This document shows positions 1-64,000 of a stretch of DNA of 64,000 nt, one piece after another. The notes below the pieces were generated by a model. That model worked only from the letters and a program-made list of their open reading frames with translations. It did no database searches and had not been told where the DNA came from. Source of the DNA: Croceivirga radicis (GTDB taxonomy: Bacteria; Bacteroidota; Bacteroidia; Flavobacteriales; Flavobacteriaceae); NCBI RefSeq assembly GCF_002072105.2, contig NZ_MTBC01000001.1, positions 434,001 to 498,000 of the forward strand, read 5' to 3'. The translations under genes and the position numbers were made by a program. Positions within the stretch are counted from its first letter, which is position 1. The number at the start of each line of letters is the position of its first letter.

Positions 1-128
1 TAGGTTTAGATGTTTGGGAACATGCGTACTATTTAAACTATCAAAATAGAAGACCTGATTATGTTAGCGCATTTTTCAATGTAATCAATTGGGATAAAGT
101 ATCAGAGTTATACGAAGCAAATAAATAA
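1..128 (+). CDS. Fe/Mn superoxide dismutase, C-terminal part (5' end outside window)
   Basis: Reading from base 3, the last 41 codons give [20 protein letters not shown] followed by [16 protein letters not shown] and a TAA stop. The D-x-W-E-H-A-Y motif carries the C-terminal Asp and His metal ligands of Fe/Mn superoxide dismutases, and the NRRPDY stretch is also typical of that family. The enzyme dismutates superoxide to peroxide and oxygen. Only the end is present, so metal preference and location cannot be judged. An intrinsic terminator follows 26 bases after the stop. Confidence 0.93.
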
Positions 129-153
129 TAGGTAGAACTATTAATTTAAAGTT

Positions 154-182
154 AAAGCGTGGCCTTAGGCTACGCTTTTTTT
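154..182 (+). terminator. Intrinsic terminator after superoxide dismutase gene
   Basis: An 11-bp stem (154-164 with 168-178, one G-T pair) has a 3-base loop and is followed by a T-run to 182. It is placed as expected for the end of the superoxide dismutase transcript. Confidence 0.85.
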
Positions 183-202
183 ATGCTTTTATATTGAGTT
201 TT

Positions 203-281
203 GAAAATAGAAAAGGGCGGAAATTAATCCGCCCTTTTCGTCCCAAATCTTACCATAAACTTAACCTACTTATGCTATGGC
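203..281 (-). ncRNA. Candidate small RNA, copy 1 of a three-copy array
   Basis: Read on minus, this begins CCATAGCATAAG, runs through a conserved block of about 38 nt (280 down to 242) and ends in a hairpin (211-220 with 229-238) followed by TTTTCTATTTTC. The 5' block is nearly identical to those at 424-463 and 634-671, with one change inside it. The flanking CCAT and ATGG can pair, enclosing a 20-nt loop that contains GGTTAAGTT. The hairpin sequence differs from the other copies but keeps full pairing. A promoter-like -7 element lies 5 bases upstream. The size is about 80 nt. Function is unknown, and the RNA identity is inference from promoter-body-terminator architecture. Confidence 0.6.
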
Positions 282-285
282 GAAA

Positions 286-316
286 CTAAATTACTGGTAT
301 TAAGTATAATAACAAA
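286..316 (-). promoter_or_regulatory. Promoter for small RNA copy 1 (-33 TTTG, -7 TAATTTAG)
   Basis: On minus, TTTG (316-313) is followed after 19 bases by TAATTTAG (293-286), matching 7 of 8 positions of the Bacteroidota -7 consensus TAnnTTTG at the usual spacing. The conserved CCATAGC begins 5 bases later. Confidence 0.55.
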
Positions 317-386
317 AGAAAAATGAGAAAAAATATCGACGAAATGCAGCTTTTATTCAAAACCGATGGGTAAGTAGTTGTGATTC

Positions 387-464
387 AAAATAATAAAGAA
401 GGCGGGTGTTGCCCGCCTTCTTTCCCCAAATCTTACCATGAACTTAACCTACTTATGCTATGGT
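387..464 (-). ncRNA. Candidate small RNA, copy 2 of a three-copy array
   Basis: This is the second copy of the minus-strand module. The conserved block (463 down to 424) is followed by a perfect 12-bp hairpin (395-406 with 412-423, loop 407-411) and the tail TTTATTATTTTG. The block has CATGG where copy 1 has TATGG. ACCAT at the 5' end can pair with ATGGT to close a 20-nt loop. A perfect -7 element lies 5 bases upstream. The hairpin stem GAAGGCGGG is unrelated in sequence to those of the neighbours. Confidence 0.62.
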
Positions 465-468
465 CCTC

Positions 469-476
469 CAAATGTA
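469..476 (-). promoter_or_regulatory. -7 element TACATTTG for small RNA copy 2
   Basis: TACATTTG on minus is a perfect match to TAnnTTTG, 5 bases before the conserved CCATAGC. No TTTG was seen at the expected -33 distance. Confidence 0.5.
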
Positions 477-595
477 AGTTTAGCTTATGGTTTATTCTAT
501 TCTATTGGTCAAAAGACGAATTAAAACGTTTAAAGGTGTGTGCCGGAAAAATATCTTATAGGTCTATTAGGAAAAGCCTTACCCAGCAAAAGTGT

Positions 596-672
596 AAAAT
601 AAAAAAGGTGGAGAAGTTTCCACCTTTTTTGCCCCAAATCTTACCATGAACTTAACCTACTTATGCTATGGT
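596..672 (-). ncRNA. Candidate small RNA, copy 3 of a three-copy array
   Basis: This is the third copy. The conserved block runs from 671 down to about 633, then a hairpin (about 601-612 with 619-630) with core GGTGGA/TCCACC is followed by TTTTTTATTTT. The block is identical to copy 2 over its whole length, while the hairpin is different. The T-rich tail lies on the minus-strand 3' side in all three copies, whereas on plus the hairpins run into GCCCC, CCCC or GTCCC. That fixes the likely transcribed strand as minus. Confidence 0.62.
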
Positions 673-677
673 AGTTA

Positions 678-685
678 TAAAATTA
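678..685 (-). promoter_or_regulatory. -7-like element TAATTTTA for small RNA copy 3
   Basis: TAATTTTA on minus matches TAnnTTTG at 7 of 8 positions and lies 6 bases before the conserved CCATAGC, almost the same place as in copies 1 and 2. Confidence 0.4.
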
Positions 686-728
686 ACGTAGTATTTATCT
701 TACTAATTTTAAATATCGATAAAAGGTA

Positions 729-753
729 AAAAACGTCGATGAACGACGTTTTT
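729..753 (-). terminator. Intrinsic terminator after purF
   Basis: A 10-bp perfect stem (729-738 with 744-753) with loop ATGAA is followed on minus by TTTTTTACC. It lies 23 bases beyond the purF stop. Confidence 0.85.
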
Positions 754-775
754 CTATAGACAATCAACCTAAAAT

Positions 776-2674
776 TTAATACGCACGTTCGTTTTTACCT
801 TCATAAAAGTTCATAAATGCCTTATTAACAACACGGTTACCGCCCGGGGTAGGGTAGTCTCCCGTAAAATACCAATCTCCAGGATTGTCTGGACAAGCCA
901 CATGTAGGTTCTCAATGGTTTGGTAGATAATTTCTACTTTGGTTCCAATATCTTGAGGACTCAATAGTTCCGCTATTTTTTTAGAGATTTCTTCTGGAGT
1001 AAATGCTTCGTATAATTCTTTTACAAAATTCTCAGATTGGTTCGTAGCCTTTTCTGCTTGTGCCACACACTTATTGTAAATTTTTTCTAAAATAGATAGG
1101 GTGTTTTGTTCCTTATGCAATTCTACGGCAGCTCTAAAAGCAATAAAATCTTCTAGTTTGGCCATATCAATACCGTAACAATCTGGATATCTAATTTGTG
1201 GTGCAGAAGATACTACCACTATCTTCTTTGGGCTTAACCTATCTAACATTCTAAGAATACTCTTCTTTAGTGTTGTACCACGTACAATACTGTCATCTAT
1301 AATAACAAGATTGTCTTCTTTGCCAACTGATCCGTAGGTTATGTCATATACATGGGTAACCAAATCGTCCCTACTACTATCTTGGGTAATAAAGGTCCTT
1401 AATTTCGCATCTTTAATGGCCACTTTCTCTATTCTGGGCCTTACATCTATTATTTTGTGTAATTCTTCTCTAGTTATATTGGGCCCCAGCGCTAATATTT
1501 GTTCTTCTTTCTTCTTGTTTAGATAATTCTGGGCTTCTTTTACCATACCAAAGAAAGAGGTTTCTGCCGTATTAGGTATGTAAGAGAATACCGTATTGGT
1601 CAGATCATCTTCTATAGATCGAAGTATTTCTGGGAAAACCAGTTTTCCCAACATCTTTCTTTCTTGATAAATTTCTTTATCACTGCCTCTGGAGAAATAG
1701 ATACGCTCAAAAGAACAAGCCTTTCTTTCCAAAGCAGGCAATATTTCTTCTGTGGTTACCTTACCATTTTTCTTTATAATTATAGCATTTCCTGGGGTAA
1801 GCTCCCTAACATCTTCATATTTTACATTAAATACCGTTTGTATGGCTGGTCTTTCTGATGCTACCACAACAACTTCATCGTCCATGTAGTAATAAGCCGG
1901 TCTTATACCAGAAGGGTCTCTAAGTAAAAAAGCGTCTCCATGGCCTAAAAGACCACCCATGGCATAACCACCGTCCCAGTTTTTTGCTGCTTTTCTAAGA
2001 ATCTTGGCCACATCCAATCGTTCTGCAATATGTGGCGAGGCTTCTCTCTTGCTATAACCTTCCTTTTTTACCTTTTTGTAAAGTTTTGCTACGGCATCAT
2101 CCAGAAAATGACCTATTTTTTCCATTACCGTAACGGTATCTGCCATTTCTTTAGGATGCTGGCCAAGTTCAACCAAATTTCCAAAGAGCTCTTTAACATT
2201 TGTCATATTAAAGTTTCCGGCAACAATAAGGTTTCTGTGCATCCAATTGTTTTGTCTTAAAAACGGATGCACACTTTCTATACTGTTCTTACCAAATGTA
2301 CCGTATCTAACATGACCCAAAAATAGTTCACCAATGTAGGGAACATGTTGTTTTTGGTAAGCCACATCCTCATGGGTTTTTGGGTCTAGCGCCATGGTAT
2401 TATTGATTCGCTGGTTTATTTGCGAAAAAATATCTTGTATGGGCTGTGGTTGTGCGGATCTAACTCTGCTTATATACCGTTCGCCAGGTTCCATATTAAG
2501 TTTAATACTGGCCAAACCAGCACCATCCTGTCCACGGTTGTGTTGCTTCTCCATCATTAGGTACATCTTGTTTACCCCGTAGAAGGCTGTACCGTACTTT
2601 TCTTTATAATACTCTAAAGGTTTAAGTAACCTTAAAAGTGCTATCCCACATTCATGTTTTATTGGATCGCTCAT
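776..2674 (-). CDS. purF: Amidophosphoribosyltransferase (PurF), long Bacteroidota form
   Basis: PurF makes 5-phosphoribosylamine from PRPP and glutamine, the first committed step of purine synthesis, in the cytosol. The N-terminal class II glutaminase domain begins MSDPIKHECGI, with the nucleophile Cys9 after a short propeptide, NRGQDGAG at 46-53 and GHVRYGTFG near 120. The phosphoribosyltransferase domain has the PRPP loop VIIDDSIVRGTT at about 457-468. At 632 residues it is longer than the roughly 500-residue E. coli enzyme; I know this long form as usual in Flavobacteriia. A kinase gene, rnhA and purN lie upstream on the same strand. A terminator hairpin ends only 7 bases before the start codon, so expression may depend on read-through. 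Confidence 0.93.
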   Translation of the reverse strand: MSDPIKHECGIALLRLLKPLEYYKEKYGTAFYGVNKMYLMMEKQHNRGQDGAGLASIKLNMEPGERYISRVRSAQPQPIQDIFSQINQRINNTMALDPKTHEDVAYQKQHVPYIGELFLGHVRYGTFGKNSIESVHPFLRQNNWMHRNLIVAGNFNMTNVKELFGNLVELGQHPKEMADTVTVMEKIGHFLDDAVAKLYKKVKKEGYSKREASPHIAERLDVAKILRKAAKNWDGGYAMGGLLGHGDAFLLRDPSGIRPAYYYMDDEVVVVASERPAIQTVFNVKYEDVRELTPGNAIIIKKNGKVTTEEILPALERKACSFERIYFSRGSDKEIYQERKMLGKLVFPEILRSIEDDLTNTVFSYIPNTAETSFFGMVKEAQNYLNKKKEEQILALGPNITREELHKIIDVRPRIEKVAIKDAKLRTFITQDSSRDDLVTHVYDITYGSVGKEDNLVIIDDSIVRGTTLKKSILRMLDRLSPKKIVVVSSAPQIRYPDCYGIDMAKLEDFIAFRAAVELHKEQNTLSILEKIYNKCVAQAEKATNQSENFVKELYEAFTPEEISKKIAELLSPQDIGTKVEIIYQTIENLHVACPDNPGDWYFTGDYPTPGGNRVVNKAFMNFYEGKNERAY

Positions 2675-2680
2675 GTATAG

Positions 2681-2711
2681 AAAAAAATAATGCCCTGTTT
2701 TTTACAGGGCA
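2681..2711 (-). terminator. Intrinsic terminator between the PfkB gene and purF
   Basis: TGCCCTGT (2691-2698) pairs perfectly with ACAGGGCA (2704-2711) around a 5-base loop. On minus the stem is followed by TTATTTTTTT, ending 7 bases before the purF ATG. It may be a partial terminator or attenuator controlling entry into purF. Confidence 0.75.
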
Positions 2712-2718
2712 GGGTTAT

Positions 2719-3645
2719 TTATTGTAATTCGATGTTAAATTGTGTTAGCTCTTTAAATTGAAGCAATCGTTGGTCTACCTCTTCTCTGGTAAGTGTAACC
2801 ATTCTCTCTGTTCCAAATTTTTCTACACAGAAAGAGGCTAAGTTAGAGCCTTGGATTACTGCATTTTTCAAATTCTCAAAAGAAATATTTTCCGTTGCCG
2901 CCAAATAGCCCGCAAAACCACCAGCAAATGTATCGCCGGCACCTGTTGGGTCAAAGACCTCTTCTAGTGGTAGGGCAGGTGCAAAAAAGATATTTTGATC
3001 GTGAAACAATAATGCGCCATGCTCTCCTTTTTTGATTACCACATATTTTGGCCCCATTTTCTCAATCTCCTGTGCGGCTCTTACCAAAGAATATTTTCCG
3101 GTTAATTGTCTCGCCTCTTCATCGTTCAAGGTAATAACGTCAATATGTTTAATAACCTCTTTCAATTCTTCCAAACTATTATCCATCCAGAAATTCATGG
3201 TATCCAGGATAATTAGTTTTGGGCGTTTTTCCATCTGGTTAATTACACTTAATTGAGTGCTTGGGTGCAAATTGCCTAGCATTACAATATCTGCGTCTTT
3301 AAAACCTTCTGGAACAACCGGGCTAAAATCTGCTAATGTATTTAGTTCTGTTGCCAAGGTATCCCTTGTGTTCATATCCAAGTGGTATTTACCACTCCAA
3401 AAAAACGTTTTACCGCCTTTTACCACTTCAACACCATCTAGGTTTATCCCTTTCTGGGTAAGTATATCTATATATTCCTGCGGAAAATCGTCTCCCACAA
3501 TAGAAACCAAACCCGTTTCTACCTTAAAGTTTGCGGCGGCAAGACCAATGTAAGTGGCCGCTCCGCCTAAAATTTTATCGGTTTTTCCAAAAGGAGATTC
3601 AATAGCGTCAAAGGCAAGTGTGCCTACTGCTAATAATTTGCCCAT
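2719..3645 (-). CDS. PfkB-family carbohydrate/nucleoside kinase
   Basis: This 308-residue protein belongs to the PfkB/ribokinase family, which phosphorylates sugars or nucleosides with ATP. The N-terminal GGAATYIGLAAA segment (27-38) and the C-terminal signature DPTGAGDTFAGGF (232-244), with Asp238 as presumed catalytic base, are clear. The substrate cannot be read from sequence. Its place beside purF, rnhA and purN suggests a purine nucleoside, but that is inference. It is 32 bases downstream of rnhA on the same strand and is followed by a terminator hairpin. Confidence 0.88.
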   Translation of the reverse strand: MGKLLAVGTLAFDAIESPFGKTDKILGGAATYIGLAAANFKVETGLVSIVGDDFPQEYIDILTQKGINLDGVEVVKGGKTFFWSGKYHLDMNTRDTLATELNTLADFSPVVPEGFKDADIVMLGNLHPSTQLSVINQMEKRPKLIILDTMNFWMDNSLEELKEVIKHIDVITLNDEEARQLTGKYSLVRAAQEIEKMGPKYVVIKKGEHGALLFHDQNIFFAPALPLEEVFDPTGAGDTFAGGFAGYLAATENISFENLKNAVIQGSNLASFCVEKFGTERMVTLTREEVDQRLLQFKELTQFNIELQ

Positions 3646-3677
3646 TTACGTTTCAATTTTGCTGCAAATATACCGCA

Positions 3678-4310
3678 TTATTTTCTACCAAAATCAGCAG
3701 GTATTTCTCCCCAAGCTTTGGTTTCCCATTTTACAATAGTAGTAGTGTAAGAATTGTTGCGAAGCCACTTTTCAGCACGTGCTATTAGATCAAATAAATC
3801 TTTGTTTTTAGCGTTGGGGGTAAGTTTGGTGTTGCATTTTTTCTTTTTTACCCAGCTCATTGCGGTTCTGGAGTCCGTGTAAATTAATCTGTTGCTATTT
3901 TTTTGTTTTAAAAAAGCCAAGCCGTGAACAATGGCCAAAAACTCTCCAATATTGTTTGTTCCTTGTTTAAAAGGCCCTTGCTTAAACAATACCTTTTTGG
4001 TTTTGGTTTCTACTCCTTGGTATTCCATGATTCCTGGATTACCACTAGAGGCCGCATCTACAGATATACTATTATAATTCGGCTGCCCAATTTTTAACAA
4101 GGCTTCTGGGCTAAGACTATTGCTTTTACTTTTTTTACCCTTGTAATCAGCATAGTTGCCTTTATAGGCTTTTTTTGCTTCTTCAAAAGTGGGGAAAGAT
4201 TTGTATTGTGCTCCTTCTATACCTTGTATTTGACTCTTGCAATCTTCCCAATTTTCATAAACTCCTGTTTTTTTTCCTTTCCAGACTACGTAAAACTTTT
4301 TCTTGGCCAT
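3678..4310 (-). CDS. rnhA: Ribonuclease H1 with N-terminal viroplasmin-type hybrid-binding domain
   Basis: RNase HI cuts the RNA strand of RNA-DNA hybrids. Residues 1-50 (KFYVVWKGKKTGVY...SFPTFEEAKKAY) form the hybrid-binding domain of eukaryotic-type RNase H1, joined by a Lys/Ser linker to the catalytic domain. The expected acidic residues are Asp85 (ISVDAASSGNPG), Glu123 (IGEFLAI), Asp146 (YTDSR) and Asp206 (PADFGRK). The 210-residue length fits the Bacteroidota form. Its ATG overlaps the purN TAA by one base, so the two are translationally coupled. Confidence 0.93.
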   Translation of the reverse strand: MAKKKFYVVWKGKKTGVYENWEDCKSQIQGIEGAQYKSFPTFEEAKKAYKGNYADYKGKKSKSNSLSPEALLKIGQPNYNSISVDAASSGNPGIMEYQGVETKTKKVLFKQGPFKQGTNNIGEFLAIVHGLAFLKQKNSNRLIYTDSRTAMSWVKKKKCNTKLTPNAKNKDLFDLIARAEKWLRNNSYTTTIVKWETKAWGEIPADFGRK

Positions 4311-4876
4311 TATGCAAAAAGTATTTGTTCAATCACTTTTGGAAAATGCTCATATTCTAAATCATGCACTTTTTTGGCAATCTGTTCCGGTGTGTCTGTT
4401 GGGTTAAGATTGGTTCTGGATTGATGAATTATGGCACCCTCGTCATAATTTTCGTTTACATAATGTATGGTTATGCCCGTTTCTGATTCCTTGTTGTCTT
4501 TTACAGCTTGGTGTACGTTGGCACCGTACATGCCTTTACCACCATACTTTGGCAGTAAGGCTGGGTGCACGTTCAATATCTTATTGGGGAAAGCTTTCAC
4601 AAAAGATTCGGGTATTTTCCAAAGAAAACCGGCCAAAACAATTAAATCTGGTGAAAAAGCCTGCAGTAAAGTTAATATAGTGTTGGTTTTAGAAAATGCG
4701 GTTCTGTTAAAATAAAGTACTGGAATTTTTAATCTTTGACATCTATCTATAACTTTTGCCTCTTTATTATTGGTTAATACGCAACGGATCTTTACTTGTT
4801 CGTTATTTTCAAAATATTTGGCAATATTTTCAACATTAGAGCCTGATCCAGAGGCAAAAAGCACTACTTGCTTCAT
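4310..4876 (-). CDS. purN: Phosphoribosylglycinamide formyltransferase (PurN)
   Basis: PurN transfers a formyl group from 10-formyl-tetrahydrofolate to GAR, the third step of purine synthesis. The 188-residue protein has the phosphate-binding loop ASGSGSNVENI (8-18), catalytic Asn102 and His104 in NVHPALLPKYGG, and Asp145 in NYDEGAII. It heads the minus-strand run purN-rnhA-pfkB-purF and shares a 145-bp divergent intergenic region with acpP. Confidence 0.95.
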   Translation of the reverse strand: MKQVVLFASGSGSNVENIAKYFENNEQVKIRCVLTNNKEAKVIDRCQRLKIPVLYFNRTAFSKTNTILTLLQAFSPDLIVLAGFLWKIPESFVKAFPNKILNVHPALLPKYGGKGMYGANVHQAVKDNKESETGITIHYVNENYDEGAIIHQSRTNLNPTDTPEQIAKKVHDLEYEHFPKVIEQILFA

Positions 4877-4981
4877 CTTTTAAAGGGTTAATTTGCAGTG
4901 CAAAAATAGCCGTAAACACAGATAATGTGGTAATTTACAGCACATTTTAACGACAAATAGTGTATTTAAACCAAAGTTTTA

Positions 4982-4989
4982 TATTTTTG
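4982..4989 (+). promoter_or_regulatory. -7 element TATTTTTG upstream of acpP
   Basis: TATTTTTG is a perfect match to TAnnTTTG, 31 bases before the acpP ATG. No good TTTG was found at the expected -33 distance. Confidence 0.45.
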
Positions 4990-5020
4990 CCATCAATAAA
5001 ATTTAAAAACCGATATAACT

Positions 5021-5254
5021 ATGTCAGACATTGCATCAAGAGTAAAGGCTATCATCGTTGATAAATTAGGTGTAGATGAAAACGAAGTAGTACCTGAGGC
5101 AAGTTTTACCAACGATTTGGGTGCAGATTCTTTGGATACCGTTGAGTTGATCATGGAGTTCGAAAAAGAATTCGACATTCAAATTCCAGACGACCAAGCT
5201 GAAAATATTGCAACCGTAGGTCAAGCAATAAGCTATATAGAAGAAGCGAAGTAA
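5021..5254 (+). CDS. acpP: Acyl carrier protein
   Basis: This 77-residue acidic protein carries growing fatty acyl chains on a 4'-phosphopantetheine attached to Ser37 in the motif [11 protein letters not shown]. Length, four-helix pattern and acidic composition are typical of AcpP of type II fatty acid synthesis. The fabF gene follows directly, with a strong terminator hairpin between them. That fits acpP mRNA being made in large excess over fabF. Confidence 0.97.
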
Positions 5255-5286
5255 TTTTTTATGATATCTTATTAACGATTTTAAAT

Positions 5287-5323
5287 TATCCATGTGGTAA
5301 TATACCACATGGATATTTTTTTT
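5287..5323 (+). terminator. Intrinsic terminator between acpP and fabF
   Basis: A perfect 12-bp stem (5288-5299 with 5303-5314), extendable by one T-A pair, has loop ATA and is followed by 8 T (5316-5323). Only 23 bases separate the T-run from the fabF ATG. Confidence 0.9.
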
Positions 5324-5346
5324 AATTTCAGGCTAAATATAGTTCT

Positions 5347-6597
5347 ATGCAATTAAAACGAGTCGTAGTTACGGGATTAGGAGCCTTAACACCAATAGGT
5401 AATAATTTACAAGAATATTGGGAAGGCCTTAAAAACGGAAAAAGCGGAGCTGCTCCCATCACATATTTTGATACTGAAAAGTTCAAGACCAAATTTGCAT
5501 GTGAGTTAAAGGGATACAACCCATTAGACTTTTTTGACCGCAAAGAGGCCAGAAAATTGGACCGCTTTGCGCAATACGCATTGGTATCTTCTGATGAAGC
5601 AATCGCAGATGCTAAATTGGATTTAGATGCCGTGGATAAATTTAGAGTAGGCGTGGTTTGGGGTGCCGGTATTGGAGGTCTAGAGACTTTTCAAAACGAA
5701 GTTATTGGCTATGCCAGTGGCGATGGAACCCCGCGTTTTAACCCGTTCTTTATCCCTAAAATGATTGCAGATATAGCTCCGGGGAATATTTCCATAAAGC
5801 ATGGTTTTATGGGGCCAAATTATACAACGGTCTCTGCTTGTGCATCTTCTGCCAATGCCATAATCGATGCGCTTAATTATATTCGATTAGGTCATTGCGA
5901 TGTGGTGGTTACCGGAGGTAGCGAGGCAGCTGTTACCATTGCAGGTATGGGAGGTTTTAATGCTATGCATGCCCTGTCTACTAGAAATGAAAGTCCAGAA
6001 ACCGCATCCAGACCTTTTGATGCAACCAGAGATGGTTTTGTGTTAGGTGAAGGTGCTGGTGCTCTTATATTGGAAGAATACGAACATGCTAAAGCACGTG
6101 GTGCTAAAATTTATGCAGAAGTATTAGGCGGTGGCCTATCTAGTGATGCCCACCACATGACAGCTCCCCACCCAGATGGTATTGGTGTGGTTAAAGTAAT
6201 GGAGAACTGTTTAGAAAATGCAGGTTTAAAACCAGAAGATGTTGATGCTATTAATACCCACGGCACCTCTACTCCTCTTGGAGATGTTGCCGAATTAAAG
6301 GCTATTACAAAGGTTTTTGGCGAGCATGCAAAAAATATCAATATAAACTCTACCAAATCTATGACAGGACACTTACTAGGTGCTGCGGGCGCAATAGAGG
6401 CAATAGCTTCTATACTGGCTATGGAGCATAGTTTAGTGCCACCTACCATAAACCATAGTGAAGTAGATGAAAACATAGACCCCACTTTAAACTTAACGCT
6501 TAACAAAGCACAAGAGAGAGAGGTTAATGTGGCAATGAGCAACACCTTTGGATTTGGTGGACACAACGCTTGTATTTTATTTAAGAAATTAAGCTAG
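5347..6597 (+). CDS. fabF: 3-oxoacyl-[acyl-carrier-protein] synthase II (FabF)
   Basis: FabF condenses malonyl-ACP with acyl-ACP during chain elongation. The catalytic triad is Cys165 (VSACASSANAI), His305 (NTHGTSTPLGD) and His342 (SMTGHLLGAAG), and the C-terminal NTFGFGGHNA motif is present. The 416-residue length is standard. It lies downstream of acpP across a terminator, with no room for a separate promoter after the T-run. The rnc gene follows after 11 bases. Confidence 0.96.
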   Translation: MQLKRVVVTGLGALTPIGNNLQEYWEGLKNGKSGAAPITYFDTEKFKTKFACELKGYNPLDFFDRKEARKLDRFAQYALVSSDEAIADAKLDLDAVDKFRVGVVWGAGIGGLETFQNEVIGYASGDGTPRFNPFFIPKMIADIAPGNISIKHGFMGPNYTTVSACASSANAIIDALNYIRLGHCDVVVTGGSEAAVTIAGMGGFNAMHALSTRNESPETASRPFDATRDGFVLGEGAGALILEEYEHAKARGAKIYAEVLGGGLSSDAHHMTAPHPDGIGVVKVMENCLENAGLKPEDVDAINTHGTSTPLGDVAELKAITKVFGEHAKNININSTKSMTGHLLGAAGAIEAIASILAMEHSLVPPTINHSEVDENIDPTLNLTLNKAQEREVNVAMSNTFGFGGHNACILFKKLS

Positions 6598-6608
6598 TTA
6601 GGTTACCA

Positions 6609-7343
6609 ATGAAGTTTGCTCCAAAAATATTTAATTCCCATCCTAAGGAGGATGGGGATTTTTTTTTGGGTATAAAAAGAATACTTGGGTTTAAGCCAAA
6701 AGACCTTCAAATCTACAAACGTGCTTTTTTACATAGAAGCATGAACAAAAAGGATGTAGATGGCAACCCTATGAATTATGAGCGTCTAGAATTCTTAGGA
6801 GACGCTATGTTGGGCACGATCATCTCTAAGCATCTATACAACCAAGTGCCAGAAGGAGACGAAGGTTACCTAACCAAAATGCGATCTAAAATAGTTAGTA
6901 GAAAGCATTTGAATGAGTTGGGTAAAGACCTAGGTTTATTGCAATACGTAGAGAGTAGAATACCAAGGAGCCATTTTGGAGATAACATTCATGGCAATGT
7001 TTTTGAAGCATTGGTAGGTGCTATTTATCTGGACCGGGGCTACCGTTATTGCGAAAAATTTATAATGGATAGGGTGGTAGAACCTTATGTAGACATAGAA
7101 CAGTTAGAGGGTAAGGTAATTAGTTATAAAAGCCTACTTATAGAATGGTGTCAAAAACAAAAAAAGCCATTTAACTATAATGTTTATGAAGATACCGGTA
7201 AAGACGAGTTGAAACATTTTGCCGTTAAGCTTTCAATAGATGGTAGGGTTATGGCAAAAGCCCGGGCAACTTCCAAGAAAAAGGCAGAAGAAAAAGCATC
7301 TAAAAGAGCTTACTATGCCTTACAAGACAAAATAGATAACTAA
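6609..7343 (+). CDS. rnc: Ribonuclease III
   Basis: RNase III cleaves double-stranded RNA in rRNA processing and mRNA turnover. The 244-residue protein has the signature YERLEFLGDAML (57-68) with acidic residues Glu61 and Asp65, plus Glu133 in NVFEALVGAIYLD. A double-stranded RNA-binding domain follows from about 170. The N-terminal extension before GFKPKDLQIYKRAF contains EDGDFF, which I recall as shared by flavobacterial orthologues and which supports this start. Codons 9-20 encode a terminator-like hairpin. The gene lies 11 bases after fabF. Confidence 0.94.
   Translation: MKFAPKIFNSHPKEDGDFFLGIKRILGFKPKDLQIYKRAFLHRSMNKKDVDGNPMNYERLEFLGDAMLGTIISKHLYNQVPEGDEGYLTKMRSKIVSRKHLNELGKDLGLLQYVESRIPRSHFGDNIHGNVFEALVGAIYLDRGYRYCEKFIMDRVVEPYVDIEQLEGKVISYKSLLIEWCQKQKKPFNYNVYEDTGKDELKHFAVKLSIDGRVMAKARATSKKKAEEKASKRAYYALQDKIDN
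6633..6667 (+). terminator. Terminator-like hairpin inside the 5' coding region of rnc
   Basis: An 11-bp stem (6633-6643 with 6650-6660, one G-T pair, extendable by T6644-A6649) is followed by an uninterrupted T-run, 6659-6667. It lies 24-58 bases after the rnc ATG, within codons specifying NSHPKEDGDFF. It could end the fabF transcript, attenuate rnc, or be a target of RNase III itself. Confidence 0.65.
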
Positions 7344-7458
7344 TCTGTTTTAAGAAATCGTAAATAAAACGATTTCGTAAAAAATTAATTTGCTAAGCAT
7401 TAATAATCTATAGGCAGGTTAATGTATTAATCCTATATTTACAATTCGCAAAATTTTA

Positions 7459-7920
7459 ATGGCAGCAGTTTATAAAATATCTGAAGAGCTCTTTGATGAT
7501 TCTTTTAGGTTGATAGCTATACACACAAATTTAGAAGGATATCAACTAGCCTATTTTATTAACAGTGTTAGCGAATTAAGATTGAAACGATCTTTTAAAG
7601 ATTTGAAAATTAAAGAAGTAACTTATCCGTATTATGAATGGTTAGATGAGTTTACCGAGACAGAGTGGCTATTGATCACCAATAAAGTGCTACAAGATAT
7701 AGCGGTAGATTCCATAGGGTTGTTTGGGCAAGGGAGCGCCCAAGCCACTAATTTTTTGGTTGCGGAACGTAAAGACGTTGACTTTTTTCTTAAAATAAAT
7801 CTTGAGAACGAAACGCAAGTTTCAGAAACTTTAGAGCGTATTAAAGGCATTCCGCGAGTAAGAATGGCCTACAGCCTAGAGGCAGAAACCTTAAAATCAA
7901 AACAAAACCTAATTTTTTAA
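7459..7920 (+). CDS. IPExxxVDY-type family protein, function unknown
   Basis: This 153-residue soluble protein has no catalytic motif that I recognise. Its position between rnc and pyk, its length and the C-terminal GIPRVRMAYSLEA segment match the flavobacterial IPExxxVDY family; here the Glu of the name motif is replaced by Arg. Pyk follows after 2 bases, so the two are surely cotranscribed. Upstream, TATATTTA near 7433 is a possible -7 element, and a hairpin without T-run (7354-7361 with 7369-7376) follows rnc. Confidence 0.75.
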   Translation: MAAVYKISEELFDDSFRLIAIHTNLEGYQLAYFINSVSELRLKRSFKDLKIKEVTYPYYEWLDEFTETEWLLITNKVLQDIAVDSIGLFGQGSAQATNFLVAERKDVDFFLKINLENETQVSETLERIKGIPRVRMAYSLEAETLKSKQNLIF

Positions 7921-7922
7921 TA

Positions 7923-9365
7923 ATGCCAACAAAAAAGAAAACTAAAATAGTAGCAACGCTAGGACCAGCCACTAGTAAAAAAGAGGTTTTAAAACAAATG
8001 ATGCTGGCAGGGGTTAATGTGTTTAGAATTAACTTTTCTCATGCCAATTATGATGATGTAAGCGAAAGAATTGCTCTAATTAGAGAGTTAAATGAAGAAT
8101 TAGAAATTAATACGGCGATCTTAGCAGACCTTCAAGGTCCAAAATTGCGTGTTGGCGTTATGGGCGGGGAGGTTGTAGTAGCTCCTGGTGACGAAATAAC
8201 ATTTGAGACAGGAGAGCCTTTTGAGGGTAACGCAGAACGCGTTTATATGAATTACGATAGTTTTCCTAAAGATGTAAAAGCAGGAGAACGTATCTTATTA
8301 GATGACGGTAAACTTATTTTTGAAGTTGTTTCTACTAATGGTGAAAATGCCGTAAAGGCAAAAGTTATTCAGGGAGGGCCGTTAAAATCCAAGAAAGGGG
8401 TAAACTTACCAAATACAAACATTTCTTTGCCGGCGTTAACAGAAAAGGATATTAACGACGCTATTTTTGCCATTAAGCAAGATGTGGATTGGATTGCCTT
8501 GTCTTTTGTACGTTTTAGCCAAGATTTAATTGACCTTCAAAATCTGATAAAGGAACATACCGAGCATAAAATTCCAATTGTTGCTAAAATAGAAAAGCCA
8601 GAAGCGGTAGAGAACATAGACCAAATTGTAGCTTTCTGTGACGGTCTAATGGTAGCACGTGGTGATTTAGGTGTAGAGGTACCTGCACACGAAGTTCCAT
8701 TAATTCAAAAGCAATTGGTACTACGTGCCAAAAAAGCAAGGATTCCGGTAATTATTGCCACGCAGATGATGGAGACTATGATAACTAGTCTTACCCCAAC
8801 AAGGGCAGAAGTTAACGATGTAGCCAACTCTGTAATGGACGGTGCAGATGCCGTAATGCTTTCTGGCGAAACATCTGTGGGTAATTATCCTGTTCAGGTT
8901 ATAGAAAAAATGGCCAGCATATTAGAAAGCGTAGAAAATTCTGAGCTTATAAATGTGCCACAAACGCCGCCACATGTTAAAACAAAAAGATACATAACCA
9001 AGTCGGTTTGTTATCATGCGGCAACTATGGCCAATGAAATTAAGGCAAAAGCAATTTCAACCTTGACCAATAGTGGTTACACCGCCTTTCAAATTTCTGC
9101 ATGGAGGCCAAGTGCACATATTTTGGTTTTTACTTCTAACAGAAGAATATTAAACAGATTAAGCTTGTTATGGGGTGTAAAAGCCTTTTATTATGATAAA
9201 TACGTTTCTACGGATGAAACCATAGAAGACGTAAATAAAATTGCTTGCCAAAAAGGATTTTTAGAACAGGGAGATATGCTTATTAGCCTTGCGGCTATGC
9301 CAATTAAAGATAAAGGTATGGTTAATACCCTTAGGGTAACAGAAATAGAGAGTTGTAACTTTTAA
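7923..9365 (+). CDS. pyk: Pyruvate kinase
   Basis: Pyruvate kinase converts phosphoenolpyruvate and ADP to pyruvate and ATP, the last step of glycolysis. The 480-residue protein has the N-terminal KTKIVATLGPA, the active-site Lys222 in AKIEKPEA, ARGDLGVEVP (245-254), ATQMMETM (279-286) and GADAVMLSGETSVG. The C-terminal domain is of standard length with no extra PEP-utiliser domain. Its TAA stop overlaps the TAA of the convergent PAS gene in the shared bases TTAA. Confidence 0.97.
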   Translation: MPTKKKTKIVATLGPATSKKEVLKQMMLAGVNVFRINFSHANYDDVSERIALIRELNEELEINTAILADLQGPKLRVGVMGGEVVVAPGDEITFETGEPFEGNAERVYMNYDSFPKDVKAGERILLDDGKLIFEVVSTNGENAVKAKVIQGGPLKSKKGVNLPNTNISLPALTEKDINDAIFAIKQDVDWIALSFVRFSQDLIDLQNLIKEHTEHKIPIVAKIEKPEAVENIDQIVAFCDGLMVARGDLGVEVPAHEVPLIQKQLVLRAKKARIPVIIATQMMETMITSLTPTRAEVNDVANSVMDGADAVMLSGETSVGNYPVQVIEKMASILESVENSELINVPQTPPHVKTKRYITKSVCYHAATMANEIKAKAISTLTNSGYTAFQISAWRPSAHILVFTSNRRILNRLSLLWGVKAFYYDKYVSTDETIEDVNKIACQKGFLEQGDMLISLAAMPIKDKGMVNTLRVTEIESCNF

Positions 9366-9883
9366 GCAACCTCTTTTTCAAAAGCAATAAAATTTACCAA
9401 AAGGCCTTCTGCATTAAATATCGGGAGGCCTTTTATCCAACATTTATAGGTAGATTTATCTTTTCTGTAATTTAGTACCGTAGCTTCAAATGGCTTTTGC
9501 TCAATAATTGCCGATCTAATAGCATTTGATGTTTCTTGGCATGTATCAGGGCCTTGGAACATTTTTGGTTTATTGCCCAAAACTTCTGCAACGTCATAAC
9601 CATTCATTTGCTTCATGTTTTTGGTAGCATGTACAATGCGTAATTGCGCGTCTGTAATAACAACTACATGATCTTTATCCAATATTTCTTCCGGTAGATT
9701 AAAACTAGATGTCCAATTATTAGCGGTAGCTATTTCTTTAATACCTTGTAACTCTTCTAATCCGCCCTTTACCTTATCATACTTTAAGGAATATATATCC
9801 CAAGCAACTACTGGTATGCTCTGTAAGCTTAGTGTTTCATAAAAGCGTTGCGCGGCTGCATCATACTCTCTAAATTCTTTCAT
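9362..9883 (-). CDS. PAS-domain protein, LOV-like but lacking the photoactive cysteine
   Basis: This 173-residue single-domain protein has a helical N-terminal cap (1-70) and a PAS core (about 72-170). The stretch GNKPKMFQGPDT (103-114) aligns with the LOV signature GRNCRFLQG, but the adduct-forming Cys is replaced by Pro106. A flavin could still bind, or the fold may bind another ligand or partner. No output domain is present, so it may act by protein contact. An imperfect inverted repeat AAAGTATAC/GTATACCTT (9906-9930) lies upstream of the start. Confidence 0.8.
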   Translation of the reverse strand: MKEFREYDAAAQRFYETLSLQSIPVVAWDIYSLKYDKVKGGLEELQGIKEIATANNWTSSFNLPEEILDKDHVVVITDAQLRIVHATKNMKQMNGYDVAEVLGNKPKMFQGPDTCQETSNAIRSAIIEQKPFEATVLNYRKDKSTYKCWIKGLPIFNAEGLLVNFIAFEKEVA

Positions 9884-10136
9884 GGCTTTTATATTCTATG
9901 GGACCAAAGTATACAAATACCGTATACCTTATTCATTTGTCCAAGAAATTAAGTCATATGCATACCAAGTATAAGTGTAAGCTTAAACACAAAGGCAAGA
10001 CTAAACAGTGTAAATCACTAGAAACATGGAAACTACTCGGCATCAGTTTTAGGAAGCGAAAACAAATGCTTTTTTAGGATTTAGTACAGATATAAAGAAA
10101 GATGCAGGCTTTTTTAGGGTACAAGACCATACTATT

Positions 10137-10883
10137 ATGCTTTTATGGAATCAGAACCAAGAGACGCTTGATATACAAGTAGATGATTATGATGTTCTTT
10201 TACGACCAGGACAAATTGCCTCGGTCACTTATTTACAAAAGGTAAGCTTTAATAGAACACAGGCACCACTAACCGCTTTTTCCTTTAATCGTGAGTTTTA
10301 TTGCATAATAGATCATGATGAAGAAGTAAGCTGTAACGGTATTTTATTTTTTGGCACCCAAGACCTACCAATAGTAACCATACCAGAACCATTGTGCAAT
10401 AGGTTTACAACCTTATTAAATGTTTTTGCAGAAGAATTCTCTATGCCTGATAAAATACAAGGACAAATGCTTCAAATGCTTTTAAAACGATTAATAATTA
10501 TGTGCACAAGGCTAGCAAAGGAGCAATTAATTGTTAAGGTTTTAGATAACGAACAAATAGATGTAATACGAAAATTTAATGTTTTGGTAGACACGCATTA
10601 TAAAACAAAACGTAAGGTGAGTGACTATGCCGCACTTTTACACAAATCGCCAAAAACATTATCTAACCTCTTTGCTATTTATAATCAAAAATCTCCCCAG
10701 CACATTATTTTAGAACGATTGGCTTTGGAAGCAAAGCGTCTTATACGTTTTACGGACAAACAAAATCAAGAAATTGCCTATGAATTGGGATTTAACGATC
10801 CCGCTCACTTTAGTCGTTTTTTTAGAAAAATGACACATCTATCCCCTTCAGAATACCGTAATTCCCAGATAGCACACGTATAA
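10137..10883 (+). CDS. AraC-family transcriptional regulator (probably N-terminally interrupted)
   Basis: The C-terminal half has the two AraC helix-turn-helix units: KVSDYAALLHKSPKTLSNLF and, later, QEIAYELGFNDPAHFSRFFR with LSPSEYRNS. The N-terminal half looks like the AraC sugar-binding/cupin domain. The reading frame continues upstream of this ATG without frameshift as GFSTDIKKDAGFFRVQDHTI. It reaches an ATG at 10026 but is broken by a TAG at 10050-10052. No ATG, GTG or TTG lies between that TAG and 10137, so the expressed protein would lack part of its first domain. It probably controls the downstream small ORF, AhpD-like and cupredoxin-like genes. Confidence 0.82.
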   Translation: MLLWNQNQETLDIQVDDYDVLLRPGQIASVTYLQKVSFNRTQAPLTAFSFNREFYCIIDHDEEVSCNGILFFGTQDLPIVTIPEPLCNRFTTLLNVFAEEFSMPDKIQGQMLQMLLKRLIIMCTRLAKEQLIVKVLDNEQIDVIRKFNVLVDTHYKTKRKVSDYAALLHKSPKTLSNLFAIYNQKSPQHIILERLALEAKRLIRFTDKQNQEIAYELGFNDPAHFSRFFRKMTHLSPSEYRNSQIAHV

Positions 10884-10976
10884 GGGAAAAAGTGACAAGT
10901 GGTCGGGAAATCCATCATAACACTTGCCTAAGCTATGGCCACATCTTTGTAGTGTTCAATTATAAAAGCAGTACAA

Positions 10977-11129
10977 ATGGCACAAAATAGATTATTTAAT
11001 CTCATTAGCATTTTTACGAGCGTTAGACGCCCACAGGTAAAAGAAATCAATGCCGTAGCGCATTGTGAGAACCATTACCATCATGATTTTTATTGTGATG
11101 CAAGGAACCGTTTTGCAACAAATTATTAA
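10977..11129 (+). CDS. Candidate 50-residue His/Cys-rich small protein
   Basis: An ATG-started ORF of 50 codons ends 19 bases before the AhpD-like gene. The product begins MAQNRLFNLISIFTSVRRPQ and has a C-terminal cluster AHCENHYHHDFYCDARNRF, with two Cys and four His that could bind metal. CATCTTTG near 10941-10948 resembles a -7 element (7 of 8). I do not recognise the family. It could be a real small protein or a leader peptide. Translation is not proven. Confidence 0.45.
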   Translation: MAQNRLFNLISIFTSVRRPQVKEINAVAHCENHYHHDFYCDARNRFATNY

Positions 11130-11148
11130 TAACGAATAACAAAATAAC

Positions 11149-11694
11149 ATGAGTACATTTTCACCATTACAAAGAGATGAAGTAAGCGAAGGCAACCAGG
11201 CAATTTTTGATAATTTAGAAAAAGCTTTGGGGTTTGTGCCCAATTTATACGCTACTTACGCACATTCTACAAATGCCTTGGCCAACTATTTAAATTTTAC
11301 GAATGCCAAGACTTCATTAAGTGCTAAGCAAAAAGAAGTAGTTAACCTTGTGGTTAGCCAGGTAAACAACTGTGAGTACTGTTTGGCCGCCCACACGGCA
11401 ATCGGAAAAATGAACGGGTTTACAGATTCACAAATTATAGAATTAAGAAGCGGTAAGGCTTCCTTTGATTCTAAGCTGGATGCATTAGCAAAATTAGCTC
11501 AAAATATAACTGAGAAAAGAGGAGCAACCGATGAAGAAGTGGTAAATAACTTTTTGAAAAGCGGTTGGACTAAAGAAAATCTTATAGATGCAATAGTTCT
11601 TGTTGGGGACAAAACCATTAGCAACTACATACATAGCACTACTAAGGTACCAGTAGATTTTCCTGCGGCGCAACCTTTAGAAGCAACGGTTTAA
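11149..11694 (+). CDS. Carboxymuconolactone decarboxylase / AhpD-like peroxidase family protein
   Basis: This 181-residue all-helical protein carries the AhpD-type motif NNCEYCLAAH with Cys75, Cys78 and His82, the thiol pair and histidine used in peroxide reduction. The family includes alkylhydroperoxidase AhpD and uncharacterised carboxymuconolactone decarboxylase homologues. The intact CxxC-x3-H favours a peroxidase-like role. It lies between an AraC regulator and a cupredoxin-like exported protein, which suggests a small redox-response operon. Confidence 0.88.
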   Translation: MSTFSPLQRDEVSEGNQAIFDNLEKALGFVPNLYATYAHSTNALANYLNFTNAKTSLSAKQKEVVNLVVSQVNNCEYCLAAHTAIGKMNGFTDSQIIELRSGKASFDSKLDALAKLAQNITEKRGATDEEVVNNFLKSGWTKENLIDAIVLVGDKTISNYIHSTTKVPVDFPAAQPLEATV

Positions 11695-11729
11695 CCCTTA
11701 TAATTAATTATACTTTAAAAAATTATTCA

Positions 11730-12119
11730 ATGAAAAATCTAATTTTATTTCTAGCGGTAGTACTTGGAATAAACACTGCGGCATTGGCACAAGATAAAAG
11801 GATGGACCAAAAAATAAAAACCATCACTTTGGAACAGATACCAGGAGAATTTACCAAAAAACAATTGACCGTACCAGAAGGCACTTATCTTTTTGAAATT
11901 GTAAACAAAGGTATTGACCACAATGTTGGTTTTGTTTTGGTAGCCAAAGGTAAAGATCCTAGTAAACCAGAAAACCATATACAAACGGCATATGTAACCG
12001 CACCTGTAGGTACAGACTCCAAAGAAATGTCTAAACCAACAAAGTTAACCAAGGGTGAGTATATTTATTTCTGTCCTTTAAACCCTACTGCCACGGATAA
12101 CACTTTGGTGGTAGAATAA
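11730..12119 (+). CDS. Exported cupredoxin-like protein
   Basis: Residues 1-20 form a signal peptide ending ALAQ. The mature part has the beta-rich pattern of the cupredoxin-like domain. His64 (GIDHNVGFV) and Cys115 (YIYFCPLNPTATDNTL) are placed like two blue-copper ligands, but the usual second His and axial Met after the Cys are not obvious, so copper binding is uncertain. It follows the AhpD-like gene by 35 bases and probably shares its transcript, ending at the hairpin at 12140-12166. Confidence 0.8.
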   Translation: MKNLILFLAVVLGINTAALAQDKRMDQKIKTITLEQIPGEFTKKQLTVPEGTYLFEIVNKGIDHNVGFVLVAKGKDPSKPENHIQTAYVTAPVGTDSKEMSKPTKLTKGEYIYFCPLNPTATDNTLVVE

Positions 12120-12139
12120 AAAGCGTTGATTTTTTAATA

Positions 12140-12170
12140 CCAAAGCCTCCTTTTAAGGGGGCTTGGTTAT
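12140..12170 (+). terminator. Hairpin between convergent cupredoxin-like and TetR genes
   Basis: CCAAAGCCTCC (12140-12150) pairs with GGGGGCTTGG (12157-12166), with one bulged A and one G-T pair, and is followed by TTATTTAT. It can serve the plus-strand operon and lies immediately beside the stop of the minus-strand TetR gene. Confidence 0.6.
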
Positions 12171-12746
12171 TTATAGCAGCTTAACGTCTTGCAAAGCTAC
12201 GGGAGCCATGGTTCTTGCTAAATGTATTGGCCAGTCATTCTCGTGTATATAGGTTTCGGTAATAGCACTTTCATATAATAAGTAAATAGTTCCAGAAATC
12301 TTTTCTACTTCAGCTTTAGAAACATGGGCTACTGTTCTACCTACTATTTCACCTAAGAAAAAAAGCAACTCCTTTTTTTGTTGTTGTACGGTATTCCAAA
12401 TCTCCGTGTCTTCCGGGGTAATTTCACTCATTATTTTTTGGCCCCAATCACCCTTTAATTCTCCAGTTCTGTATAATTCCCTTAGGTAATCAAAAATGGC
12501 CAAAAGTTGCTGTTTACTTTCTTGTTTCTCTTTAACAAATTCTGATAGCCCTTGCATAAAACTGTCGTGTTTATGCTTAAGATAAGCAATGCAGATGGCA
12601 TCTTTAGATTTAAAATGATGGTATAAGGTGGCCTTGGCAATGTCACACGCATCAATAATTTGGTTAATACCTGTTCTGTTAAATCCCTTTGTGTAGAACA
12701 GTTCTCCGGCGGTGTTTATAATATGTTCCTTAATGTTTTTTTTCAT
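12171..12746 (-). CDS. TetR/AcrR-family transcriptional regulator
   Basis: A typical TetR DNA-binding domain begins MKKNIKEHIINTAGELFYTK and continues with GINQIIDACDIAKATLYHHF, followed by a helical ligand domain. An in-frame ATG 12 codons earlier (12782) would overlap dinB. I prefer 12746, where the canonical domain begins. A short inverted repeat AGGCA-AA-TGCCT (12758-12769) directly upstream could be its operator (weak). Target genes are unknown; dinB upstream is the only same-strand neighbour. Confidence 0.88.
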   Translation of the reverse strand: MKKNIKEHIINTAGELFYTKGFNRTGINQIIDACDIAKATLYHHFKSKDAICIAYLKHKHDSFMQGLSEFVKEKQESKQQLLAIFDYLRELYRTGELKGDWGQKIMSEITPEDTEIWNTVQQQKKELLFFLGEIVGRTVAHVSKAEVEKISGTIYLLYESAITETYIHENDWPIHLARTMAPVALQDVKLL

Positions 12747-12771
12747 ACCCATAATAGAGGCAAATGCCTTT

Positions 12772-13869
12772 TTACAAATCAAATTTTAATTGATAGGTTA
12801 TGCTTTTATCTTCGATTTTGTTCTTGGTCTCTGTATTAAGATTGGCAAGCGATATACCCAAAAGCCTTACAGAGTTTTCTAAGGGGGATTGATACAATAA
12901 CTCTTTGGCGTTGTCCAAAATAAGGCTTTTATCAGCAATAAAAAAAGGAAGGGTTTTGCTTCTAGTTTGCAGTGTAAAATCGCTATACTTAATTTTTAGG
13001 GTAACTGTTTTGCCGGCCAACTTGGATTTTTTAAGTCGCTTTTCTAATTCCTGTGCAATATTCTCTAGGCGTTCCAACATAAAAATCTCACTGCTTAAAT
13101 TTTCGCTAAACGTACGTTCTGCACCTACGGATTTTGGTGTTCTGCTAGGCTTTACGGTGCTAAGGTGAATACCCCTTACCACATTGTAATAGTGCTGGCC
13201 ACTTTTGCCAAATTCTTGATTTAGAAACTCCAATGATTTCTTTTTTAAATCGGCACCGGTAAAAATACCTAGTTGGTACATTTTCTCTGCGGTTACCTTA
13301 CCAACACCATAAAATTTTCTTATATCCAATGCGGATAAAAATTCCAACACCTCTTCTGGGTTCACTGTTTTTTGTCCATTAGGCTTGTTGTAATCGCTTG
13401 CAATTTTTGCAATAAATTTATTTATGCTTATACCGGCAGAAGCAGTAAGTCCAGTTTTATCTAGTATTTTTTGCCTTATTTCTTGAGCTATTAGTGTGGC
13501 TGAAGGGTTTCCTTTTTTGTTTTGGGTAACATCTAAATAAGCCTCGTCCAAAGACAGCGGTTCTACCAAATCTGTATATTCAAAAAAGACCTGTCTAATT
13601 TGTTGCGAAATTTCTTTATACCGATCAAACCTGGGTTTTACAAAAATCAATTCAGGACAATTTTTCTGTGCCAGATAACCAGACATGGCACTGCGTACTC
13701 CATATTTACGGGCTTCGTAACTAGCGGCAGAAACAACACCTCTTTTAGAACCACCGCCAACGGCAATAGGTTTTCCCTTTAGCTCAGGATTATCTTTTTG
13801 CTCTACAGAAGCATAAAAGGCATCCATGTCTACATGAATAATTTTTCTAAGCGGAAAATCAAATTGCAT
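12772..13869 (-). CDS. dinB: DNA polymerase IV (Y family)
   Basis: DinB is an error-prone polymerase for lesion bypass. The palm motif KIIHVDMDAFYASVEQ and the second catalytic motif SLDEAYLDVT give the three acidic metal ligands. The thumb with helix-hairpin-helix (KFYGVGKVTAEKMYQLGI) and the little-finger domain follow. I place the start at MQFDFPLRK (13869). An upstream in-frame ATG at 13905 would overlap the divergent CYTH gene and adds 12 atypical residues. No beta-clamp motif was clearly identified at the C-terminus. Confidence 0.93.
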   Translation of the reverse strand: MQFDFPLRKIIHVDMDAFYASVEQKDNPELKGKPIAVGGGSKRGVVSAASYEARKYGVRSAMSGYLAQKNCPELIFVKPRFDRYKEISQQIRQVFFEYTDLVEPLSLDEAYLDVTQNKKGNPSATLIAQEIRQKILDKTGLTASAGISINKFIAKIASDYNKPNGQKTVNPEEVLEFLSALDIRKFYGVGKVTAEKMYQLGIFTGADLKKKSLEFLNQEFGKSGQHYYNVVRGIHLSTVKPSRTPKSVGAERTFSENLSSEIFMLERLENIAQELEKRLKKSKLAGKTVTLKIKYSDFTLQTRSKTLPFFIADKSLILDNAKELLYQSPLENSVRLLGISLANLNTETKNKIEDKSITYQLKFDL

Positions 13870-13896
13870 ACTCAAAATTAACCTATATTTAGCTAG

Positions 13897-14370
13897 ATGG
13901 AGCACTTAGAAATAGAACGTAAATTTTTAATCCTTTCCGATACTTTTAAAAAAGAGGCATACCAGAAGGATAGACTGGTGCAAGGTTATCTTAATACGCA
14001 CCCAGACCGTACGGTAAGGGTACGTATTATGAACCATGAAGCTTTTATTACGGTTAAAGGGCCTACCAATACAGCAGGGACTTCTAGATTTGAATGGGAA
14101 ATTAACATTCCCGTAGAGGAAGCCACTAACCTCATAGATTTATGCGAGACGGGAATTTTAGAGAAATATCGGTACCGAGTACCTGTTGGCAGGCATATTT
14201 TTGAAGTAGATGAGTTTTTAGGGGAAAACAAAGGACTCATTGTTGCAGAAATTGAATTGCAGCACGAGAACGAGCCTTTTGAAAAACCAAATTGGTTGGG
14301 CAAAGAGGTAACCGGTGACAAGCGCTATTACAACTCCGCATTAACTAAAAAACCTTTTACAACATGGTAA
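13897..14370 (+). CDS. CYTH-domain protein (triphosphate tunnel metalloenzyme family)
   Basis: This 157-residue protein starts MEHLEIERKFL, with the ExExK signature that begins CYTH domains. It continues with RVRIMNHEAFITVKG and FEVDEFLGENKGLIVAEIEL, giving the alternating basic and acidic strands of the tunnel. Family members hydrolyse triphosphates such as tripolyphosphate or thiamine triphosphate; the substrate here is unknown. It is divergent from dinB and overlaps the next gene by 7 bases. Confidence 0.88.
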   Translation: MEHLEIERKFLILSDTFKKEAYQKDRLVQGYLNTHPDRTVRVRIMNHEAFITVKGPTNTAGTSRFEWEINIPVEEATNLIDLCETGILEKYRYRVPVGRHIFEVDEFLGENKGLIVAEIELQHENEPFEKPNWLGKEVTGDKRYYNSALTKKPFTTW

Positions 14371-14870
14371 AAATTTTTGGCTGTAGCTGTTTCTTGATGT
14401 TATTTCTAATGAGTTGTAAACTAGAAGGGACCGTTGACCATACGTTGAACAAAAAAGAAACACAAGCCGAAGCTGTAGAACAAAACGTAGCAGAATTAAA
14501 AGACTCTTTAACCAAAGCGGGCTATCAAATTTTCGATTATGTAGATGAAAAAACGAAAGACACGGTTTTGATGCAGCAGTACTTCATCGCCTTTTTAAAA
14601 AGTGGTCCCAATAGAACCCAAAGCAAAACGGAAGCGGATAGTTTGCAAATGTTACATTTAGCGCATTTGGGCAAAATGTACGAAATGGGTTATGCCGATA
14701 TATCCGGACCTTTTGGTGACGATGGGGAAATACGGGGCATTACCATTTATAATGTGCCCAACCTAGAAATGGCAGATAGTTTGGCCAATGCAGATCCTAT
14801 GGTAAAAGCAGGGCGTTTAAAAATTGAAATTCATCCTTGGTGGGCCGCTAAAGGTTTTGGGTTAAGGTAG
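14364..14870 (+). CDS. YciI-like domain lipoprotein
   Basis: Residues 1-18 form a lipoprotein signal ending LMSC18. The mature part has a YciI-type alpha-beta domain, from QQYFIAFLKSGPNR through GPFGDDGEIRGITIYNVPN to DPMVKAGRLKIEIHPWW. YciI-like proteins are small dimeric domains of unclear enzymatic role. Anchoring in an envelope membrane is inferred from the lipobox. It overlaps the CYTH gene by 7 bases and is probably coupled to it. Confidence 0.8.
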   Translation: MVKIFGCSCFLMLFLMSCKLEGTVDHTLNKKETQAEAVEQNVAELKDSLTKAGYQIFDYVDEKTKDTVLMQQYFIAFLKSGPNRTQSKTEADSLQMLHLAHLGKMYEMGYADISGPFGDDGEIRGITIYNVPNLEMADSLANADPMVKAGRLKIEIHPWWAAKGFGLR

Positions 14871-14893
14871 TTGGTTTTTAAAGTTGATGGCTC

Positions 14894-15484
14894 TTATATT
14901 TTTAGCGATAAAGCCCTAATCCCTTGTAATGATACTATTATTAGGTGCTCCAAGAGTTCTTCGGTAGTGTAATTGTCAAAAAAGTCGCTCTGGGACAGTA
15001 TAATTTCATCGGTACGTAAAAGGAATAATTCGCATATCAATTTAAGATTAATCCCTTCCTTGATTTGCCCTTTATTTTTTGCTTCTTGCAATAAATCTAG
15101 AATTTAGGACCAAACAATTCCTTGCCTAAAATTGTTGTAGAAGTTATAAGCTTCCGGATACTATTTTTTGAGCCCAAAAAGAAAGGTAGGACTCAAGTTT
15201 CTTAATTCCTTAAGTCCTACCCTATAAATTTGATTTACCCGTTTAAACGGGACGTTGTGCCCATCACTTAGTTCAAAAAAAATACTCATTTTAAGCTGGG
15301 TACGCTGTAACAAGTGGGCCACACTTTCTAAAACCAGTTCATCCTTTGTTTGAAAATGTGTGTAGCGGGTTTTTTTGGAAATACCAAGCGCATGGGCAAC
15401 ATTGTCCATACTCACCCTTTTACAACCCTATTTGGTAAAAAGGGAAAGTGCTTGTTCCAGTACCGCTGTTCTTTCTTGCACCAC
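14894..15484 (-). pseudogene. TetR-family regulator, inactivated by three in-frame stop codons
   Basis: One uninterrupted frame encodes a full-length TetR-like protein of about 197 residues. It runs from VVQERTAVLEQALSLFTK through GCKRVSMDNVAHALGISKKT, to YPEAYNFYNN and finally the C-terminal LLEHLIIVSLQGIRALSL. It is broken by TAG at 15428-15430, TAG at 15161-15163 and TAA at 15104-15106. The first stop falls where relatives usually have the Tyr of K-Y-G, in the DNA-binding domain, so no repressor can be made. There is no frameshift. It begins 8 bases beyond the stop of the TolC-like gene, so it was probably once a regulator of this efflux locus. Confidence 0.85.
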
Positions 15485-15491
15485 GATATTA

Positions 15492-16892
15492 TTATTGCCA
15501 ACCTCCACCAAGAGCACGGTATAATTCTACCGTTGCACTAAGCTGACCATATTTAGAATCGATGAGGTTCAGTTCTGAGTTTAAGGCATTTTGCCTTGCG
15601 GTTAAGACCTCTAGATAATTGGCCAACCCGTTGTTCAATAGTTCCTCGGAATAATCTTCCGCCAAGGCATAGGAATCCAATTCTTTTTCCCTTGCAGAAA
15701 GTTTTTTGGTTTCTGCCTCATAGTTATACAAAGCATTTGAAACTTCTTGCCCTGCGGTTAGCAAACTCTTTTTATAATTTAAAAGTGCTTGCTCTTGCTG
15801 TGCCTTTGCAGCTTCTAATTGGGTTCTTAATTTACGCTGGTTAAACAAAGGCTGGGTCAAGGAACCAACTAATGAGGAAAATAGCGAACTGGCATCTATA
15901 AAATTGTCCAATTCCAAGCTTTGAAAGCCTCCTTGGGCCGTTAGTGTTAAACTTGGATACATACTGCTGCGCGCCACATTGGTCAATTCAAAAGCATTTA
16001 CCAATGCATACTCTGCCTGTATTACATCTGGTCTGTTGGCCAGTAATAATGCAGGTACACCAGTGTTTAAATCCGTATTTATTTCTTGGTCTTCAATGGT
16101 AGTCCTTGCAATGGAATGCGGAGCTTCGCCTAGTAATAAACTAAAGCTGTTCTCTAACAATTTAATATTGTTCTCCAGATCAATAAGAATTATTTCCGTA
16201 GTGTGTACCTGAGCTTCGGTTTGTTTTACCGCAACTTCCGTAACCTGGCCAGCATCTTTTAAGGCTATTGTGGTTTCAAGACTACTTTTGCGTGCCTCAA
16301 GTGTTTCTTCGGCTACTAATTTTTGACGGTCTAGCGCCAATAGCTGATAATACAAATCGGCAATGCTAGCCACCAGTTGTGTCTTTACTGCTTGGTGTGC
16401 TGCTACACTTTGTAGGTAGTTGGCATTGGCGGCGCGTTTATTACTACGAATTTTACCCCAAACATCGGCCTCCCAAGAAAGTGTTCCAGATAATTGGTAT
16501 TGCTCAATAGCTTCGCTAAAAATACTACCAAACTGACTGTTCTCTGAGTTTTTGGTGCGTGTAGCACTTGCCGTGGCAGATAAGGTTGGAAAATACCCTG
16601 CCTTACCCTGTTTTAAATAGGCTTCTGCACTTATTATATTTTGCAGGGCTATACGTATGTCCAAATTATTGGTAAGTCCTTTTTCTATATACGATTGCAA
16701 TTGGGCATCGGTAAAAATATCCTTCCAAGAAACCTGGGCCATAGACACACTATCTTGTGGTAATTGGTCCGTTCTATACAGTTTTTGGGTTTCCACATCT
16801 GGTCTTTCGTAATTCTTGGCCACAAAACAAGATTGCAGCACAAGCGGAAGAACCAAAATGGCTATGAATTTTATATTGTTTCTTTTTATCAT
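15492..16892 (-). CDS. Outer-membrane efflux channel lipoprotein (TolC/OprM family)
   Basis: The start at MIKRNNIKF (16892) gives a lipoprotein signal with lipobox LQSC. An upstream ATG at 17000 overlaps the pump gene and adds 36 unlikely residues. Two outer-membrane-efflux repeats with long amphipathic helices follow, for example VAYLKQGKAGYFPTLSATAS-type and YKKSLLTAGQEVSNALYNYE segments. The protein forms the exit duct of an RND pump. It is the last gene of the operon, 10 bases after the pump gene. Confidence 0.93.
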   Translation of the reverse strand: MIKRNNIKFIAILVLPLVLQSCFVAKNYERPDVETQKLYRTDQLPQDSVSMAQVSWKDIFTDAQLQSYIEKGLTNNLDIRIALQNIISAEAYLKQGKAGYFPTLSATASATRTKNSENSQFGSIFSEAIEQYQLSGTLSWEADVWGKIRSNKRAANANYLQSVAAHQAVKTQLVASIADLYYQLLALDRQKLVAEETLEARKSSLETTIALKDAGQVTEVAVKQTEAQVHTTEIILIDLENNIKLLENSFSLLLGEAPHSIARTTIEDQEINTDLNTGVPALLLANRPDVIQAEYALVNAFELTNVARSSMYPSLTLTAQGGFQSLELDNFIDASSLFSSLVGSLTQPLFNQRKLRTQLEAAKAQQEQALLNYKKSLLTAGQEVSNALYNYEAETKKLSAREKELDSYALAEDYSEELLNNGLANYLEVLTARQNALNSELNLIDSKYGQLSATVELYRALGGGWQ

Positions 16893-16902
16893 TGTTTTGG
16901 GC

Positions 16903-19900
16903 TTAAGCATTAAGAACTTTTTCTTGATTTTCGGTTTTAGGTGCTCCGCTAAAACGTTCTTGTAAGGCTTGGAAAACCACAAAAAGAACAGGGATAACAA
17001 AAACTCCTAAAATGGTACCTATAAGCATACCGCCAACGGCGCTCATACCAATAGAACGGTTACCAATGGCACCTACACCAGAGGACAATGCCAATGGAAG
17101 CAAACCGAAGATGAAGGCGAAGGACGTCATTAAAATGGGTCTAAAACGTGCTTTGGCACCATCAATGGCCGCGTCCCAAAGTCCCATTCCTTCCCTACGC
17201 CGTTGCAAAGCAAACTCCACAATTAGAATGGCATTCTTTGCTAATAGTCCAATAAGCATGATCAGAGCAATTTGGAAATAAATATTATTCTCCAATCCGC
17301 CTAAATTCACGAACAAAATGGCGCCCGCTAGTCCAAACGGTAAGGAAAGCAAGATGGCAAACGGTAAAATATAGCTTTCGTACTGTGCACTTAGCAAGAA
17401 ATACACAAATACCAAACTCAAAATAAATATTACGATTGTAGTACCGCCAGATTTGCTCTCTTCTCGAGTTAATCCAGAGTACTCATAGGTATAGTTGTTG
17501 GGTAATACCTGCGCCGCAACTTCTTCAATGGCAGTAAGGGCATCACCCGTACTATAGCCAGGGTTGGGTACCCCTGTTACTTTTACGGAACTTAAAAGGT
17601 TGAATCGTTCTACGGATTCTGGCCCATAAATCTTTTTTAAGTTGACAAACTGGCTTACCGCTACAGATTCGCCATTAGTGTTACGAACATAGATTTTATT
17701 CAAGCTATTTTCATTGGCACGATCTTCTGGTTTTGCCTGGATCATTACGCGGTACTGTTTCCCAAACTTGTTAAAATCTGTTGCGTAAATTCCACCATAA
17801 TAACCTTGCAAGGCATTAAAAATATCAGTTGTAGAGAAGCCAGCCATTTTAATTTTCTCCACATCTACTTCTAGTTCATATTGTGGAAAATTTGGGCTAA
17901 ACTGGGAAATAGCGTATTGCACTTCCGGTCTTTGATTTAAAGCGCCTAAAAATTGATTTTTCACCTCTTCTATCTCTGCCCAATCTGCGCCACCCTTACT
18001 TTGGAGCTGTACTTCAAAACCAGATGAGGTACCAAAACCTTGTATACTAGGCGGGGTAAAATAAATAATCTGGGCATCTTTAAATTGTGCCGAAACCGCA
18101 AATAGTTTGGCCAATGTTGCTTCTACGGAAAGGGAATCGGCCTCACGCTCGCTCCAATCCTGTAATTTCATGATAGAGAATCCATAAGATCCCGCACTAA
18201 CCCGGTTTAACAAACTGAACCCAGAAACGGTAAGACGTTTATCAATCACATCCATAGATGCATATATAGAGTCCAATTTCATCAAGGTTTCCTCGGTTTT
18301 TTCCAAAGTGGTACTTGGTGGCATACTCACGTTGGCAAAAATGATACCTCTATCCTCATTAGGCACAAATCCGCTAGGAGTGCTTTTGAATAGGTAAACG
18401 GCTAAGCCGGAAAAAATGACCAACATACCAACGGCCAACCATTTTCTCTTAATCAGCGTGTTTACCGCACCGGTATATTTATTGGTAATTGCATTAAAAC
18501 CTCTATTGAACCCGTTGAAGAAACGGTCTTTAAGATTCTGCTTTTTACCTTCTTTATGCGTATGTGGTTTTAGAAACAAGGCCGCCAATGCCGGACTCAA
18601 TGTTAATGCGTTTACTGCGGAAATTAGAATAGCCACGGCCAAGGTGATACCAAACTGCTGGTAGAATACCCCAGAGGTACCTTGTATAAAGGAAACTGGA
18701 ATAAACACGGCAGACATAACCAAGGTTATGGAAATAATGGCCCCAGAAATTTCGCTCATGGCCGATTTTGTCGCGGCTTTTCCGCTTTCTGCACCCTCTT
18801 CTAATTTTGCATGTACAGCTTCTACCACCACGATGGCATCATCTACCACAATACCAATAGCCAGAATCATAGCGAACAAGGTGAGCATGTTTATAGAGTA
18901 GCCAAAAATCTGCAGGAAGAAAAAGGTTCCCACAATGGCCACGGGCACCGCAATTGCAGGGATTAAAGTGGATCTAAAATCCTGTAAGAACAAGAACACC
19001 ACAATAAAAACCAGGATAAATGCCTCTATAAGGGTCTGTACCACATGGTCTATGGAGGCATCCAAGAAATCCTTGGTGTTAAATGGAATTACGTAATCTA
19101 GACCTTCTGGAAATTCTGCCTTGCTTTCCTCTAAAATGGCTTCAACCTCTTTGATGATTTCGGTAGCGTTGGAACCTGATGTTTGGTATACACCAACCGC
19201 AACACCGGGAGCACCCATTCCGTAGTTTTTACGCGCATAATTAAACGCGCCCAATTCAATATCCGCCACATCTTTTAAACGTAGGAAACCGCCATCTTCC
19301 GTAGTTTTCAGGATAATATTTTCATATTCGGATACTTCGTCCAATCGGCCTTTGTACTTTAAAACATATTCATAAACACCATCTGCATTTTCCCCAATTT
19401 TACCGGTGGCCGCTTCACGGTTTTGTTCTACCAATGCTGCTTGAATGTCTGAAGGAACAATGTTGTAAGAAGCCATTTTGTCCGGGTCTATCCAAATACG
19501 CATGGAGTAGTCCTTGGAGCCAAAAACGTTAACATTACCTACGCCGTAGACCCGTTTTAATCTGGGTACAAGATTAATTTTGGCGTAGTTTTCTACAAAG
19601 GTGGCATCGTAATTTTCGTTTTCTGAGAATATAGAGAAGAACAACAACGAGCTGTTCTGTGTTTTTTGGGTAGTTACACCAGTAGCGATTACCGATTCTG
19701 GTAAGACGCTATTGGCCCTAGAGACCCTGTTCTGTACGTTTACCGCTGCAATGTCCGGGTCTGTACCCAATTCAAAATAAACGCTAATACTGGCAGAACC
19801 ATCGTTACTTGCCGTGGATGTCATATAGGTCATGCCCTCCACACCGTTTATTTGCTCTTCTAACGGAATTACAACACTATTTAATACCGTACCGGCATTG

Positions 19901-20055
19901 GCACCGGTGTAGGACGCCGTAACCTGTACCGTGGGCGGTGCAATTTCAGGATACTGCTCTACCGGTAAGGTAGTTAGGCCAAGCACCCCTAAGATTACGA
20001 TGATAACGGATATAACGGTAGAAAGTACCGGTCTATCTATAAATTTTTGAAACAT
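16903..20055 (-). CDS. RND multidrug efflux permease (AcrB/HAE1 family)
   Basis: This 1050-residue protein has the classic RND layout: one N-terminal membrane helix, a large periplasmic domain, a six-helix bundle, a second periplasmic domain and five more helices. The proton-relay Asp pair is at 405-406 in GIVVDDAIVVVEA, and the partner Lys lies in LLAKNAILIVEFA. It expels hydrophobic compounds from periplasm or inner membrane by proton antiport with the adaptor and channel genes on either side. Confidence 0.96.
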   Translation of the reverse strand: MFQKFIDRPVLSTVISVIIVILGVLGLTTLPVEQYPEIAPPTVQVTASYTGANAGTVLNSVVIPLEEQINGVEGMTYMTSTASNDGSASISVYFELGTDPDIAAVNVQNRVSRANSVLPESVIATGVTTQKTQNSSLLFFSIFSENENYDATFVENYAKINLVPRLKRVYGVGNVNVFGSKDYSMRIWIDPDKMASYNIVPSDIQAALVEQNREAATGKIGENADGVYEYVLKYKGRLDEVSEYENIILKTTEDGGFLRLKDVADIELGAFNYARKNYGMGAPGVAVGVYQTSGSNATEIIKEVEAILEESKAEFPEGLDYVIPFNTKDFLDASIDHVVQTLIEAFILVFIVVFLFLQDFRSTLIPAIAVPVAIVGTFFFLQIFGYSINMLTLFAMILAIGIVVDDAIVVVEAVHAKLEEGAESGKAATKSAMSEISGAIISITLVMSAVFIPVSFIQGTSGVFYQQFGITLAVAILISAVNALTLSPALAALFLKPHTHKEGKKQNLKDRFFNGFNRGFNAITNKYTGAVNTLIKRKWLAVGMLVIFSGLAVYLFKSTPSGFVPNEDRGIIFANVSMPPSTTLEKTEETLMKLDSIYASMDVIDKRLTVSGFSLLNRVSAGSYGFSIMKLQDWSEREADSLSVEATLAKLFAVSAQFKDAQIIYFTPPSIQGFGTSSGFEVQLQSKGGADWAEIEEVKNQFLGALNQRPEVQYAISQFSPNFPQYELEVDVEKIKMAGFSTTDIFNALQGYYGGIYATDFNKFGKQYRVMIQAKPEDRANENSLNKIYVRNTNGESVAVSQFVNLKKIYGPESVERFNLLSSVKVTGVPNPGYSTGDALTAIEEVAAQVLPNNYTYEYSGLTREESKSGGTTIVIFILSLVFVYFLLSAQYESYILPFAILLSLPFGLAGAILFVNLGGLENNIYFQIALIMLIGLLAKNAILIVEFALQRRREGMGLWDAAIDGAKARFRPILMTSFAFIFGLLPLALSSGVGAIGNRSIGMSAVGGMLIGTILGVFVIPVLFVVFQALQERFSGAPKTENQEKVLNA

Positions 20056-20076
20056 ATGTCTGTTTTTTAGGGGCTG

Positions 20077-21153
20077 TTATTTTGTGATAGGGGCTATTTT
20101 TTGACCACTTTTTAACTTGGATACGCCTTCTATGACCAAGGTGTCGCCCTCTTCAAAACCTCCTGTAACTATGTAGTTTTCCTGGGTTTGGTCTATTATG
20201 GTAATGGGCTTGCTGGTTACTGTATTATCATCGCCCACCACATATACCATTTTATTGCCTTGTAGGTCTACGGTGGCCGTCATAGGAATAACAAAAACAT
20301 CTTTGCGTTCTGCTGGAATCTTTATTTCGCCGGTACTACCGGAACTTAAAATAAGGTCTGGGTTCTTAAAATCTGCACGTAACGTAACGCTACCTGTGGT
20401 GCTGTTTATGATGTTGTTTACCATGGCAATTTTACCTTTGTGTTCATAAGGTTCTCCATTAACCATAATCAGTTCTACTTCTGGAGCACGGTTAACATCT
20501 ATGGTGCGGCCCTCTTTGGCAACACGTTGCTTTATTGCCAACAACTCTTTTTCGTTTAAGGAGAAATATGCACGCACCTCACTAATATCAGATACCGTAG
20601 TTAAAGGCGTTGTGGTGGTAGCGCTAACCAGCGTACCTACTTTAAAGGGAATATTGCCAATGTATCCGTTTACAGGGCTGGTAACCCGGCTATACCCAAT
20701 ATTGGCCGTAACACTTTGATAACTGCTCTTGGCTTGTTCCAATTGTGCCTTGGCAGTTTCTAACTGTACGTTGCTAATAATATTTTTTTCAACTAGCGGC
20801 TTTAATTTATCTACCTCTACTTGCGCGGCATTTACCGCTGCCTTTGCGGCATTGGCATCTTGGGTCAAGGATTCAGTTTCTAGTTTAAAGAGTAACTGGC
20901 CTTTTTTTACTTGCTGCCCTTCTTCCACGTAAATTTCTTGCACAAAACCAGAAACTTTTGGTCTAATTTCTACGTTTTGCTTCCCTTCCAAAGAAGTGGA
21001 ATAGAGATCATAAGTGGTGACATCCTGTTTTTTAAGTTGGGTAACCTTTAAAGACGGTGCACTTTGTTGTGGAGGGGCTCCATTTTTATCTTCCTTGCAA
21101 CTAAAAAAAAGGACAAGGCTAGCCAGTACGGTGTATATGGTTCTTACATTCAT
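20077..21153 (-). CDS. RND efflux periplasmic adaptor lipoprotein (AcrA/MexA family)
   Basis: The N-terminus has a lipoprotein signal (ASLVLFFSC). The mature protein has the biotinyl-lipoyl-like domain (GFVQEIYVEEGQQVKKGQLLF), a helical hairpin, the second lipoyl half (SPVNGYIGNIPFKVGTLV), a beta barrel and a membrane-proximal domain. It links pump and outer-membrane channel. It is 21 bases upstream of the pump gene and 18 bases downstream of the GbsR regulator, all in one operon. Confidence 0.94.
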   Translation of the reverse strand: MNVRTIYTVLASLVLFFSCKEDKNGAPPQQSAPSLKVTQLKKQDVTTYDLYSTSLEGKQNVEIRPKVSGFVQEIYVEEGQQVKKGQLLFKLETESLTQDANAAKAAVNAAQVEVDKLKPLVEKNIISNVQLETAKAQLEQAKSSYQSVTANIGYSRVTSPVNGYIGNIPFKVGTLVSATTTTPLTTVSDISEVRAYFSLNEKELLAIKQRVAKEGRTIDVNRAPEVELIMVNGEPYEHKGKIAMVNNIINSTTGSVTLRADFKNPDLILSSGSTGEIKIPAERKDVFVIPMTATVDLQGNKMVYVVGDDNTVTSKPITIIDQTQENYIVTGGFEEGDTLVIEGVSKLKSGQKIAPITK

Positions 21154-21171
21154 GATATCTGTTGTTCTGCT

Positions 21172-21657
21172 TTAGTCTTCTTTAAATGATTTAAGTTTAT
21201 CGATACTTTGGTTGAGCAATTTTTCACTTTCGGTCACAAAGTTCAAATAGACCGATGTTTTAGGCTGATTCTTTCTGTGTTTTTCTGGATTGTATTGCTC
21301 GTGGTAGTCATTGATTTTGTAGATGATTTCCTTTTCGGCCTGAAATAGCTTAAGCCGTTCTTTTAGTTTGTTCAAAAAGAACGTGCCACTTTCCGAAACT
21401 TTAAAGTAGCGCTTGCGGTCGCCTGGTTTCGTAAAATAGGAGATGATTTCCATTTTCAATAACAGGTTAAGTGCGCTTGAAATTGAGCTTTTACTTGCAC
21501 CTCTTCGGAGTTGACAATCTTCAAAAGTCAACCCTTCTTGCTCCGTTAATATTAAGCTGGCATATAACCTAGCAGCCAATGGTGGAATTTGGTACATGTT
21601 TTCAAAATGCACCCCTAGGTCTTCTATAAGTCGCTTTTTTACTTCTTCTCTAGACAT
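21172..21657 (-). CDS. GbsR/MarR-family transcriptional regulator of the efflux operon
   Basis: This 161-residue winged-helix protein matches the GbsR type of MarR regulator: PPLAARLYASLILTEQEGLTFEDC, then SKSSISSALNLLLKMEII and the wing KPGDRKRYFKV. A coiled helical tail probably dimerises. It is the first gene of the efflux operon. A perfect 10-bp inverted repeat lies inside its promoter at 21688-21711, which strongly suggests autorepression and control of the pump. Confidence 0.9.
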   Translation of the reverse strand: MSREEVKKRLIEDLGVHFENMYQIPPLAARLYASLILTEQEGLTFEDCQLRRGASKSSISSALNLLLKMEIISYFTKPGDRKRYFKVSESGTFFLNKLKERLKLFQAEKEIIYKINDYHEQYNPEKHRKNQPKTSVYLNFVTESEKLLNQSIDKLKSFKED

Positions 21658-21676
21658 AATTTATTCAAATGCTGAG

Positions 21677-21684
21677 CAAAAGTA
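21677..21684 (-). promoter_or_regulatory. -7 element TACTTTTG of the efflux operon
   Basis: TACTTTTG on minus is a perfect TAnnTTTG match, about 20 bases before the regulator ATG. TTCG lies 19 bases upstream at the -33 position. Confidence 0.6.
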
Positions 21685-21687
21685 TAG

Positions 21688-21711
21688 TTAGTTCGGTTAT
21701 TACCGAACTAA
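21688..21711 (-). promoter_or_regulatory. Operator of the GbsR/MarR-controlled efflux operon
   Basis: TTAGTTCGGT (21688-21697) and ACCGAACTAA (21702-21711) are perfect inverted repeats around TATT. The palindrome fills the spacer between the -33 and -7 positions of the operon promoter, a classic repressor site. Binding by the adjacent GbsR-type protein is inferred. Confidence 0.7.
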
Positions 21712-21797
21712 TCAAAACTAAAATTTTGTTAAACACTGTTAGCAAAAAGATAATTAGCTAGAACTATTTAGGTTTACAAAGAATTTTCTTGATGTGG

Positions 21798-22901
21798 TTA
21801 CCCTTCATAGACGGGTTTTTCTTTCCATGTTTGCTTTCTCGCTTTAAGCATTTTAAGTGTAGGAAAAATAGCTCCAGATAGGAAAAGGCCAAAGGCAATT
21901 AAGAATAGATACAACGGATTGCTTAGGGTGTTTCCACTATTTAAAACGGCCATAATTAAAATAGTGGATAATGGAAAAGACAGGGCTAGAATAGAAATGG
22001 CAAAGTTGCCGTTGAAAGTTTTTTTGTTGTTTTCTACCTCTTTTTCCATAGCTTCTATTGCGGCTATATGGGCATAGGGCCAAAAGCTACAGGCACTTAA
22101 AGAAAATGCTAATGCGAGTAATAGGGTATTGGTTTCCATGTTTATAAAAACAGATAACAAGCCTATAATTAGAAAACTTGCAGCGGCTCTAAGCATTAAA
22201 AGTGAAAAAAGCTGGGCAAATTGTTTTTTTTGAATATTTACGGCCAAACCAATAAAAAGCAATACCAAAGGGGTCATTAGTAGGCTAATTCTAGATAAAC
22301 TTTCTGAAAGCGCAAAAGGGAGGTTTTCCATATGTAGGCCCAGCACCATTAGAATCAAAGCGGCGGCAATAAATAGATTTACCGGTTCAAAAGCCAATAC
22401 CTTTACCAGATTTAGCAGCTTTTCTTTACTAAACTTAGTAGTTTGGGCATGTTTTTTTAAATACCATTGCATGGCGATCAAGTATAATATAATAAGTACA
22501 AATACTTTATTTCCAAGATCGGCCATTGCAGCTTGCGCCAAATATGAATCGCCTAAAAACTCTAATACAAAAGGAAAGCAAGACAAACCGGGTGCTAAGG
22601 ATGGAAAAAGCAATCTTACCGTATTGTAATTGGGGCTATTCTTTTCTAATCCAATTGCAGGTAATAATAAGGGAGTAGTTAGGTATAATATAATATTTAG
22701 TGCTAAAGCTAAAACTGGTAATAAAAGAAGTTCTCCTTTTATATCAACGCTTAATAAGGCAATAAAAATGGTAGCAGGTAGGGCAAGGTTTAATATTATT
22801 TTTTTTAAACCCGTAATTTCAGATTTTGATTTAAACTTGGTCTTTAGCACCAGACCAATACCTATAAAAATTAAAAAAACTAGAATTTTCTGTAACCCCA
22901 C
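21798..22901 (-). CDS. AEC-family permease
   Basis: This 367-residue membrane protein has about ten hydrophobic helices and the GLKKIILNLALPATIFIALL segment typical of the auxin efflux carrier (AEC) superfamily, with conserved Asn and Pro in the first half. Bacterial members move organic acids such as malate; the substrate here is unknown. It starts 16 bases after the stop of an exported aminotransferase on the same strand, so the two may act on related amino or keto acids. Confidence 0.85.
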   Translation of the reverse strand: MGLQKILVFLIFIGIGLVLKTKFKSKSEITGLKKIILNLALPATIFIALLSVDIKGELLLLPVLALALNIILYLTTPLLLPAIGLEKNSPNYNTVRLLFPSLAPGLSCFPFVLEFLGDSYLAQAAMADLGNKVFVLIILYLIAMQWYLKKHAQTTKFSKEKLLNLVKVLAFEPVNLFIAAALILMVLGLHMENLPFALSESLSRISLLMTPLVLLFIGLAVNIQKKQFAQLFSLLMLRAAASFLIIGLLSVFINMETNTLLLALAFSLSACSFWPYAHIAAIEAMEKEVENNKKTFNGNFAISILALSFPLSTILIMAVLNSGNTLSNPLYLFLIAFGLFLSGAIFPTLKMLKARKQTWKEKPVYEG

Positions 22902-22917
22902 CTCCTACAAATTTTAA

Positions 22918-24114
22918 TTAGACGATTACCTTCTGTAAAGCATCAATAAAAAGTTGCATCTCTGGCATTGTACCCATACTTACACGGCACCAATTTTTGC
23001 CCATGAAGTTAAACGCTCTAACACCAACTTCTTGTGCTGCCATTTTACTTAAAAATTCTTTCCCTTCTAGCGCAATAGGAAAAATTACGAAAGAGGTATG
23101 GGATGGTACGTAATCTATACCCATGGCTTTAAGATTGTCGCAAACAAATGTTCTTGCTTTGGCATTGTTGACCCTTGAAGAAGCAATAAATTCTTCATCA
23201 TCCATGGCAGCAATAGCTGCATGTACCGAAGGGTAACTAATTCCCATGCCTCCTCTTGTAATATTTTGTATTTTATCTAAGGTTGCTTCTGGTGCAACCC
23301 CATAACCAACTCGTATACCAGCCATACCATGTATTTTAGAAAAGGTACGGGCAACTATTATATCTTTTCCTTGCGCAACTAGTTTAACCATACTCTGTTT
23401 GGCCCCATCATCTAGATACCATAAATAGGCCTCATCTACAAATACGGTTACCTTGTCTGAAACTCTAGAACAGAAATCCAACAATTTTTTACTATCGGTA
23501 ATAGTTCCGGTCGGGTTATTAGGATTGCAGATATAGACTAGTTTGGTTTCGGCATCAATAGCTTTTTCCATAGCATCTAAATCGTGCGACCAATCTTCTT
23601 TTAACGGAACCGGTTTCCAAGTAGCACCGCAGGCTTCTGCCACCTTTATTAAAGACATATAAGCTGGGTCTGCAGAAACCACGTTGCCACCGTTTTGAAA
23701 GTAAACCATGGCAGCCTTCTCCAATAAATCCGAAGACCCAGGACCCATGATAATATTTTTAGCTTCAACTCCTTCAAAGGTTGCTATTTTATCCATGAGC
23801 TGAAATAATTCTCGCCATGCATACCTGTTAGCTCCACCCACCGCATCTGTCATTGCCTGTACGGCCATGGGGGAAGGACCATACGGGTTTTCATTGGCGT
23901 TTAATTTAGCCTTTAGGGGTTTAAACTCCGTATGTGTATCTATAAGATATTCCTTAAAAAAAGGACTGTATAAAATATTCCCTTCTTGGTCTAAAGTTAA
24001 CGGAATATCAGAGCTTGTTTTAGCGAAGCCCAAATACGGAGCAGCCATTAATCCACCAGCGGTGATCGCGGATTTTTTAAGCCAATTGCGTCGGTTTAAA
24101 ATAGGAGTATTCAT
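22918..24114 (-). CDS. Exported HisC-like PLP aminotransferase (Tat signal)
   Basis: The C-terminal 350 residues are a class I/II fold-type I aminotransferase close to histidinol-phosphate aminotransferase. It has NANENPYGPSP, CNPNNPTGT, FVDEAYLWY and the PLP lysine Lys260 in ARTFSKIHGMAGIRVGYG. The N-terminus has a twin-arginine signal (NRRNWLKKSAITAGGLMAAP), so the folded, PLP-loaded enzyme should be exported. This is probably not the histidine pathway enzyme. Its amino donor and acceptor are unknown. It is followed by an AEC permease. Confidence 0.88.
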   Translation of the reverse strand: MNTPILNRRNWLKKSAITAGGLMAAPYLGFAKTSSDIPLTLDQEGNILYSPFFKEYLIDTHTEFKPLKAKLNANENPYGPSPMAVQAMTDAVGGANRYAWRELFQLMDKIATFEGVEAKNIIMGPGSSDLLEKAAMVYFQNGGNVVSADPAYMSLIKVAEACGATWKPVPLKEDWSHDLDAMEKAIDAETKLVYICNPNNPTGTITDSKKLLDFCSRVSDKVTVFVDEAYLWYLDDGAKQSMVKLVAQGKDIIVARTFSKIHGMAGIRVGYGVAPEATLDKIQNITRGGMGISYPSVHAAIAAMDDEEFIASSRVNNAKARTFVCDNLKAMGIDYVPSHTSFVIFPIALEGKEFLSKMAAQEVGVRAFNFMGKNWCRVSMGTMPEMQLFIDALQKVIV

Positions 24115-24396
24115 TAGAAGTTATTTTTGTGATTGTCAGCCTTTTAAAAGTACTATGATTTCACTGCACTTCCAATGTAAATACAATAAAAATGAACTAC
24201 CTAGAATAAAAATATCGTAATTTTAACCCCTTTATATTTTTATATCATCAATAGAACAACTCAATTACAGCAATTTTATCACTAATACCAACTTGTAGGT
24301 GTCTCAACTACGGTTTTGTAGGGGTTCGTGGTAAAATATTGCTGCTTTGTAGAAATTAGTGCTTTAATTTATAGGGTATATTTAAATTAAAGCTAT

Positions 24397-24792
24397 TTAT
24401 TTTGCTGTAACACCGTCTAGATTTAATACTGGAATTGGTTTAAGGTTTTTTTCTGTAACCGTATGTTCTGGGAAAACAAAACGTCTTTCATAAAGCTTGT
24501 TTTCTGCAAAGAAGGTTACAAAAAATTCATTGTTCAAGGCCAATACATCTTCTTGTACTAATTCTATTTTGGCAAAAGACTTTGCTGCCAATGTACCTAT
24601 TCCATGACGCATGGTAGATGTTTTTTTATCCCCCAAATAGCCTTTAGAAACTACAAGAACCATTTCTATGGTATCTTTTCTATTGTTGATAATGTAGGCA
24701 TTCCAATCCTTAGCTAAAAATTCTTTGTTCCACTCTTGTGCAATAACCACATGCACATCTTTGGCTACGGGAATTTCTATATCTTTTTTCAT
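24397..24792 (-). CDS. Conserved protein of unknown function downstream of pheS
   Basis: This 131-residue soluble, beta-rich protein has no known motif or signal peptide. It starts MKKDIEIPVAKDVHVVIAQE and contains MRHGIGTLAAKSFAKIELVQ. It lies 6 bases after pheS, so it is probably cotranscribed. Homologues of similar size beside pheS are sometimes labelled as a PheS subunit, but nothing in this sequence supports synthetase function. The following 282 bases upstream of the aminotransferase hold no gene that I can support. Confidence 0.75.
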   Translation of the reverse strand: MKKDIEIPVAKDVHVVIAQEWNKEFLAKDWNAYIINNRKDTIEMVLVVSKGYLGDKKTSTMRHGIGTLAAKSFAKIELVQEDVLALNNEFFVTFFAENKLYERRFVFPEHTVTEKNLKPIPVLNLDGVTAK

Positions 24793-24798
24793 GGTGAT

Positions 24799-25818
24799 TT
24801 AAAGAGCGCTCTTAAATTGTTTTAAAAAGCGGGTGTCGTTTTCACTTAATAGCCTAATATCTGTAATTTGGTGTAGTAGCATGGCAATACGGTCTATACC
24901 CATACCAAAAGCAAAACCAGAATATTCTTCTGGGTCTATACCGCAATTTTTAAGTACATTGGGATCAACCATTCCACAGCCCATAATTTCTAACCAGCCC
25001 GTACCTTTGGTCATACGGTAATCTGCCTCGGTCTCTAAGCCCCAGTATACATCTACCTCTGCGCTAGGTTCCGTGAACGGAAAGTAAGAAGGGCGTAAGC
25101 GAATCTTACTCTTACCAAACATCTCTGTAGTAAAATATTGTAAGGTTTGTTTTAGATCGGCAAAGGAAACATCCTTATCTACATAGAGACCTTCTACTTG
25201 ATGAAAAAAACAGTGAGAACGAGCCGAAATGGCTTCATTTCTATAAACGCGACCTGGAGAAATTGTTCTAATTGGTGGTTTGTTGTTCTCCATATAACGT
25301 ACTTGTACCGATGAGGTGTGCGTACGCAATAAAATATCTGGATTGGTTTGTATAAAGAAGGTGTCCTGCATATCTCTTGCAGGGTGATATTCTGGTAGGT
25401 TTAGAGCTGTAAAGTTGTGCCAGTCGTCCTCTACTTCTGGGCCTTCGGAAACATTAAACCCGATTCTAGAGAAAATATCTATGATTTGATTTTTTACAAT
25501 AGAAATAGGATGTCTAGCGCCTAGTTCCAAGGGTTGCCCCGGGCGTGTTAAATCACCATAAATACCTGCCGTATCTTGCTGGTCTTCTAAGGCCTCTTTT
25601 AGTACATTTACCTTTTCTGTAGCTGCTTGCTTTAATTGATTGATAACCTGACCAAACTCTTTCTTTTGCTCGTTAGGAATGGTTTTAAAAGCGGCAAAAA
25701 ACTCGTTCATCAACCCCTTTTTGCCAAGGTATTTAATCCTGAAGTTTTCTATTTCTTCTGGAGATTGAGAACTAAAGTTTTCAACGGCTACCAAATGTTC
25801 CTTAAGGGTATCTATCAT
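24799..25818 (-). CDS. pheS: Phenylalanyl-tRNA synthetase alpha subunit
   Basis: PheS charges tRNA-Phe together with PheT, which is not in this window. The 339-residue protein from MIDTLKEHLVAV has the N-terminal coiled coil and the class II motifs: motif 1 near GARHPISIVKNQIIDIFSRIGF, motif 2 PGRVYRNEAISARSHCFFHQ and motif 3 GFAFGMGIDRIAMLLHQITD. An upstream in-frame ATG at 25884 adds 22 residues that do not look like PheS, so 25818 is preferred. Confidence 0.95.
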   Translation of the reverse strand: MIDTLKEHLVAVENFSSQSPEEIENFRIKYLGKKGLMNEFFAAFKTIPNEQKKEFGQVINQLKQAATEKVNVLKEALEDQQDTAGIYGDLTRPGQPLELGARHPISIVKNQIIDIFSRIGFNVSEGPEVEDDWHNFTALNLPEYHPARDMQDTFFIQTNPDILLRTHTSSVQVRYMENNKPPIRTISPGRVYRNEAISARSHCFFHQVEGLYVDKDVSFADLKQTLQYFTTEMFGKSKIRLRPSYFPFTEPSAEVDVYWGLETEADYRMTKGTGWLEIMGCGMVDPNVLKNCGIDPEEYSGFAFGMGIDRIAMLLHQITDIRLLSENDTRFLKQFKSAL

Positions 25819-25925
25819 TGTTAGATGGCTTTTAGAGAGCGCAAATTTAGCAAATTGTCCTAGAATATAAGGGCAAATTGCCAATGAACCGTTGTTCTTA
25901 GTATACTATTGATACAGCTTTTTAC

Positions 25926-27770
25926 TTACAACTCGGTTTTTAACCAAGTTAAGCAAGTTTCAAAATTTGGAAAAACTTGTGCGTCTGGCACCAATTCTGG
26001 AAAAATATTAATTTTTTCCATCATCAGCTTAGGTTGTTCTCTCAAGCCAACTACGGCCAATTTAACCCCTTTAGTGGTTAAATTGAGCATCACATCTTCT
26101 AACACATTTAATCCAGATTTATCCAAATAAGGCATCCGGTCCATTCTAAACACTACAACATTTGCGGTTTCTGGTATCTGCGCAGACAATTGCTGAATTT
26201 CATTAGTAGACCCAAAGAACAACGGACCGTTTATATGTTTGATGAAAATTTTCTGGTCAATTTCGGTAGGTATTTGCTGCTCGTCTTCCCATGCTTCTTC
26301 TAGTGGCAGTTGTTTAACTACAGAATTTTTAGCGGTAAGGTCGCCAATCTTCTTCATAAAAATTAAAGAGGCCATAACCAAACCAATACCTACTGCATAG
26401 ACCAAATTCCAAACCGAGGAAAGCACCATGACTACAAGCATAATTACCATTTCTGAACTCAATCTTATAGGACCAAGTTTTATGTCTTTAGGCAAGTAGG
26501 GAATGGCTTTTAAACCTTTGTAATCAATAACTCCAATACCTACAGTAACCAAAATACCAGCTAGTACCGCAGCCGGTATTTTAGAAGCAACGGGCCCCAA
26601 TGCAAGTAAAATTATAAGTAATAAAACCCCGGCTATCATTCCACTTAGTCGTGTTTTACCTCCAGATTTTATATTAATTACCGTTCTAATGGTTGCTCCA
26701 GCTCCAGGAATGCCTCCAAAAAGAGCACCTACTGTGTTACCAATTCCTTGCCCAATTAATTCCTTGTTAGGTTTGTGCTTGGTGTTTGTCATGTTATCCG
26801 CTACTACAGAGGTTAACAAAGAATCTATTGCGCCCAATAGAGCTAGAGTAAGTGCCGTAAAGATATATGGGCTTATAGCACTAAAACTAAATTGGGAAAA
26901 TATCTCGAAATGTGGGATGGGAAGCCCAGCTGGTATTTCTTGGATTGGAATGTAGGGCAATCCAAAACCAATGGCAGCACCAGAAACTACGATTAAAGCT
27001 ACCAAGGTACTAGGTAAAGCGGTAGTTATTTTTTTAAATCCATAAATAATAGCAATGGTAGCCAAGGCAAGGCCAAGTTCTAACCAGTTTATGTGTTGAA
27101 GCGCTCTAGGTAAAATTTTTAAGGTACCAATAACACCAGATGCATTCTTGCCTGCTAAATTTTGAGCTTCTTTAGTAATAGCTGTTGCTGCAATACCAGC
27201 GGATTCTTCTATGGTTTGTTCAAAATGCTTTATTGCCAATATATTTTCACCTTGATTATCTTTAAGTGTTTTGGCTAATAATTCTGCTTTTGCTTGTTGG
27301 GTATAGCCAGCTACATAGGCATCATCTTGTTTTGGATAATAGCCCATGGCAGGAAGTAATTGGGTAATTAATATAATTACACCAATAGCGGTCATAAACC
27401 CAGAAACTACAGGGTAGGGTATGTATTTTATGTAAACACCTAATTTTAAAAAACCAAGAACTATTTGTAGTAAACCAGCCAACAGGAAAACCGCCAAAAT
27501 AACCGGTAAAGCCTTGTCTAAATTGCCATCATTTGTGGCCATGATACCTGCAATTACCACCATGCTCACTGCTGTCATGGGAGCGGTTGGGCCAGAGATT
27601 TGCGTATTGGTGCCACCAAACAGAGCGGCAAAAAAGCTAATAAAAATTGCGCCGTATAAACCGGCCGTAGGCCCTAGACCACTGCTAACCCCAAATGCTA
27701 GTGCTAATGGTAGGGCCACAATACCCGCGGTAAGACCGCCAAAGAGGTCGCCTTTAAGATGTTTAAACAT
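25926..27770 (-). CDS. SulP-family anion transporter with STAS domain
   Basis: This 614-residue protein has the SulP core (GDLFGGLTAGIVALPLALAF, then SGPTAPMTAVS) and a C-terminal cytoplasmic STAS domain from about 500 (VFRMDRMPYLDKSGLNVLED). An unusual hydrophilic insert lies at about 145-215. SulP members carry sulfate or bicarbonate. Adjacency to carbonic anhydrase and a second SulP favours bicarbonate, by inference. A terminator separates it from the carbonic anhydrase gene. Confidence 0.9.
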   Translation of the reverse strand: MFKHLKGDLFGGLTAGIVALPLALAFGVSSGLGPTAGLYGAIFISFFAALFGGTNTQISGPTAPMTAVSMVVIAGIMATNDGNLDKALPVILAVFLLAGLLQIVLGFLKLGVYIKYIPYPVVSGFMTAIGVIILITQLLPAMGYYPKQDDAYVAGYTQQAKAELLAKTLKDNQGENILAIKHFEQTIEESAGIAATAITKEAQNLAGKNASGVIGTLKILPRALQHINWLELGLALATIAIIYGFKKITTALPSTLVALIVVSGAAIGFGLPYIPIQEIPAGLPIPHFEIFSQFSFSAISPYIFTALTLALLGAIDSLLTSVVADNMTNTKHKPNKELIGQGIGNTVGALFGGIPGAGATIRTVINIKSGGKTRLSGMIAGVLLLIILLALGPVASKIPAAVLAGILVTVGIGVIDYKGLKAIPYLPKDIKLGPIRLSSEMVIMLVVMVLSSVWNLVYAVGIGLVMASLIFMKKIGDLTAKNSVVKQLPLEEAWEDEQQIPTEIDQKIFIKHINGPLFFGSTNEIQQLSAQIPETANVVVFRMDRMPYLDKSGLNVLEDVMLNLTTKGVKLAVVGLREQPKLMMEKINIFPELVPDAQVFPNFETCLTWLKTEL

Positions 27771-27813
27771 AATACGTTGGTTCTTTAAGTTGGAAGATAG
27801 CCATTATTTCACA

Positions 27814-27844
27814 TAAAAAAAGGTCAACCTTTTAAAGTTGACCT
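27814..27844 (-). terminator. Intrinsic terminator after carbonic anhydrase gene
   Basis: AGGTCAAC (27821-27828) pairs perfectly with GTTGACCT (27837-27844). On minus the stem is followed by TTTTTTTATGT. It lies 22 bases beyond the carbonic anhydrase stop. Confidence 0.8.
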
Positions 27845-27866
27845 AATGTTTATTTTGGTAAAGCGC

Positions 27867-28493
27867 TTAATAAAATTCTACTTCGCCACTGGCAATGTCG
27901 TACATGGCGCCTACAATTTTAATTTCGCCCTTTTCTTCCATTTCTTTTAGAATAACACTTTGGCTTCGAATATTTTCTAGCGTAAGCTCTACGTTCTTTT
28001 TAGAAACGGCATCTACAAATTCTAGGTTTTTAGAATTACGTTTTTCTTCTTCCTTAGGCTCTTTAACCGCAAATACGGCCGGCTCTATTTTATTGATTAA
28101 CGCCGTTAAATTACCCATTCTTGCATGATCGCACGCCCCTTTTACAGCGCCGCAAGAGGTATGACCCAAAACTACAATAGCTTTGGTGCCCGCCAATTTA
28201 CAAGCAAACTCCATGCTCCCAAGAATATCTTGGTTTACAAAATTGCCTGCAATACGTACACTAAAAATATCACCAAGGCCTTGGTCAAAAACCAACTCGG
28301 CAGAGACTCTAGAGTCTATACAACTTAATATAGTAGCAAATGGGAATTGCCCGTCTTTAGTATCGTTTACTTGTTCTAATAAATTTCTATTGGCTTTAAG
28401 GTTAGCTTGAAAACGCTGATTACCTTCTTTTAAAAAGTCGATAGCCTTTTCAGGCGTCATTGTTGCCTGTGTTTCCGCGGTATGTGCTTTCAT
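27867..28493 (-). CDS. Beta-class carbonic anhydrase
   Basis: The enzyme interconverts CO2 and bicarbonate. Zinc ligands are Cys58, His111 and Cys114 (CIDSRV and HTSCGAVKGA), with the catalytic dyad Asp60-Arg62. The 208-residue length is normal and there is no clear signal peptide, so it is probably cytoplasmic. It begins 2 bases after the SulP gene at 28496, with another SulP gene downstream. This fits an inorganic-carbon uptake unit. Confidence 0.95.
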   Translation of the reverse strand: MKAHTAETQATMTPEKAIDFLKEGNQRFQANLKANRNLLEQVNDTKDGQFPFATILSCIDSRVSAELVFDQGLGDIFSVRIAGNFVNQDILGSMEFACKLAGTKAIVVLGHTSCGAVKGACDHARMGNLTALINKIEPAVFAVKEPKEEEKRNSKNLEFVDAVSKKNVELTLENIRSQSVILKEMEEKGEIKIVGAMYDIASGEVEFY

Positions 28494-28495
28494 AT

Positions 28496-30091
28496 CTATG
28501 CTGATTGTTTCTTTTTTAAATTGAAAAATTCGATATAACTAGGCGGATTTTCTACTACGCCACGTTCTGATATAATTTTAATATTAATATTTCTGTTCTT
28601 GGCTTTTTCTGAAAAATCTTCCAAAATTTCGATAATATCATTATCTAGATACCTAGTTTTGGTAACATCTAGTTCTAGATAAGAGTTTTTTTCTAAGCTA
28701 TCTAACTCTTTTAAAATGGCCCCTTTGTTAAAGAAGGTTACTTCTTCTGCCAAGGTCATTTTAACCTTTTTGTGGTTTTCGGATTCTTCTATATGCAAGA
28801 AATGCGAGTTTTGGTAACTTTTGATAAGAATAACTACAATACCCACGGCTAAACCTAGACCAATCCCCACCAATAAATCTGTAAAGATGATTCCTAATAC
28901 GGTAACGATAAAGGGTATAAACTGTTTCCAGCCTAAATCATACATTTTTTTGAATAATGCTGGTTTGGCCAATTTGTAGCCAACAATAAATAAAACAGCT
29001 GCAAGAACAGAGAGCGGAATGTTATTCAACAAAGTAGGGATAAGAATTACGGAAATCAATAAAAAGAATCCGTGTACAATAGCAGAAAGTTTTGTTTTAC
29101 CACCAGATTGTATGTTGGCAGAGCTACGAACAATAACCTGTGTTATAGGTAAACCACCAATCATCCCAGAAATGATATTACCCGTACCTTGGGCCATTAA
29201 CTCCCTGTTGGTTGGGGTAACCCGCTTCATAGGGTCTATTTTATCCGTGGCCTCTACACAAAGTAACGTTTCTAAACTGGCAACCAAGGCAATAGTAAAT
29301 CCAGTAATCCAAATTTGTGGATCACCAATTACACCAAAATTAGGAAAGCTAAATTGCCCTAAGAAAGAATCAAAGGAATCGGGAACGGGAACACTTACTA
29401 AATGTTCCTTAGATATGCCTAAAGTAGCGTCTTCTTTGGTTAATATATAAAATATGATACCAAGGGCAACAGCCACCAATGGGCCTTGAATAAGCTGAAA
29501 TATCTTACCTTTTTTGCTTAGAACTTTATCCCATAGAATAAGAATAGCCAAACTAACTACAGCTATTAAGGTGGCACCCGCACTTAAATTCCCTGCTACT
29601 ATACCGCTTATGGTATTAAATATTTCTGTAAAGGTGTTCTCACCATCTATTTGAAAATAGGAGAAGTCGCCCTCTGGGTCATTATCAAACCCAAAAAAGT
29701 GTGGTATTTGCTTTAATATGATAATAATTCCAATACCGGTGAGCATACCTTTAATTACTGAAGATGGAAAGTAGTATCCAATAACTCCAGCCTTTAGAAT
29801 GCCAAATAGGATTTGGATAACACCCCCTATAACTACGGCCACTAAAAAGTTTTGATATCCGCCTAAGGTGCTAATTGCTGCCAGTACAATAGCCGCCAAA
29901 CCTGCTGCAGGGCCGCTAACGCCAATTTGCGATCCACTTAAAGAACCCACAACAATACCCCCTACGATACCAGCTATTAGGCCAGAAAATAATGGGGCGC
30001 CACTGGCAAGAGCAATACCTAAACATAATGGTAAGGCTACAAAGAATACGACAATACTTGCCGGTAAATCATTTTTAATATACTTAAACAT
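28496..30091 (-). CDS. SulP-family anion (probable bicarbonate) transporter
   Basis: This 531-residue SulP protein starts MFKYIKNDLPASIVVFFVALPLCLGIALASG, with SGPAAGLAAIVLAA and GTGNIISGMIGGLPITQVIVRSSANI as conserved signatures. A reduced STAS-like tail (YLELDVTKTRYLDNDIIEIL) follows. It resembles the SulP form often paired with carbonic anhydrase. It is directly upstream of that gene, spaced by 2 bases. Substrate assignment rests on context, not on residues. Confidence 0.9.
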   Translation of the reverse strand: MFKYIKNDLPASIVVFFVALPLCLGIALASGAPLFSGLIAGIVGGIVVGSLSGSQIGVSGPAAGLAAIVLAAISTLGGYQNFLVAVVIGGVIQILFGILKAGVIGYYFPSSVIKGMLTGIGIIIILKQIPHFFGFDNDPEGDFSYFQIDGENTFTEIFNTISGIVAGNLSAGATLIAVVSLAILILWDKVLSKKGKIFQLIQGPLVAVALGIIFYILTKEDATLGISKEHLVSVPVPDSFDSFLGQFSFPNFGVIGDPQIWITGFTIALVASLETLLCVEATDKIDPMKRVTPTNRELMAQGTGNIISGMIGGLPITQVIVRSSANIQSGGKTKLSAIVHGFFLLISVILIPTLLNNIPLSVLAAVLFIVGYKLAKPALFKKMYDLGWKQFIPFIVTVLGIIFTDLLVGIGLGLAVGIVVILIKSYQNSHFLHIEESENHKKVKMTLAEEVTFFNKGAILKELDSLEKNSYLELDVTKTRYLDNDIIEILEDFSEKAKNRNINIKIISERGVVENPPSYIEFFNLKKKQSA

Positions 30092-30159
30092 TGTTATAAT
30101 TTTTTATTATTGGTATAGGTGCTGGTGCATTATTGGCACCATAGCATTTTGGTTAAAAA

Positions 30160-30447
30160 TTAAAACAAGTTTTCGGGTGGTGGGGATAATACCTCTATGG
30201 CAATATTTAGTTTTATTACAGATAGAATATTGTTAAAATCCAATTTGCGTTGAAAAACTTTGGCTAAAATGGGTAGCGTATTCTCTTTAAGAACAAACGG
30301 TTTAACAGAATCTTCTGTATGATTTTCTTGCTGCTCTTCTTCTGATAGGTTTTGTACAATTGGGCAATCCAAACTTGCTCTAATCACCGGTAAAAATGAT
30401 GAAGAAAGTAGGGTAAGGCAAAAGAAGAGCGCTAATTTATAATGCAT
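30160..30447 (-). CDS. Small exported protein of unknown function
   Basis: This 95-residue ORF has a convincing signal peptide (YKLALFFCLTLLSSSFLPV) and a mature part rich in Glu and Asn, then VLKENTLPILAKVFQRKLDF. No family was recognised. It is on the same strand as the flanking SulP and batE genes but separated from both. Its reality rests on the signal peptide and on the absence of any better gene in the gap. Confidence 0.5.
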   Translation of the reverse strand: MHYKLALFFCLTLLSSSFLPVIRASLDCPIVQNLSEEEQQENHTEDSVKPFVLKENTLPILAKVFQRKLDFNNILSVIKLNIAIEVLSPPPENLF

Positions 30448-30502
30448 AAAACCGTTAATATCCCAAATTTAATAGGATTCAATTGATATGTTCTTAACGA
30501 AT

Positions 30503-31267
30503 TTAAAAATCTTTTAGAGATTTCAAAACGTTCTGCTCTACCCAACCTGTTTGGCCGTCAGAAATTTTTATCTTTTTCCAACTATCTAATGTGGCCTCAA
30601 TATTTACTTTAGTGCCCTCATGTAAAGCGAATAAGGACTCACTTTTTTTATTGGGCTCTGCTTTTACGGTAATTTCCCTTTTTAGAATTATTGCCGGATT
30701 GTCTTTCTTATAGTCTTGAAGATTTAAATAGCCCAAAAACAAACTAGAAACACATAATATCAAGGCAATAATACTTGTTACAAAGGCTATTCGTTTTTGG
30801 GTGGAGGCAGAAAGTAAGTAATATACGATATAACACAACACAAAAAGAATTACAAAAACAATTGCCAAATACCCCCACTGGTTATAATTAAGTAAGCCCA
30901 CAGCTTGATCGTGAACACGTGCCATGAAAGTTTTGGGTACGGTAGAAATTGCATCTAGCCTCATGTTCTCCGCATAGGCCAAGTTGTTTTTAATTTCTTG
31001 GTCCGTTGGGTTCAATAGCAATGCTTTTTCATAATAATAGATACTCAGGCCTATTTCATCCAATTTATAATAGCAGTTACCAAGGTTAAAATAGAGTTCA
31101 GAAGAGTGTTTGCCATTATTTAAAATCTTAGTATATAATTCAATGGCTTTACTATACTTTGCCTTGTTGTAGGCTTCTGTTGCTTTGCTAAAAAGAACCT
31201 CGTTTTGCGCGTTGGCCACAGGGCCAACTGCAAACAAAAACAGTAGTATAACGATCAGTTTTTTCAT
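30503..31267 (-). CDS. batE: BatE: TPR protein with C-terminal SH3 domain
   Basis: Residues 1-20 are a signal peptide. TPR repeats follow (AYNKAKYSKAIELYTKIL, SELYFNLGNCYYKLDEIGLSIYYYEKALLL), then two membrane helices at about 125-190 and a bacterial SH3 domain (ITVKAEPNKKSESLFALHEGTKV). This is the last gene of the Bat operon and overlaps batD by 4 bases. Bat proteins are linked to aerotolerance and envelope stress; their mechanism is not settled. Confidence 0.85.
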   Translation of the reverse strand: MKKLIVILLFLFAVGPVANAQNEVLFSKATEAYNKAKYSKAIELYTKILNNGKHSSELYFNLGNCYYKLDEIGLSIYYYEKALLLNPTDQEIKNNLAYAENMRLDAISTVPKTFMARVHDQAVGLLNYNQWGYLAIVFVILFVLCYIVYYLLSASTQKRIAFVTSIIALILCVSSLFLGYLNLQDYKKDNPAIILKREITVKAEPNKKSESLFALHEGTKVNIEATLDSWKKIKISDGQTGWVEQNVLKSLKDF

Positions 31268-33054
31268 AGTTGCTTATCTAGTTTTGAGATAACCATACTA
31301 GCTTTCTTATAATCTTCTTGCATCTGTACGTTGGAACTAGGGCTGTATCTTGCCAACTCACAACTTGTTAGTAGCGCGTTAAACTCTAGAATTGTTTGTT
31401 CCTCTACAGCTTTTGATGCAAGTAGTTCATGTATTTTGTCCTTACTAAAATCCGATGTTTCTATTTTAAGTTTGGCTTTTAAATAGTTGTGTAGCGCCCT
31501 TTCTAAGGCATCATAAAAAGCTTCTTTATTGCCCAGTTGTTTTTTAGCCTTACCCAAATATTTACGGGCCAATCTATTTGCTGTGCGTAATCTATTCCCT
31601 TCTACATCTAAAGATTTTTCTTTTCTCTTTTTCCTAAAGAGAATAAATAGGGGTATTAGTGCTAATGGCCCTAGCAATAAACCTAGGAAAAGTTTTGATC
31701 CAAAGAATGGTTTTTGACCAATGGAAGTAAGATTGGGGTTTACTTTAATAAAATGAAATTGATTGGTATTGGTGTTTACCGCTATTTTTTGAGTTCCGCT
31801 GGTTGAAGCGGAATTGTCATCATTAGCTGTAGGCCCCTCCACCACATTAATCATTATTTCATTGGAAGTTATGGTCTTGTATGTTTTGGTTTCTGGATCA
31901 AAATAACTGAATTTGATGCCAGGAATTGGATATTTACCTCGGTAAGCGGGTACAATGGTGTAATTGTTTTTAACGGTACCACTCATTCCGCTAGATGTTG
32001 TACGAACATTTTCATCATATTCTGGTTCATAAACCTCCAAGGCACTTGGAAGTTCTGGTTCTGGTAGTTGAAACAGTTTTAAATTGCCTTTGCCACTTAC
32101 TTCAACGGTAGCCTGCAAGGATTCTGAGGCATTCAAGCTAGTTTTACTAGTTTTTACATTAAAGTTGAACTGGCCTACGGCACCACCAAAATTTTCTGGT
32201 TTTCCATTTTCTGGCAGTGGCTTTACGTTAAGAATACGTTTACCGGCAGAAACGGTTTTGCTGGCTTGGGCATAAACCCTGCCACCAAAGAAATCTCGCC
32301 TATTGGTGGGTACATCTACATAGACTTCCAAGGCCAAAGGCTCAATATCTAATTTTCCTGTTTTTTGTGGATATAGCACCACGCGCTTTAATACCACGCT
32401 ACGGTATGGCTTACCATTGTAGGTGCTATTAACCGTATTGTACTTGGTTACCGGAATATCTTGGCTCCAAAAATTATTGTATTTGGGGCTATCCAATGGT
32501 CTAAAATTGGTTACGGAAATATCTGGACTAATGTATAATTTATAAACTACTGTCACCGCTTCATTAAGGTACGGGTTGTTCTGTGAAACTTCGGCAACCA
32601 AATGTAAGCTCTCATCGGCAACATCATCTGCAGTTTTTGGTGCGTTAGGGTTGTCTACCGCTTCTGTAACCGTAATTGTTTTTTGTAATGTTTTATAGGT
32701 TTCGCCATCTATTTGAATGGTTGCCTGCCCTATGTTAAATTTGCCTTGAGCCGTAGGTTTCAAAACATAACTATAGGTTTTGCTATAGCTTCTTTTACCA
32801 TTGATCCAAGACGATTTAATAGATTGAGACGGTCCCATAACCACCTGAAAATCTTCAAAACTAGGAGGATTGAAATTGTCCCCATCTTTATTCATGGTAA
32901 ATTCAACGCGTAGTCTTTCATTTAGGCCTAATTGTTCCTTGCTCAAGTTTACCGTAAACGAAATCTCTTCCTGCGCATAACCAAGACCACTAAAAGCTAA
33001 ACAGCATAGTAAGAGAATAAACCTATATGTATGTGTAACTAGTGCCATTACCAA
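31264..33054 (-). CDS. batD: BatD: oxygen-tolerance family membrane protein
   Basis: This 596-residue protein has a signal peptide, repeated beta-sandwich domains (EEISFTVNLSKEQLGLNERL, VAEVSQNNPYLNEAVTVVYKL and others), one membrane helix at about 455-475 (LFLGLLLGPLALIPLFILFR) and a cytoplasmic helical tail. This matches the BatD/oxygen-tolerance family. It overlaps batC by 7 bases and batE by 4, so the three are tightly coupled. Confidence 0.88.
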   Translation of the reverse strand: MVMALVTHTYRFILLLCCLAFSGLGYAQEEISFTVNLSKEQLGLNERLRVEFTMNKDGDNFNPPSFEDFQVVMGPSQSIKSSWINGKRSYSKTYSYVLKPTAQGKFNIGQATIQIDGETYKTLQKTITVTEAVDNPNAPKTADDVADESLHLVAEVSQNNPYLNEAVTVVYKLYISPDISVTNFRPLDSPKYNNFWSQDIPVTKYNTVNSTYNGKPYRSVVLKRVVLYPQKTGKLDIEPLALEVYVDVPTNRRDFFGGRVYAQASKTVSAGKRILNVKPLPENGKPENFGGAVGQFNFNVKTSKTSLNASESLQATVEVSGKGNLKLFQLPEPELPSALEVYEPEYDENVRTTSSGMSGTVKNNYTIVPAYRGKYPIPGIKFSYFDPETKTYKTITSNEIMINVVEGPTANDDNSASTSGTQKIAVNTNTNQFHFIKVNPNLTSIGQKPFFGSKLFLGLLLGPLALIPLFILFRKKRKEKSLDVEGNRLRTANRLARKYLGKAKKQLGNKEAFYDALERALHNYLKAKLKIETSDFSKDKIHELLASKAVEEQTILEFNALLTSCELARYSPSSNVQMQEDYKKASMVISKLDKQL

Positions 33055-33944
33055 TCTTTCTCGTTCCTAACTTTAGCTCCTCTTACTTTTTTGGCATCTA
33101 TTTTTTCCTGCACTTTCTTTTCTTCGTTTTGCATGGCTTCTAACAGATTTTGAATCTGTTGCTTAGAAAGTTGGTTAGGTCTAGGACGTTCTTGTTTTTT
33201 AGGTTCTTCACCTTGGTTGGGTTGCTTTTTCTGTTCTTCTTTCTTGTCTCCTTCACCTTCTTTATTTTCTTCAGGCTTTTGGTCACCTTGGTCTCCCTGA
33301 TCGCCTTGGTCTTTATTTTGATCGTCCTTTTGATCACCTTCTTGATCTTTATTTTGATCGCCTTGGTCTTTATTTTGGTCTTTGTTGTCCTTGTTCTGGT
33401 CCTTATTTTGATCTTTGTTCTGGTCGTCCTTATTTTGATCCTTGTTTTGTTCCTGCTCTTTTTTAAGCATTTCTTTGGCCAAAGCTAAATTGTACCGCGT
33501 TTCATCATCTGTTGGATTGTTCCGTAAGGCTTCTTTATAAGCTTCTACTGCGTTTTGATAATCTTTTTGACGCATAAAAACGTTGCCTAGATTGTGATAA
33601 GATTTGTGTTTGGTTTCTTTGTCTGTTGCTTTTTCACCAGCTTCCTTAAAGCGAGTAAAAGCCTCTGTTAAGCCTTCCCTATTGTAGTAGGCCCTACCTA
33701 AATTATAGGGTGCGGTTGCATTTTGGTCACTTTTGGAAATTGCTTTTCTATAGTCAGCCTCAGAGGCAATAAAATTATTCTCTACCAGTGCCTTGTTCGC
33801 TTCAAAAGTTAAATTTATGGAAGCGTCTAGGTTTTCATTAGTTAGTTCTTTTGTTTCCTTGTCCTGTTGGGCATTTAAAAAAACAGTCTGTCCAAGAACA
33901 CTTAAAAGGAGTAATGCTTTTATCTTATTCATATTCTTTTTCAT
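33048..33944 (-). CDS. batC: BatC: TPR protein with long NKDQ-rich low-complexity tail
   Basis: A signal peptide (ALLLLSVLGQTVFLNAQ) is followed by TPR units (APYNLGRAYYNREGLTEAFTRFKEA, SYHNLGNVFMRQKDYQNAVEAYKEAL). Then comes a highly charged stretch at about 165-235 made of NKDQ and GDQ units, and a basic tail. TPRs suggest scaffolding of the Bat complex in the periplasm. MNKIKALLL (33932) is an alternative start. The gene overlaps batB by 20 bases. Confidence 0.85.
   Translation of the reverse strand: MKKNMNKIKALLLLSVLGQTVFLNAQQDKETKELTNENLDASINLTFEANKALVENNFIASEADYRKAISKSDQNATAPYNLGRAYYNREGLTEAFTRFKEAGEKATDKETKHKSYHNLGNVFMRQKDYQNAVEAYKEALRNNPTDDETRYNLALAKEMLKKEQEQNKDQNKDDQNKDQNKDQNKDNKDQNKDQGDQNKDQEGDQKDDQNKDQGDQGDQGDQKPEENKEGEGDKKEEQKKQPNQGEEPKKQERPRPNQLSKQQIQNLLEAMQNEEKKVQEKIDAKKVRGAKVRNEKDW
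33255..33452 (-). repeat. NKDQ/GDQ-coding low-complexity repeat within batC
   Basis: About 66 codons repeat the units NKDQ, NKDD and GDQ in irregular order. The DNA repeats GATCAAAATAAGGACCAG-like units, so it is likely to vary in length between strains. Confidence 0.8.
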
Positions 33945-34971
33945 TAAAAAGATTCAACTTTTTAAGCCATTGTGTTTTCCTATCCAGTAAAAAAACATCT
34001 AAAAATAGAAATAGTAGTCCTAACCCCAAGAACCATTGAAACTGATCTTTATATTCTGCAAATTGCTTGGCTTCAAATTCCTTTTTGTCCATTTTGGCCA
34101 ACTCTTCTTTAATAAAACTAACAGCATCTTCAGTGTTGGCCCCGTTTATGTATACGCCATTACCAATATTGGCTATTTCCGTTAATACGGGTTCGTTAAG
34201 TCTGGTAATGACTACCTCACCTTCGTTATTTTTCTTTAAGCTTTCTACTACGCCATTTCGTTTAATGGGTATTGGCGCCCCCTTGCTTTTACCTACACCA
34301 ATAGTATAGATTTTAATACCGTTTTCCACGGCTTTTTCCAAGGCATCTAGGGTATTGCCTTCAGAATGGTCTTCCCCGTCTGAAATTATAAATAATACAC
34401 GGTTGGTTTGTTCACTGTCATTATAAAATGTACTTGCTAAATCTATTGCAGAATTAATTGCCGTTCCTTGTGAGGATAACATATCCGTATTCATGCTTTG
34501 CAAAAACATTTTGGCGGCCCCGTAGTCTGTGGTGATGGGTAATTGTGGGTATGCCTGACCTGCATATGCAATAATTCCTATACGATCACTTGCCAATTGG
34601 TTAATAATCTCAGAAACCAATCTTTTGCCTTTTTCTAAACGATTTGGTGCAATGTCTTCTGCCAGCATACTCTTAGATACGTCTATGGCAAAAACAATAT
34701 CTACCCCTTCTCTTTTAACGGTCTCTAGTTTGGTTCCTATTTTAGGATTTGCAAGGGCAAATACCAAGAACGAAATACCAAGCAACAAAAAGACCAGTTT
34801 AAGGGTAGATTTAAACACAGAACGGTCTGGTGCAAGTCTTTTTAAAAGCTTTTTATCTGCAAATTCTTTTTGTTTGCTTTTTTTCCATACCAAGACCAAT
34901 AAATACAATAGTACCAGAACCGGGATTAGACCCAGTAAATAGAAATATAATTTTTCGTCAAACTGCACCAT
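33925..34971 (-). CDS. batB: BatB: membrane-anchored von Willebrand A protein
   Basis: Two membrane helices near the N-terminus precede a VWA domain whose metal-ion-dependent adhesion site reads VFAIDVSKSM. A C-terminal membrane helix (FQWFLGLGLLFLFLDVFLLDR) closes the protein. The 348-residue layout is that of BatB. It follows batA by 2 bases. VWA proteins beside MoxR ATPases are thought to act with them in assembling or remodelling protein complexes. Confidence 0.9.
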   Translation of the reverse strand: MVQFDEKLYFYLLGLIPVLVLLYLLVLVWKKSKQKEFADKKLLKRLAPDRSVFKSTLKLVFLLLGISFLVFALANPKIGTKLETVKREGVDIVFAIDVSKSMLAEDIAPNRLEKGKRLVSEIINQLASDRIGIIAYAGQAYPQLPITTDYGAAKMFLQSMNTDMLSSQGTAINSAIDLASTFYNDSEQTNRVLFIISDGEDHSEGNTLDALEKAVENGIKIYTIGVGKSKGAPIPIKRNGVVESLKKNNEGEVVITRLNEPVLTEIANIGNGVYINGANTEDAVSFIKEELAKMDKKEFEAKQFAEYKDQFQWFLGLGLLFLFLDVFLLDRKTQWLKKLNLFNEKEYE

Positions 34972-34973
34972 CC

Positions 34974-35972
34974 TTAAATAAAGCTTTTAAATATTGTTGC
35001 GCGTAAAAGCCATTCTATTAGTAGCAAAGCCCCAGCCAAAAGCACCAAAGGCCTAAATTTTTCCTCGTATTTATAATATTTGAATTCTTCTATTTCGGTT
35101 TTTTCTAATTTATTGATTTCGTTGTAAATTTCTTCTAACTCCTCATTGTCCGTGGCCCTAAAATATTTACCTCCGGTTACTTCTGCTATATTTTGAAGCA
35201 ATTCTTCGTCCAATTCTACCGGTCTCATACCGTATTGAAACGAGCCATCTCTTTTGTAAGATACCGGGGTAAGTGCATTGCCGTTGGTGCCCAGGCCAAT
35301 GGTGTAGGTTTTAATTTCATATTCTACCGCTAAATCTGCTGCGGTTTGTGGTTCTATAAACCCACTATTGTTAACACCGTCTGTTAGAAGAATGATTACT
35401 TTGCTTATGGCTTTACTTTCTTTTAACCGGTTAACAGATGTAGCCAGGCCCATACCTATTGCAGTACCATCTTCTAATTGTCCGTAACGGATATCTTTTA
35501 GCGCAGAAAGTACAATTGATTTATCGCTGGTTATGGGTGTTTTGGTGTAGCTCTCACCTGCATAAGCAACTAAGCCAATACGATCATTAGGTCTTTTTTT
35601 AATAAAAGCAGCGGCAACTTCTTTAAGTGCCGAAAGTCTATTGGGTGTAAGATCGCGGGCCAACATACTAGAGGAAACGTCAATGGCCATAACAATATCT
35701 ATACCTTTTGTTGTTTTGGTCCTAGTAGAAATATCTTCGGTTTGCGGTCTAGCCAAAGCGGTTATAATGCTTGCAAGGGCCAATAGGCGTAATGCCCAGA
35801 GTATAGGCCTTAATTTAGACCAAATGCTCTTGGTTTTAAAGGCGTTGGTACTAGATAATTTTAAGGATGCCGTTTGTTTTTTACGGGTTAGAATAAACCA
35901 CAATAGGGCTACCGGAAGCAGTAATAGCAACCAGAAAAACTCAGGATTGGCAAATTCTATATTTTGTAACAT
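34974..35972 (-). CDS. batA: BatA: membrane-anchored von Willebrand A protein
   Basis: The protein starts MLQNIEFANPEFFWLLLLLPVALLWFIL, with a second helix at about 55-75, the VWA metal site VMAIDVSSSM, and a C-terminal helix (FRPLVLLAGALLLIEWLLRAT). This is the BatA pattern. Its start codon overlaps the stop region of the upstream BatD-like gene by one base. BatA and BatB are paralogues in tandem. Confidence 0.9.
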   Translation of the reverse strand: MLQNIEFANPEFFWLLLLLPVALLWFILTRKKQTASLKLSSTNAFKTKSIWSKLRPILWALRLLALASIITALARPQTEDISTRTKTTKGIDIVMAIDVSSSMLARDLTPNRLSALKEVAAAFIKKRPNDRIGLVAYAGESYTKTPITSDKSIVLSALKDIRYGQLEDGTAIGMGLATSVNRLKESKAISKVIILLTDGVNNSGFIEPQTAADLAVEYEIKTYTIGLGTNGNALTPVSYKRDGSFQYGMRPVELDEELLQNIAEVTGGKYFRATDNEELEEIYNEINKLEKTEIEEFKYYKYEEKFRPLVLLAGALLLIEWLLRATIFKSFI

Positions 35973-37621
35973 TAACCTTGCGTATTAGTATCGACCGTGG
36001 CCAATATACGTTGTACAATTTGTTCTGCGTATTCATCACCTTCTTCCCAGGTCACAAATAATTGTTGTATAAAACCATTTCCTGCAAATAGGATTACGGT
36101 GTATTTAATTCGTTTACCATCTGTCTCCCCTTCTTTAGTATATAAACCAGACCCGTAAATTTTGGCGCCAGGCTTACCGGAGTTGGTATAAAATTCGTCC
36201 TGTTTTGGGATTATATTTTTTACCCCTTTACGCTCTAAATCTTTTAGGATGGCCGTTACGGTAGCTTCTGCATCTACTTCTTTTTTCTCTTTAAAGGTAG
36301 TAACGTTTGCTCTTATGTAGAGTTTGTCCGTTATACTTCCATAGTCAAAAGTTTGAGCGTTCTCAATTAGTTCTGCTTGCTCATCTGGTGTAGCGGTTTC
36401 TTTTCTAACCAAAACCTCTGGTGTTTCTAAAACCAAAATTGGAAAGCCATATTCACTTTTAACCCATTCTCCTTCTAATAGGGTTTTGGTGGGATAACCA
36501 AAAACCGTGTCTTTTACTGTTTTAAACCCAAAATAGGCTATAGAAACACTGGTGCCCAAAACTATAATACCTGCTAAAACGCCGCCAGCGATCAATAATC
36601 GTTTTTTTTGCTTTTTAGCCTGCAGTTCTTCTAAATAATCTTCATTGGAAAGGAGCTCTTCTTCTGTAGGTTCTGGTAGTGCTTCTTTGGTTTTTATAAC
36701 TATTTTTTCTACTGCTTTTCTATCGTCTTCTGCTACGGAAATAGGAGGTTTGGATTTTGCAAACTTTACCAAATCTGCTGTTTTAAAAACCTTCTTGAAC
36801 TGTTCCAAGGTTTCGTCGTCCAAACTAAGTTCACCAGCGTCTTTTAATAATTCTAAGCGTTCTAACAACTGGTCTGTTGTGCTTTCCAAAGCCGAGATGT
36901 GTACATCTTCTTCTAAATAGGACCTAACTATATCTGTTAGTTCAGAATAGTATTTTTTGTATTCATCTTGAATTAAATATCTGGAGTTCTCCAGTTCATG
37001 CAATTGTTTAATGGCCCTCTCGTACGGAGGAAGCAATGCAATTTTTTCTTCTTCAGAAAGGGGTTTGTTACGTACCACAAAATAGTAGAGTAACCCAGCA
37101 ATTATAAGAAGTACCAAAAATGCCAATAGAATTATTTTGACCAATTTGCCTCTTTGTTTTTCAACGGGCACCAAGGCTTTTATATCGTACATTTTTTGTT
37201 TGGTAGTATCTACGGCAATGTCTCCAACCTTAACGGCAAAAGAATCGGTCATAAAAGGTTGTTCATCTATGGCGATACGTTGCGGTGGAATGGTATATGA
37301 GCCACTATCAAATTGGGTTAACGCATATATGCGTTGTAAGGTTATACGGTCTTTGTTTTTAGTAGTGTCTATTTTAAGGGCTTCAACCATTTCTAAAGGC
37401 GAAAAGGTTTGGTCTTCTGGAAAATAAACAACGTTTAAAGAATCTGTTTCTACCGTAATGGTATACTTTATTTGCTCTCCAATTTTAATTTGTGTGGTGT
37501 CTATTTCTGCCTTTACCGTAGTATTTTCTTGGCTACTAGCAAAAAGGCTAAAAAGCAAAACGAACAACAAAGGCGAACCTTGGTATAGTTTATTGATTTT
37601 ATGTAAAAAGACCGTTTTCAT
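35972..37621 (-). CDS. BatD-like/DUF4381-type two-helix membrane protein of the Bat operon
   Basis: This 549-residue protein has a signal peptide and one BatD-like beta domain (TTVKAEIDTTQIKIGEQIKYTI). A membrane helix follows at about 160-182, then a cytoplasmic helical region (PPYERAIKQLHELENSRYLI) of DUF4381 type. A second helix at about 345-365 leads to an extra C-terminal domain of about 185 residues that I do not recognise. It lies between the DUF58 gene and batA, spaced by 2 bases and a one-base overlap. Confidence 0.75.
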   Translation of the reverse strand: MKTVFLHKINKLYQGSPLLFVLLFSLFASSQENTTVKAEIDTTQIKIGEQIKYTITVETDSLNVVYFPEDQTFSPLEMVEALKIDTTKNKDRITLQRIYALTQFDSGSYTIPPQRIAIDEQPFMTDSFAVKVGDIAVDTTKQKMYDIKALVPVEKQRGKLVKIILLAFLVLLIIAGLLYYFVVRNKPLSEEEKIALLPPYERAIKQLHELENSRYLIQDEYKKYYSELTDIVRSYLEEDVHISALESTTDQLLERLELLKDAGELSLDDETLEQFKKVFKTADLVKFAKSKPPISVAEDDRKAVEKIVIKTKEALPEPTEEELLSNEDYLEELQAKKQKKRLLIAGGVLAGIIVLGTSVSIAYFGFKTVKDTVFGYPTKTLLEGEWVKSEYGFPILVLETPEVLVRKETATPDEQAELIENAQTFDYGSITDKLYIRANVTTFKEKKEVDAEATVTAILKDLERKGVKNIIPKQDEFYTNSGKPGAKIYGSGLYTKEGETDGKRIKYTVILFAGNGFIQQLFVTWEEGDEYAEQIVQRILATVDTNTQG

Positions 37622-37623
37622 GT

Positions 37624-38490
37624 TTACCCTCTTCTTTTAAAATAGCCCAACAGTTTCTTTACGTAGCTTTCGTCTACACGGCAGCTAATGGTACCACTAC
37701 CAGATTTTGTGAAAGCATCTTTAAAATAATCTACTCGCTCAAGATGGTATTTCCAATATTCGTGTCTAATTTTTTTAGAACTAGTGTTTACCAATTGTAA
37801 TTGGCCGGTTTCTGCATCCTCAACTTGGATCATCCCTAAATTTGGGATATATTCTTCTTTTTCGTCAAAGACACGAATACCGGTAACATCGTGTTTATTG
37901 CCAACAATCTTTAAGGTATCAGAATAATTATCCGTGATAAAATCAGAAAGCACAAAAACGATTGCTTTCTTTTTCATAACATTTATTAAAAACTTTAAAG
38001 CTTCTGAGATGTTGGTCTTGTTGCTTTTGGGTTCAAACTCTAGTAGCTCACGAATTATGCGCAAGACATGGCTTTTGCCCTTCTTAGGCGGAATAAACAA
38101 CTCTACTTCATCTGAAAAAAGAATTAACCCTACTTTATCATTGTTCTGTAAAGCTGAAAAGGCTAAGGTGGCAGAGATTTCTACTAGAATTTCCTTTTTA
38201 AATTGGTTGGTAGTTCCAAAAAGTTCCGATCCACTAACATCTACCATCAACATCATGGTTAGCTCACGTTCCTCTTCAAATACCTTTACGTACGGTTCAT
38301 TATAGCGTGCGGTAACGTTCCAGTCTATGTTACGTACGTCGTCTCCAAATTGATACTGTCTTACTTCACTAAAAGTCATACCCCGCCCCTTAAAGGTAGA
38401 GTGGTACTCACCTCCAAATATATGATCAGACAACCTACGTGTCTTAATTTCTATTTTACGTACTTTTTTTAGAAGCTCTTTTGTATTCAT
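37624..38490 (-). CDS. DUF58-domain protein of the Bat operon
   Basis: This 288-residue soluble protein has the DUF58 signature GRGMTFSEVRQYQFGDDVRNIDWNVTAR in its first third, followed by a VWA-like fold with LMMLMVDVSGSELFG. DUF58 proteins are regular partners of MoxR AAA ATPases. It is 79 bases downstream of moxR and 2 bases upstream of the BatD-like gene. Confidence 0.92.
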   Translation of the reverse strand: MNTKELLKKVRKIEIKTRRLSDHIFGGEYHSTFKGRGMTFSEVRQYQFGDDVRNIDWNVTARYNEPYVKVFEEERELTMMLMVDVSGSELFGTTNQFKKEILVEISATLAFSALQNNDKVGLILFSDEVELFIPPKKGKSHVLRIIRELLEFEPKSNKTNISEALKFLINVMKKKAIVFVLSDFITDNYSDTLKIVGNKHDVTGIRVFDEKEEYIPNLGMIQVEDAETGQLQLVNTSSKKIRHEYWKYHLERVDYFKDAFTKSGSGTISCRVDESYVKKLLGYFKRRG

Positions 38491-38569
38491 TTAAGTTGTA
38501 AACAGTTTGGGCCTAATTTGGTTTTTAGTTGGTTAACGGTATAGGTACATAAACCTAGCGTTTTACCTA

Positions 38570-39571
38570 CTAAGGCACTTCTACTTGGTTTACAATTTTA
38601 TTTATGATTTCTTCAGAGGTAATATTTTCTGCTTCGGCCTCATAGGTAATACCAATTCTATGTCTAAGAATATCGTGTACTACGGCTCTCACATCTTCTG
38701 GTACCACATACCCCCTTTGTTTTATAAATGCATAACATTTAGAAGCGGTTGCTAAGTTAATACTTCCCCTTGGCGATGCGCCAAAGCTTATCAAAGGTTT
38801 AAGACTTTCTAAATTATACTTTTCTGGGTATCGTGTGGCAAATATTAGGTCTAGGATATACTTTTCAATTTTTTCGTCCATGTAAACCTCCTTAACCGCC
38901 TTTTGGGCACTTAGAATCTGTTCTGTTGTTACCACGGGATTTACCACGGTTTTTGTGCCAGATAGGTTTTGTCTTATAATTAATTGTTCCTCTGTTAGTT
39001 TTGGATAGTCTATGACGGTCTTGAGCATAAAACGGTCTACCTGTGCTTCAGGTAATGGATAGGTACCTTCCTGTTCTACCGGGTTTTGGGTAGCCATTAC
39101 TAAAAAGGGTGCATCTAACTTAAAAGTCTCATCCCCTATGGTAACCTGTTTTTCTTGCATGGCTTCTAAGAGTGCAGACTGTACTTTTGCGGGGGCTCTG
39201 TTAATCTCATCTGCCAACACGAAATTGGCAAAAATAGGTCCTTTTTTAATAGAGAAGTCATTCTCTTTCATATTGTAGATAAGGGTACCCACCACATCTG
39301 CAGGTAGTAAATCTGGAGTAAACTGAATTCTACTAAAGGAACCTTTTACCGCTTTACTCAGGGTGTTTATAGCAAGTGTTTTTGCCAAACCGGGTACACC
39401 TTCTAGCAAAATATGACCTTGACCCAACAAACCGATCAGCAAACGCTCCACCATGTGTTTTTGACCTACGATAACTTTATTCATCTCTTGCCTAAGCAAA
39501 TCAATGAATGCGCTTTCTTTGGCAATTTTTTCATTTACGGCAGCAATATCAATCGTAGTATTTTCTTCCAT
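38570..39571 (-). CDS. MoxR-family AAA+ ATPase
   Basis: This 333-residue AAA+ protein has Walker A EGVPGLAKT, Walker B FVLADEINRA, the sensor segment MATQNPVEQEGTYPLPEAQVDRF and the C-terminal lid with SPRGSINLATASKCYA. MoxR ATPases act as chaperones together with VWA proteins. It is the first gene of the Bat operon and is divergent from the aldo/keto reductase across 157 bases. Confidence 0.94.
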   Translation of the reverse strand: MEENTTIDIAAVNEKIAKESAFIDLLRQEMNKVIVGQKHMVERLLIGLLGQGHILLEGVPGLAKTLAINTLSKAVKGSFSRIQFTPDLLPADVVGTLIYNMKENDFSIKKGPIFANFVLADEINRAPAKVQSALLEAMQEKQVTIGDETFKLDAPFLVMATQNPVEQEGTYPLPEAQVDRFMLKTVIDYPKLTEEQLIIRQNLSGTKTVVNPVVTTEQILSAQKAVKEVYMDEKIEKYILDLIFATRYPEKYNLESLKPLISFGASPRGSINLATASKCYAFIKQRGYVVPEDVRAVVHDILRHRIGITYEAEAENITSEEIINKIVNQVEVP

Positions 39572-39685
39572 ACGTTAGTCTATATTTACTAAGAAACAAT
39601 CTAGAAATTTAACATTCTGCAAAATGAAAATTAATTGTAAATCGGTCTGTTAATTAATGGTTAAAATAAGTTGGCAAGCCTTAGT

Positions 39686-39715
39686 TTTGTGAAGGTTTTA
39701 AGGTAATTATCTTTA
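39686..39715 (+). promoter_or_regulatory. Candidate promoter of the aldo/keto reductase operon
   Basis: TTTG (39686-39689) and TATCTTTA (39708-39715, 7 of 8 to TAnnTTTG) are 18 bases apart. The -7 element lies 13 bases before the ATG. Confidence 0.45.
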
Positions 39716-39728
39716 ATTTTCTAACCCT

Positions 39729-40601
39729 ATGACAAATAAACTAAGATATTCTAAAATTGCGGCAGGTACCATGACCTGGGGTAGTTGGGGCAAAGCTTTA
39801 AATACCACCCAAATGATAGCGTTAATGCAACATTGTATTGCCAATGGCGTAACTACTTTTGATCATGCAGATATTTATGGGGATTATGGCAACGAAGCGC
39901 TTTTTGGTAAGGCTTTTAAAGAAAGTAAAATAGCAAGGGAATCCATACAAGTGGTATCCAAATGTGGCATACAAATGACCAGTGGAAGGGAAAACACGGT
40001 AAAACATTATCAGTATGATGCTGATTACATTGTGTATTCTGCAGAGCGTTCTATAAAACAATTAAATGCTGGGTATATAGATTTGTTTCTATTGCATAGG
40101 CCAAGCCCATTAATGCAACCTGCAGAGGTGGCAGCTGCTTTTGCAAAATTAAAATCTAGTGGCAAGGTAAAGCAGTTTGGTGTATCTAATTTTACGCCCT
40201 CTCAAATTGCGCTATTGGAAAAGGAGGTTAAGATAGAGGCCAATCAAGTAGAGTTTTCTATTACCCATTTAAATCCTATGTATGATGGAACTTTCGATGA
40301 TTGTATCATCAATGATAGACTTGCTATGGCATGGAGCCCATTAGGAAACTATTTTAGAGAAGGTAATGAGCAAAACAAACGATTAAAGGCGGTTTTAGAA
40401 AAGTTGGCCAAAAAGTATGAAGTAAATGAAAGCATGCTGCTTTTGGCTTTTATAATGAAACACCCGGCACAGGTTATGCCCGTTGTGGGCACGGCCACTA
40501 AAGAACGGATAACAGATAGTTTAAAGGCCGCCCAAATCCAATTGGATTTACAAGATTGGTTTTTGTTGTTAGAAGCATCTAATGGAAACGAAGCACCCTA
40601 A
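39729..40601 (+). CDS. Aldo/keto reductase
   Basis: This 290-residue NADPH-dependent TIM-barrel reductase has the catalytic tetrad region: FDHADIYGDYGNE (Asp and Tyr), VVSKCGI (Lys) and LLHRPSP (His). VEFSITHLNP and MPVVGTATKERI mark the cofactor side. It resembles the YdhF-type branch; the substrate is unknown. The following SDR gene starts within or just after its stop codon. Confidence 0.92.
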   Translation: MTNKLRYSKIAAGTMTWGSWGKALNTTQMIALMQHCIANGVTTFDHADIYGDYGNEALFGKAFKESKIARESIQVVSKCGIQMTSGRENTVKHYQYDADYIVYSAERSIKQLNAGYIDLFLLHRPSPLMQPAEVAAAFAKLKSSGKVKQFGVSNFTPSQIALLEKEVKIEANQVEFSITHLNPMYDGTFDDCIINDRLAMAWSPLGNYFREGNEQNKRLKAVLEKLAKKYEVNESMLLLAFIMKHPAQVMPVVGTATKERITDSLKAAQIQLDLQDWFLLLEASNGNEAP

Positions 40602-40602
40602 T

Positions 40603-41361
40603 ATGAAGAAGACTATATTAATTACAGGGGCCACTAGTGGCATAGGTAAAGCAACTGCAACATATTTTGCAGCGGCCAATGGGTTTAGGTTGGTTTTATG
40701 TGGTAGAAACCAAAAAGAACTAACAAGACTACAAGAAGAGTTGGGTAAAGCCACCGAAGTAACCACACTTTGTTTTGACGTAAGAGACAAAGACAAAGTT
40801 TTTGCGCTTATAGCCGGTTTGGAAGCTCCTTTTTCCCAGATAGATATTTTAATAAACAATGCGGGTAACGCCCATGGTTTGGACCCTATAGATAAAGGCA
40901 GTCTAGAAGATTGGGATGCCATGATGGATATAAATGTAAAGGGCTTGTTGTATGTGAGTAAAGCTGTAATTCCACAAATGGTAGCACGCCAAGCAGGGCA
41001 TATAATACATATTGGTTCTACCGCAGGTAAAGAGGTATACCCAAATGGAAATGTTTATTGTGCCAGTAAACACGCGGTAGATGCCATAAACCAAGGCATG
41101 CGATTAGATTTAAATGCATATGGTATTAGGGTAGGTGCTGTTAATCCAGGGTTGGTGGCCACAGCCTTTAGCGAGGTTAGGTTTAAAGGAGATACGGATA
41201 GAGCAGCCAACGTATATGAAGGTTACCAACCATTGAAACCAGAAGATATAGCAGATATAATTCATTTTGTGGTTACCAGGCCATATCATGTAAACATTGC
41301 AGATTTAACCGTAATGCCAACAGCCCAAGCTTCGTCTACACTAATCAATAAAAGCGTATGA
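40603..41361 (+). CDS. Short-chain dehydrogenase/reductase
   Basis: The classical SDR motifs are present: TGATSGIGKA for NAD(P) binding, NNAGNAHG, the catalytic Ser in IGSTAGKE and YCASKHA with Tyr and Lys. It resembles the YdfG/serine-dehydrogenase-like group. I place the start at MKKTILITG (40603), one base after the aldo/keto reductase stop; an ATG at 40582 overlaps that gene. Its stop overlaps the ATG of the next gene by 4 bases. Confidence 0.93.
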   Translation: MKKTILITGATSGIGKATATYFAAANGFRLVLCGRNQKELTRLQEELGKATEVTTLCFDVRDKDKVFALIAGLEAPFSQIDILINNAGNAHGLDPIDKGSLEDWDAMMDINVKGLLYVSKAVIPQMVARQAGHIIHIGSTAGKEVYPNGNVYCASKHAVDAINQGMRLDLNAYGIRVGAVNPGLVATAFSEVRFKGDTDRAANVYEGYQPLKPEDIADIIHFVVTRPYHVNIADLTVMPTAQASSTLINKSV

Positions 41362-42494
41362 TCAACAAACGTCTCCTCATTAAAAACCTCTTGGCACATA
41401 ATGACGAGAACAGTTTCTATGATAAAAAACGCTATATATCTATTGGAGAAAAAGAAGGTAAGGCAAAGTTTTTAAAACACGTTTGTGCACTGGCCAATAG
41501 TAATCCTAAAAACAATTCTTTTATAGTAATTGGGGTAGAAGATGAGGACAACAAAATTGTTGGAGTAGATTTTTTTGATGACAGTAAAATTCAAAATTTA
41601 GTCAATGCGTATTTAGACAACCCTCCGTTAATTGCCTATGAGAATATTCCGTTTCCGCATTTGCCAGAAGGTAAAGTTGTTGGTTTGGTAACCATAACAT
41701 CCAATGGTAAAGTGTGCGCTTTGCGCAAAAATATTTGGAAGTACTATGGTGGATCAGTTTTTTTTAGGGAGGGTAGCATAAGCCTACCCAAGGTATTTGA
41801 TGTTGAACTAAAGGATATCAACTCTGAAAAGGTAGCCACCATTGAGCAACACGCCCGTAATAATATAGAATTAACGTTAGATGGTGTGGTTGATTTTATT
41901 CATTTTAAACATGCCGATTTAACCAGCCATTACAAAGTATTTAAAGAGCAGTTTGTGGTTTGTTGGGCGGGGCATACCAAGCGGGTAAAAGACCAAATTT
42001 ATTTTTCTAGGGTAGATATAGAACTAATCAATGAACAGGTAAAGTTGTTCTATTCCGCTCTAGATGAAATTTCTATCCACTATGATGAAAATTCGTTCTC
42101 TATATTAGAATACATTCATTTGGGCTTAGGTAGGCGCCAAAAGTATTATCAATTAGAAAAAGTAACCATACGTTTTTTTGAAAATGGTAAGTATAAAATA
42201 GAAAGCCAGCTTTTGTTTGAGCCGCCTCAGTACGATAAAAAAACATTGTATCACCTTTACAATAGTAACAACAACATTACCACTAAATTAATAAAAGGTA
42301 CGCCCCTAAATGCGTTGGAGGAAAAAGACCTTGTAAGCTTGCCAGATACCTACCTTATTTGCTACTTAAATGGCTTTGAAGAGTCTAAGGAGCAAATGGA
42401 AGAATTAAGACCCTATTTAAAGCAGCACAACAAAGCGGTTTATCAAGAATTAAAAGAGGCTTTACGCGTTATTCGTAAAGTAAAATATAATTAA
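41358..42494 (+). CDS. AlbA_2 (Schlafen-type) domain protein
   Basis: The N-terminal 130 residues match the AlbA_2 nucleic-acid/ATP-binding domain found in Schlafen proteins and many bacterial regulators: YISIGEKEGKAKFLKHVCAL, NSFIVIGVEDEDNKIVGVD and CALRKNIWKYYGGSVFFREG. The remaining 240 residues are not recognised and carry no winged-helix signature that I can see. It overlaps the SDR gene (ATGA) and shares its TAA with the convergent PfkB gene in TTAA. Function unknown. Confidence 0.78.
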   Translation: MINKRLLIKNLLAHNDENSFYDKKRYISIGEKEGKAKFLKHVCALANSNPKNNSFIVIGVEDEDNKIVGVDFFDDSKIQNLVNAYLDNPPLIAYENIPFPHLPEGKVVGLVTITSNGKVCALRKNIWKYYGGSVFFREGSISLPKVFDVELKDINSEKVATIEQHARNNIELTLDGVVDFIHFKHADLTSHYKVFKEQFVVCWAGHTKRVKDQIYFSRVDIELINEQVKLFYSALDEISIHYDENSFSILEYIHLGLGRRQKYYQLEKVTIRFFENGKYKIESQLLFEPPQYDKKTLYHLYNSNNNITTKLIKGTPLNALEEKDLVSLPDTYLICYLNGFEESKEQMEELRPYLKQHNKAVYQELKEALRVIRKVKYN

Positions 42495-43435
42495 GCTTGT
42501 AATTGTTCTAAGCTGGGCAATGCAACAATAGCCCCGTATTGGGTAGTTGTTATGGCGCCGGCCTTATTTGCCATACCCACCATGTTACACAACAAATCAA
42601 AATTGGTTGCCAAGCTACCAGAGTCATCCAACTTAGCTATTTGGTATAGAAGACAACCAATAAAGGCATCACCAGCTCCTGTTGTATCTACAGGATTAAC
42701 AGGAATGCTAGCTATTGTTTTTTGGCTTTGTGGGGTACTTACATAGGTGCCGTCTTTACCTAAAGTAACGGTAATTATTTCTGCACCCACTTCGTGTAAT
42801 TTAATACAGGCCTCTTCTACCGTTTCCTTACCAGATAGCAATAAGGCTTCCTCCAAACTAAATTTACATAGATGTGATTTTTCTACGTATGCAAGACTTT
42901 TTTTAATGAAAGATTCTTCTTTGTCTTTCCATAAATCTACACGGTAGTTAGGGTCAAAACTAATAAAACAATCTTTGGTTATTGCATCAAATAAATAATG
43001 ACCATATGCCTCTTCCAAACCACCACCTAATAAGGCGGTAGCGGCTCCAAAATGCACCATATGGCCTTGAAATTTGTTTCTAATAGTAGAATCATATTTC
43101 AATTCCTTGTCTGCCCCTCGGCTAAAAACAAAATCACGTTCACCATCTTCTGCAATAGATACAAAGGCCAAGGTTGTAAATTTTTTGCTTCGTTGAGCAA
43201 GGCTTATATCTACGTTCTCTTGGTTAAGCACGTTTAGTAGAAAAGTACCAAACGGATCTTTGCCCACGCAACCAATAAAATTACTTTTACCACCTAACTT
43301 GGCAATTGCACAGGCTACATTGGCAGGTGCACCACCTGCTTTTTTAGTAAACTCATTGGCCACAGACAAATCACTGCCTTGATTCTCTGCCACAAAATCT
43401 ATTAATAACTCTCCTATGCAAAAAATACGTGTCAT
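42491..43435 (-). CDS. PfkB-family sugar kinase (fructokinase-like)
   Basis: The protein from MTRIFCIGELLIDFVAENQG has the ribokinase-family N-terminal GGAPANVACAIAKLGG and the C-terminal DTTGAGDAFIGCLL with the catalytic Asp. CIGELLIDF and FSRGADKEL resemble fructokinases. The start at 43435 is preferred over 43444 because the domain begins there. It is a single-gene unit, convergent with the AlbA_2 gene by a 4-base overlap. Confidence 0.9.
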   Translation of the reverse strand: MTRIFCIGELLIDFVAENQGSDLSVANEFTKKAGGAPANVACAIAKLGGKSNFIGCVGKDPFGTFLLNVLNQENVDISLAQRSKKFTTLAFVSIAEDGERDFVFSRGADKELKYDSTIRNKFQGHMVHFGAATALLGGGLEEAYGHYLFDAITKDCFISFDPNYRVDLWKDKEESFIKKSLAYVEKSHLCKFSLEEALLLSGKETVEEACIKLHEVGAEIITVTLGKDGTYVSTPQSQKTIASIPVNPVDTTGAGDAFIGCLLYQIAKLDDSGSLATNFDLLCNMVGMANKAGAITTTQYGAIVALPSLEQLQA

Positions 43436-43559
43436 GCTTAACATTTACTAAGGTTGGCAAGGTACACAGAAATTTATTTACTCCAATATTGCACCAAAAC
43501 TTTACCTTAACTTTTCGTTCTTTGGTAATTAAACCAATAATATTGTATCAAATTGTACT

Positions 43560-44288
43560 ATGAGAACATTAGTTATTGGAGATATACATTCTGGTGTAAG
43601 GGCACTGGAGCAAGTTTTGGAAAGGGCAACGGTTTCTGCAGCAAATGATCATTTAATATTTTTGGGAGATTACGTAGATGCTTGGAGTACTGCTTTTGAA
43701 ACGGTTCAATATTTGATAGAATTGGATAAAACCCATAATTGCACCTTTTTACGTGGTAATCATGATGAACTGTGCCGGGATTGGATGCTAACAGATAAGG
43801 ATAATCCAACCTGGTTAATTCATGGTGGGGCGGCTACCAAAGCTTCTTATTTAAACGCAAGCAGGTCTGCGTGGGAAGCTCATTTAAACTTTTTTGCTAG
43901 TCTAGAAAACTACTATTTGGATTCTAATAATAATTTGTTTTTACATGCTGGTTTTACCAATTTAAAGGGAATTGAACATGAATATTTTGAACAGTCTTTT
44001 TACTGGGACAGGACACTTTGGGAACTGGCACAGGTGGTAGATGGTAATTTGGATGTTTTAGACAAAAAATACCCTAAAAGGTTAACCAATTATAACGAAA
44101 TATTTATTGGGCATACGCCTATTTCCAAAACAGGTGTAGCTACACCTAAAAATGGTGCCAATGTTTGGAATGTAGATACCGGGGCGGCTTTTAAAGGGCC
44201 ATTGACCATTATGGACATTGCTACCAAAGAATTTTGGCAAAGTGATCCCGTACACACATTATACCCATTGGAAAATGGTAGAAATTAG
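43560..44288 (+). CDS. Calcineurin-like metallophosphatase (PPP-type)
   Basis: This 242-residue soluble protein has the dimetal site motifs GDIHSG (7-12), GDYVD (36-40) and GNHDE, with later His residues in HAGFTN and GHTPISK. This is the layout of bacterial Ser/Thr phosphatases and Ap4A-hydrolase-like enzymes. The substrate is not known. TAATATTG about 20 bases upstream resembles a -7 element. Confidence 0.93.
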   Translation: MRTLVIGDIHSGVRALEQVLERATVSAANDHLIFLGDYVDAWSTAFETVQYLIELDKTHNCTFLRGNHDELCRDWMLTDKDNPTWLIHGGAATKASYLNASRSAWEAHLNFFASLENYYLDSNNNLFLHAGFTNLKGIEHEYFEQSFYWDRTLWELAQVVDGNLDVLDKKYPKRLTNYNEIFIGHTPISKTGVATPKNGANVWNVDTGAAFKGPLTIMDIATKEFWQSDPVHTLYPLENGRN

Positions 44289-44345
44289 CTTTTTTTTAAG
44301 GTGATTTAAGAATTTTATAAGGAACTTTACTTAAAATAGATATTT

Positions 44346-45341
44346 ATGTCCCTTAAAAATATTCGTTTAGAAGTTATGCAAACCATAGAGCCTAAAGTAC
44401 AGGGATTTATGGAGCAATTTCTAATGCCGATAGAAAAAATATGGCAGCCTACGGATTTCTTGCCAGATTCCCAAAGTGAAACTTTTTTTGATGAGGTTGA
44501 GCAGTTAAGAGAAGAAGCAAAAGAATTAGGATATGATTTTTGGGTAACCCTTGTAGCAGATACCATTACCGAAGAAGCATTGCCAACGTATGAAAGTTGG
44601 TTAATGGATGTAGAGGGCGTAGACCAGCACGATGATAAGGAAAATAGCTGGTCTAAATGGGTACGTGCATGGACGGCAGAAGAAAATAGGCATGGAGATG
44701 TGTTAAATAAGTACTTATACTTATCTGGCAGGGTAAACATGCGCGAAATTGAAATTACCACCCAGCATTTAATTGCAGATGGTTTTGATATTGGAACGGA
44801 TAGAGATCCTTATAAAAACTTTGTGTATACCACTTTTCAGGAGTTGGCAACCAACATTTCGCACAAGCGTGTAGGTAAATTGGCCAAACAGAAAGGTAAT
44901 GCCCTATTGGCTAAAATGTGCAACATAATTGCTGGAGATGAAATGCGCCACCATTTGGCTTATCGTGAGTTTGTAAAAACTATTATGGAGTATGATCCAA
45001 GTGGAATGGTTTTAGCTTTTGCTGATATGATGAAAAAGAAAATTGTAATGCCGGCACATTTTTTAAGGGAAAGTGGTGGCAGTATGGGCGAAGCATTTGA
45101 ACAATTTTCAAATTGCGCCCAACGTTTAGGGGTTTACACCGCTCAAGATTATATTGATATTTTAAAGAAATTAAATGCTGCTTGGGATTTAGAAAATGTT
45201 AGAGAACTTTCTGAACAAGCTGATAAGGCAAGAGAGTATTTATTAAAATTGCCAGGGCGTTTGCAACGCATACAAGATAGGATGCGATTCTCTATGGACC
45301 CTTACAGGTTTAAATGGGTAGAAGCAAACGGAATGTTATAA
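44346..45341 (+). CDS. Acyl-ACP desaturase
   Basis: This 331-residue soluble di-iron enzyme introduces a double bond into acyl-ACP. The two Fe-binding motifs are EENRHG (112-117) and DEMRHH (198-203), with Glu in LREEAKELGYDFW and TTFQELATN also in place. It matches stearoyl-ACP desaturase and would adjust membrane fluidity. It stands alone, with a strong terminator directly after the stop codon. Confidence 0.95.
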   Translation: MSLKNIRLEVMQTIEPKVQGFMEQFLMPIEKIWQPTDFLPDSQSETFFDEVEQLREEAKELGYDFWVTLVADTITEEALPTYESWLMDVEGVDQHDDKENSWSKWVRAWTAEENRHGDVLNKYLYLSGRVNMREIEITTQHLIADGFDIGTDRDPYKNFVYTTFQELATNISHKRVGKLAKQKGNALLAKMCNIIAGDEMRHHLAYREFVKTIMEYDPSGMVLAFADMMKKKIVMPAHFLRESGGSMGEAFEQFSNCAQRLGVYTAQDYIDILKKLNAAWDLENVRELSEQADKAREYLLKLPGRLQRIQDRMRFSMDPYRFKWVEANGML

Positions 45342-45373
45342 AAAAAGCCGGTCTAATTTTAGACCGGCTTTTT
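45342..45373. terminator. Bidirectional terminator between desaturase and HhH protein genes
   Basis: A 14-bp perfect stem with core GCCGGTCTA/TAGACCGGC is flanked by A5 and T5, so it can act for both convergent genes. It starts directly after the desaturase stop. Confidence 0.92.
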
Positions 45374-45377
45374 AGTT

Positions 45378-46025
45378 TTAAAGCTTACCGCCTTTGTGTT
45401 CATCTTGCCATTTTACCAATTCTAGCCATTTGCCTTCATAAGCCATTTTTGCTTGTAATGGCCAAGACCCAGGATTGTGTATTCTGTAGCGTTCACCACC
45501 AGAATTAAGCACTTCTTGACATTTTTCTATTGAAGTCTCTGAAAGAGCTTTCCATGTTTTGATATCAAAATTGTGGAATAGACCTTCAATTTTTGGTCCT
45601 ATGCCTTCAACAATTTTTAAATCGTCTTGTTTAATTTTTTTGCCGTAAGCACTTTTAGCGGCGTCTGCATTAAAGGCCAAGGCCGTGGCCCCACTTGCCG
45701 CTAAGGAAGAAACAACGTTTGTAGCAGATGCACTTTTAAGTTTACCCTTACAAGTATCTAAATCAACTTTTAATTGAGCATTTTCATCTTGTAAAGCTTT
45801 TAATTGTGCAGTATGGTCCGTAACCGTTGCAGCCCCAAGTTTGCTTTGAGCAGCATTTAGTTCGGCTTGTAATTTTGTGTTCTTATCATTTAAGTTTTTA
45901 AGTTCGGCAGAATTGTCTATTACTTCTGTCTTGCTATTGCCTTTACCCCAGAGGTAGCCTAATATTGCGCAAATTACACCTACCAATAATGGAATTAACC
46001 AGCACCAGATATTATCAAAGTTCAT
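45378..46025 (-). CDS. Membrane-anchored coiled-coil protein with helix-hairpin-helix domain
   Basis: Residues 8-27 form a membrane helix. Residues 40-95 form a coiled coil with two similar segments (ELKNLNDKNTKLQAELNAAQSKLG and QLKALQDENAQLKVDLDTCKGKL). The C-terminus has a helix-hairpin-helix-like domain (DDLKIVEGIGPKIEGLFHNFDI). Such C-terminal domains are often found near OmpA-type proteins in flavobacteria. DNA binding is doubtful in an envelope protein. It follows the OmpA gene by 26 bases. Confidence 0.8.
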   Translation of the reverse strand: MNFDNIWCWLIPLLVGVICAILGYLWGKGNSKTEVIDNSAELKNLNDKNTKLQAELNAAQSKLGAATVTDHTAQLKALQDENAQLKVDLDTCKGKLKSASATNVVSSLAASGATALAFNADAAKSAYGKKIKQDDLKIVEGIGPKIEGLFHNFDIKTWKALSETSIEKCQEVLNSGGERYRIHNPGSWPLQAKMAYEGKWLELVKWQDEHKGGKL

Positions 46026-46051
46026 TTTTTAAAGTTTAAGGGTTATATAGA

Positions 46052-46972
46052 TTATTTAAGTGTTACAACGGTTCTTCTATTTTGAGACCTGCCTTCTTCC
46101 GTAGCATTTGTGGCTATAGGTGCATCTGGTCCCTTTGAGTTAGATGTAATTTTAGCGCTAGGAATGCCATTTCTTATAAAATAGGCCATGGCAAAATCTG
46201 CTCTTTCTTGTCCAAGTGTTATGTTATTGATACGGTTGCCTGTATTATCCGTATGGCCGGTAACAACACACTGTGCTTCTGGTACCTGGTCTAGATAATG
46301 TGCTATATCTGCAATTTTTTGGCGCTGCTCCGTGGTCAGGTCTATAGAAGCTTCTCCGGTCTTAAAATGCAAAATCAATGGATTATCCGTAATTTTTTTA
46401 TACAAGTCTGCCAGCTGTTCTTTAGATTCTACCTTTTTATCGCCTAAATCAAAAGAGATTGGCCCTAAGAATGTACTATCCTTGGGTATAAGATCGTCCA
46501 TAAGCTTACCGGTAATTTGGGTCTGGCTAGAGGGTACGCCTAATTGCACTAAATAGTTTTTTACGCTATTGGCACGGGCTATACCTAAATTAGGCCAGGC
46601 AGAATTATTGGTTTCTTTTGAAGTATACAATCCGGTAATGGTTATCCCTTTATCTGCATTATCTTTTAAATAGGAACCTAAACTATCCGTTGCCATAGTA
46701 ACCATAGTGGATAGTGGGGTTAGGTAATCTGCATCTGAAAAGGTAAAATTGAAATTTTCTTGAGCGGTTAAACTAAAGTCTGCTCCATTTACGGTAAACG
46801 GAAAAGCAGTAGGTTCTGGAGTTTTTGGGGTTTCAATTTCTTCTGATTCGGACAAAACTTCATCAGAGCTGGTAGCGGCCAACCGGCAATCGCTACAAAG
46901 TGAAAAATAAAGAAACGTACCCAGAACAATGGTGAGAATAATACCTATTAAATAGGTCAAATTTCTGGTCAT
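46052..46972 (-). CDS. OmpA-family protein with N-terminal membrane anchor
   Basis: From MTRNLTYLIGIILTIVLGTF the protein has an N-terminal hydrophobic anchor, a BON-like middle region and a C-terminal OmpA domain (LHFKTGEASIDLTTEQRQKI, TGHTDNTGNRINN, QNRRTVVTLK) that binds peptidoglycan. The earlier ATG at 47002 adds 10 residues of poor quality. It is probably cotranscribed with the downstream coiled-coil/HhH gene. Confidence 0.87.
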   Translation of the reverse strand: MTRNLTYLIGIILTIVLGTFLYFSLCSDCRLAATSSDEVLSESEEIETPKTPEPTAFPFTVNGADFSLTAQENFNFTFSDADYLTPLSTMVTMATDSLGSYLKDNADKGITITGLYTSKETNNSAWPNLGIARANSVKNYLVQLGVPSSQTQITGKLMDDLIPKDSTFLGPISFDLGDKKVESKEQLADLYKKITDNPLILHFKTGEASIDLTTEQRQKIADIAHYLDQVPEAQCVVTGHTDNTGNRINNITLGQERADFAMAYFIRNGIPSAKITSNSKGPDAPIATNATEEGRSQNRRTVVTLK

Positions 46973-47194
46973 CTTGTTAATAATTAGTGTTATAGCCCAC
47001 AAATTATAAAAAAACCAAAGAAAAAGTTAAAAAATATAAGAAAATATTGATTAGCAGGTGTTTAATGCAGTAACACGTATGGCACAAAGAAAACAGGGTT
47101 TATTGGCAGAATGTACAGAAAAGCGTACCAACTATGCAATTTCTGGCCCAAGCAGCCATGATAATTATTTACTTGTATAGCGTTTTAAATATAA

Positions 47195-47237
47195 AACCCT
47201 ATTTCTCCCGACAAAGATCCGGCATTGAAATAGGGTT
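47195..47237 (-). terminator. Long hairpin downstream of the ALDH7 gene
   Basis: AACCCTATTTC (47195-47205) pairs perfectly with GAAATAGGGTT (47227-47237). The 21-base interior can pair further. On minus it is followed by TTATATTTAAA, so it probably ends the dehydrogenase transcript. The gap 46973-47306 otherwise holds only a 33-codon plus-strand ORF (47079-47180) that I cannot support. Confidence 0.6.
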
Positions 47238-47270
47238 ACCTTATTTAAGTTTGAGTTAGTTAAGTTGGTT

Positions 47271-47309
47271 AAAGCCGGTGCTTATTAAAAGCAACGGCTT
47301 TTTATTTTA
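47271..47309 (+). terminator. Plus-strand terminator with no recognised gene in front
   Basis: AAAGCCG (47271-47277) pairs with CGGCTTT (47295-47301), and TGCTT with AAGCA inside, leaving one mismatch. TTTTTATTTTAT follows on plus, while on minus there is no T-run. It suggests a plus-strand transcript, possibly non-coding, from the gap 46973-47270. Confidence 0.55.
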
Positions 47310-48860
47310 TAAATTAAACTTAATTCCTTGTGCAAGGGGAAGCTCAGTGGTATAATTGATGGTATTGGTTTGTCTACGCATATAAACCTTCCAAGCATCG
47401 GAACCACTTTCTCTACCACCGCCGGTTTCTTTTTCGCCACCAAAAGCACCACCAATTTCTGCGCCAGAGGTGCCTATATTAACATTGGCAATACCACAAT
47501 CACTACCCGCAACGGATAAAAAGCGTTCGGCCTCTCTAAGATTATTGGTCATTATTGCAGAGGAGAGCCCCTGTGCCACGTTATTTTGTTGGTCAATGGC
47601 ATTGGTTACGTCCCCAGTATATCTTAATAAATATAGAATTGGTGCAAATGTTTCTTGCTGCACTATTTTAAATTCGTTTTTAGCTTCTACAATCGCTGGT
47701 TTTACATAACAGCCACTAGTATATCCATTTCCTTCTAAAACGCCACCCAGTACTAGAATATTTGCACCTTCTTTAACCGCTTGGTCCAATGCGTTTTGAT
47801 AATTGGCAACCGCATCTGTATCTATTAGTGGTCCAACATGATTATTTTGGTCTAATGGATTTCCAATTTTTAATTGCCCATAGGCATTTACCAGTGCTTC
47901 TTTGACCTGATCGTACATACTTTCATGAACTATAAGCCTTCTAGTAGATGTACAACGTTGACCAGCAGTACCAACTGCGCCGAAAACAGCCCCAATAACA
48001 GTCATTTTTATATCCGCATCCGGGGTAACGATAATGGCGTTATTTCCACCCAGTTCTAATAGCGATTTACCTAGACGGCCGGCAACGGTTTGCGCAACAA
48101 TTTTACCCATTCTAGTAGAACCTGTTGCAGATACCAAGGGTACACGATTATCTTGGGATAAAAATTCGCCAACCTTATAATCACCATTTATAATACAAGA
48201 AATACCTTCTGGCAAATTGTTGTTTTTTAATACGGTTGCTATTATGTTTTGGCAAGCAATACCGCATAAAGGTGTTTTTTCAGATGGTTTCCAAATGCAT
48301 ACATCACCGCAAACCCATGCAAGAGCGGTATTCCATGACCATACCGCAACAGGAAAGTTAAAAGCAGAAATGATACCCACTATACCCATTGGGTGGTATT
48401 GTTCATACATACGGTGGCCGGGTCTTTCAGAATGCATGGTTAAACCATGAAGCTGTCTAGACAAACCAACGGCAAAGTCACAAATGTCTATCATCTCTTG
48501 TACCTCGCCCAAACCTTCTTGGTAAGATTTTCCCATTTCGTAAGAAACAAGCTTACCCAAGGGCTCTTTTAACTCACGTAACTTATCACCAAACTGTCTA
48601 ACTATTTCTCCCCTTTGTGGAGCGGGGAGGCTACGCCAAGTTTTAAAAGCTTCTTGTGCTTTTTCCACTACTTGTTCATAATCTTCCTTAGTGGATGTAC
48701 TAACTTTAGCTATAAAAGCACCGTCTACCGGAGAGGTAGAACTTAACATAGAACCAGAACCAAACCAATGGTTACCTGTAGATGTTCCGTTGTTTTCTTG
48801 TTGTATTCCTAGTTGTTCAAGAGCTTCTTGTATTTGAAAATTCTGAGCCACTTCTGACAT
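47307..48860 (-). CDS. amaB: ALDH7-family aldehyde dehydrogenase (aminoadipate-semialdehyde type)
   Basis: This 517-residue NAD-dependent dehydrogenase has general base Glu in LELGGNNAI and nucleophile Cys in GTAGQRCTSTRR, with ALDH7-type segments such as SAFNFPVAVWSWN and CIWKPSEKTPL. ALDH7 members oxidise L-aminoadipate semialdehyde in lysine breakdown. DUF1304 and haaO genes lie upstream on the same strand, so a role in tryptophan catabolism or a broader aldehyde role is possible. Confidence 0.85.
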   Translation of the reverse strand: MSEVAQNFQIQEALEQLGIQQENNGTSTGNHWFGSGSMLSSTSPVDGAFIAKVSTSTKEDYEQVVEKAQEAFKTWRSLPAPQRGEIVRQFGDKLRELKEPLGKLVSYEMGKSYQEGLGEVQEMIDICDFAVGLSRQLHGLTMHSERPGHRMYEQYHPMGIVGIISAFNFPVAVWSWNTALAWVCGDVCIWKPSEKTPLCGIACQNIIATVLKNNNLPEGISCIINGDYKVGEFLSQDNRVPLVSATGSTRMGKIVAQTVAGRLGKSLLELGGNNAIIVTPDADIKMTVIGAVFGAVGTAGQRCTSTRRLIVHESMYDQVKEALVNAYGQLKIGNPLDQNNHVGPLIDTDAVANYQNALDQAVKEGANILVLGGVLEGNGYTSGCYVKPAIVEAKNEFKIVQQETFAPILYLLRYTGDVTNAIDQQNNVAQGLSSAIMTNNLREAERFLSVAGSDCGIANVNIGTSGAEIGGAFGGEKETGGGRESGSDAWKVYMRRQTNTINYTTELPLAQGIKFNL

Positions 48861-48935
48861 TTATAACATTTTTAGTGTTGATTGTTACAAAAATACAAAT
48901 ATTGTAGAGTTGTACGTATTTTAATTTTACGGGGA

Positions 48936-49307
48936 TTAACCAAATAAACTAGCTATGCAAGCTAATATGCCTAACAAAGCAGGAATACCTTGCACGTAAA
49001 AGATAGTTTTTGATGCCGTATAGCCACCGTATACCCCTGCAATACATACGCAGCTAAAAAAGAAAAGCGCTATATATATGGACCAGAGTGTATCTGCTAT
49101 AAAAACACTCCAAACTAAACCTGCAGCTAAAAACCCATTGTATAATCCTTGATTGGCCGCCAATGTTTTAGTGGGCTCAAACAAATGTTCTGGCATGGAT
49201 TTAAACACTTTTTTTGCTTTTGTGGTCCATGCAAACATTTCTAGGTAAAGAAAGTATACGTGTTGTAGCGCAACTACAATAGCCAAAATTTTATAAAGAA
49301 AGCCCAT
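48936..49307 (-). CDS. DUF1304 membrane protein
   Basis: This 123-residue protein has four predicted membrane helices and the DUF1304 features ALQHVYFLYLEMFAW, ANQGLYNGFLAAGLVWS and VCIAGVYGGYTASK. Its function is unknown. It is one base downstream of the haaO stop and probably cotranscribed with it. Confidence 0.88.
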   Translation of the reverse strand: MGFLYKILAIVVALQHVYFLYLEMFAWTTKAKKVFKSMPEHLFEPTKTLAANQGLYNGFLAAGLVWSVFIADTLWSIYIALFFFSCVCIAGVYGGYTASKTIFYVQGIPALLGILACIASLFG

Positions 49308-49308
49308 A

Positions 49309-49851
49309 TTATTCTTTTTCTGCTACAAATCTTGGATCCGTTGGCATTACCGTTCCGCAAGAATTACAGGTGCGGAGTTCCTTACTCCCATAAAATTGTT
49401 TAAAATGCTTAAGAAAATCTTTTTCAATATCATTTAAGGTAAAGTAGGCTTCGTATAATTTATTATTGCAATTATCACAGAACCATAAAAGCCCGTCTTT
49501 TCCTTCTAAGTTGTTACGCTTACGTTCTATTACAAGACCTATAGAACCTTCATGTCTAACAGGAGAATGGGGTACTTTGGCAGGATGTAAATACATATCT
49601 CCTGGGCCTAGCACCATGGTTCTTTTTTCTCCTTCTTCTTGTATATGAACTTCTATATTGCCCTCTAATTGATAAAAGAGCTCTTCAGTCTCGTTATAAT
49701 GGTAATCTTTTCTGGCATTAGGCCCAGCAACGATCATAACAATATAATCACCAGCATCTTTGTAGAGGTTTTTGTTTCCAACAGGTGGTTTTAATAGTTC
49801 TCTATTTTCTTCTATCCACTTATTTAGATTAAAAGGAGCTTTAATGGCCAT
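49309..49851 (-). CDS. haaO: 3-hydroxyanthranilate 3,4-dioxygenase
   Basis: The cupin enzyme opens the ring of 3-hydroxyanthranilate in the kynurenine pathway. The iron ligands lie in DYHYNETEELFYQ (His, Glu) and HPAKVPHSP (His). A C-terminal rubredoxin-like site, CDNC and CNSC, is typical of the bacterial enzyme. The start at MAIKAPFNLNKW (49851) is preferred; the ATG at 49899 lies inside a terminator hairpin. Confidence 0.93.
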   Translation of the reverse strand: MAIKAPFNLNKWIEENRELLKPPVGNKNLYKDAGDYIVMIVAGPNARKDYHYNETEELFYQLEGNIEVHIQEEGEKRTMVLGPGDMYLHPAKVPHSPVRHEGSIGLVIERKRNNLEGKDGLLWFCDNCNNKLYEAYFTLNDIEKDFLKHFKQFYGSKELRTCNSCGTVMPTDPRFVAEKE

Positions 49852-49897
49852 TATTTTTTTTAAGAAAGGTACAAAAAAAGCTTTGTGCTTTAAAAGC

Positions 49898-49925
49898 AAA
49901 AAGGGCTGCCATTGGCAACCCTTTT
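49898..49925 (-). terminator. Intrinsic terminator after the CAP lipoprotein gene
   Basis: AAAAAGGG and TGCC (49898-49910) pair with GGCA and CCCTTTTT (49914-49925 and on) around one mismatch. On minus the run CCCTTTTTGCTTTT follows. It lies between the CAP gene and haaO. Confidence 0.8.
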
Positions 49926-49953
49926 TAAAAACACTTAACTTAATTTCTGTAAT

Positions 49954-50451
49954 CTATTCTTTATAAAAGATTTGTGTGTAATATAAATCTCCCGTATTGC
50001 TTTTAGTAATGCTTATAGTGGTATGCGTATAATCTCCCTCTATGGTCTTCTTGTGCGAATTGCTTGACATCCATCCATCAAAAGCTGAAACTACATCATT
50101 ATATTTTCTAGCAACATTTTCGCCTACCTTTTTTGCTTTTGTTTTTTTGGCAACCTTAGAAGCTCTTTCATTAAAATTATTATGACTTAAAGCATCATTG
50201 GTGATCATGTATAAATTATGCTCTTCTGCCACTTCATATATGGCTGCATTAAATTCTAAACGGCCTAATCCTAAATCTTCTCTATGATTATTGATTATAT
50301 CTAGCAAGGCCTGCTCATTATCAGAAAGAACCAAACTTACTGCCTCAATGGTGTTCTCTTCATACAAAGCAGCTTCTTCTTCTGTGCTGATGGTACTGCA
50401 AGAGGTGAAACAAAGTACAAGAATTATTGCAAGGGGGAATAAACGTTTCAT
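49954..50451 (-). CDS. CAP-domain (SCP-like) lipoprotein
   Basis: From MKRLFPLAIILVLCFTSC the protein has a lipoprotein signal and a CAP domain. The domain shows the family features LLDIINNHREDLGLGRLEFN, AEEHNLYMITNDALSHNNFN, VGENVARKYNDVVSAFDGWM and YYTQIFYKE. Bacterial CAP proteins are envelope proteins of mostly unknown role. The preferred start is 50451, six codons after the first in-frame ATG. Confidence 0.87.
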   Translation of the reverse strand: MKRLFPLAIILVLCFTSCSTISTEEEAALYEENTIEAVSLVLSDNEQALLDIINNHREDLGLGRLEFNAAIYEVAEEHNLYMITNDALSHNNFNERASKVAKKTKAKKVGENVARKYNDVVSAFDGWMSSNSHKKTIEGDYTHTTISITKSNTGDLYYTQIFYKE

Positions 50452-50576
50452 TTTCAAATCGGTTTTCATTTTTTGTTCTCACTGCGAATGTATTTTAGAA
50501 TGTTACCGAGACATGAAATTATCTTTAACTACCCGTTTTTTTCGATAAGTCGTAAGATTAAGTGAAACAGGGGTTT

Positions 50577-50610
50577 ATCGACGAAATACATTTGCATTTT
50601 ATCGATGAAA
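50577..50610. promoter_or_regulatory. Direct repeat ATCGACGAAA / ATCGATGAAA, possible regulator site
   Basis: TTTATCGACGAAA and TTTATCGATGAAA are spaced 24 bases start to start, in the 234-bp gap between the CAP and CvpA genes. The tandem layout resembles LytTR-type regulator sites. TATCGACGAAAT also occurs at 334-345. Confidence 0.3.
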
Positions 50611-50685
50611 ACTGTAATATGTAGGAAAATACCTATTTTTACTAAAGCTATGGGAGGTTTCTTTTAAACCGCTAGTTATTAGTTG

Positions 50686-51222
50686 TTAAAGCGAAATGTA
50701 GGTTTCTTTTTCTTGTTCTTCTTCCTTGTCTAACTGTTCTTTTTCAGAGAATACTTTACTAAAGACCAGCGCTCCAATGTCTCTAACCGGACCATAAAGA
50801 ATAGAATTGGTCTGGTCCTCTTTGTCAATAAAGTTTAAAGAGGCGGTTGCTTTTTCAAAAAAGACTAGAAGTGCACCAACTATAATAGCTACCTTAAGCG
50901 TACCAAAAATGCCACCTGCAATCTTATTTAGCAAGCCCAACATGGCAAAATCAGCAATCTTAGTTAATAGCTTACCTGCAAAATGTACTACAAGTACTAT
51001 TATTATAAAGGTTATTAAAAAAGATGCTATTTTAACGTAACTAGGATTCCACTCTGTATTGTTTTCTATGTAATCACCGGCTATGTAAGAGAAATGAATG
51101 GTGCCATAAATACCAGCAATAAGGGCCACTAAAGCGGCAAGCTCTACAAAAAGGCCATTTTTTAAACCTTTATATAAACCCCATATAAGTAATAGCCCTA
51201 AAACAATATCTATAAAAGTCAT
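50686..51222 (-). CDS. CvpA-family membrane protein
   Basis: This 178-residue protein has four membrane helices and the CvpA signature MTFIDIVLGLLLIWGLYKGLKNGLF with GIYGTIHFSYIAG. LLNKIAGGIFGTLKVAIIVGALLVFFE is also typical. CvpA proteins affect colicin V export and envelope integrity in other bacteria; their mechanism is unclear. A charged C-terminal tail extends into the cytosol. Confidence 0.9.
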   Translation of the reverse strand: MTFIDIVLGLLLIWGLYKGLKNGLFVELAALVALIAGIYGTIHFSYIAGDYIENNTEWNPSYVKIASFLITFIIIVLVVHFAGKLLTKIADFAMLGLLNKIAGGIFGTLKVAIIVGALLVFFEKATASLNFIDKEDQTNSILYGPVRDIGALVFSKVFSEKEQLDKEEEQEKETYISL

Positions 51223-51278
51223 GGTACGTGTTTAGGCAAATATAGGATATTGAGTTTTACCTTTGTAGTTTTAATGGT

Positions 51279-51635
51279 ATGACAGGAAATAGTAAGTTAA
51301 AGGAGCAATGGGAGCTGTTGGTAAAAAAGCTTTCGGATAAATTTGCGGATGGAGATACTTTGGATTTGGACGGCATTATTTATTTGGTAGGCGTACAAGA
51401 ATTAGGGCAATTAGGGCGCACTTTTAAAAAGGATGAAAAAGTTAACCTAATGCATATAGCCATATGTAGGTTGCTAGAACCATATGGTTTTTACGAATTT
51501 GATTTTTATGACCCAGACGGCTGGCCACATTACAAGGTGAAAGAACAATTGCCCAACTTAAAAGCAGGAGAACAAGCTGTTTTGATGAAGGAAGCCTTGG
51601 TTACTTATTTTTTAGAGAAGGCCTATATTTCTTAA
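51279..51635 (+). CDS. Conserved protein of unknown function beside gpsA
   Basis: This 118-residue soluble protein has no recognised motif. It begins MTGNSKLKEQWELLVKKLSD and contains DLDGIIYLVGVQELGQLGRT and YEFDFYDPDGWPHYK. The compact composition and clean codon structure support a real gene. Its TAA overlaps the gpsA TAA in the shared bases TTAA. Confidence 0.75.
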   Translation: MTGNSKLKEQWELLVKKLSDKFADGDTLDLDGIIYLVGVQELGQLGRTFKKDEKVNLMHIAICRLLEPYGFYEFDFYDPDGWPHYKVKEQLPNLKAGEQAVLMKEALVTYFLEKAYIS

Positions 51636-52633
51636 TCTAGCTTTTCCGTAAGTTTTTTAAATGCTTTTTTGGGGTCTTTATTTTCATATAAGATACTGTA
51701 CACTGTGTTGATAATGGGGGTTTTTGATTTTTTTTCTAGTTTGTCCATCAGTATATGGGCGCTTTTGGCTGCATAGTAGCCTTCGGCTACCATATTCATT
51801 TCCATCATTGCACTTTTTACCGTGTATCCCTTACCAATCATGTTTCCAAACATTCTATTTCTACTAAATACGGAATAGCCTGTAACTAATAAGTCACCCA
51901 AGTAGGCACTATCGTTAATGTTACGTTTCATTTTATGTACTTTACCTATAAAGCGTTTCATTTCTCGGATAGCATTGCTCATCAATACGCTTTGGAAATT
52001 ATCGCCATAACCAAGACCATGGGCAATACCAGCAGCAATGGCATATATATTCTTTAGTACAGCGGCATACTCCGTACCAATAATGTCATCAGAAGTTTTG
52101 GTATTAATGTATTCGTTACGTAAATCTTTGGCCAATACTTTAGCCTTGGTATCATCGGAACAGGCTATTGTTAAGTAAGATAATCGTTCTAAGGCTACTT
52201 CTTCCGCATGGCAGGGACCGGTTATTACGCCAATTTGGTCATAAGGTATGCCGTACTCAAAATGAAAATGTTCCCCTACTATTCTACCAGTTTCTGGAAC
52301 AATACCCTTAATGGCTGAAAAAATAACTTTTTCCTTTGGTAAATTCTTTAGGTGTGTTAATTCTGAAGCTAAAAAAGCCGAAGGAATAACAAATATTAGT
52401 ACATCTGCACCATTCACTGCTTGGTTAATATCTGTAGTAAGGTGTAGTTTGTCTAGTTGTAATTCTACAGAGCTTAGATAATTTGGGTTATGGTGCTCTC
52501 GTTTTAAATGTTCTACCGCGTACACGCTACGCATGTACCAATGTATGGTATTGTTGTTCTCCGTTAAAATTTTAACCAAGGCAGTTGCCCAGCTACCTCC
52601 ACCTAAAACAGCGTATTTTGTTTTTGCTTTCAT
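51632..52633 (-). CDS. gpsA: NAD(P)H-dependent glycerol-3-phosphate dehydrogenase
   Basis: GpsA makes sn-glycerol 3-phosphate from DHAP for phospholipid synthesis. The Rossmann motif is VLGGGSWATALVKIL. The catalytic region has GVITGPCHAEEV, and the C-terminal domain has GTEYAAVLKNIYAIAAGIAHGLGYGDN with the catalytic Lys. MNMVAEGYYAAKS completes the family pattern. Length 333 is standard. Confidence 0.95.
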   Translation of the reverse strand: MKAKTKYAVLGGGSWATALVKILTENNNTIHWYMRSVYAVEHLKREHHNPNYLSSVELQLDKLHLTTDINQAVNGADVLIFVIPSAFLASELTHLKNLPKEKVIFSAIKGIVPETGRIVGEHFHFEYGIPYDQIGVITGPCHAEEVALERLSYLTIACSDDTKAKVLAKDLRNEYINTKTSDDIIGTEYAAVLKNIYAIAAGIAHGLGYGDNFQSVLMSNAIREMKRFIGKVHKMKRNINDSAYLGDLLVTGYSVFSRNRMFGNMIGKGYTVKSAMMEMNMVAEGYYAAKSAHILMDKLEKKSKTPIINTVYSILYENKDPKKAFKKLTEKLD

Positions 52634-52751
52634 TCTTCTTTGTCTAGGCCAAAGTTAAATATAGATTTTGATATTAGGTTAAACCCTTGTTATTAGTGGG
52701 TTATCCATTTTGGCACAATACTTGGTTTCGATATAGAGAATCGAAAAACGA

Positions 52752-53672
52752 ATGATTATGAAAACAAAAAGTATACTACTAGGAATTTTAGGTTTGGTCT
52801 TTTTGAGCTCTTGTTATACCGAAGTTATCATAGAAGACGATTATTTGGTAACATCTCCCGTACATACAGATGATGTTTTACAATCTTTTGATTTATGGTA
52901 TGTAGATATAAATGCTACGGATGGTAATGGGGAGGTGCCTTTTCTTCAAAATGCGTTCACGGTAAGTTTTAGGGACGGAATTGTATATGCCAATAACAAT
53001 ATTGTAGGATTAGGGAAAACCGGAAACGGCCTTGGTATTGATGTGGGTAGCTACGGAACTTTTACGGGCCAAATAGAAATAGACCATGATATAGACGGCC
53101 TTTGGTTGTTAGACTTATACGTGGTTAACAATAACACTTTAGAAATCCATGACCCGCGTTCTAACACCAGTTATTTTCTAAATGGTTATCAAAGACGAAA
53201 CTTTGATTATGATCGGATGTTCTATGAGAACCTCACCTACTTTTTACAAGAATACACTGCTTGGGAAAAAACATTCACCAGTGAGCAGGGAGCTATAAAT
53301 GATTTTGATGCTGAAAATTATATGCGGTTTTTTGATGATGTCGGAGGGGTTTTTCAATCTTCTCAAGATGGCAATGGTACCGCTTTGGTTAATTTGGTTT
53401 GGGACTATGAAGGGGCTTACCAAGTGTATGATACCAATGAGCCCACTTTAAAAACTTTAACACTGGATTATGACTATTTAGGCAATGAATACTTTGAGTT
53501 GTACGTTATAGATGATAGTACAATAGAATTGTATCATGTAGCCAGTGGAACGGTTTATGAGTTTAGTGGTAGAGGCTACATACAATATTTAAAATCTGAT
53601 GATAAGACGGGTAAAAAACGTTCAAAATCCAATAACAAAAAAATGAACGTATCCCGCGCTAGAAGTCTGTAA
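52752..53672 (+). CDS. Lipoprotein with two related beta-rich halves, function unknown
   Basis: A lipoprotein signal ends FLSSC21. The mature protein has two similar halves. IDGLWLLDLYVVNNNTLEIHD...SYFLNGYQR in the first corresponds to EYFELYVIDDSTIELYH...VYEFSGRGY in the second. The composition is rich in Asp, Tyr and Asn, ending in a basic Lys/Arg/Ser tail. It is probably anchored on the cell envelope. No enzyme motif was recognised. It ends at a strong terminator. Confidence 0.8.
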   Translation: MIMKTKSILLGILGLVFLSSCYTEVIIEDDYLVTSPVHTDDVLQSFDLWYVDINATDGNGEVPFLQNAFTVSFRDGIVYANNNIVGLGKTGNGLGIDVGSYGTFTGQIEIDHDIDGLWLLDLYVVNNNTLEIHDPRSNTSYFLNGYQRRNFDYDRMFYENLTYFLQEYTAWEKTFTSEQGAINDFDAENYMRFFDDVGGVFQSSQDGNGTALVNLVWDYEGAYQVYDTNEPTLKTLTLDYDYLGNEYFELYVIDDSTIELYHVASGTVYEFSGRGYIQYLKSDDKTGKKRSKSNNKKMNVSRARSL

Positions 53673-53727
53673 GGAAATTGTTTCCTAAACGACTATATAA
53701 ACGTTTTTTGGTTGGTTATTTAGTTAG

Positions 53728-53773
53728 AAATCGCCTCGCTGTATCCTATGGTTTACACGGGGCGGTTTTTTTT
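53728..53773 (+). terminator. Intrinsic terminator after the duplicated lipoprotein gene
   Basis: AATCGCCTCG pairs with CGGGGCGGTT over 10 bp, with TGTA/TACA pairing inside, and is followed by a run of T to 53773. Confidence 0.88.
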
Positions 53774-53885
53774 GGTCCATTTTGTTTACCATAAGTATTC
53801 TATTTGCTTACTGGGCTTTGTAAATGTTTAATTATGATGTTTTTAGATTGATAAATTCTTAAAAATTATTCCTTTACTAGCTAAA

Positions 53886-53911
53886 CCGGCATTAAGTATT
53901 AATTTTGCCGG
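53886..53911 (+). promoter_or_regulatory. Promoter and inverted repeat upstream of the third SulP gene
   Basis: TAATTTTG (53900-53907) is a perfect -7 match, 19 bases before the ATG. CCGGCA (53886-53891) and TGCCGG (53906-53911) form an inverted repeat that overlaps it, which could be an operator. Confidence 0.45.
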
Positions 53912-53925
53912 CTTAATTAGGAAAC

Positions 53926-55503
53926 ATGAAAAAGTACCTAAACCTTTTCGATTTTAGTCAGAAAGTAGATTATAAAACAGAGATATTATCTGGTTTAACA
54001 GTGGCCCTAGCCTTAGTGCCAGAAGCTATCGCTTTTGCCTTAATACCTGGTTTTTCGCCATTAACCGGTCTTTATGCTGCGTTTGTAATGGCTTTGGTAA
54101 CCTCTATTTTGGGCGGTAGACCAGGAATGATTTCTGGGGCAACTGGTGCAGTAGCGGTAATCTTTGTAGGGCTTATTTTGGAATTGAAGAATACTTTTCC
54201 AGGTATAGAGCCCGTAACCATTCTTAATTATACGTTTGCCACCGTGATTCTTGCAGGTACGTTGCAAATTTTAGCAGGTGTTTTGCGTTTGGGTAAATTT
54301 ATCCGTTTAGTGCCACAACCAGTAATGTTTGGTTTTGTAAATGGTTTGGCCATAATAATTTTTATGGCACAGTTTCCAAATTTCTACAACAAAGAAACAG
54401 GAGCGTTAATGACGGGGAGTCCTTTGTTCATCATGTTGGGCCTAACCTTGTTAACCATGCTTATTATTTGGGGCTTGCCAAAATTAACCAAGGTAGTGCC
54501 TTCATCTTTGGTGGCTATAATAGTTGTTTCGGCCATAGTTATTGGCTTTGGAGTAAACACCATGACGGTCGCGGATATTATGAGAGAAGGCGAGACAATA
54601 AAGGGAGGTTTTCCTCCTTTATCTATTCCTCAAATACCTTTTACATGGGCCACTTTTAAAATAATAATCCCTTATGCGGCAATTGTTGCTGGTGTTGGTT
54701 TAATAGAGAGCCTATTAACACTAAATATTGTGGATGAGATTACCCAAACTAGGGGTAGGGGCAATAAAGAATGTGTAGCACAAGGTGTTGGTAATATCTT
54801 TTCTGGCTTTTTATCTGGAATGGGCGGTTGCGCTATGATCGGCCAGAGTTTGATTAATACCTCTTCTGGAGCTAGAGCAAGATTATCTGGTATTACCGCA
54901 GCAGTGATGCTTTTGGTATTTATAATGTTTGGTAGTAGCTTAATAGAACGCTTACCTATGGCGGCATTGGTGGGTTTAATGTTTATGGTTGCCATTGGTA
55001 CGTTTGAATGGGCCAGTTTTAAAACATTTGGCAAAATGCCAAAGTCAGATGTGATCGTCATGGTTTTGGTAACCTTGATCACGGCCATTACGCACAATCT
55101 AGCCGTTGCTGTTTTGTTGGGTGTAATAATTTCTGCGTTAGCCTATTCTTGGGAAAATGCAAAGCGTATTCGTGCGCGTAAACATACAGATGAAAATGGT
55201 GTGAAGCATTACGAAATATACGGTCCTCTATTTTTTGGATCTACCACATTATTTTCAGAAAAATTTGATGTACAAGACGATCCTGAAGAAGTAATTATCG
55301 ATTTTAAAGAAAGTAGGGTAGCAGATATGTCTGGTATAGAAGCGTTGCACAAAATAACGGAACGTTATGCCAAAGCCGGTAAAAAGGTTCACCTGAAACA
55401 TTTAAGCAACGATTGTAGAAGGTTGTTGCAGAATGCAGACAGTATTATAGAAGTTAATGTATTGGAAGACCCAACTTATAAAGTGGTTTCAGACGAATTC
55501 TAG
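53926..55503 (+). CDS. SulP-family anion transporter with STAS domain
   Basis: This 525-residue protein has the SulP core (VDYKTEILSGLTVALALVPEAIAFA, GGRPGMISGATGAVAVIF, GVGNIFSGFLSGMGGCAMIGQSLINT) and a C-terminal STAS domain (PEEVIIDFKESRVADMSGIEALHK). The VPEAIAFA form differs from the two SulP proteins beside carbonic anhydrase. Sulfate or another anion is possible. Confidence 0.92.
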   Translation: MKKYLNLFDFSQKVDYKTEILSGLTVALALVPEAIAFALIPGFSPLTGLYAAFVMALVTSILGGRPGMISGATGAVAVIFVGLILELKNTFPGIEPVTILNYTFATVILAGTLQILAGVLRLGKFIRLVPQPVMFGFVNGLAIIIFMAQFPNFYNKETGALMTGSPLFIMLGLTLLTMLIIWGLPKLTKVVPSSLVAIIVVSAIVIGFGVNTMTVADIMREGETIKGGFPPLSIPQIPFTWATFKIIIPYAAIVAGVGLIESLLTLNIVDEITQTRGRGNKECVAQGVGNIFSGFLSGMGGCAMIGQSLINTSSGARARLSGITAAVMLLVFIMFGSSLIERLPMAALVGLMFMVAIGTFEWASFKTFGKMPKSDVIVMVLVTLITAITHNLAVAVLLGVIISALAYSWENAKRIRARKHTDENGVKHYEIYGPLFFGSTTLFSEKFDVQDDPEEVIIDFKESRVADMSGIEALHKITERYAKAGKKVHLKHLSNDCRRLLQNADSIIEVNVLEDPTYKVVSDEF

Positions 55504-55507
55504 TGGT

Positions 55508-56095
55508 CTAGTCGTTTAACTTACCTAAAAAGACATTCACTTTAGGATTTATAGGATTACCGGCAATCCTGCGCAAAAGCACCACTTGTCCAGTGTGGTA
55601 TATAGCATCAGAAAGTTGCCCGTTTAGAAGATTCCAAAATGGAAACGAAACGCGGTTTTCTCCCCGCTGAAAGGTTACATTAAACTTTTTAAAATCTGAG
55701 GCTGTGGCAAGCTTATAAGCGTCACTGGCTATTTTTAAATTATTAAGTGTTTGTAGTCTTAGCTGTTCAAGGGTATATTCTCTTTTGGTCTCTGGCCGTA
55801 TGTTAGGTTTTTCTTCCACAGCGTTACGCACGGCTTTAGAAAGCTGTAAAATGTGTTCTAGTGTAGTCTTAATATCTCGGCTGTCTTCTGAGGCCGTAAA
55901 AGTCAACTCTTTTTCTCTTAAACCTTCCGTTGCCCAATAATATCTAAACCCTAATCCGTCTATGGTTCTTGCTACAATGGAACCCTCAGTGTAATCTAGT
56001 TCTAAATCTGGAAGTACGGCGTATGGTAAGTTGGTTTGTGCCATTGTAATAAAATTTATACCGGCCAAAAAAATAAGGTTTAAAAGGTATTTCAT
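55508..56095 (-). CDS. Exported DinB-fold protein
   Basis: This 195-residue protein has a signal peptide (YLLNLIFLAGINFITMAQ). The four-helix pattern, with TTLEHILQLSKAVRNAV and SDAIYHTGQVVLLRRIAGNP, is that of DinB/DUF664-type thiol-transferase-like proteins. Two His of the usual metal triad are visible (LEHIL and YHTGQ). Export is unusual because most DinB-fold enzymes are cytosolic. Its 3' end lies 4 bases from the convergent SulP stop. Confidence 0.72.
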   Translation of the reverse strand: MKYLLNLIFLAGINFITMAQTNLPYAVLPDLELDYTEGSIVARTIDGLGFRYYWATEGLREKELTFTASEDSRDIKTTLEHILQLSKAVRNAVEEKPNIRPETKREYTLEQLRLQTLNNLKIASDAYKLATASDFKKFNVTFQRGENRVSFPFWNLLNGQLSDAIYHTGQVVLLRRIAGNPINPKVNVFLGKLND

Positions 56096-56162
56096 GATTT
56101 TAAAAAGAAAAAGCTACAATCCAAATAGAAAGTAGCTTTGTTGCGTTATTTTGGTTCTAGTA

Positions 56163-56642
56163 TTATAGTGTTCTAAGATACTCTGCCAATTCTCTAGCTT
56201 GATCTTCCGTTAAATTTTGGTTTAACATAATTGCGTTGTTGTACTCTTTTAAAAGCGCCTTTGCAATAGGGTCTTCCTTAAGCATCCCATCTGGGTTTAA
56301 AATCATGTTCATGACCCATTCTGGACTTCTACGTTCATATACACCTTTCATTGCAGGGCCAATCATTCTTTTGTCTACCATATGGCAAGCAACGCAAACA
56401 GAATTAAAAGTAGCTTCACCTTTTGCAGCTAATTCCGTATCAATTTCATCTGCAAATTCCACGTTTTTAATTGGGCCTACACCTTTGTTGTCCAAATCTA
56501 CTGGAACGCCACCGCTTTCAGCATCAGCTTTAGTGGTTTCGGTTTTAGTCCTATTAACTTCAAAACCTTCTTTTTTCTCTTTCTTTTCACCACAACTAGC
56601 TATTAAAGCGCCAAGTGCTAAAAAAAGTACTACTTTTTTCAT
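56163..56642 (-). CDS. Lipoprotein c-type cytochrome
   Basis: A lipoprotein signal ends ASC17. The single haem site is CVACH (Cys83, Cys86, His87), with Met98 in GPAMKG as a candidate axial ligand. The C-terminal helix LTEDQARELAEYLRTL closes a class I fold. It would carry electrons at the outer face of the inner membrane or on the envelope. It lies between the DinB-fold and TonB receptor genes on the same strand. Confidence 0.92.
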   Translation of the reverse strand: MKKVVLFLALGALIASCGEKKEKKEGFEVNRTKTETTKADAESGGVPVDLDNKGVGPIKNVEFADEIDTELAAKGEATFNSVCVACHMVDKRMIGPAMKGVYERRSPEWVMNMILNPDGMLKEDPIAKALLKEYNNAIMLNQNLTEDQARELAEYLRTL

Positions 56643-56711
56643 GGGTATTTATGTTTGTTCTTCAGTTTTTACAAGCAATAAATATAATGAAAAAACAAAA
56701 GAGAATACTTC

Positions 56712-59456
56712 TTAATAACTAAAGGATAGGTTAATAAAATAACTACGACCAAAGCCAAACCAATATTTAGGAGCAAAGGAAGGGTTGTCTCTTAAATTAT
56801 CTGTTTGGAGTTGTTCAAAATTACCATTTCTACTTTGCTGATAACCACCAGAAATATAATCGGTATCAAAAAGATTGTTAATGCTAATGAAGAGGCTTAT
56901 ATATTTTCCATTTTTTAGCCAAGATTTACCACCAACCAAGTTTAATAGATAAAATGGATTTTCTTTGTGCTGGTTTAATAGATTGGCCACTGCCTCTGGT
57001 GTTGCCGAGGAAAAGGGCCTGTTTGTTTCTGGGTTAAGGGTAAAGCTATTGGTTCTAATTATACTACTTAGGCCAACATAATTCTCATCCAAATAATTTG
57101 TTGTTGCGCCGATCCACCAATACCTAGGGTCTCTATATTCTATACCAATGGAATACGTTTTCTGTGGTCCTTGATTTAATCGTAAGTCTTTAAGATTGGC
57201 TTTTCCTAAATCAATAAAACCATTTACATCCAAAGGCTCTTCATCAGCATTGGCTGTATCAAAATTAATGGTAACATCTGGATTGTTGGCATATGTATAC
57301 CTACCTATATTTGCCACCGCACTAAGCTTAACTTGCGGTGATGCATTATATGACACGCCTATTTCCAAACCTTTATGTAGATGGTCCATATTGGTTACCA
57401 CCTCTTGCACAAAATCTGAACCCACCCCGGCATCAACATAAAAATAATTAACTCTAGATAAGTCTTGGAATCGTGTATAGAATGCCGTTATTCTACCATC
57501 AAAATCTGGATATTTAAACGTGTAGCTAAGGTCTGTCGCGGTTATGCGTTCTACTTTTGGATTCACTACAATTTGGTTGTTTTCTCGTGGATTAACAAAT
57601 AGCCGTTGTAAATTAGGAGCCCTATTTATACTTGCAGTATTTAGATGTATCCAATTTCTGCCATTGAGTTTATATGCTAATTGTAGTTTGCCGCTTAGCC
57701 CTAGAAAGTTAATAGGTGTACTATTGCCTTTAGAATTTTCTAAGTAACGTTGGTTTTGAAAATAGCCTATTCTTTGTGTTTTTAATTGATTTAAAGCTAG
57801 GCCCAAACCAAAATCAAAAGCTTTCCATTGCCCTTGTAATTGTGTAAAAGCGTTTATAGAATTGGATTGCAATTTATAATGGTAGTTGAATTTATCTCCT
57901 TTTGATATCTGTAATGGTCCATTGGTGTTATTTAGGGTATTGGAAAAAGGGTCAATATCCTCGTGAAAAGAAGCGCCTAGAAGGTCTGTTGCTTCTGCAA
58001 AGAAAGTACTACTGTTATTCTTGTAGGCTATACCGGCATCCAATTTAATGGCAGAATTCAATTTTAAATTGACTATTGTATTAAAGTTTAGGGTGTTGGT
58101 TTGGTTAACATCATCTAATAATACATATGCCGCTTTACCACCTGAGCTTGGATTTGTATTGGCGGTATATAAATTGGACCAATTTAATTGAGCGTTTTTT
58201 AGAAAACCTTCTCTTGCCAAACTTGCATTTGTAAAATCTGCCCCAATAGTATTGTTTATGTAATAGCTAGGTAAATATCTATAATAAGTAGGGTCTGGGT
58301 TTGGAGCATTATAATAGGCTAATCTACTTCTATTGTTATAGCCTGTTTGAAAGGAAGCCCCAGCGGATAATTTAAAGGACTCCCCTGCATAAAAATAGTT
58401 AAGCATGGCAATGGGCTCCATTATTTTTCTAGTACGGCTATTTCTAATTTTCCCGTTTTGTAATCCCCAATAGGGATTATATTGTTTTCCTTGTAGATTA
58501 AAAACTTCTCGTGTTATAGCGGAGCTTCGGCCTCGAGTATTTTTAGCCAAGATAAAGGTTCCTAAAAGAGAATGTTTTTTATTGAATTGATATTCAAGAG
58601 CACCAAATGCGGCATTAGCAGTATACAAAGTGCCATCTACATAGCCTTCTTTTGCCCACCTTTTAGAAGCAGAGACGCTGTAAGCCAATCCTGTTTCAAT
58701 ATTTTGATGCGTGTAAGTGGCCATTAACCTTCCTGTATACGTTCTGTTAGAAAAGGAAGAGGTAAGGCGTATTCCTGGTCTTAAACCAGAAGGTCTTGTA
58801 TCTATATTGGTGGTGCCTAGTACGTTTCCAAATGCATTTGAATTAAAATCTAACCCATTGGTAAAAGTTTGGTTTCTTGTTACATCATTTAAACCACCCC
58901 AATTGTTCCAATCTGGTCTGCCATTTAGTAGTTTATTCATACTAATACCATTAAGTAAAACAGTTCCCTCTTGAGAATCGTAACCTCTAACTTTGAAAAA
59001 CGCTTGCCCAAAGTCGAAAGCGGCACGCTGTAAAAAAATATCCCTTGTAGCCTGTAATAAACCTTGAGATGCGTTTATGTTATTGTTTTCATCAGAAAGC
59101 TCCAAATCCGTAAGGCTTATCAAGTTGAGGTTTTGTTCTTGGGTTATATCAGTTTTAAGATAAATACTACCTAAACTAATTTTTTCTTCCTCCAAATACA
59201 CTTCTATCCTTTTAGTTTGGTAACCATTATGTGTAAAATCGATTATTATACGGGGTTCAGAAGTTTTATATTGTAGAATAAATTCGCCATTAGTGTTGGT
59301 GTAGACTTTATTTAGCTGGCTGTCAATAGCTACTTCAATATTTTCTATCGGCTTTTTTGATGTGAATTCATATACATATCCGGTAATTGTAAATTCTTGA
59401 GCTATAAGTAAGTTTGAACATAGGATGCCGTATAGAAATATCCAAAAGTATTTCAT
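56712..59456 (-). CDS. TonB-dependent outer-membrane receptor with CarboxypepD_reg-like domain
   Basis: This 914-residue protein has a signal peptide, an N-terminal carboxypeptidase-regulatory-like beta domain (FTITGYVYEFTSKKPIENIEVAI), a plug region (FFKVRGYDSQEGTVLLNGISMN) and a barrel ending in YFINLSFSY with an aromatic final residue. The substrate is unknown. It stands alone, without a SusD partner, and is divergent from the EEP-family gene across 52 bases. Confidence 0.9.
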   Translation of the reverse strand: MKYFWIFLYGILCSNLLIAQEFTITGYVYEFTSKKPIENIEVAIDSQLNKVYTNTNGEFILQYKTSEPRIIIDFTHNGYQTKRIEVYLEEEKISLGSIYLKTDITQEQNLNLISLTDLELSDENNNINASQGLLQATRDIFLQRAAFDFGQAFFKVRGYDSQEGTVLLNGISMNKLLNGRPDWNNWGGLNDVTRNQTFTNGLDFNSNAFGNVLGTTNIDTRPSGLRPGIRLTSSFSNRTYTGRLMATYTHQNIETGLAYSVSASKRWAKEGYVDGTLYTANAAFGALEYQFNKKHSLLGTFILAKNTRGRSSAITREVFNLQGKQYNPYWGLQNGKIRNSRTRKIMEPIAMLNYFYAGESFKLSAGASFQTGYNNRSRLAYYNAPNPDPTYYRYLPSYYINNTIGADFTNASLAREGFLKNAQLNWSNLYTANTNPSSGGKAAYVLLDDVNQTNTLNFNTIVNLKLNSAIKLDAGIAYKNNSSTFFAEATDLLGASFHEDIDPFSNTLNNTNGPLQISKGDKFNYHYKLQSNSINAFTQLQGQWKAFDFGLGLALNQLKTQRIGYFQNQRYLENSKGNSTPINFLGLSGKLQLAYKLNGRNWIHLNTASINRAPNLQRLFVNPRENNQIVVNPKVERITATDLSYTFKYPDFDGRITAFYTRFQDLSRVNYFYVDAGVGSDFVQEVVTNMDHLHKGLEIGVSYNASPQVKLSAVANIGRYTYANNPDVTINFDTANADEEPLDVNGFIDLGKANLKDLRLNQGPQKTYSIGIEYRDPRYWWIGATTNYLDENYVGLSSIIRTNSFTLNPETNRPFSSATPEAVANLLNQHKENPFYLLNLVGGKSWLKNGKYISLFISINNLFDTDYISGGYQQSRNGNFEQLQTDNLRDNPSFAPKYWFGFGRSYFINLSFSY

Positions 59457-59508
59457 AATCAGGTTAGTGTGTGCTATAAGATTACAAAAAATATAGTATT
59501 ATAGTGGT

Positions 59509-60582
59509 ATGTACTTGAAAAAATATACTGGTAATCGTTTTTGTATGGGATTAATAATCCTATTCGTAAACGTTATATTATATTTTAATTGTTATGGTCA
59601 GGAGAATTATCGTGTAAGGACAGTTGTTTTCTACAACCTGGAGAATTTATTCGATATTAAGAATGATTCTCTAGTTCACGATGATGATAGAACGCCTACT
59701 GGAAAATATAACTGGACACAAGAAAAATATGAGTCAAAATTAAATGCAGTAGCAAAGGTTTTATCTGAAATTGGTAAGGACAGAACCGGAACAACTCCAG
59801 ATATAATAGGTGTATGCGAAGTTGAGACCAAAAACGTACTACTAGATTTAATTTCTACCACTACTTTAAAAGATTATGGATACCAGATAATTCATTTTAA
59901 TAGCCCAGATGAAAGAGGAATAGACGTTGCTTTACTTTATAAGGAAAGTAGTTTTCTACCTATTGCCTTTAATAGTCATAGATTATTACTGTTTAATGAG
60001 GAAGGTTTTAGAGATTATACTAGAGACCAATTGGTAGTAACAGGTATAATGGATGGTGAGAAGCTTAGTTTTATTGTAAATCACTGGCCATCTAGGAGCG
60101 GTGGTGAAAAACGAAGCAGGCCCAATCGTATTAAGGCGGCCTTGCTTAATAAAAGAATAATAGATTCCATTAGAAGGGAAAACCCTTTAGCTAAAATAAT
60201 TTCTATGGGCGATTTAAACGACGACCCAAGAGATGCTAGTTTAAAAACAGTTCTGCGTACCAAGGGTAAGCTTAAAGCCTTGGATAGCCTTGGTCTTTAT
60301 AATCCCATGGAAAAGCTTTACAGGCAAGGACTAGGCACACTAGCATATAGGGATAGGTGGAATTTATTTGATCAGTTTCTTTTAACCCCTAGTTTGGTTA
60401 CTGCCAATAGAAAAGGCCTGCATTATTGGCAGGCCCATATATTTTCACCAGATTATTTAATGGTACAGGAAGGGCGGTATAAAGGATATCCTTTTAGAAC
60501 CTATGTGGGTACAACTTACCAAGGTGGCTATGCAGACCACTTTCCCGTTTATCTGTATTTACTTAAAATGGTTACGGATTAA
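59509..60582 (+). CDS. Exported endonuclease/exonuclease/phosphatase-family protein
   Basis: After a signal peptide (LIILFVNVILYFNCYGQ) the protein has the EEP fold. FYNLENLF gives the Asn, IGVCEVE the metal-binding Glu, NHWPSRSGGE the His, GDLNDDPRDA the Asp/Asn pair and YADHFPVYLYL the final Asp-His. It probably acts on extracellular DNA or phosphate esters in the periplasm or outside; the exact substrate is not known. Confidence 0.88.
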   Translation: MYLKKYTGNRFCMGLIILFVNVILYFNCYGQENYRVRTVVFYNLENLFDIKNDSLVHDDDRTPTGKYNWTQEKYESKLNAVAKVLSEIGKDRTGTTPDIIGVCEVETKNVLLDLISTTTLKDYGYQIIHFNSPDERGIDVALLYKESSFLPIAFNSHRLLLFNEEGFRDYTRDQLVVTGIMDGEKLSFIVNHWPSRSGGEKRSRPNRIKAALLNKRIIDSIRRENPLAKIISMGDLNDDPRDASLKTVLRTKGKLKALDSLGLYNPMEKLYRQGLGTLAYRDRWNLFDQFLLTPSLVTANRKGLHYWQAHIFSPDYLMVQEGRYKGYPFRTYVGTTYQGGYADHFPVYLYLLKMVTD

Positions 60583-60587
60583 AGTGA

Positions 60588-61022
60588 TTATAGCCATTGG
60601 CCCCAAGGTATTCTGCTGAGTATGGCCAATAACCCTAAACCATAAAATATGGCTATGCGTTTAAACTTTAAAGTAGCGTCTTCTGTTTTTTTGTGCCTAG
60701 ACCAACCTATGGTAATCAAAACAATTGCAATTATGTTGATAAAAGGATGCTCTACCGCTAGTAAACGAGCGGCAGAATTTAACCCGCCCATACCTAGGGT
60801 TTGTATAGCTTTAAAGCCATTGGCAGAAACAAAGTATAAGATTAAACCAACCAACAATTGAATATGGGACATAATTAAAGCAAAAAGACTAATGCGTAAG
60901 TCTTTTTCAAAACGGAATTCTTTTTTGCCAAACCACCCAATTAGCGCATTAACAACCGCTATAATTAGGATAATTAAAACAAGGTAAGCTAAATAAGAAT
61001 GAAGGTTTTTTACTATTTCCAT
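60588..61022 (-). CDS. Small four-helix membrane protein (cytochrome b-like)
   Basis: This 144-residue protein has four membrane helices with His residues in NLHSYLAYL, IMSHIQLLVG and AVEHPFINIIA, which could bind haem. Flavobacterial homologues are often named cytochrome B, but no defining motif is seen here. It sits alone between the convergent EEP gene and the TonB receptor terminator. Confidence 0.7.
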   Translation of the reverse strand: MEIVKNLHSYLAYLVLIILIIAVVNALIGWFGKKEFRFEKDLRISLFALIMSHIQLLVGLILYFVSANGFKAIQTLGMGGLNSAARLLAVEHPFINIIAIVLITIGWSRHKKTEDATLKFKRIAIFYGLGLLAILSRIPWGQWL

Positions 61023-61065
61023 GTTGTTGGTTTAGAGCGTAAAAATAAACATTTTAAACCATAAA

Positions 61066-61091
61066 AAAACCCCTGCTTTTGCAGGGGTTTT
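61066..61091 (-). terminator. Intrinsic terminator after the Oar-like TonB receptor
   Basis: An 11-bp perfect stem (61066-61076 with 61081-61091) with loop TTTT is followed on minus by T-rich sequence. It lies 22 bases beyond the receptor stop. Confidence 0.88.
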
Positions 61092-61113
61092 AAAGGTTAT
61101 AATTCTTTTGGGT

Positions 61114-64000
61114 TTAGAACTTGTAACGTATACCCAATTGAGCTTGCCATCTAGAAGATTGTAGACCAGCATCATCAATGTTATTAAGCGAGTTTTCTAT
61201 GCTTCTATTAATTGTATAGGTTGGCGTGGTTCCATCTGCCTCAAAACCTTCAAAGAACAATAGAGTAGCGGTATCAAATCCACTTGTAAAATATCTTCTA
61301 CCCCAATCTTTATTTATAAGATTAGTAAAGTTGAAAACATCCGCAGAGATTTGGATTGTGTGTTTTTTATCACCTACATTAAAGGAGAAATCCTGTGCAA
61401 GTTTTAAATCAATAACATGACTCATTTTAGCTCTTGATGCGTTTCTTTCTGCAAATTCTCCCCTTCTAGAGCTTAAGTAATCATCGCTAGAAATAAAACC
61501 GTCTAATATTGCCCACTGATCCTCAGCAGTAAAATCACCATCATCAACCAATTGAGCTTCCTCAAAAGTTTCTGGAATGTAAGGTAATGCAACAAATGAT
61601 TCCCCTGTATCATCAATTAAATCGTTTCTTCCACCAACAACATAACTGAATGGAGTACCATCAATACCTTCATAGAAAATACCTAAAGTAGTTTTTAAGT
61701 TTTCTGACCATTTAAAATCAGCAACTACATTAGCTAAGTAACGGTCTCCTTGTGCAAAATCAGATGTTGAAACAGAAAGGTTGTTAGAACCGTTTACACT
61801 CTCATTAAAAGCCCAATTCGAAATAATCTGGGATGAGGTACCTTCAAATAATACATCAGAATCTCCGTAAGAATAAGTAGCTGAAGCTTGTACGTCTAAA
61901 AATGGACTATAGAAGTTCTTTGATAGTGTAGCCGATGCGTTCCAAGATTTACCTTTACCTGTATTGGAAACCAAGAAAATACTACCGTAAGTATCATCAA
62001 TATTTACCCCTCCAAAGTTAGCTCTTGAACCAGGACCAGTGGTAGTGAATTGTGGACCTGCTAAGTTCAAGTTTTCTATGTTTAGACCTGTTATAGTAGT
62101 ATTGCTTAATAATTCTCCAGAAATGGTAAAGCCACCTGGCAACCTTTGGTCTACTGCAATACTTGCTTTAAAGGTTTGTGGAAGTTTTAAATCTTCTGCT
62201 AATAAATCTATATTCCCTTGGAAAAGATCATCTTCTCTAAACTGAGAATTAACATCAGGATTGAAAGATGGTACATTGTTAATATCACCTTCATTTCTTG
62301 GTCTAAAAATCCTAGTATTGGCAACGTTATTACCAGTATTATTATACGCGCCACCTGGCCATACTAATGGCATTCTAGAAGTGAAGATACCTAAACCACC
62401 TCTAATTTGCGTTTTCTTATTTCCCTTTACGTCCCAATTAAAACCTAATCTAGGAGAAAAATGAGCAGAAGTTTTTGGACCTTTACCCACTCTTGCACCC
62501 TGTAAATCTTTACCGTTTGCTTCTAACAAATTAACGCCTCTTGTGTTAAAATCTTCGTTACCACGACCGTCGTCCCAAATTGGAAAGTCAAAACGAACAC
62601 CCATGGAAAATTTGAAGTTATCTGAAAGCTGTACTTCGTCTTGAGCATAAAAACCTAATTGTAAAAGATTAAATTCCGCAGCACCTACAGATTCATCTCC
62701 CGTGCCTCCTAAAACAGAATAACTACTTCTGTACTCATTGGCATCGTCATCATAGAAATCTTGCAATGTGTTATAGGTATACTCTCCAAAGTTTCTACCA
62801 AAGAATACATTAAGAACATCACTATATTCATTATGGGTACCTAAAGTTATATTATGCCTTCCAGAATAAATTTCAAAGTTATTGGTAAGCGTAAATATAT
62901 CTTGCTCTAATAGGTTAGCTGTTGAAAACGGCTCGGAACCAGCAAAGATTCTGGCATCACCATCGTTAATTTCCAATGTTGGGAATGGACTTCCAGATAT
63001 ACCTCTATCATCCCTTACCCTTGTGTAACCTAAAATTAAATTGTTAGCAAATTTGTTGCCAAATGTAGAATTCAATTCTAATGAGGCTGTATTTGAAGTT
63101 GATTCGAAAATCTGTCCAGCATTACTAAAATTAATTGTAGAACTGGTTGACCTACCAATACCATAAAAATCAGCATTAACATAGTTGTTTCTAAATGATA
63201 ACTTATGATTCTCATTAATATTCCAATCTAATCTTAATGTTAACTTATTACTTTCTAAAGTTCTAGTATTTGCATCAAAAGTTCCTGGATTGTAACCATA
63301 CTCTGAAATAAGGTAATCCCTAAAAGCATTAAGACCGGTAAGACCAGCATCGCCATCATAAGTTCCTTCAAAGGGTTGAGGCGTTTCATCATCTTGTCTT
63401 TCGTAGTTTAAAAAGAAGAACAATTTATCCTTAACAAGTGGTCCTCCTATACTTAAACCGTAAGTTTGAGCCGTAAAATCTGGTAATTTTGTTCTGTCAT
63501 CATCTTCTCTTCCAGGAGTTTTTCCTGCCAAATCTTGATTTCTGAAAAGATAATAAGCTGTGCCCGAAAATTCGTTAGTACCAGATTTGGTTATAGCATT
63601 GATAGCACCACCCGCAAAACCACCAAGTTTTACGTCATATGGAGCAACGTTTACTTGAAAAGATTCAATTGCATCTATTGATATTGGGTTTACTCCTGTT
63701 TGGCCACCGTTAGTTCCTGATCCCGAAAGACCAAAAACATCATTGTTTACGGCACCATCAACATAAAGTGCATTGTATCTATTGTTTTGACCGGCAATAG
63801 AAATTTCATTGTCATCTCTAATTTGAGCTTCTGGAGTTAAACGAGCAAAGTCAGCTATAGATCTTGATACGTTAGGTAAAGCGGTAACTTTTTCATTACT
63901 GATGTTAGTTGATGACCCTGTTTTGTTTGAATCAAATATACCGCCAGTTTGTGCGGTAACAACTATTTCGTCAAGTGCTGTTGCATTTTCGCTTAGTTGT
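61114..64000 (-). CDS. Oar-like TonB-dependent receptor (5' end outside window)
   Basis: The frame runs from beyond 64000 to the stop at 61114, giving 962 visible residues; an internal ATG at 63531 is not the start. A TonB-box-like ALDEIVVTAQ is followed by the plug (YNALYVDGAVNNDVFGL, GGFAGGAINAITKSGTNEFSG) and a large barrel that ends in WQAQLGIRYKF. The plug motif and GRED-type loop match Oar-family receptors, which are involved in outer-membrane protein or protease export and adhesion in related bacteria. The substrate is unknown. Confidence 0.92.
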   Translation of the reverse strand, partial: QLSENATALDEIVVTAQTGGIFDSNKTGSSTNISNEKVTALPNVSRSIADFARLTPEAQIRDDNEISIAGQNNRYNALYVDGAVNNDVFGLSGSGTNGGQTGVNPISIDAIESFQVNVAPYDVKLGGFAGGAINAITKSGTNEFSGTAYYLFRNQDLAGKTPGREDDDRTKLPDFTAQTYGLSIGGPLVKDKLFFFLNYERQDDETPQPFEGTYDGDAGLTGLNAFRDYLISEYGYNPGTFDANTRTLESNKLTLRLDWNINENHKLSFRNNYVNADFYGIGRSTSSTINFSNAGQIFESTSNTASLELNSTFGNKFANNLILGYTRVRDDRGISGSPFPTLEINDGDARIFAGSEPFSTANLLEQDIFTLTNNFEIYSGRHNITLGTHNEYSDVLNVFFGRNFGEYTYNTLQDFYDDDANEYRSSYSVLGGTGDESVGAAEFNLLQLGFYAQDEVQLSDNFKFSMGVRFDFPIWDDGRGNEDFNTRGVNLLEANGKDLQGARVGKGPKTSAHFSPRLGFNWDVKGNKKTQIRGGLGIFTSRMPLVWPGGAYNNTGNNVANTRIFRPRNEGDINNVPSFNPDVNSQFREDDLFQGNIDLLAEDLKLPQTFKASIAVDQRLPGGFTISGELLSNTTITGLNIENLNLAGPQFTTTGPGSRANFGGVNIDDTYGSIFLVSNTGKGKSWNASATLSKNFYSPFLDVQASATYSYGDSDVLFEGTSSQIISNWAFNESVNGSNNLSVSTSDFAQGDRYLANVVADFKWSENLKTTLGIFYEGIDGTPFSYVVGGRNDLIDDTGESFVALPYIPETFEEAQLVDDGDFTAEDQWAILDGFISSDDYLSSRRGEFAERNASRAKMSHVIDLKLAQDFSFNVGDKKHTIQISADVFNFTNLINKDWGRRYFTSGFDTATLLFFEGFEADGTTPTYTINRSIENSLNNIDDAGLQSSRWQAQLGIRYKF

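Follow-up and report, generated by a model that had tools for sequence, protein, structure and literature searches.

In Croceivirga radicis, the first few hundred positions of the 64,000-nucleotide stretch of DNA analysed here (the window, 64 kb) probably hold a head-to-tail array of three independently transcribed trans-acting small RNAs (sRNAs) of about 75 nt, whose invariant segments would pair with the starts of their target mRNAs. The RNA is a member of a real, apparently undescribed, multicopy family conserved across the Flavobacteriaceae, and the family, its architecture, its -7 boxes, its complementarity to mRNA starts and the recurrence of this complementarity at orthologous starts can all be read from the genomes compared. 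The initial annotation had proposed a paralogous sRNA array with a constant targeting part and variable terminators, and the comparative data support that proposal. Each copy looks like a stand-alone sRNA gene of about 75 nt with a -7-box-like element and its own 12-bp terminator, as laid out below, where bit scores refer to a covariance model, R1, built from 44 copies, and where the names purF and superoxide dismutase (sod) are those that I presume for the two flanking genes.

1..128, plus strand: 3' end of the convergent superoxide dismutase gene, the other flank of the array
205..281, minus strand: putative sRNA copy 3 (sod-proximal), 94.8 bits
210..239, minus strand: predicted intrinsic terminator of copy 3 (repeat search and terminator scan)
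286..316, minus strand: canonical-looking promoter of copy 3, with TTTG (316-313), 19 nt and TAATTTAG (293-286)
392..464, minus strand: putative sRNA copy 2 (middle), 87.4 bits
395..423, minus strand: predicted intrinsic terminator of copy 2 (repeat search and terminator scan)
469..476, minus strand: -7 box of copy 2, TACATTTG, from the sequence
598..672, minus strand: putative sRNA copy 1 (purF-proximal), the RNA running from about 672 (the purine before CCAT) to about 598, 99.0 bits
601..630, minus strand: 12-bp hairpin terminator of copy 1, which folds and is absent from the consensus terminator scan
633..671, minus strand: invariant 39-nt 5' block of copy 1, CCATAGC / GTAGGTTAAG / GGTAAGATTTGGG, the segments being candidate seeds
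678..685, minus strand: -7-box-like element of copy 1, TAATTTTA, an imperfect match that is shifted upstream by one base relative to the other copies
754-728: separate terminator-like hairpin after purF (terminator scan)
776..2674, minus strand: purF-like gene of 632 aa, the upstream neighbour of the array and on the same strand

The three direct copies are spaced 183 and 208 nt apart and share a 5' block that is almost invariant, so that the three minus-strand modules with a common block of about 38 nt first noticed in the sequence are confirmed, the block being 39 nt long with a single internal difference (T/C at position 24). The hairpins that follow had been described as variable in sequence and fully paired, and so they are (239-210, 423-395 and 630-601), each with 12 uninterrupted complementary bases and each different in sequence; terminators would need only to fold, leaving their sequences free to vary. 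The size first given, about 80 nt, is corrected to probably about 72-77 nt with a start at the purine before CCAT. A mechanical open reading frame of 89 aa runs antisense over copies 2 and 3 (380-649, plus strand), and a conserved peptide beginning at the ATG inside the block (ATGGTAAGATTT...) was considered and rejected, since an AAGA/AGA indel between clades shifts its frame. Elsewhere in its own genome the RNA has only weak R1 matches of at most 29 bits, two of which, at G000:C12:223984-224050 (+, 29.0 bits) and G000:C16:80304-80369 (+, 28.6 bits), are probably terminators.

Predicted folds of the copies consist of a CCAT/ATGG stem and the terminator, with z-scores of -4.8, -4.2 and -2.4, and positions 1-800 of the window contain five terminator-like sites against 0.4 expected; two of the copies' hairpins appear in the consensus terminator scan, and the third (601-630) folds and is followed by a T-rich stretch. 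In the terminator helix six of nine pairs have changes on both sides, a number that 74 of 500 shuffles also reach, and the cells with such changes number 44 against 14 in the shuffles (0 of 500 as high). The CCAT/ATGG stem gave no covariation in its 10 pairs, eight of which never vary, and it is broken in several divergent family members. The initial suggestion that CCAT and ATGG enclose a 20-nt loop holds to the extent that the stem can close and does so in the predicted folds, and is weakened by this absence of covariation and by the broken members, and for the same two reasons the conservation of the two strings may serve target pairing and not a stem. In genus g147, some extra copies (L228 and L229) have diverged in the loop (GGTTAGTTT and GGTAAATTT), perhaps with changed targets.

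Upstream of the copies, at a fixed position before CCAT, the element TAnnTTTG is exact in 139 of 364 upstream regions and TAnnTT is found within one mismatch in 327 of the 364. The TSS map of Flavobacterium psychrophilum, in the accessible part of that paper, sets this -7 box at -12 to -5 (PMC9723704), so the purine just before CCAT would be +1; copies 2 and 3 of the window fit the spacing, and the box of copy 1 is weaker and lies one base further upstream. In the window's clade the sod-proximal copy has a strongly conserved promoter (TTTG-N19-TAATTTAG), and the other 269 non-redundant upstream regions share half-sites near -71 and -50, at a distance of about 20-21 bp, with upstream self-similarity highest at offset 20 (0.441, against 0.23 to 0.34 for all others in the range 6-35). 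Half-sites like C[AG]TT[TC][AG]WC occur upstream of many copies (e.g., L007, L008 and L018) and look like an activator site; for the direct repeat near -71/-50 a LytTR-type regulator was considered, as a guess only. Transcription itself I infer, and with it an arrangement of one constitutive-looking copy and activator-driven copies, in which the differing upstream regions of the additional copies would allow separate control of dose or timing.

The initial annotation had also suggested a covariance search across relatives and a look into Rfam. Of 299 same-family genomes, 251 carry an R1 match at E<=0.01, and with 14 of the 251 having a best E above 1e-8, 237 of 299 remain at E<=1e-8 (hand count). 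An order-level sample of 246 genomes holds 60 that match R1 at E<=0.01, of which 34 are from the same family and 26 from others (hand counts), and outside the family the matches in this sample are only weak (best E 1.4e-5). When one copy was compared by BLAST with 60 genomes, 27 of the 37 from the same family, own genome included, had a best E below 1e-10 (hand count), and the lowest E among the 23 genomes of other families was 7.5e-6. Because the RNA recurs across the family in this way, a chance origin of the array is excluded. Genome G006, of the same genus, has no strong sRNA match (best E 0.05) and keeps the subtilase site described below (L465), which counts against the targeting and may reflect an assembly gap or loss. 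In Rfam release 15 the whole 64-kb window has no match at the gathering threshold, and none of the sub-threshold matches of the copies is convincing; the literature searches gave no description of this RNA among the matches listed, and the loop strings, searched as literature text, turned up only in two unrelated mammalian papers.

The locus is also syntenic. Among named genomes, with one sequence type, at least 120 stretches carry the array, and the genera among the matches listed include Maribacter, Zobellia, Muricauda/Flagellimonas, Arenibacter, Robiginitalea, Eudoraea, Cellulophaga, Croceivirga and Kordia. Of the 120 named stretches so obtained, each with one to six copies, 104 have the array downstream of purF and on its strand, and purF was not found within the remaining 16, where 13 stretches have sod without purF and three have neither gene. 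Both genes are present in 86 of these 120 stretches, with the array between them in 86 of 86, and wherever sod is seen (99 of the 120) it has the opposite orientation.

What would such an RNA do? The most likely function, judging from the complementarity, is that of a repressor that base-pairs with short leaders and start codons. Its invariant 5' part may comprise up to three pairing segments or seeds, CCAUAGC at the 5' end, GUAGGUUAA in the loop and (G)GUAAGAUUUGG in the linker (in other clades GUAGAUUUGG instead), which would jointly cover a short 5' leader and the start codon. In the best case, 5'-CCAAATCTTAC-TTAACCTAC-GTT-ATGG of a secreted subtilase, CCAUAGC, GUAGGUUAA and GGUAAGAUUUGG are complementary to the whole short leader and start codon (5'-CCAAATCTTAC-TTAACCTAC-GTTATGG), a leader that spans from just past the -7 box to the start codon, with CCAAATCTTAC predicted to pair with GUAAGAUUUGG, TTAACCTAC with GUAGGUUAA and GTTATGG with CCAUAGC, and with four and seven sRNA bases looped out between the segments. 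The loop seed proposed at the outset, GGTTAAGTT, does sit in one of the presumed pairing regions, of which there would now be two or three. Pairing at start regions in the cell, perhaps with the help of a chaperone and in answer to some inducing signal, would block translation initiation of a set of mRNAs, the candidates being those of the secreted subtilase, a lipoprotein and an MTCxxC protein, joined in other genera by that of a 40-aa protein.

Targets in the own genome were sought among 1040 ORF starts (first ATG) in 1.264 Mb, or about 35%, of it. With the loop, three of the 1040 starts form at least 11 contiguous Watson-Crick pairs, a number that 0 of 150 shuffled loops reach (mean 0.09), and at 9 and 10 contiguous pairs the observed counts are reached by 19 and 6 of 150 shuffles; when the whole 40-nt 5' part is used, 13 starts fall at or below -24 kcal/mol (shuffle mean 3.0, maximum 8, 0 of 60 reaching 13), these two thresholds, 11 pairs and -24 kcal/mol, having been picked after the results were known. 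Seven starts lie at or below -26 kcal/mol (shuffle maximum 4, 0 of 60 reaching 7), and at -18, -20 and -22 kcal/mol the observed counts are reached by 3, 4 and 4 of 60 shuffles. Loop-only energy is unexceptional, with 164 starts at or below -10 kcal/mol against a shuffle mean of 120 and maximum of 254, and both the loop alone and the linker seed alone were set aside as energy-based target predictors, neither being exceptional. The two best starts, at -33.1 and -32.0 kcal/mol, beat the best shuffle (-30.4), and they belong to a subtilase with a T9SS sorting domain (Pfam Peptidase_S8 and Por_Secre_tail) and to a lipoprotein-like protein with no Pfam match; the third (-27.5) is that of a 147-aa protein beginning MTCCDC. 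Among the proteins of the 13 starts that reach -24 kcal/mol or lower, only these first two appear by eye to be secreted, so a secreted-enzyme theme is unsupported for this genome. A pectate-lyase-like protein (PelZ 122 bits, cutoff 840) ranks third by the loop alone and falls outside the 25 best with the full 5' part. The start of a LuxR-type response regulator ranks 16th with the full 5' part (-23.1 kcal/mol), and response regulators at L278:641-1285 (+) and L350:315-737 (+) have possible sRNA sites at their starts, which could give feedback.

Beyond this genome, the sites recur across genera at the subtilase, the 40-aa protein, the MTCxxC proteins and lipoproteins with NNDPxxGIW. For the 12 closest subtilase orthologues, whose leaders share ancestry, at most 1 of 100 shuffled leaders pairs as well in 10 of the 12 and at most 4 of 100 in all 12, and the linker-seed site AAATCTTAC is exact in 10 of 12 and the loop-seed site kept in about 4 of 12, while among eight distant homologues the corresponding shuffle results are 0 of 8 and 1 of 8. 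The 40-aa protein occurs in 53 of 249 family genomes and is absent from the own genome (MKN[VIFL]KR...SDFE..., L432-L461 around 1501; a blended query gave no Pfam or NCBIfam match). Among the best 30 of its 53 leaders, tested against a single AGA-type sRNA sequence, 22 of 30 are equalled by at most 10 of 200 shuffles and 16 of 30 by at most 2; leaving out seven genomes already matched by the two-seed pattern described next, 15 of 23 of these best leaders remain, and leaving out one more, matched by the single seed among the matches listed, 14 of 22. The MTCxxC protein of 147-148 aa has an sRNA-complementary start in four genomes (L276:4060-4503 (+), L352, L353 and L389), and its representative in the own genome has no Pfam match.

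Raw pattern counts are less favourable. The single-seed pattern TTAACCTACN{1,8}ATGA occurs 320 times in the 299 genomes against 515 for a backward control, thus below it, and the two-seed pattern CCAAAT-N2..10-TTAACCTAC occurs at 76 places in 59 of these genomes against 65 (hand count), so the second seed betters the ratio to the control (76:65 vs 320:515) and neither pattern is in clear raw excess; stop codons in the motif's complement make this control an imperfect one. In the own genome a 17-nt complement has 14 matches, three of them the array, against 31 for the backward control, and thus no enrichment. The free base after CCAAAT is a C, which lengthens the pairing, in 39 of the 76 two-seed sites against an own-genome background of 22.6%, the sites being mutually dependent through orthologues. 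Half of the two-seed sites examined (17 of 34) lie shortly before the ATG of an ORF of at least 40 aa and half elsewhere. In hand-picked single-seed sites, those followed by TT precede secreted or lipoprotein genes (by eye) in 6 of 20 cases and those without TT in 5 of 19, so that the longer match adds nothing for secreted genes. The targeting theme is weakened by the fewness of secreted genes and by the many sites away from starts. A linker indel of the sRNA goes with the target sequence (AAGA genomes have 7 CTT and 0 CTA, AGA genomes 4 CTT and 10 CTA, with 11 further sites of neither type; Fisher P 0.004, ancestry uncontrolled), in a comparison that mixes phylogeny with gene identity, that covers 32 of the 76 sites, chosen for a C after CCAAAT (with one exception) and a fetched sRNA, and that leaves out eight C sites, among them one of AAGA type with CTT (G108) and one resembling an sRNA copy (G227).

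These counts, together with the half of the examined two-seed sites away from starts and the position of the subtilase sites directly downstream of a -7 box, would suit a leader motif kept for another reason, as a promoter, an initially transcribed sequence or a translation enhancer, with its complementarity to the sRNA secondary or coincidental. I consider this unlikely, given that the best leaders match two or three invariant sRNA parts in order, that shuffles rarely or never equal them and that unrelated genes share the sites. The case for targeting comes from those shuffles, from conservation among orthologues and from the flanking base that the pattern left free, and on this basis a conserved seed apparently complementary to conserved mRNA sites is at hand, the contrary pattern counts notwithstanding. 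With an apparent promoter and intrinsic terminator of its own, the RNA would be classed as a multicopy trans-acting base-pairing sRNA.

The extreme conservation of unpaired bases in a short hairpin RNA that comes in several copies would also suit an RNA that titrates a protein, its invariant single-stranded parts binding an RNA-binding protein in the style of CsrB or an RbpB sponge and its copy number setting the dose. This has a rather low probability in my estimation, as it leaves the complementary leaders at orthologous starts and the extra complementary base unexplained, and protein binding might come in addition to target pairing. About equally doubtful is an identity with the sRNA Rfp18 of F. 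psychrophilum, or with part of it. According to the accessible part of its description, Rfp18 is conserved in the genus, has a homologue expressed in F. columnare and affects secreted protease mRNAs, two of which are lowered upon its deletion, pointing to a positive effect (PMC9723704). Genus g147, with many genomes and perhaps Flavobacterium itself, carries the present RNA with one to five matches per genome, and the identity would entail AGTAGGTTAAG...GATTTGGGG in Rfp18, here compared by description only; however, the same partial source has Rfp18 predicted to pair through a third stem-loop (PMC9723704), whereas the present RNA has two. Finally, it is highly improbable that the copies are cis elements of the purF 3' end or terminator, or a mobile or REP-like repeat, without independent RNA genes, as their usual place behind purF might suggest, for they have their own -7 boxes, purF is followed by its own hairpin (754-728), sod occurs without purF in some of the listed stretches, the rest of the own genome has nothing above 29 bits, and distant BLAST of plasmids and phages and an exact-pattern search of viral contigs gave no match, so that with a syntenic locus and a covarying terminator helix the alternative of a transposon-end repeat, raised at the outset, gives way to a family RNA.

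Returning to the base-pairing repressor, a bolder and tentative version, which I would hold to be possible rather than probable, is that of a core Flavobacteriaceae sRNA hub that silences secreted enzymes and surface proteins through a three-segment zipping of leader and start codon. Its promoters would be one constitutive-looking and several activator-driven, and the 5' CCAU would have a dual role, closing its own hairpin with AUGG when free and pairing with the target AUG when bound. If true, this would be a mode of reading start codons that suits bacteria not using Shine-Dalgarno sequences. Even short of this, the Flavobacteriaceae are widespread in marine, soil and freshwater habitats, and the papers searched yielded few sRNAs from them that have been studied. 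A nearly invariant sRNA in about four-fifths of the sampled family genomes, whose predicted sites span the full leader of a secreted subtilase and recur at a small membrane-like protein, is a directly testable candidate for a post-transcriptional regulator and a clean case of possible sRNA control over leaders without Shine-Dalgarno sequences.

Small sets of near-identical sRNAs with overlapping targets are known from other phyla. The Qrr RNAs of Vibrio are one such set, and LhrC1-5 of Listeria and NgncR_162/163 of Neisseria, as far as the accessible parts of their descriptions go, are likewise a few near-identical genes; all are likened here by design only. Rfp18, from its partly accessible description and by that description only, is similar in being flavobacterial, genus-conserved and of effect on protease mRNAs. 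Closest in design is FopS of Bacteroides (RF04319), small, multicopy and with a 5' seed and start-codon pairing (here predicted). In the accessible part of its report, FopS is 65-70 nt long and multicopy, has a conserved 5' seed and sigma-ABfr promoters, binds close to the start codons of catabolic mRNAs, susC-like ones among them, and exists in 14 copies in B. thetaiotaomicron, and the word 'tandem' is absent from the text of that paper (PMC11697453). The initial analogy with the paralogous sRNAs of Bacteroides hence fits FopS by design, and homology is unsupported, with RF04319 scoring 15.9 bits in the window (model positions 7-71) and 17.4 bits in L232, where the match spans from the inside of the loop to past the terminator, against a gathering cutoff of 56. 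The flavobacterial RNA differs from FopS in its tandem arrays, which among the matches listed lie mostly between purF and sod, and in its seed, with up to three segments as predicted; the best start-codon targets predicted for it so far are the subtilase, lipoproteins and small proteins.
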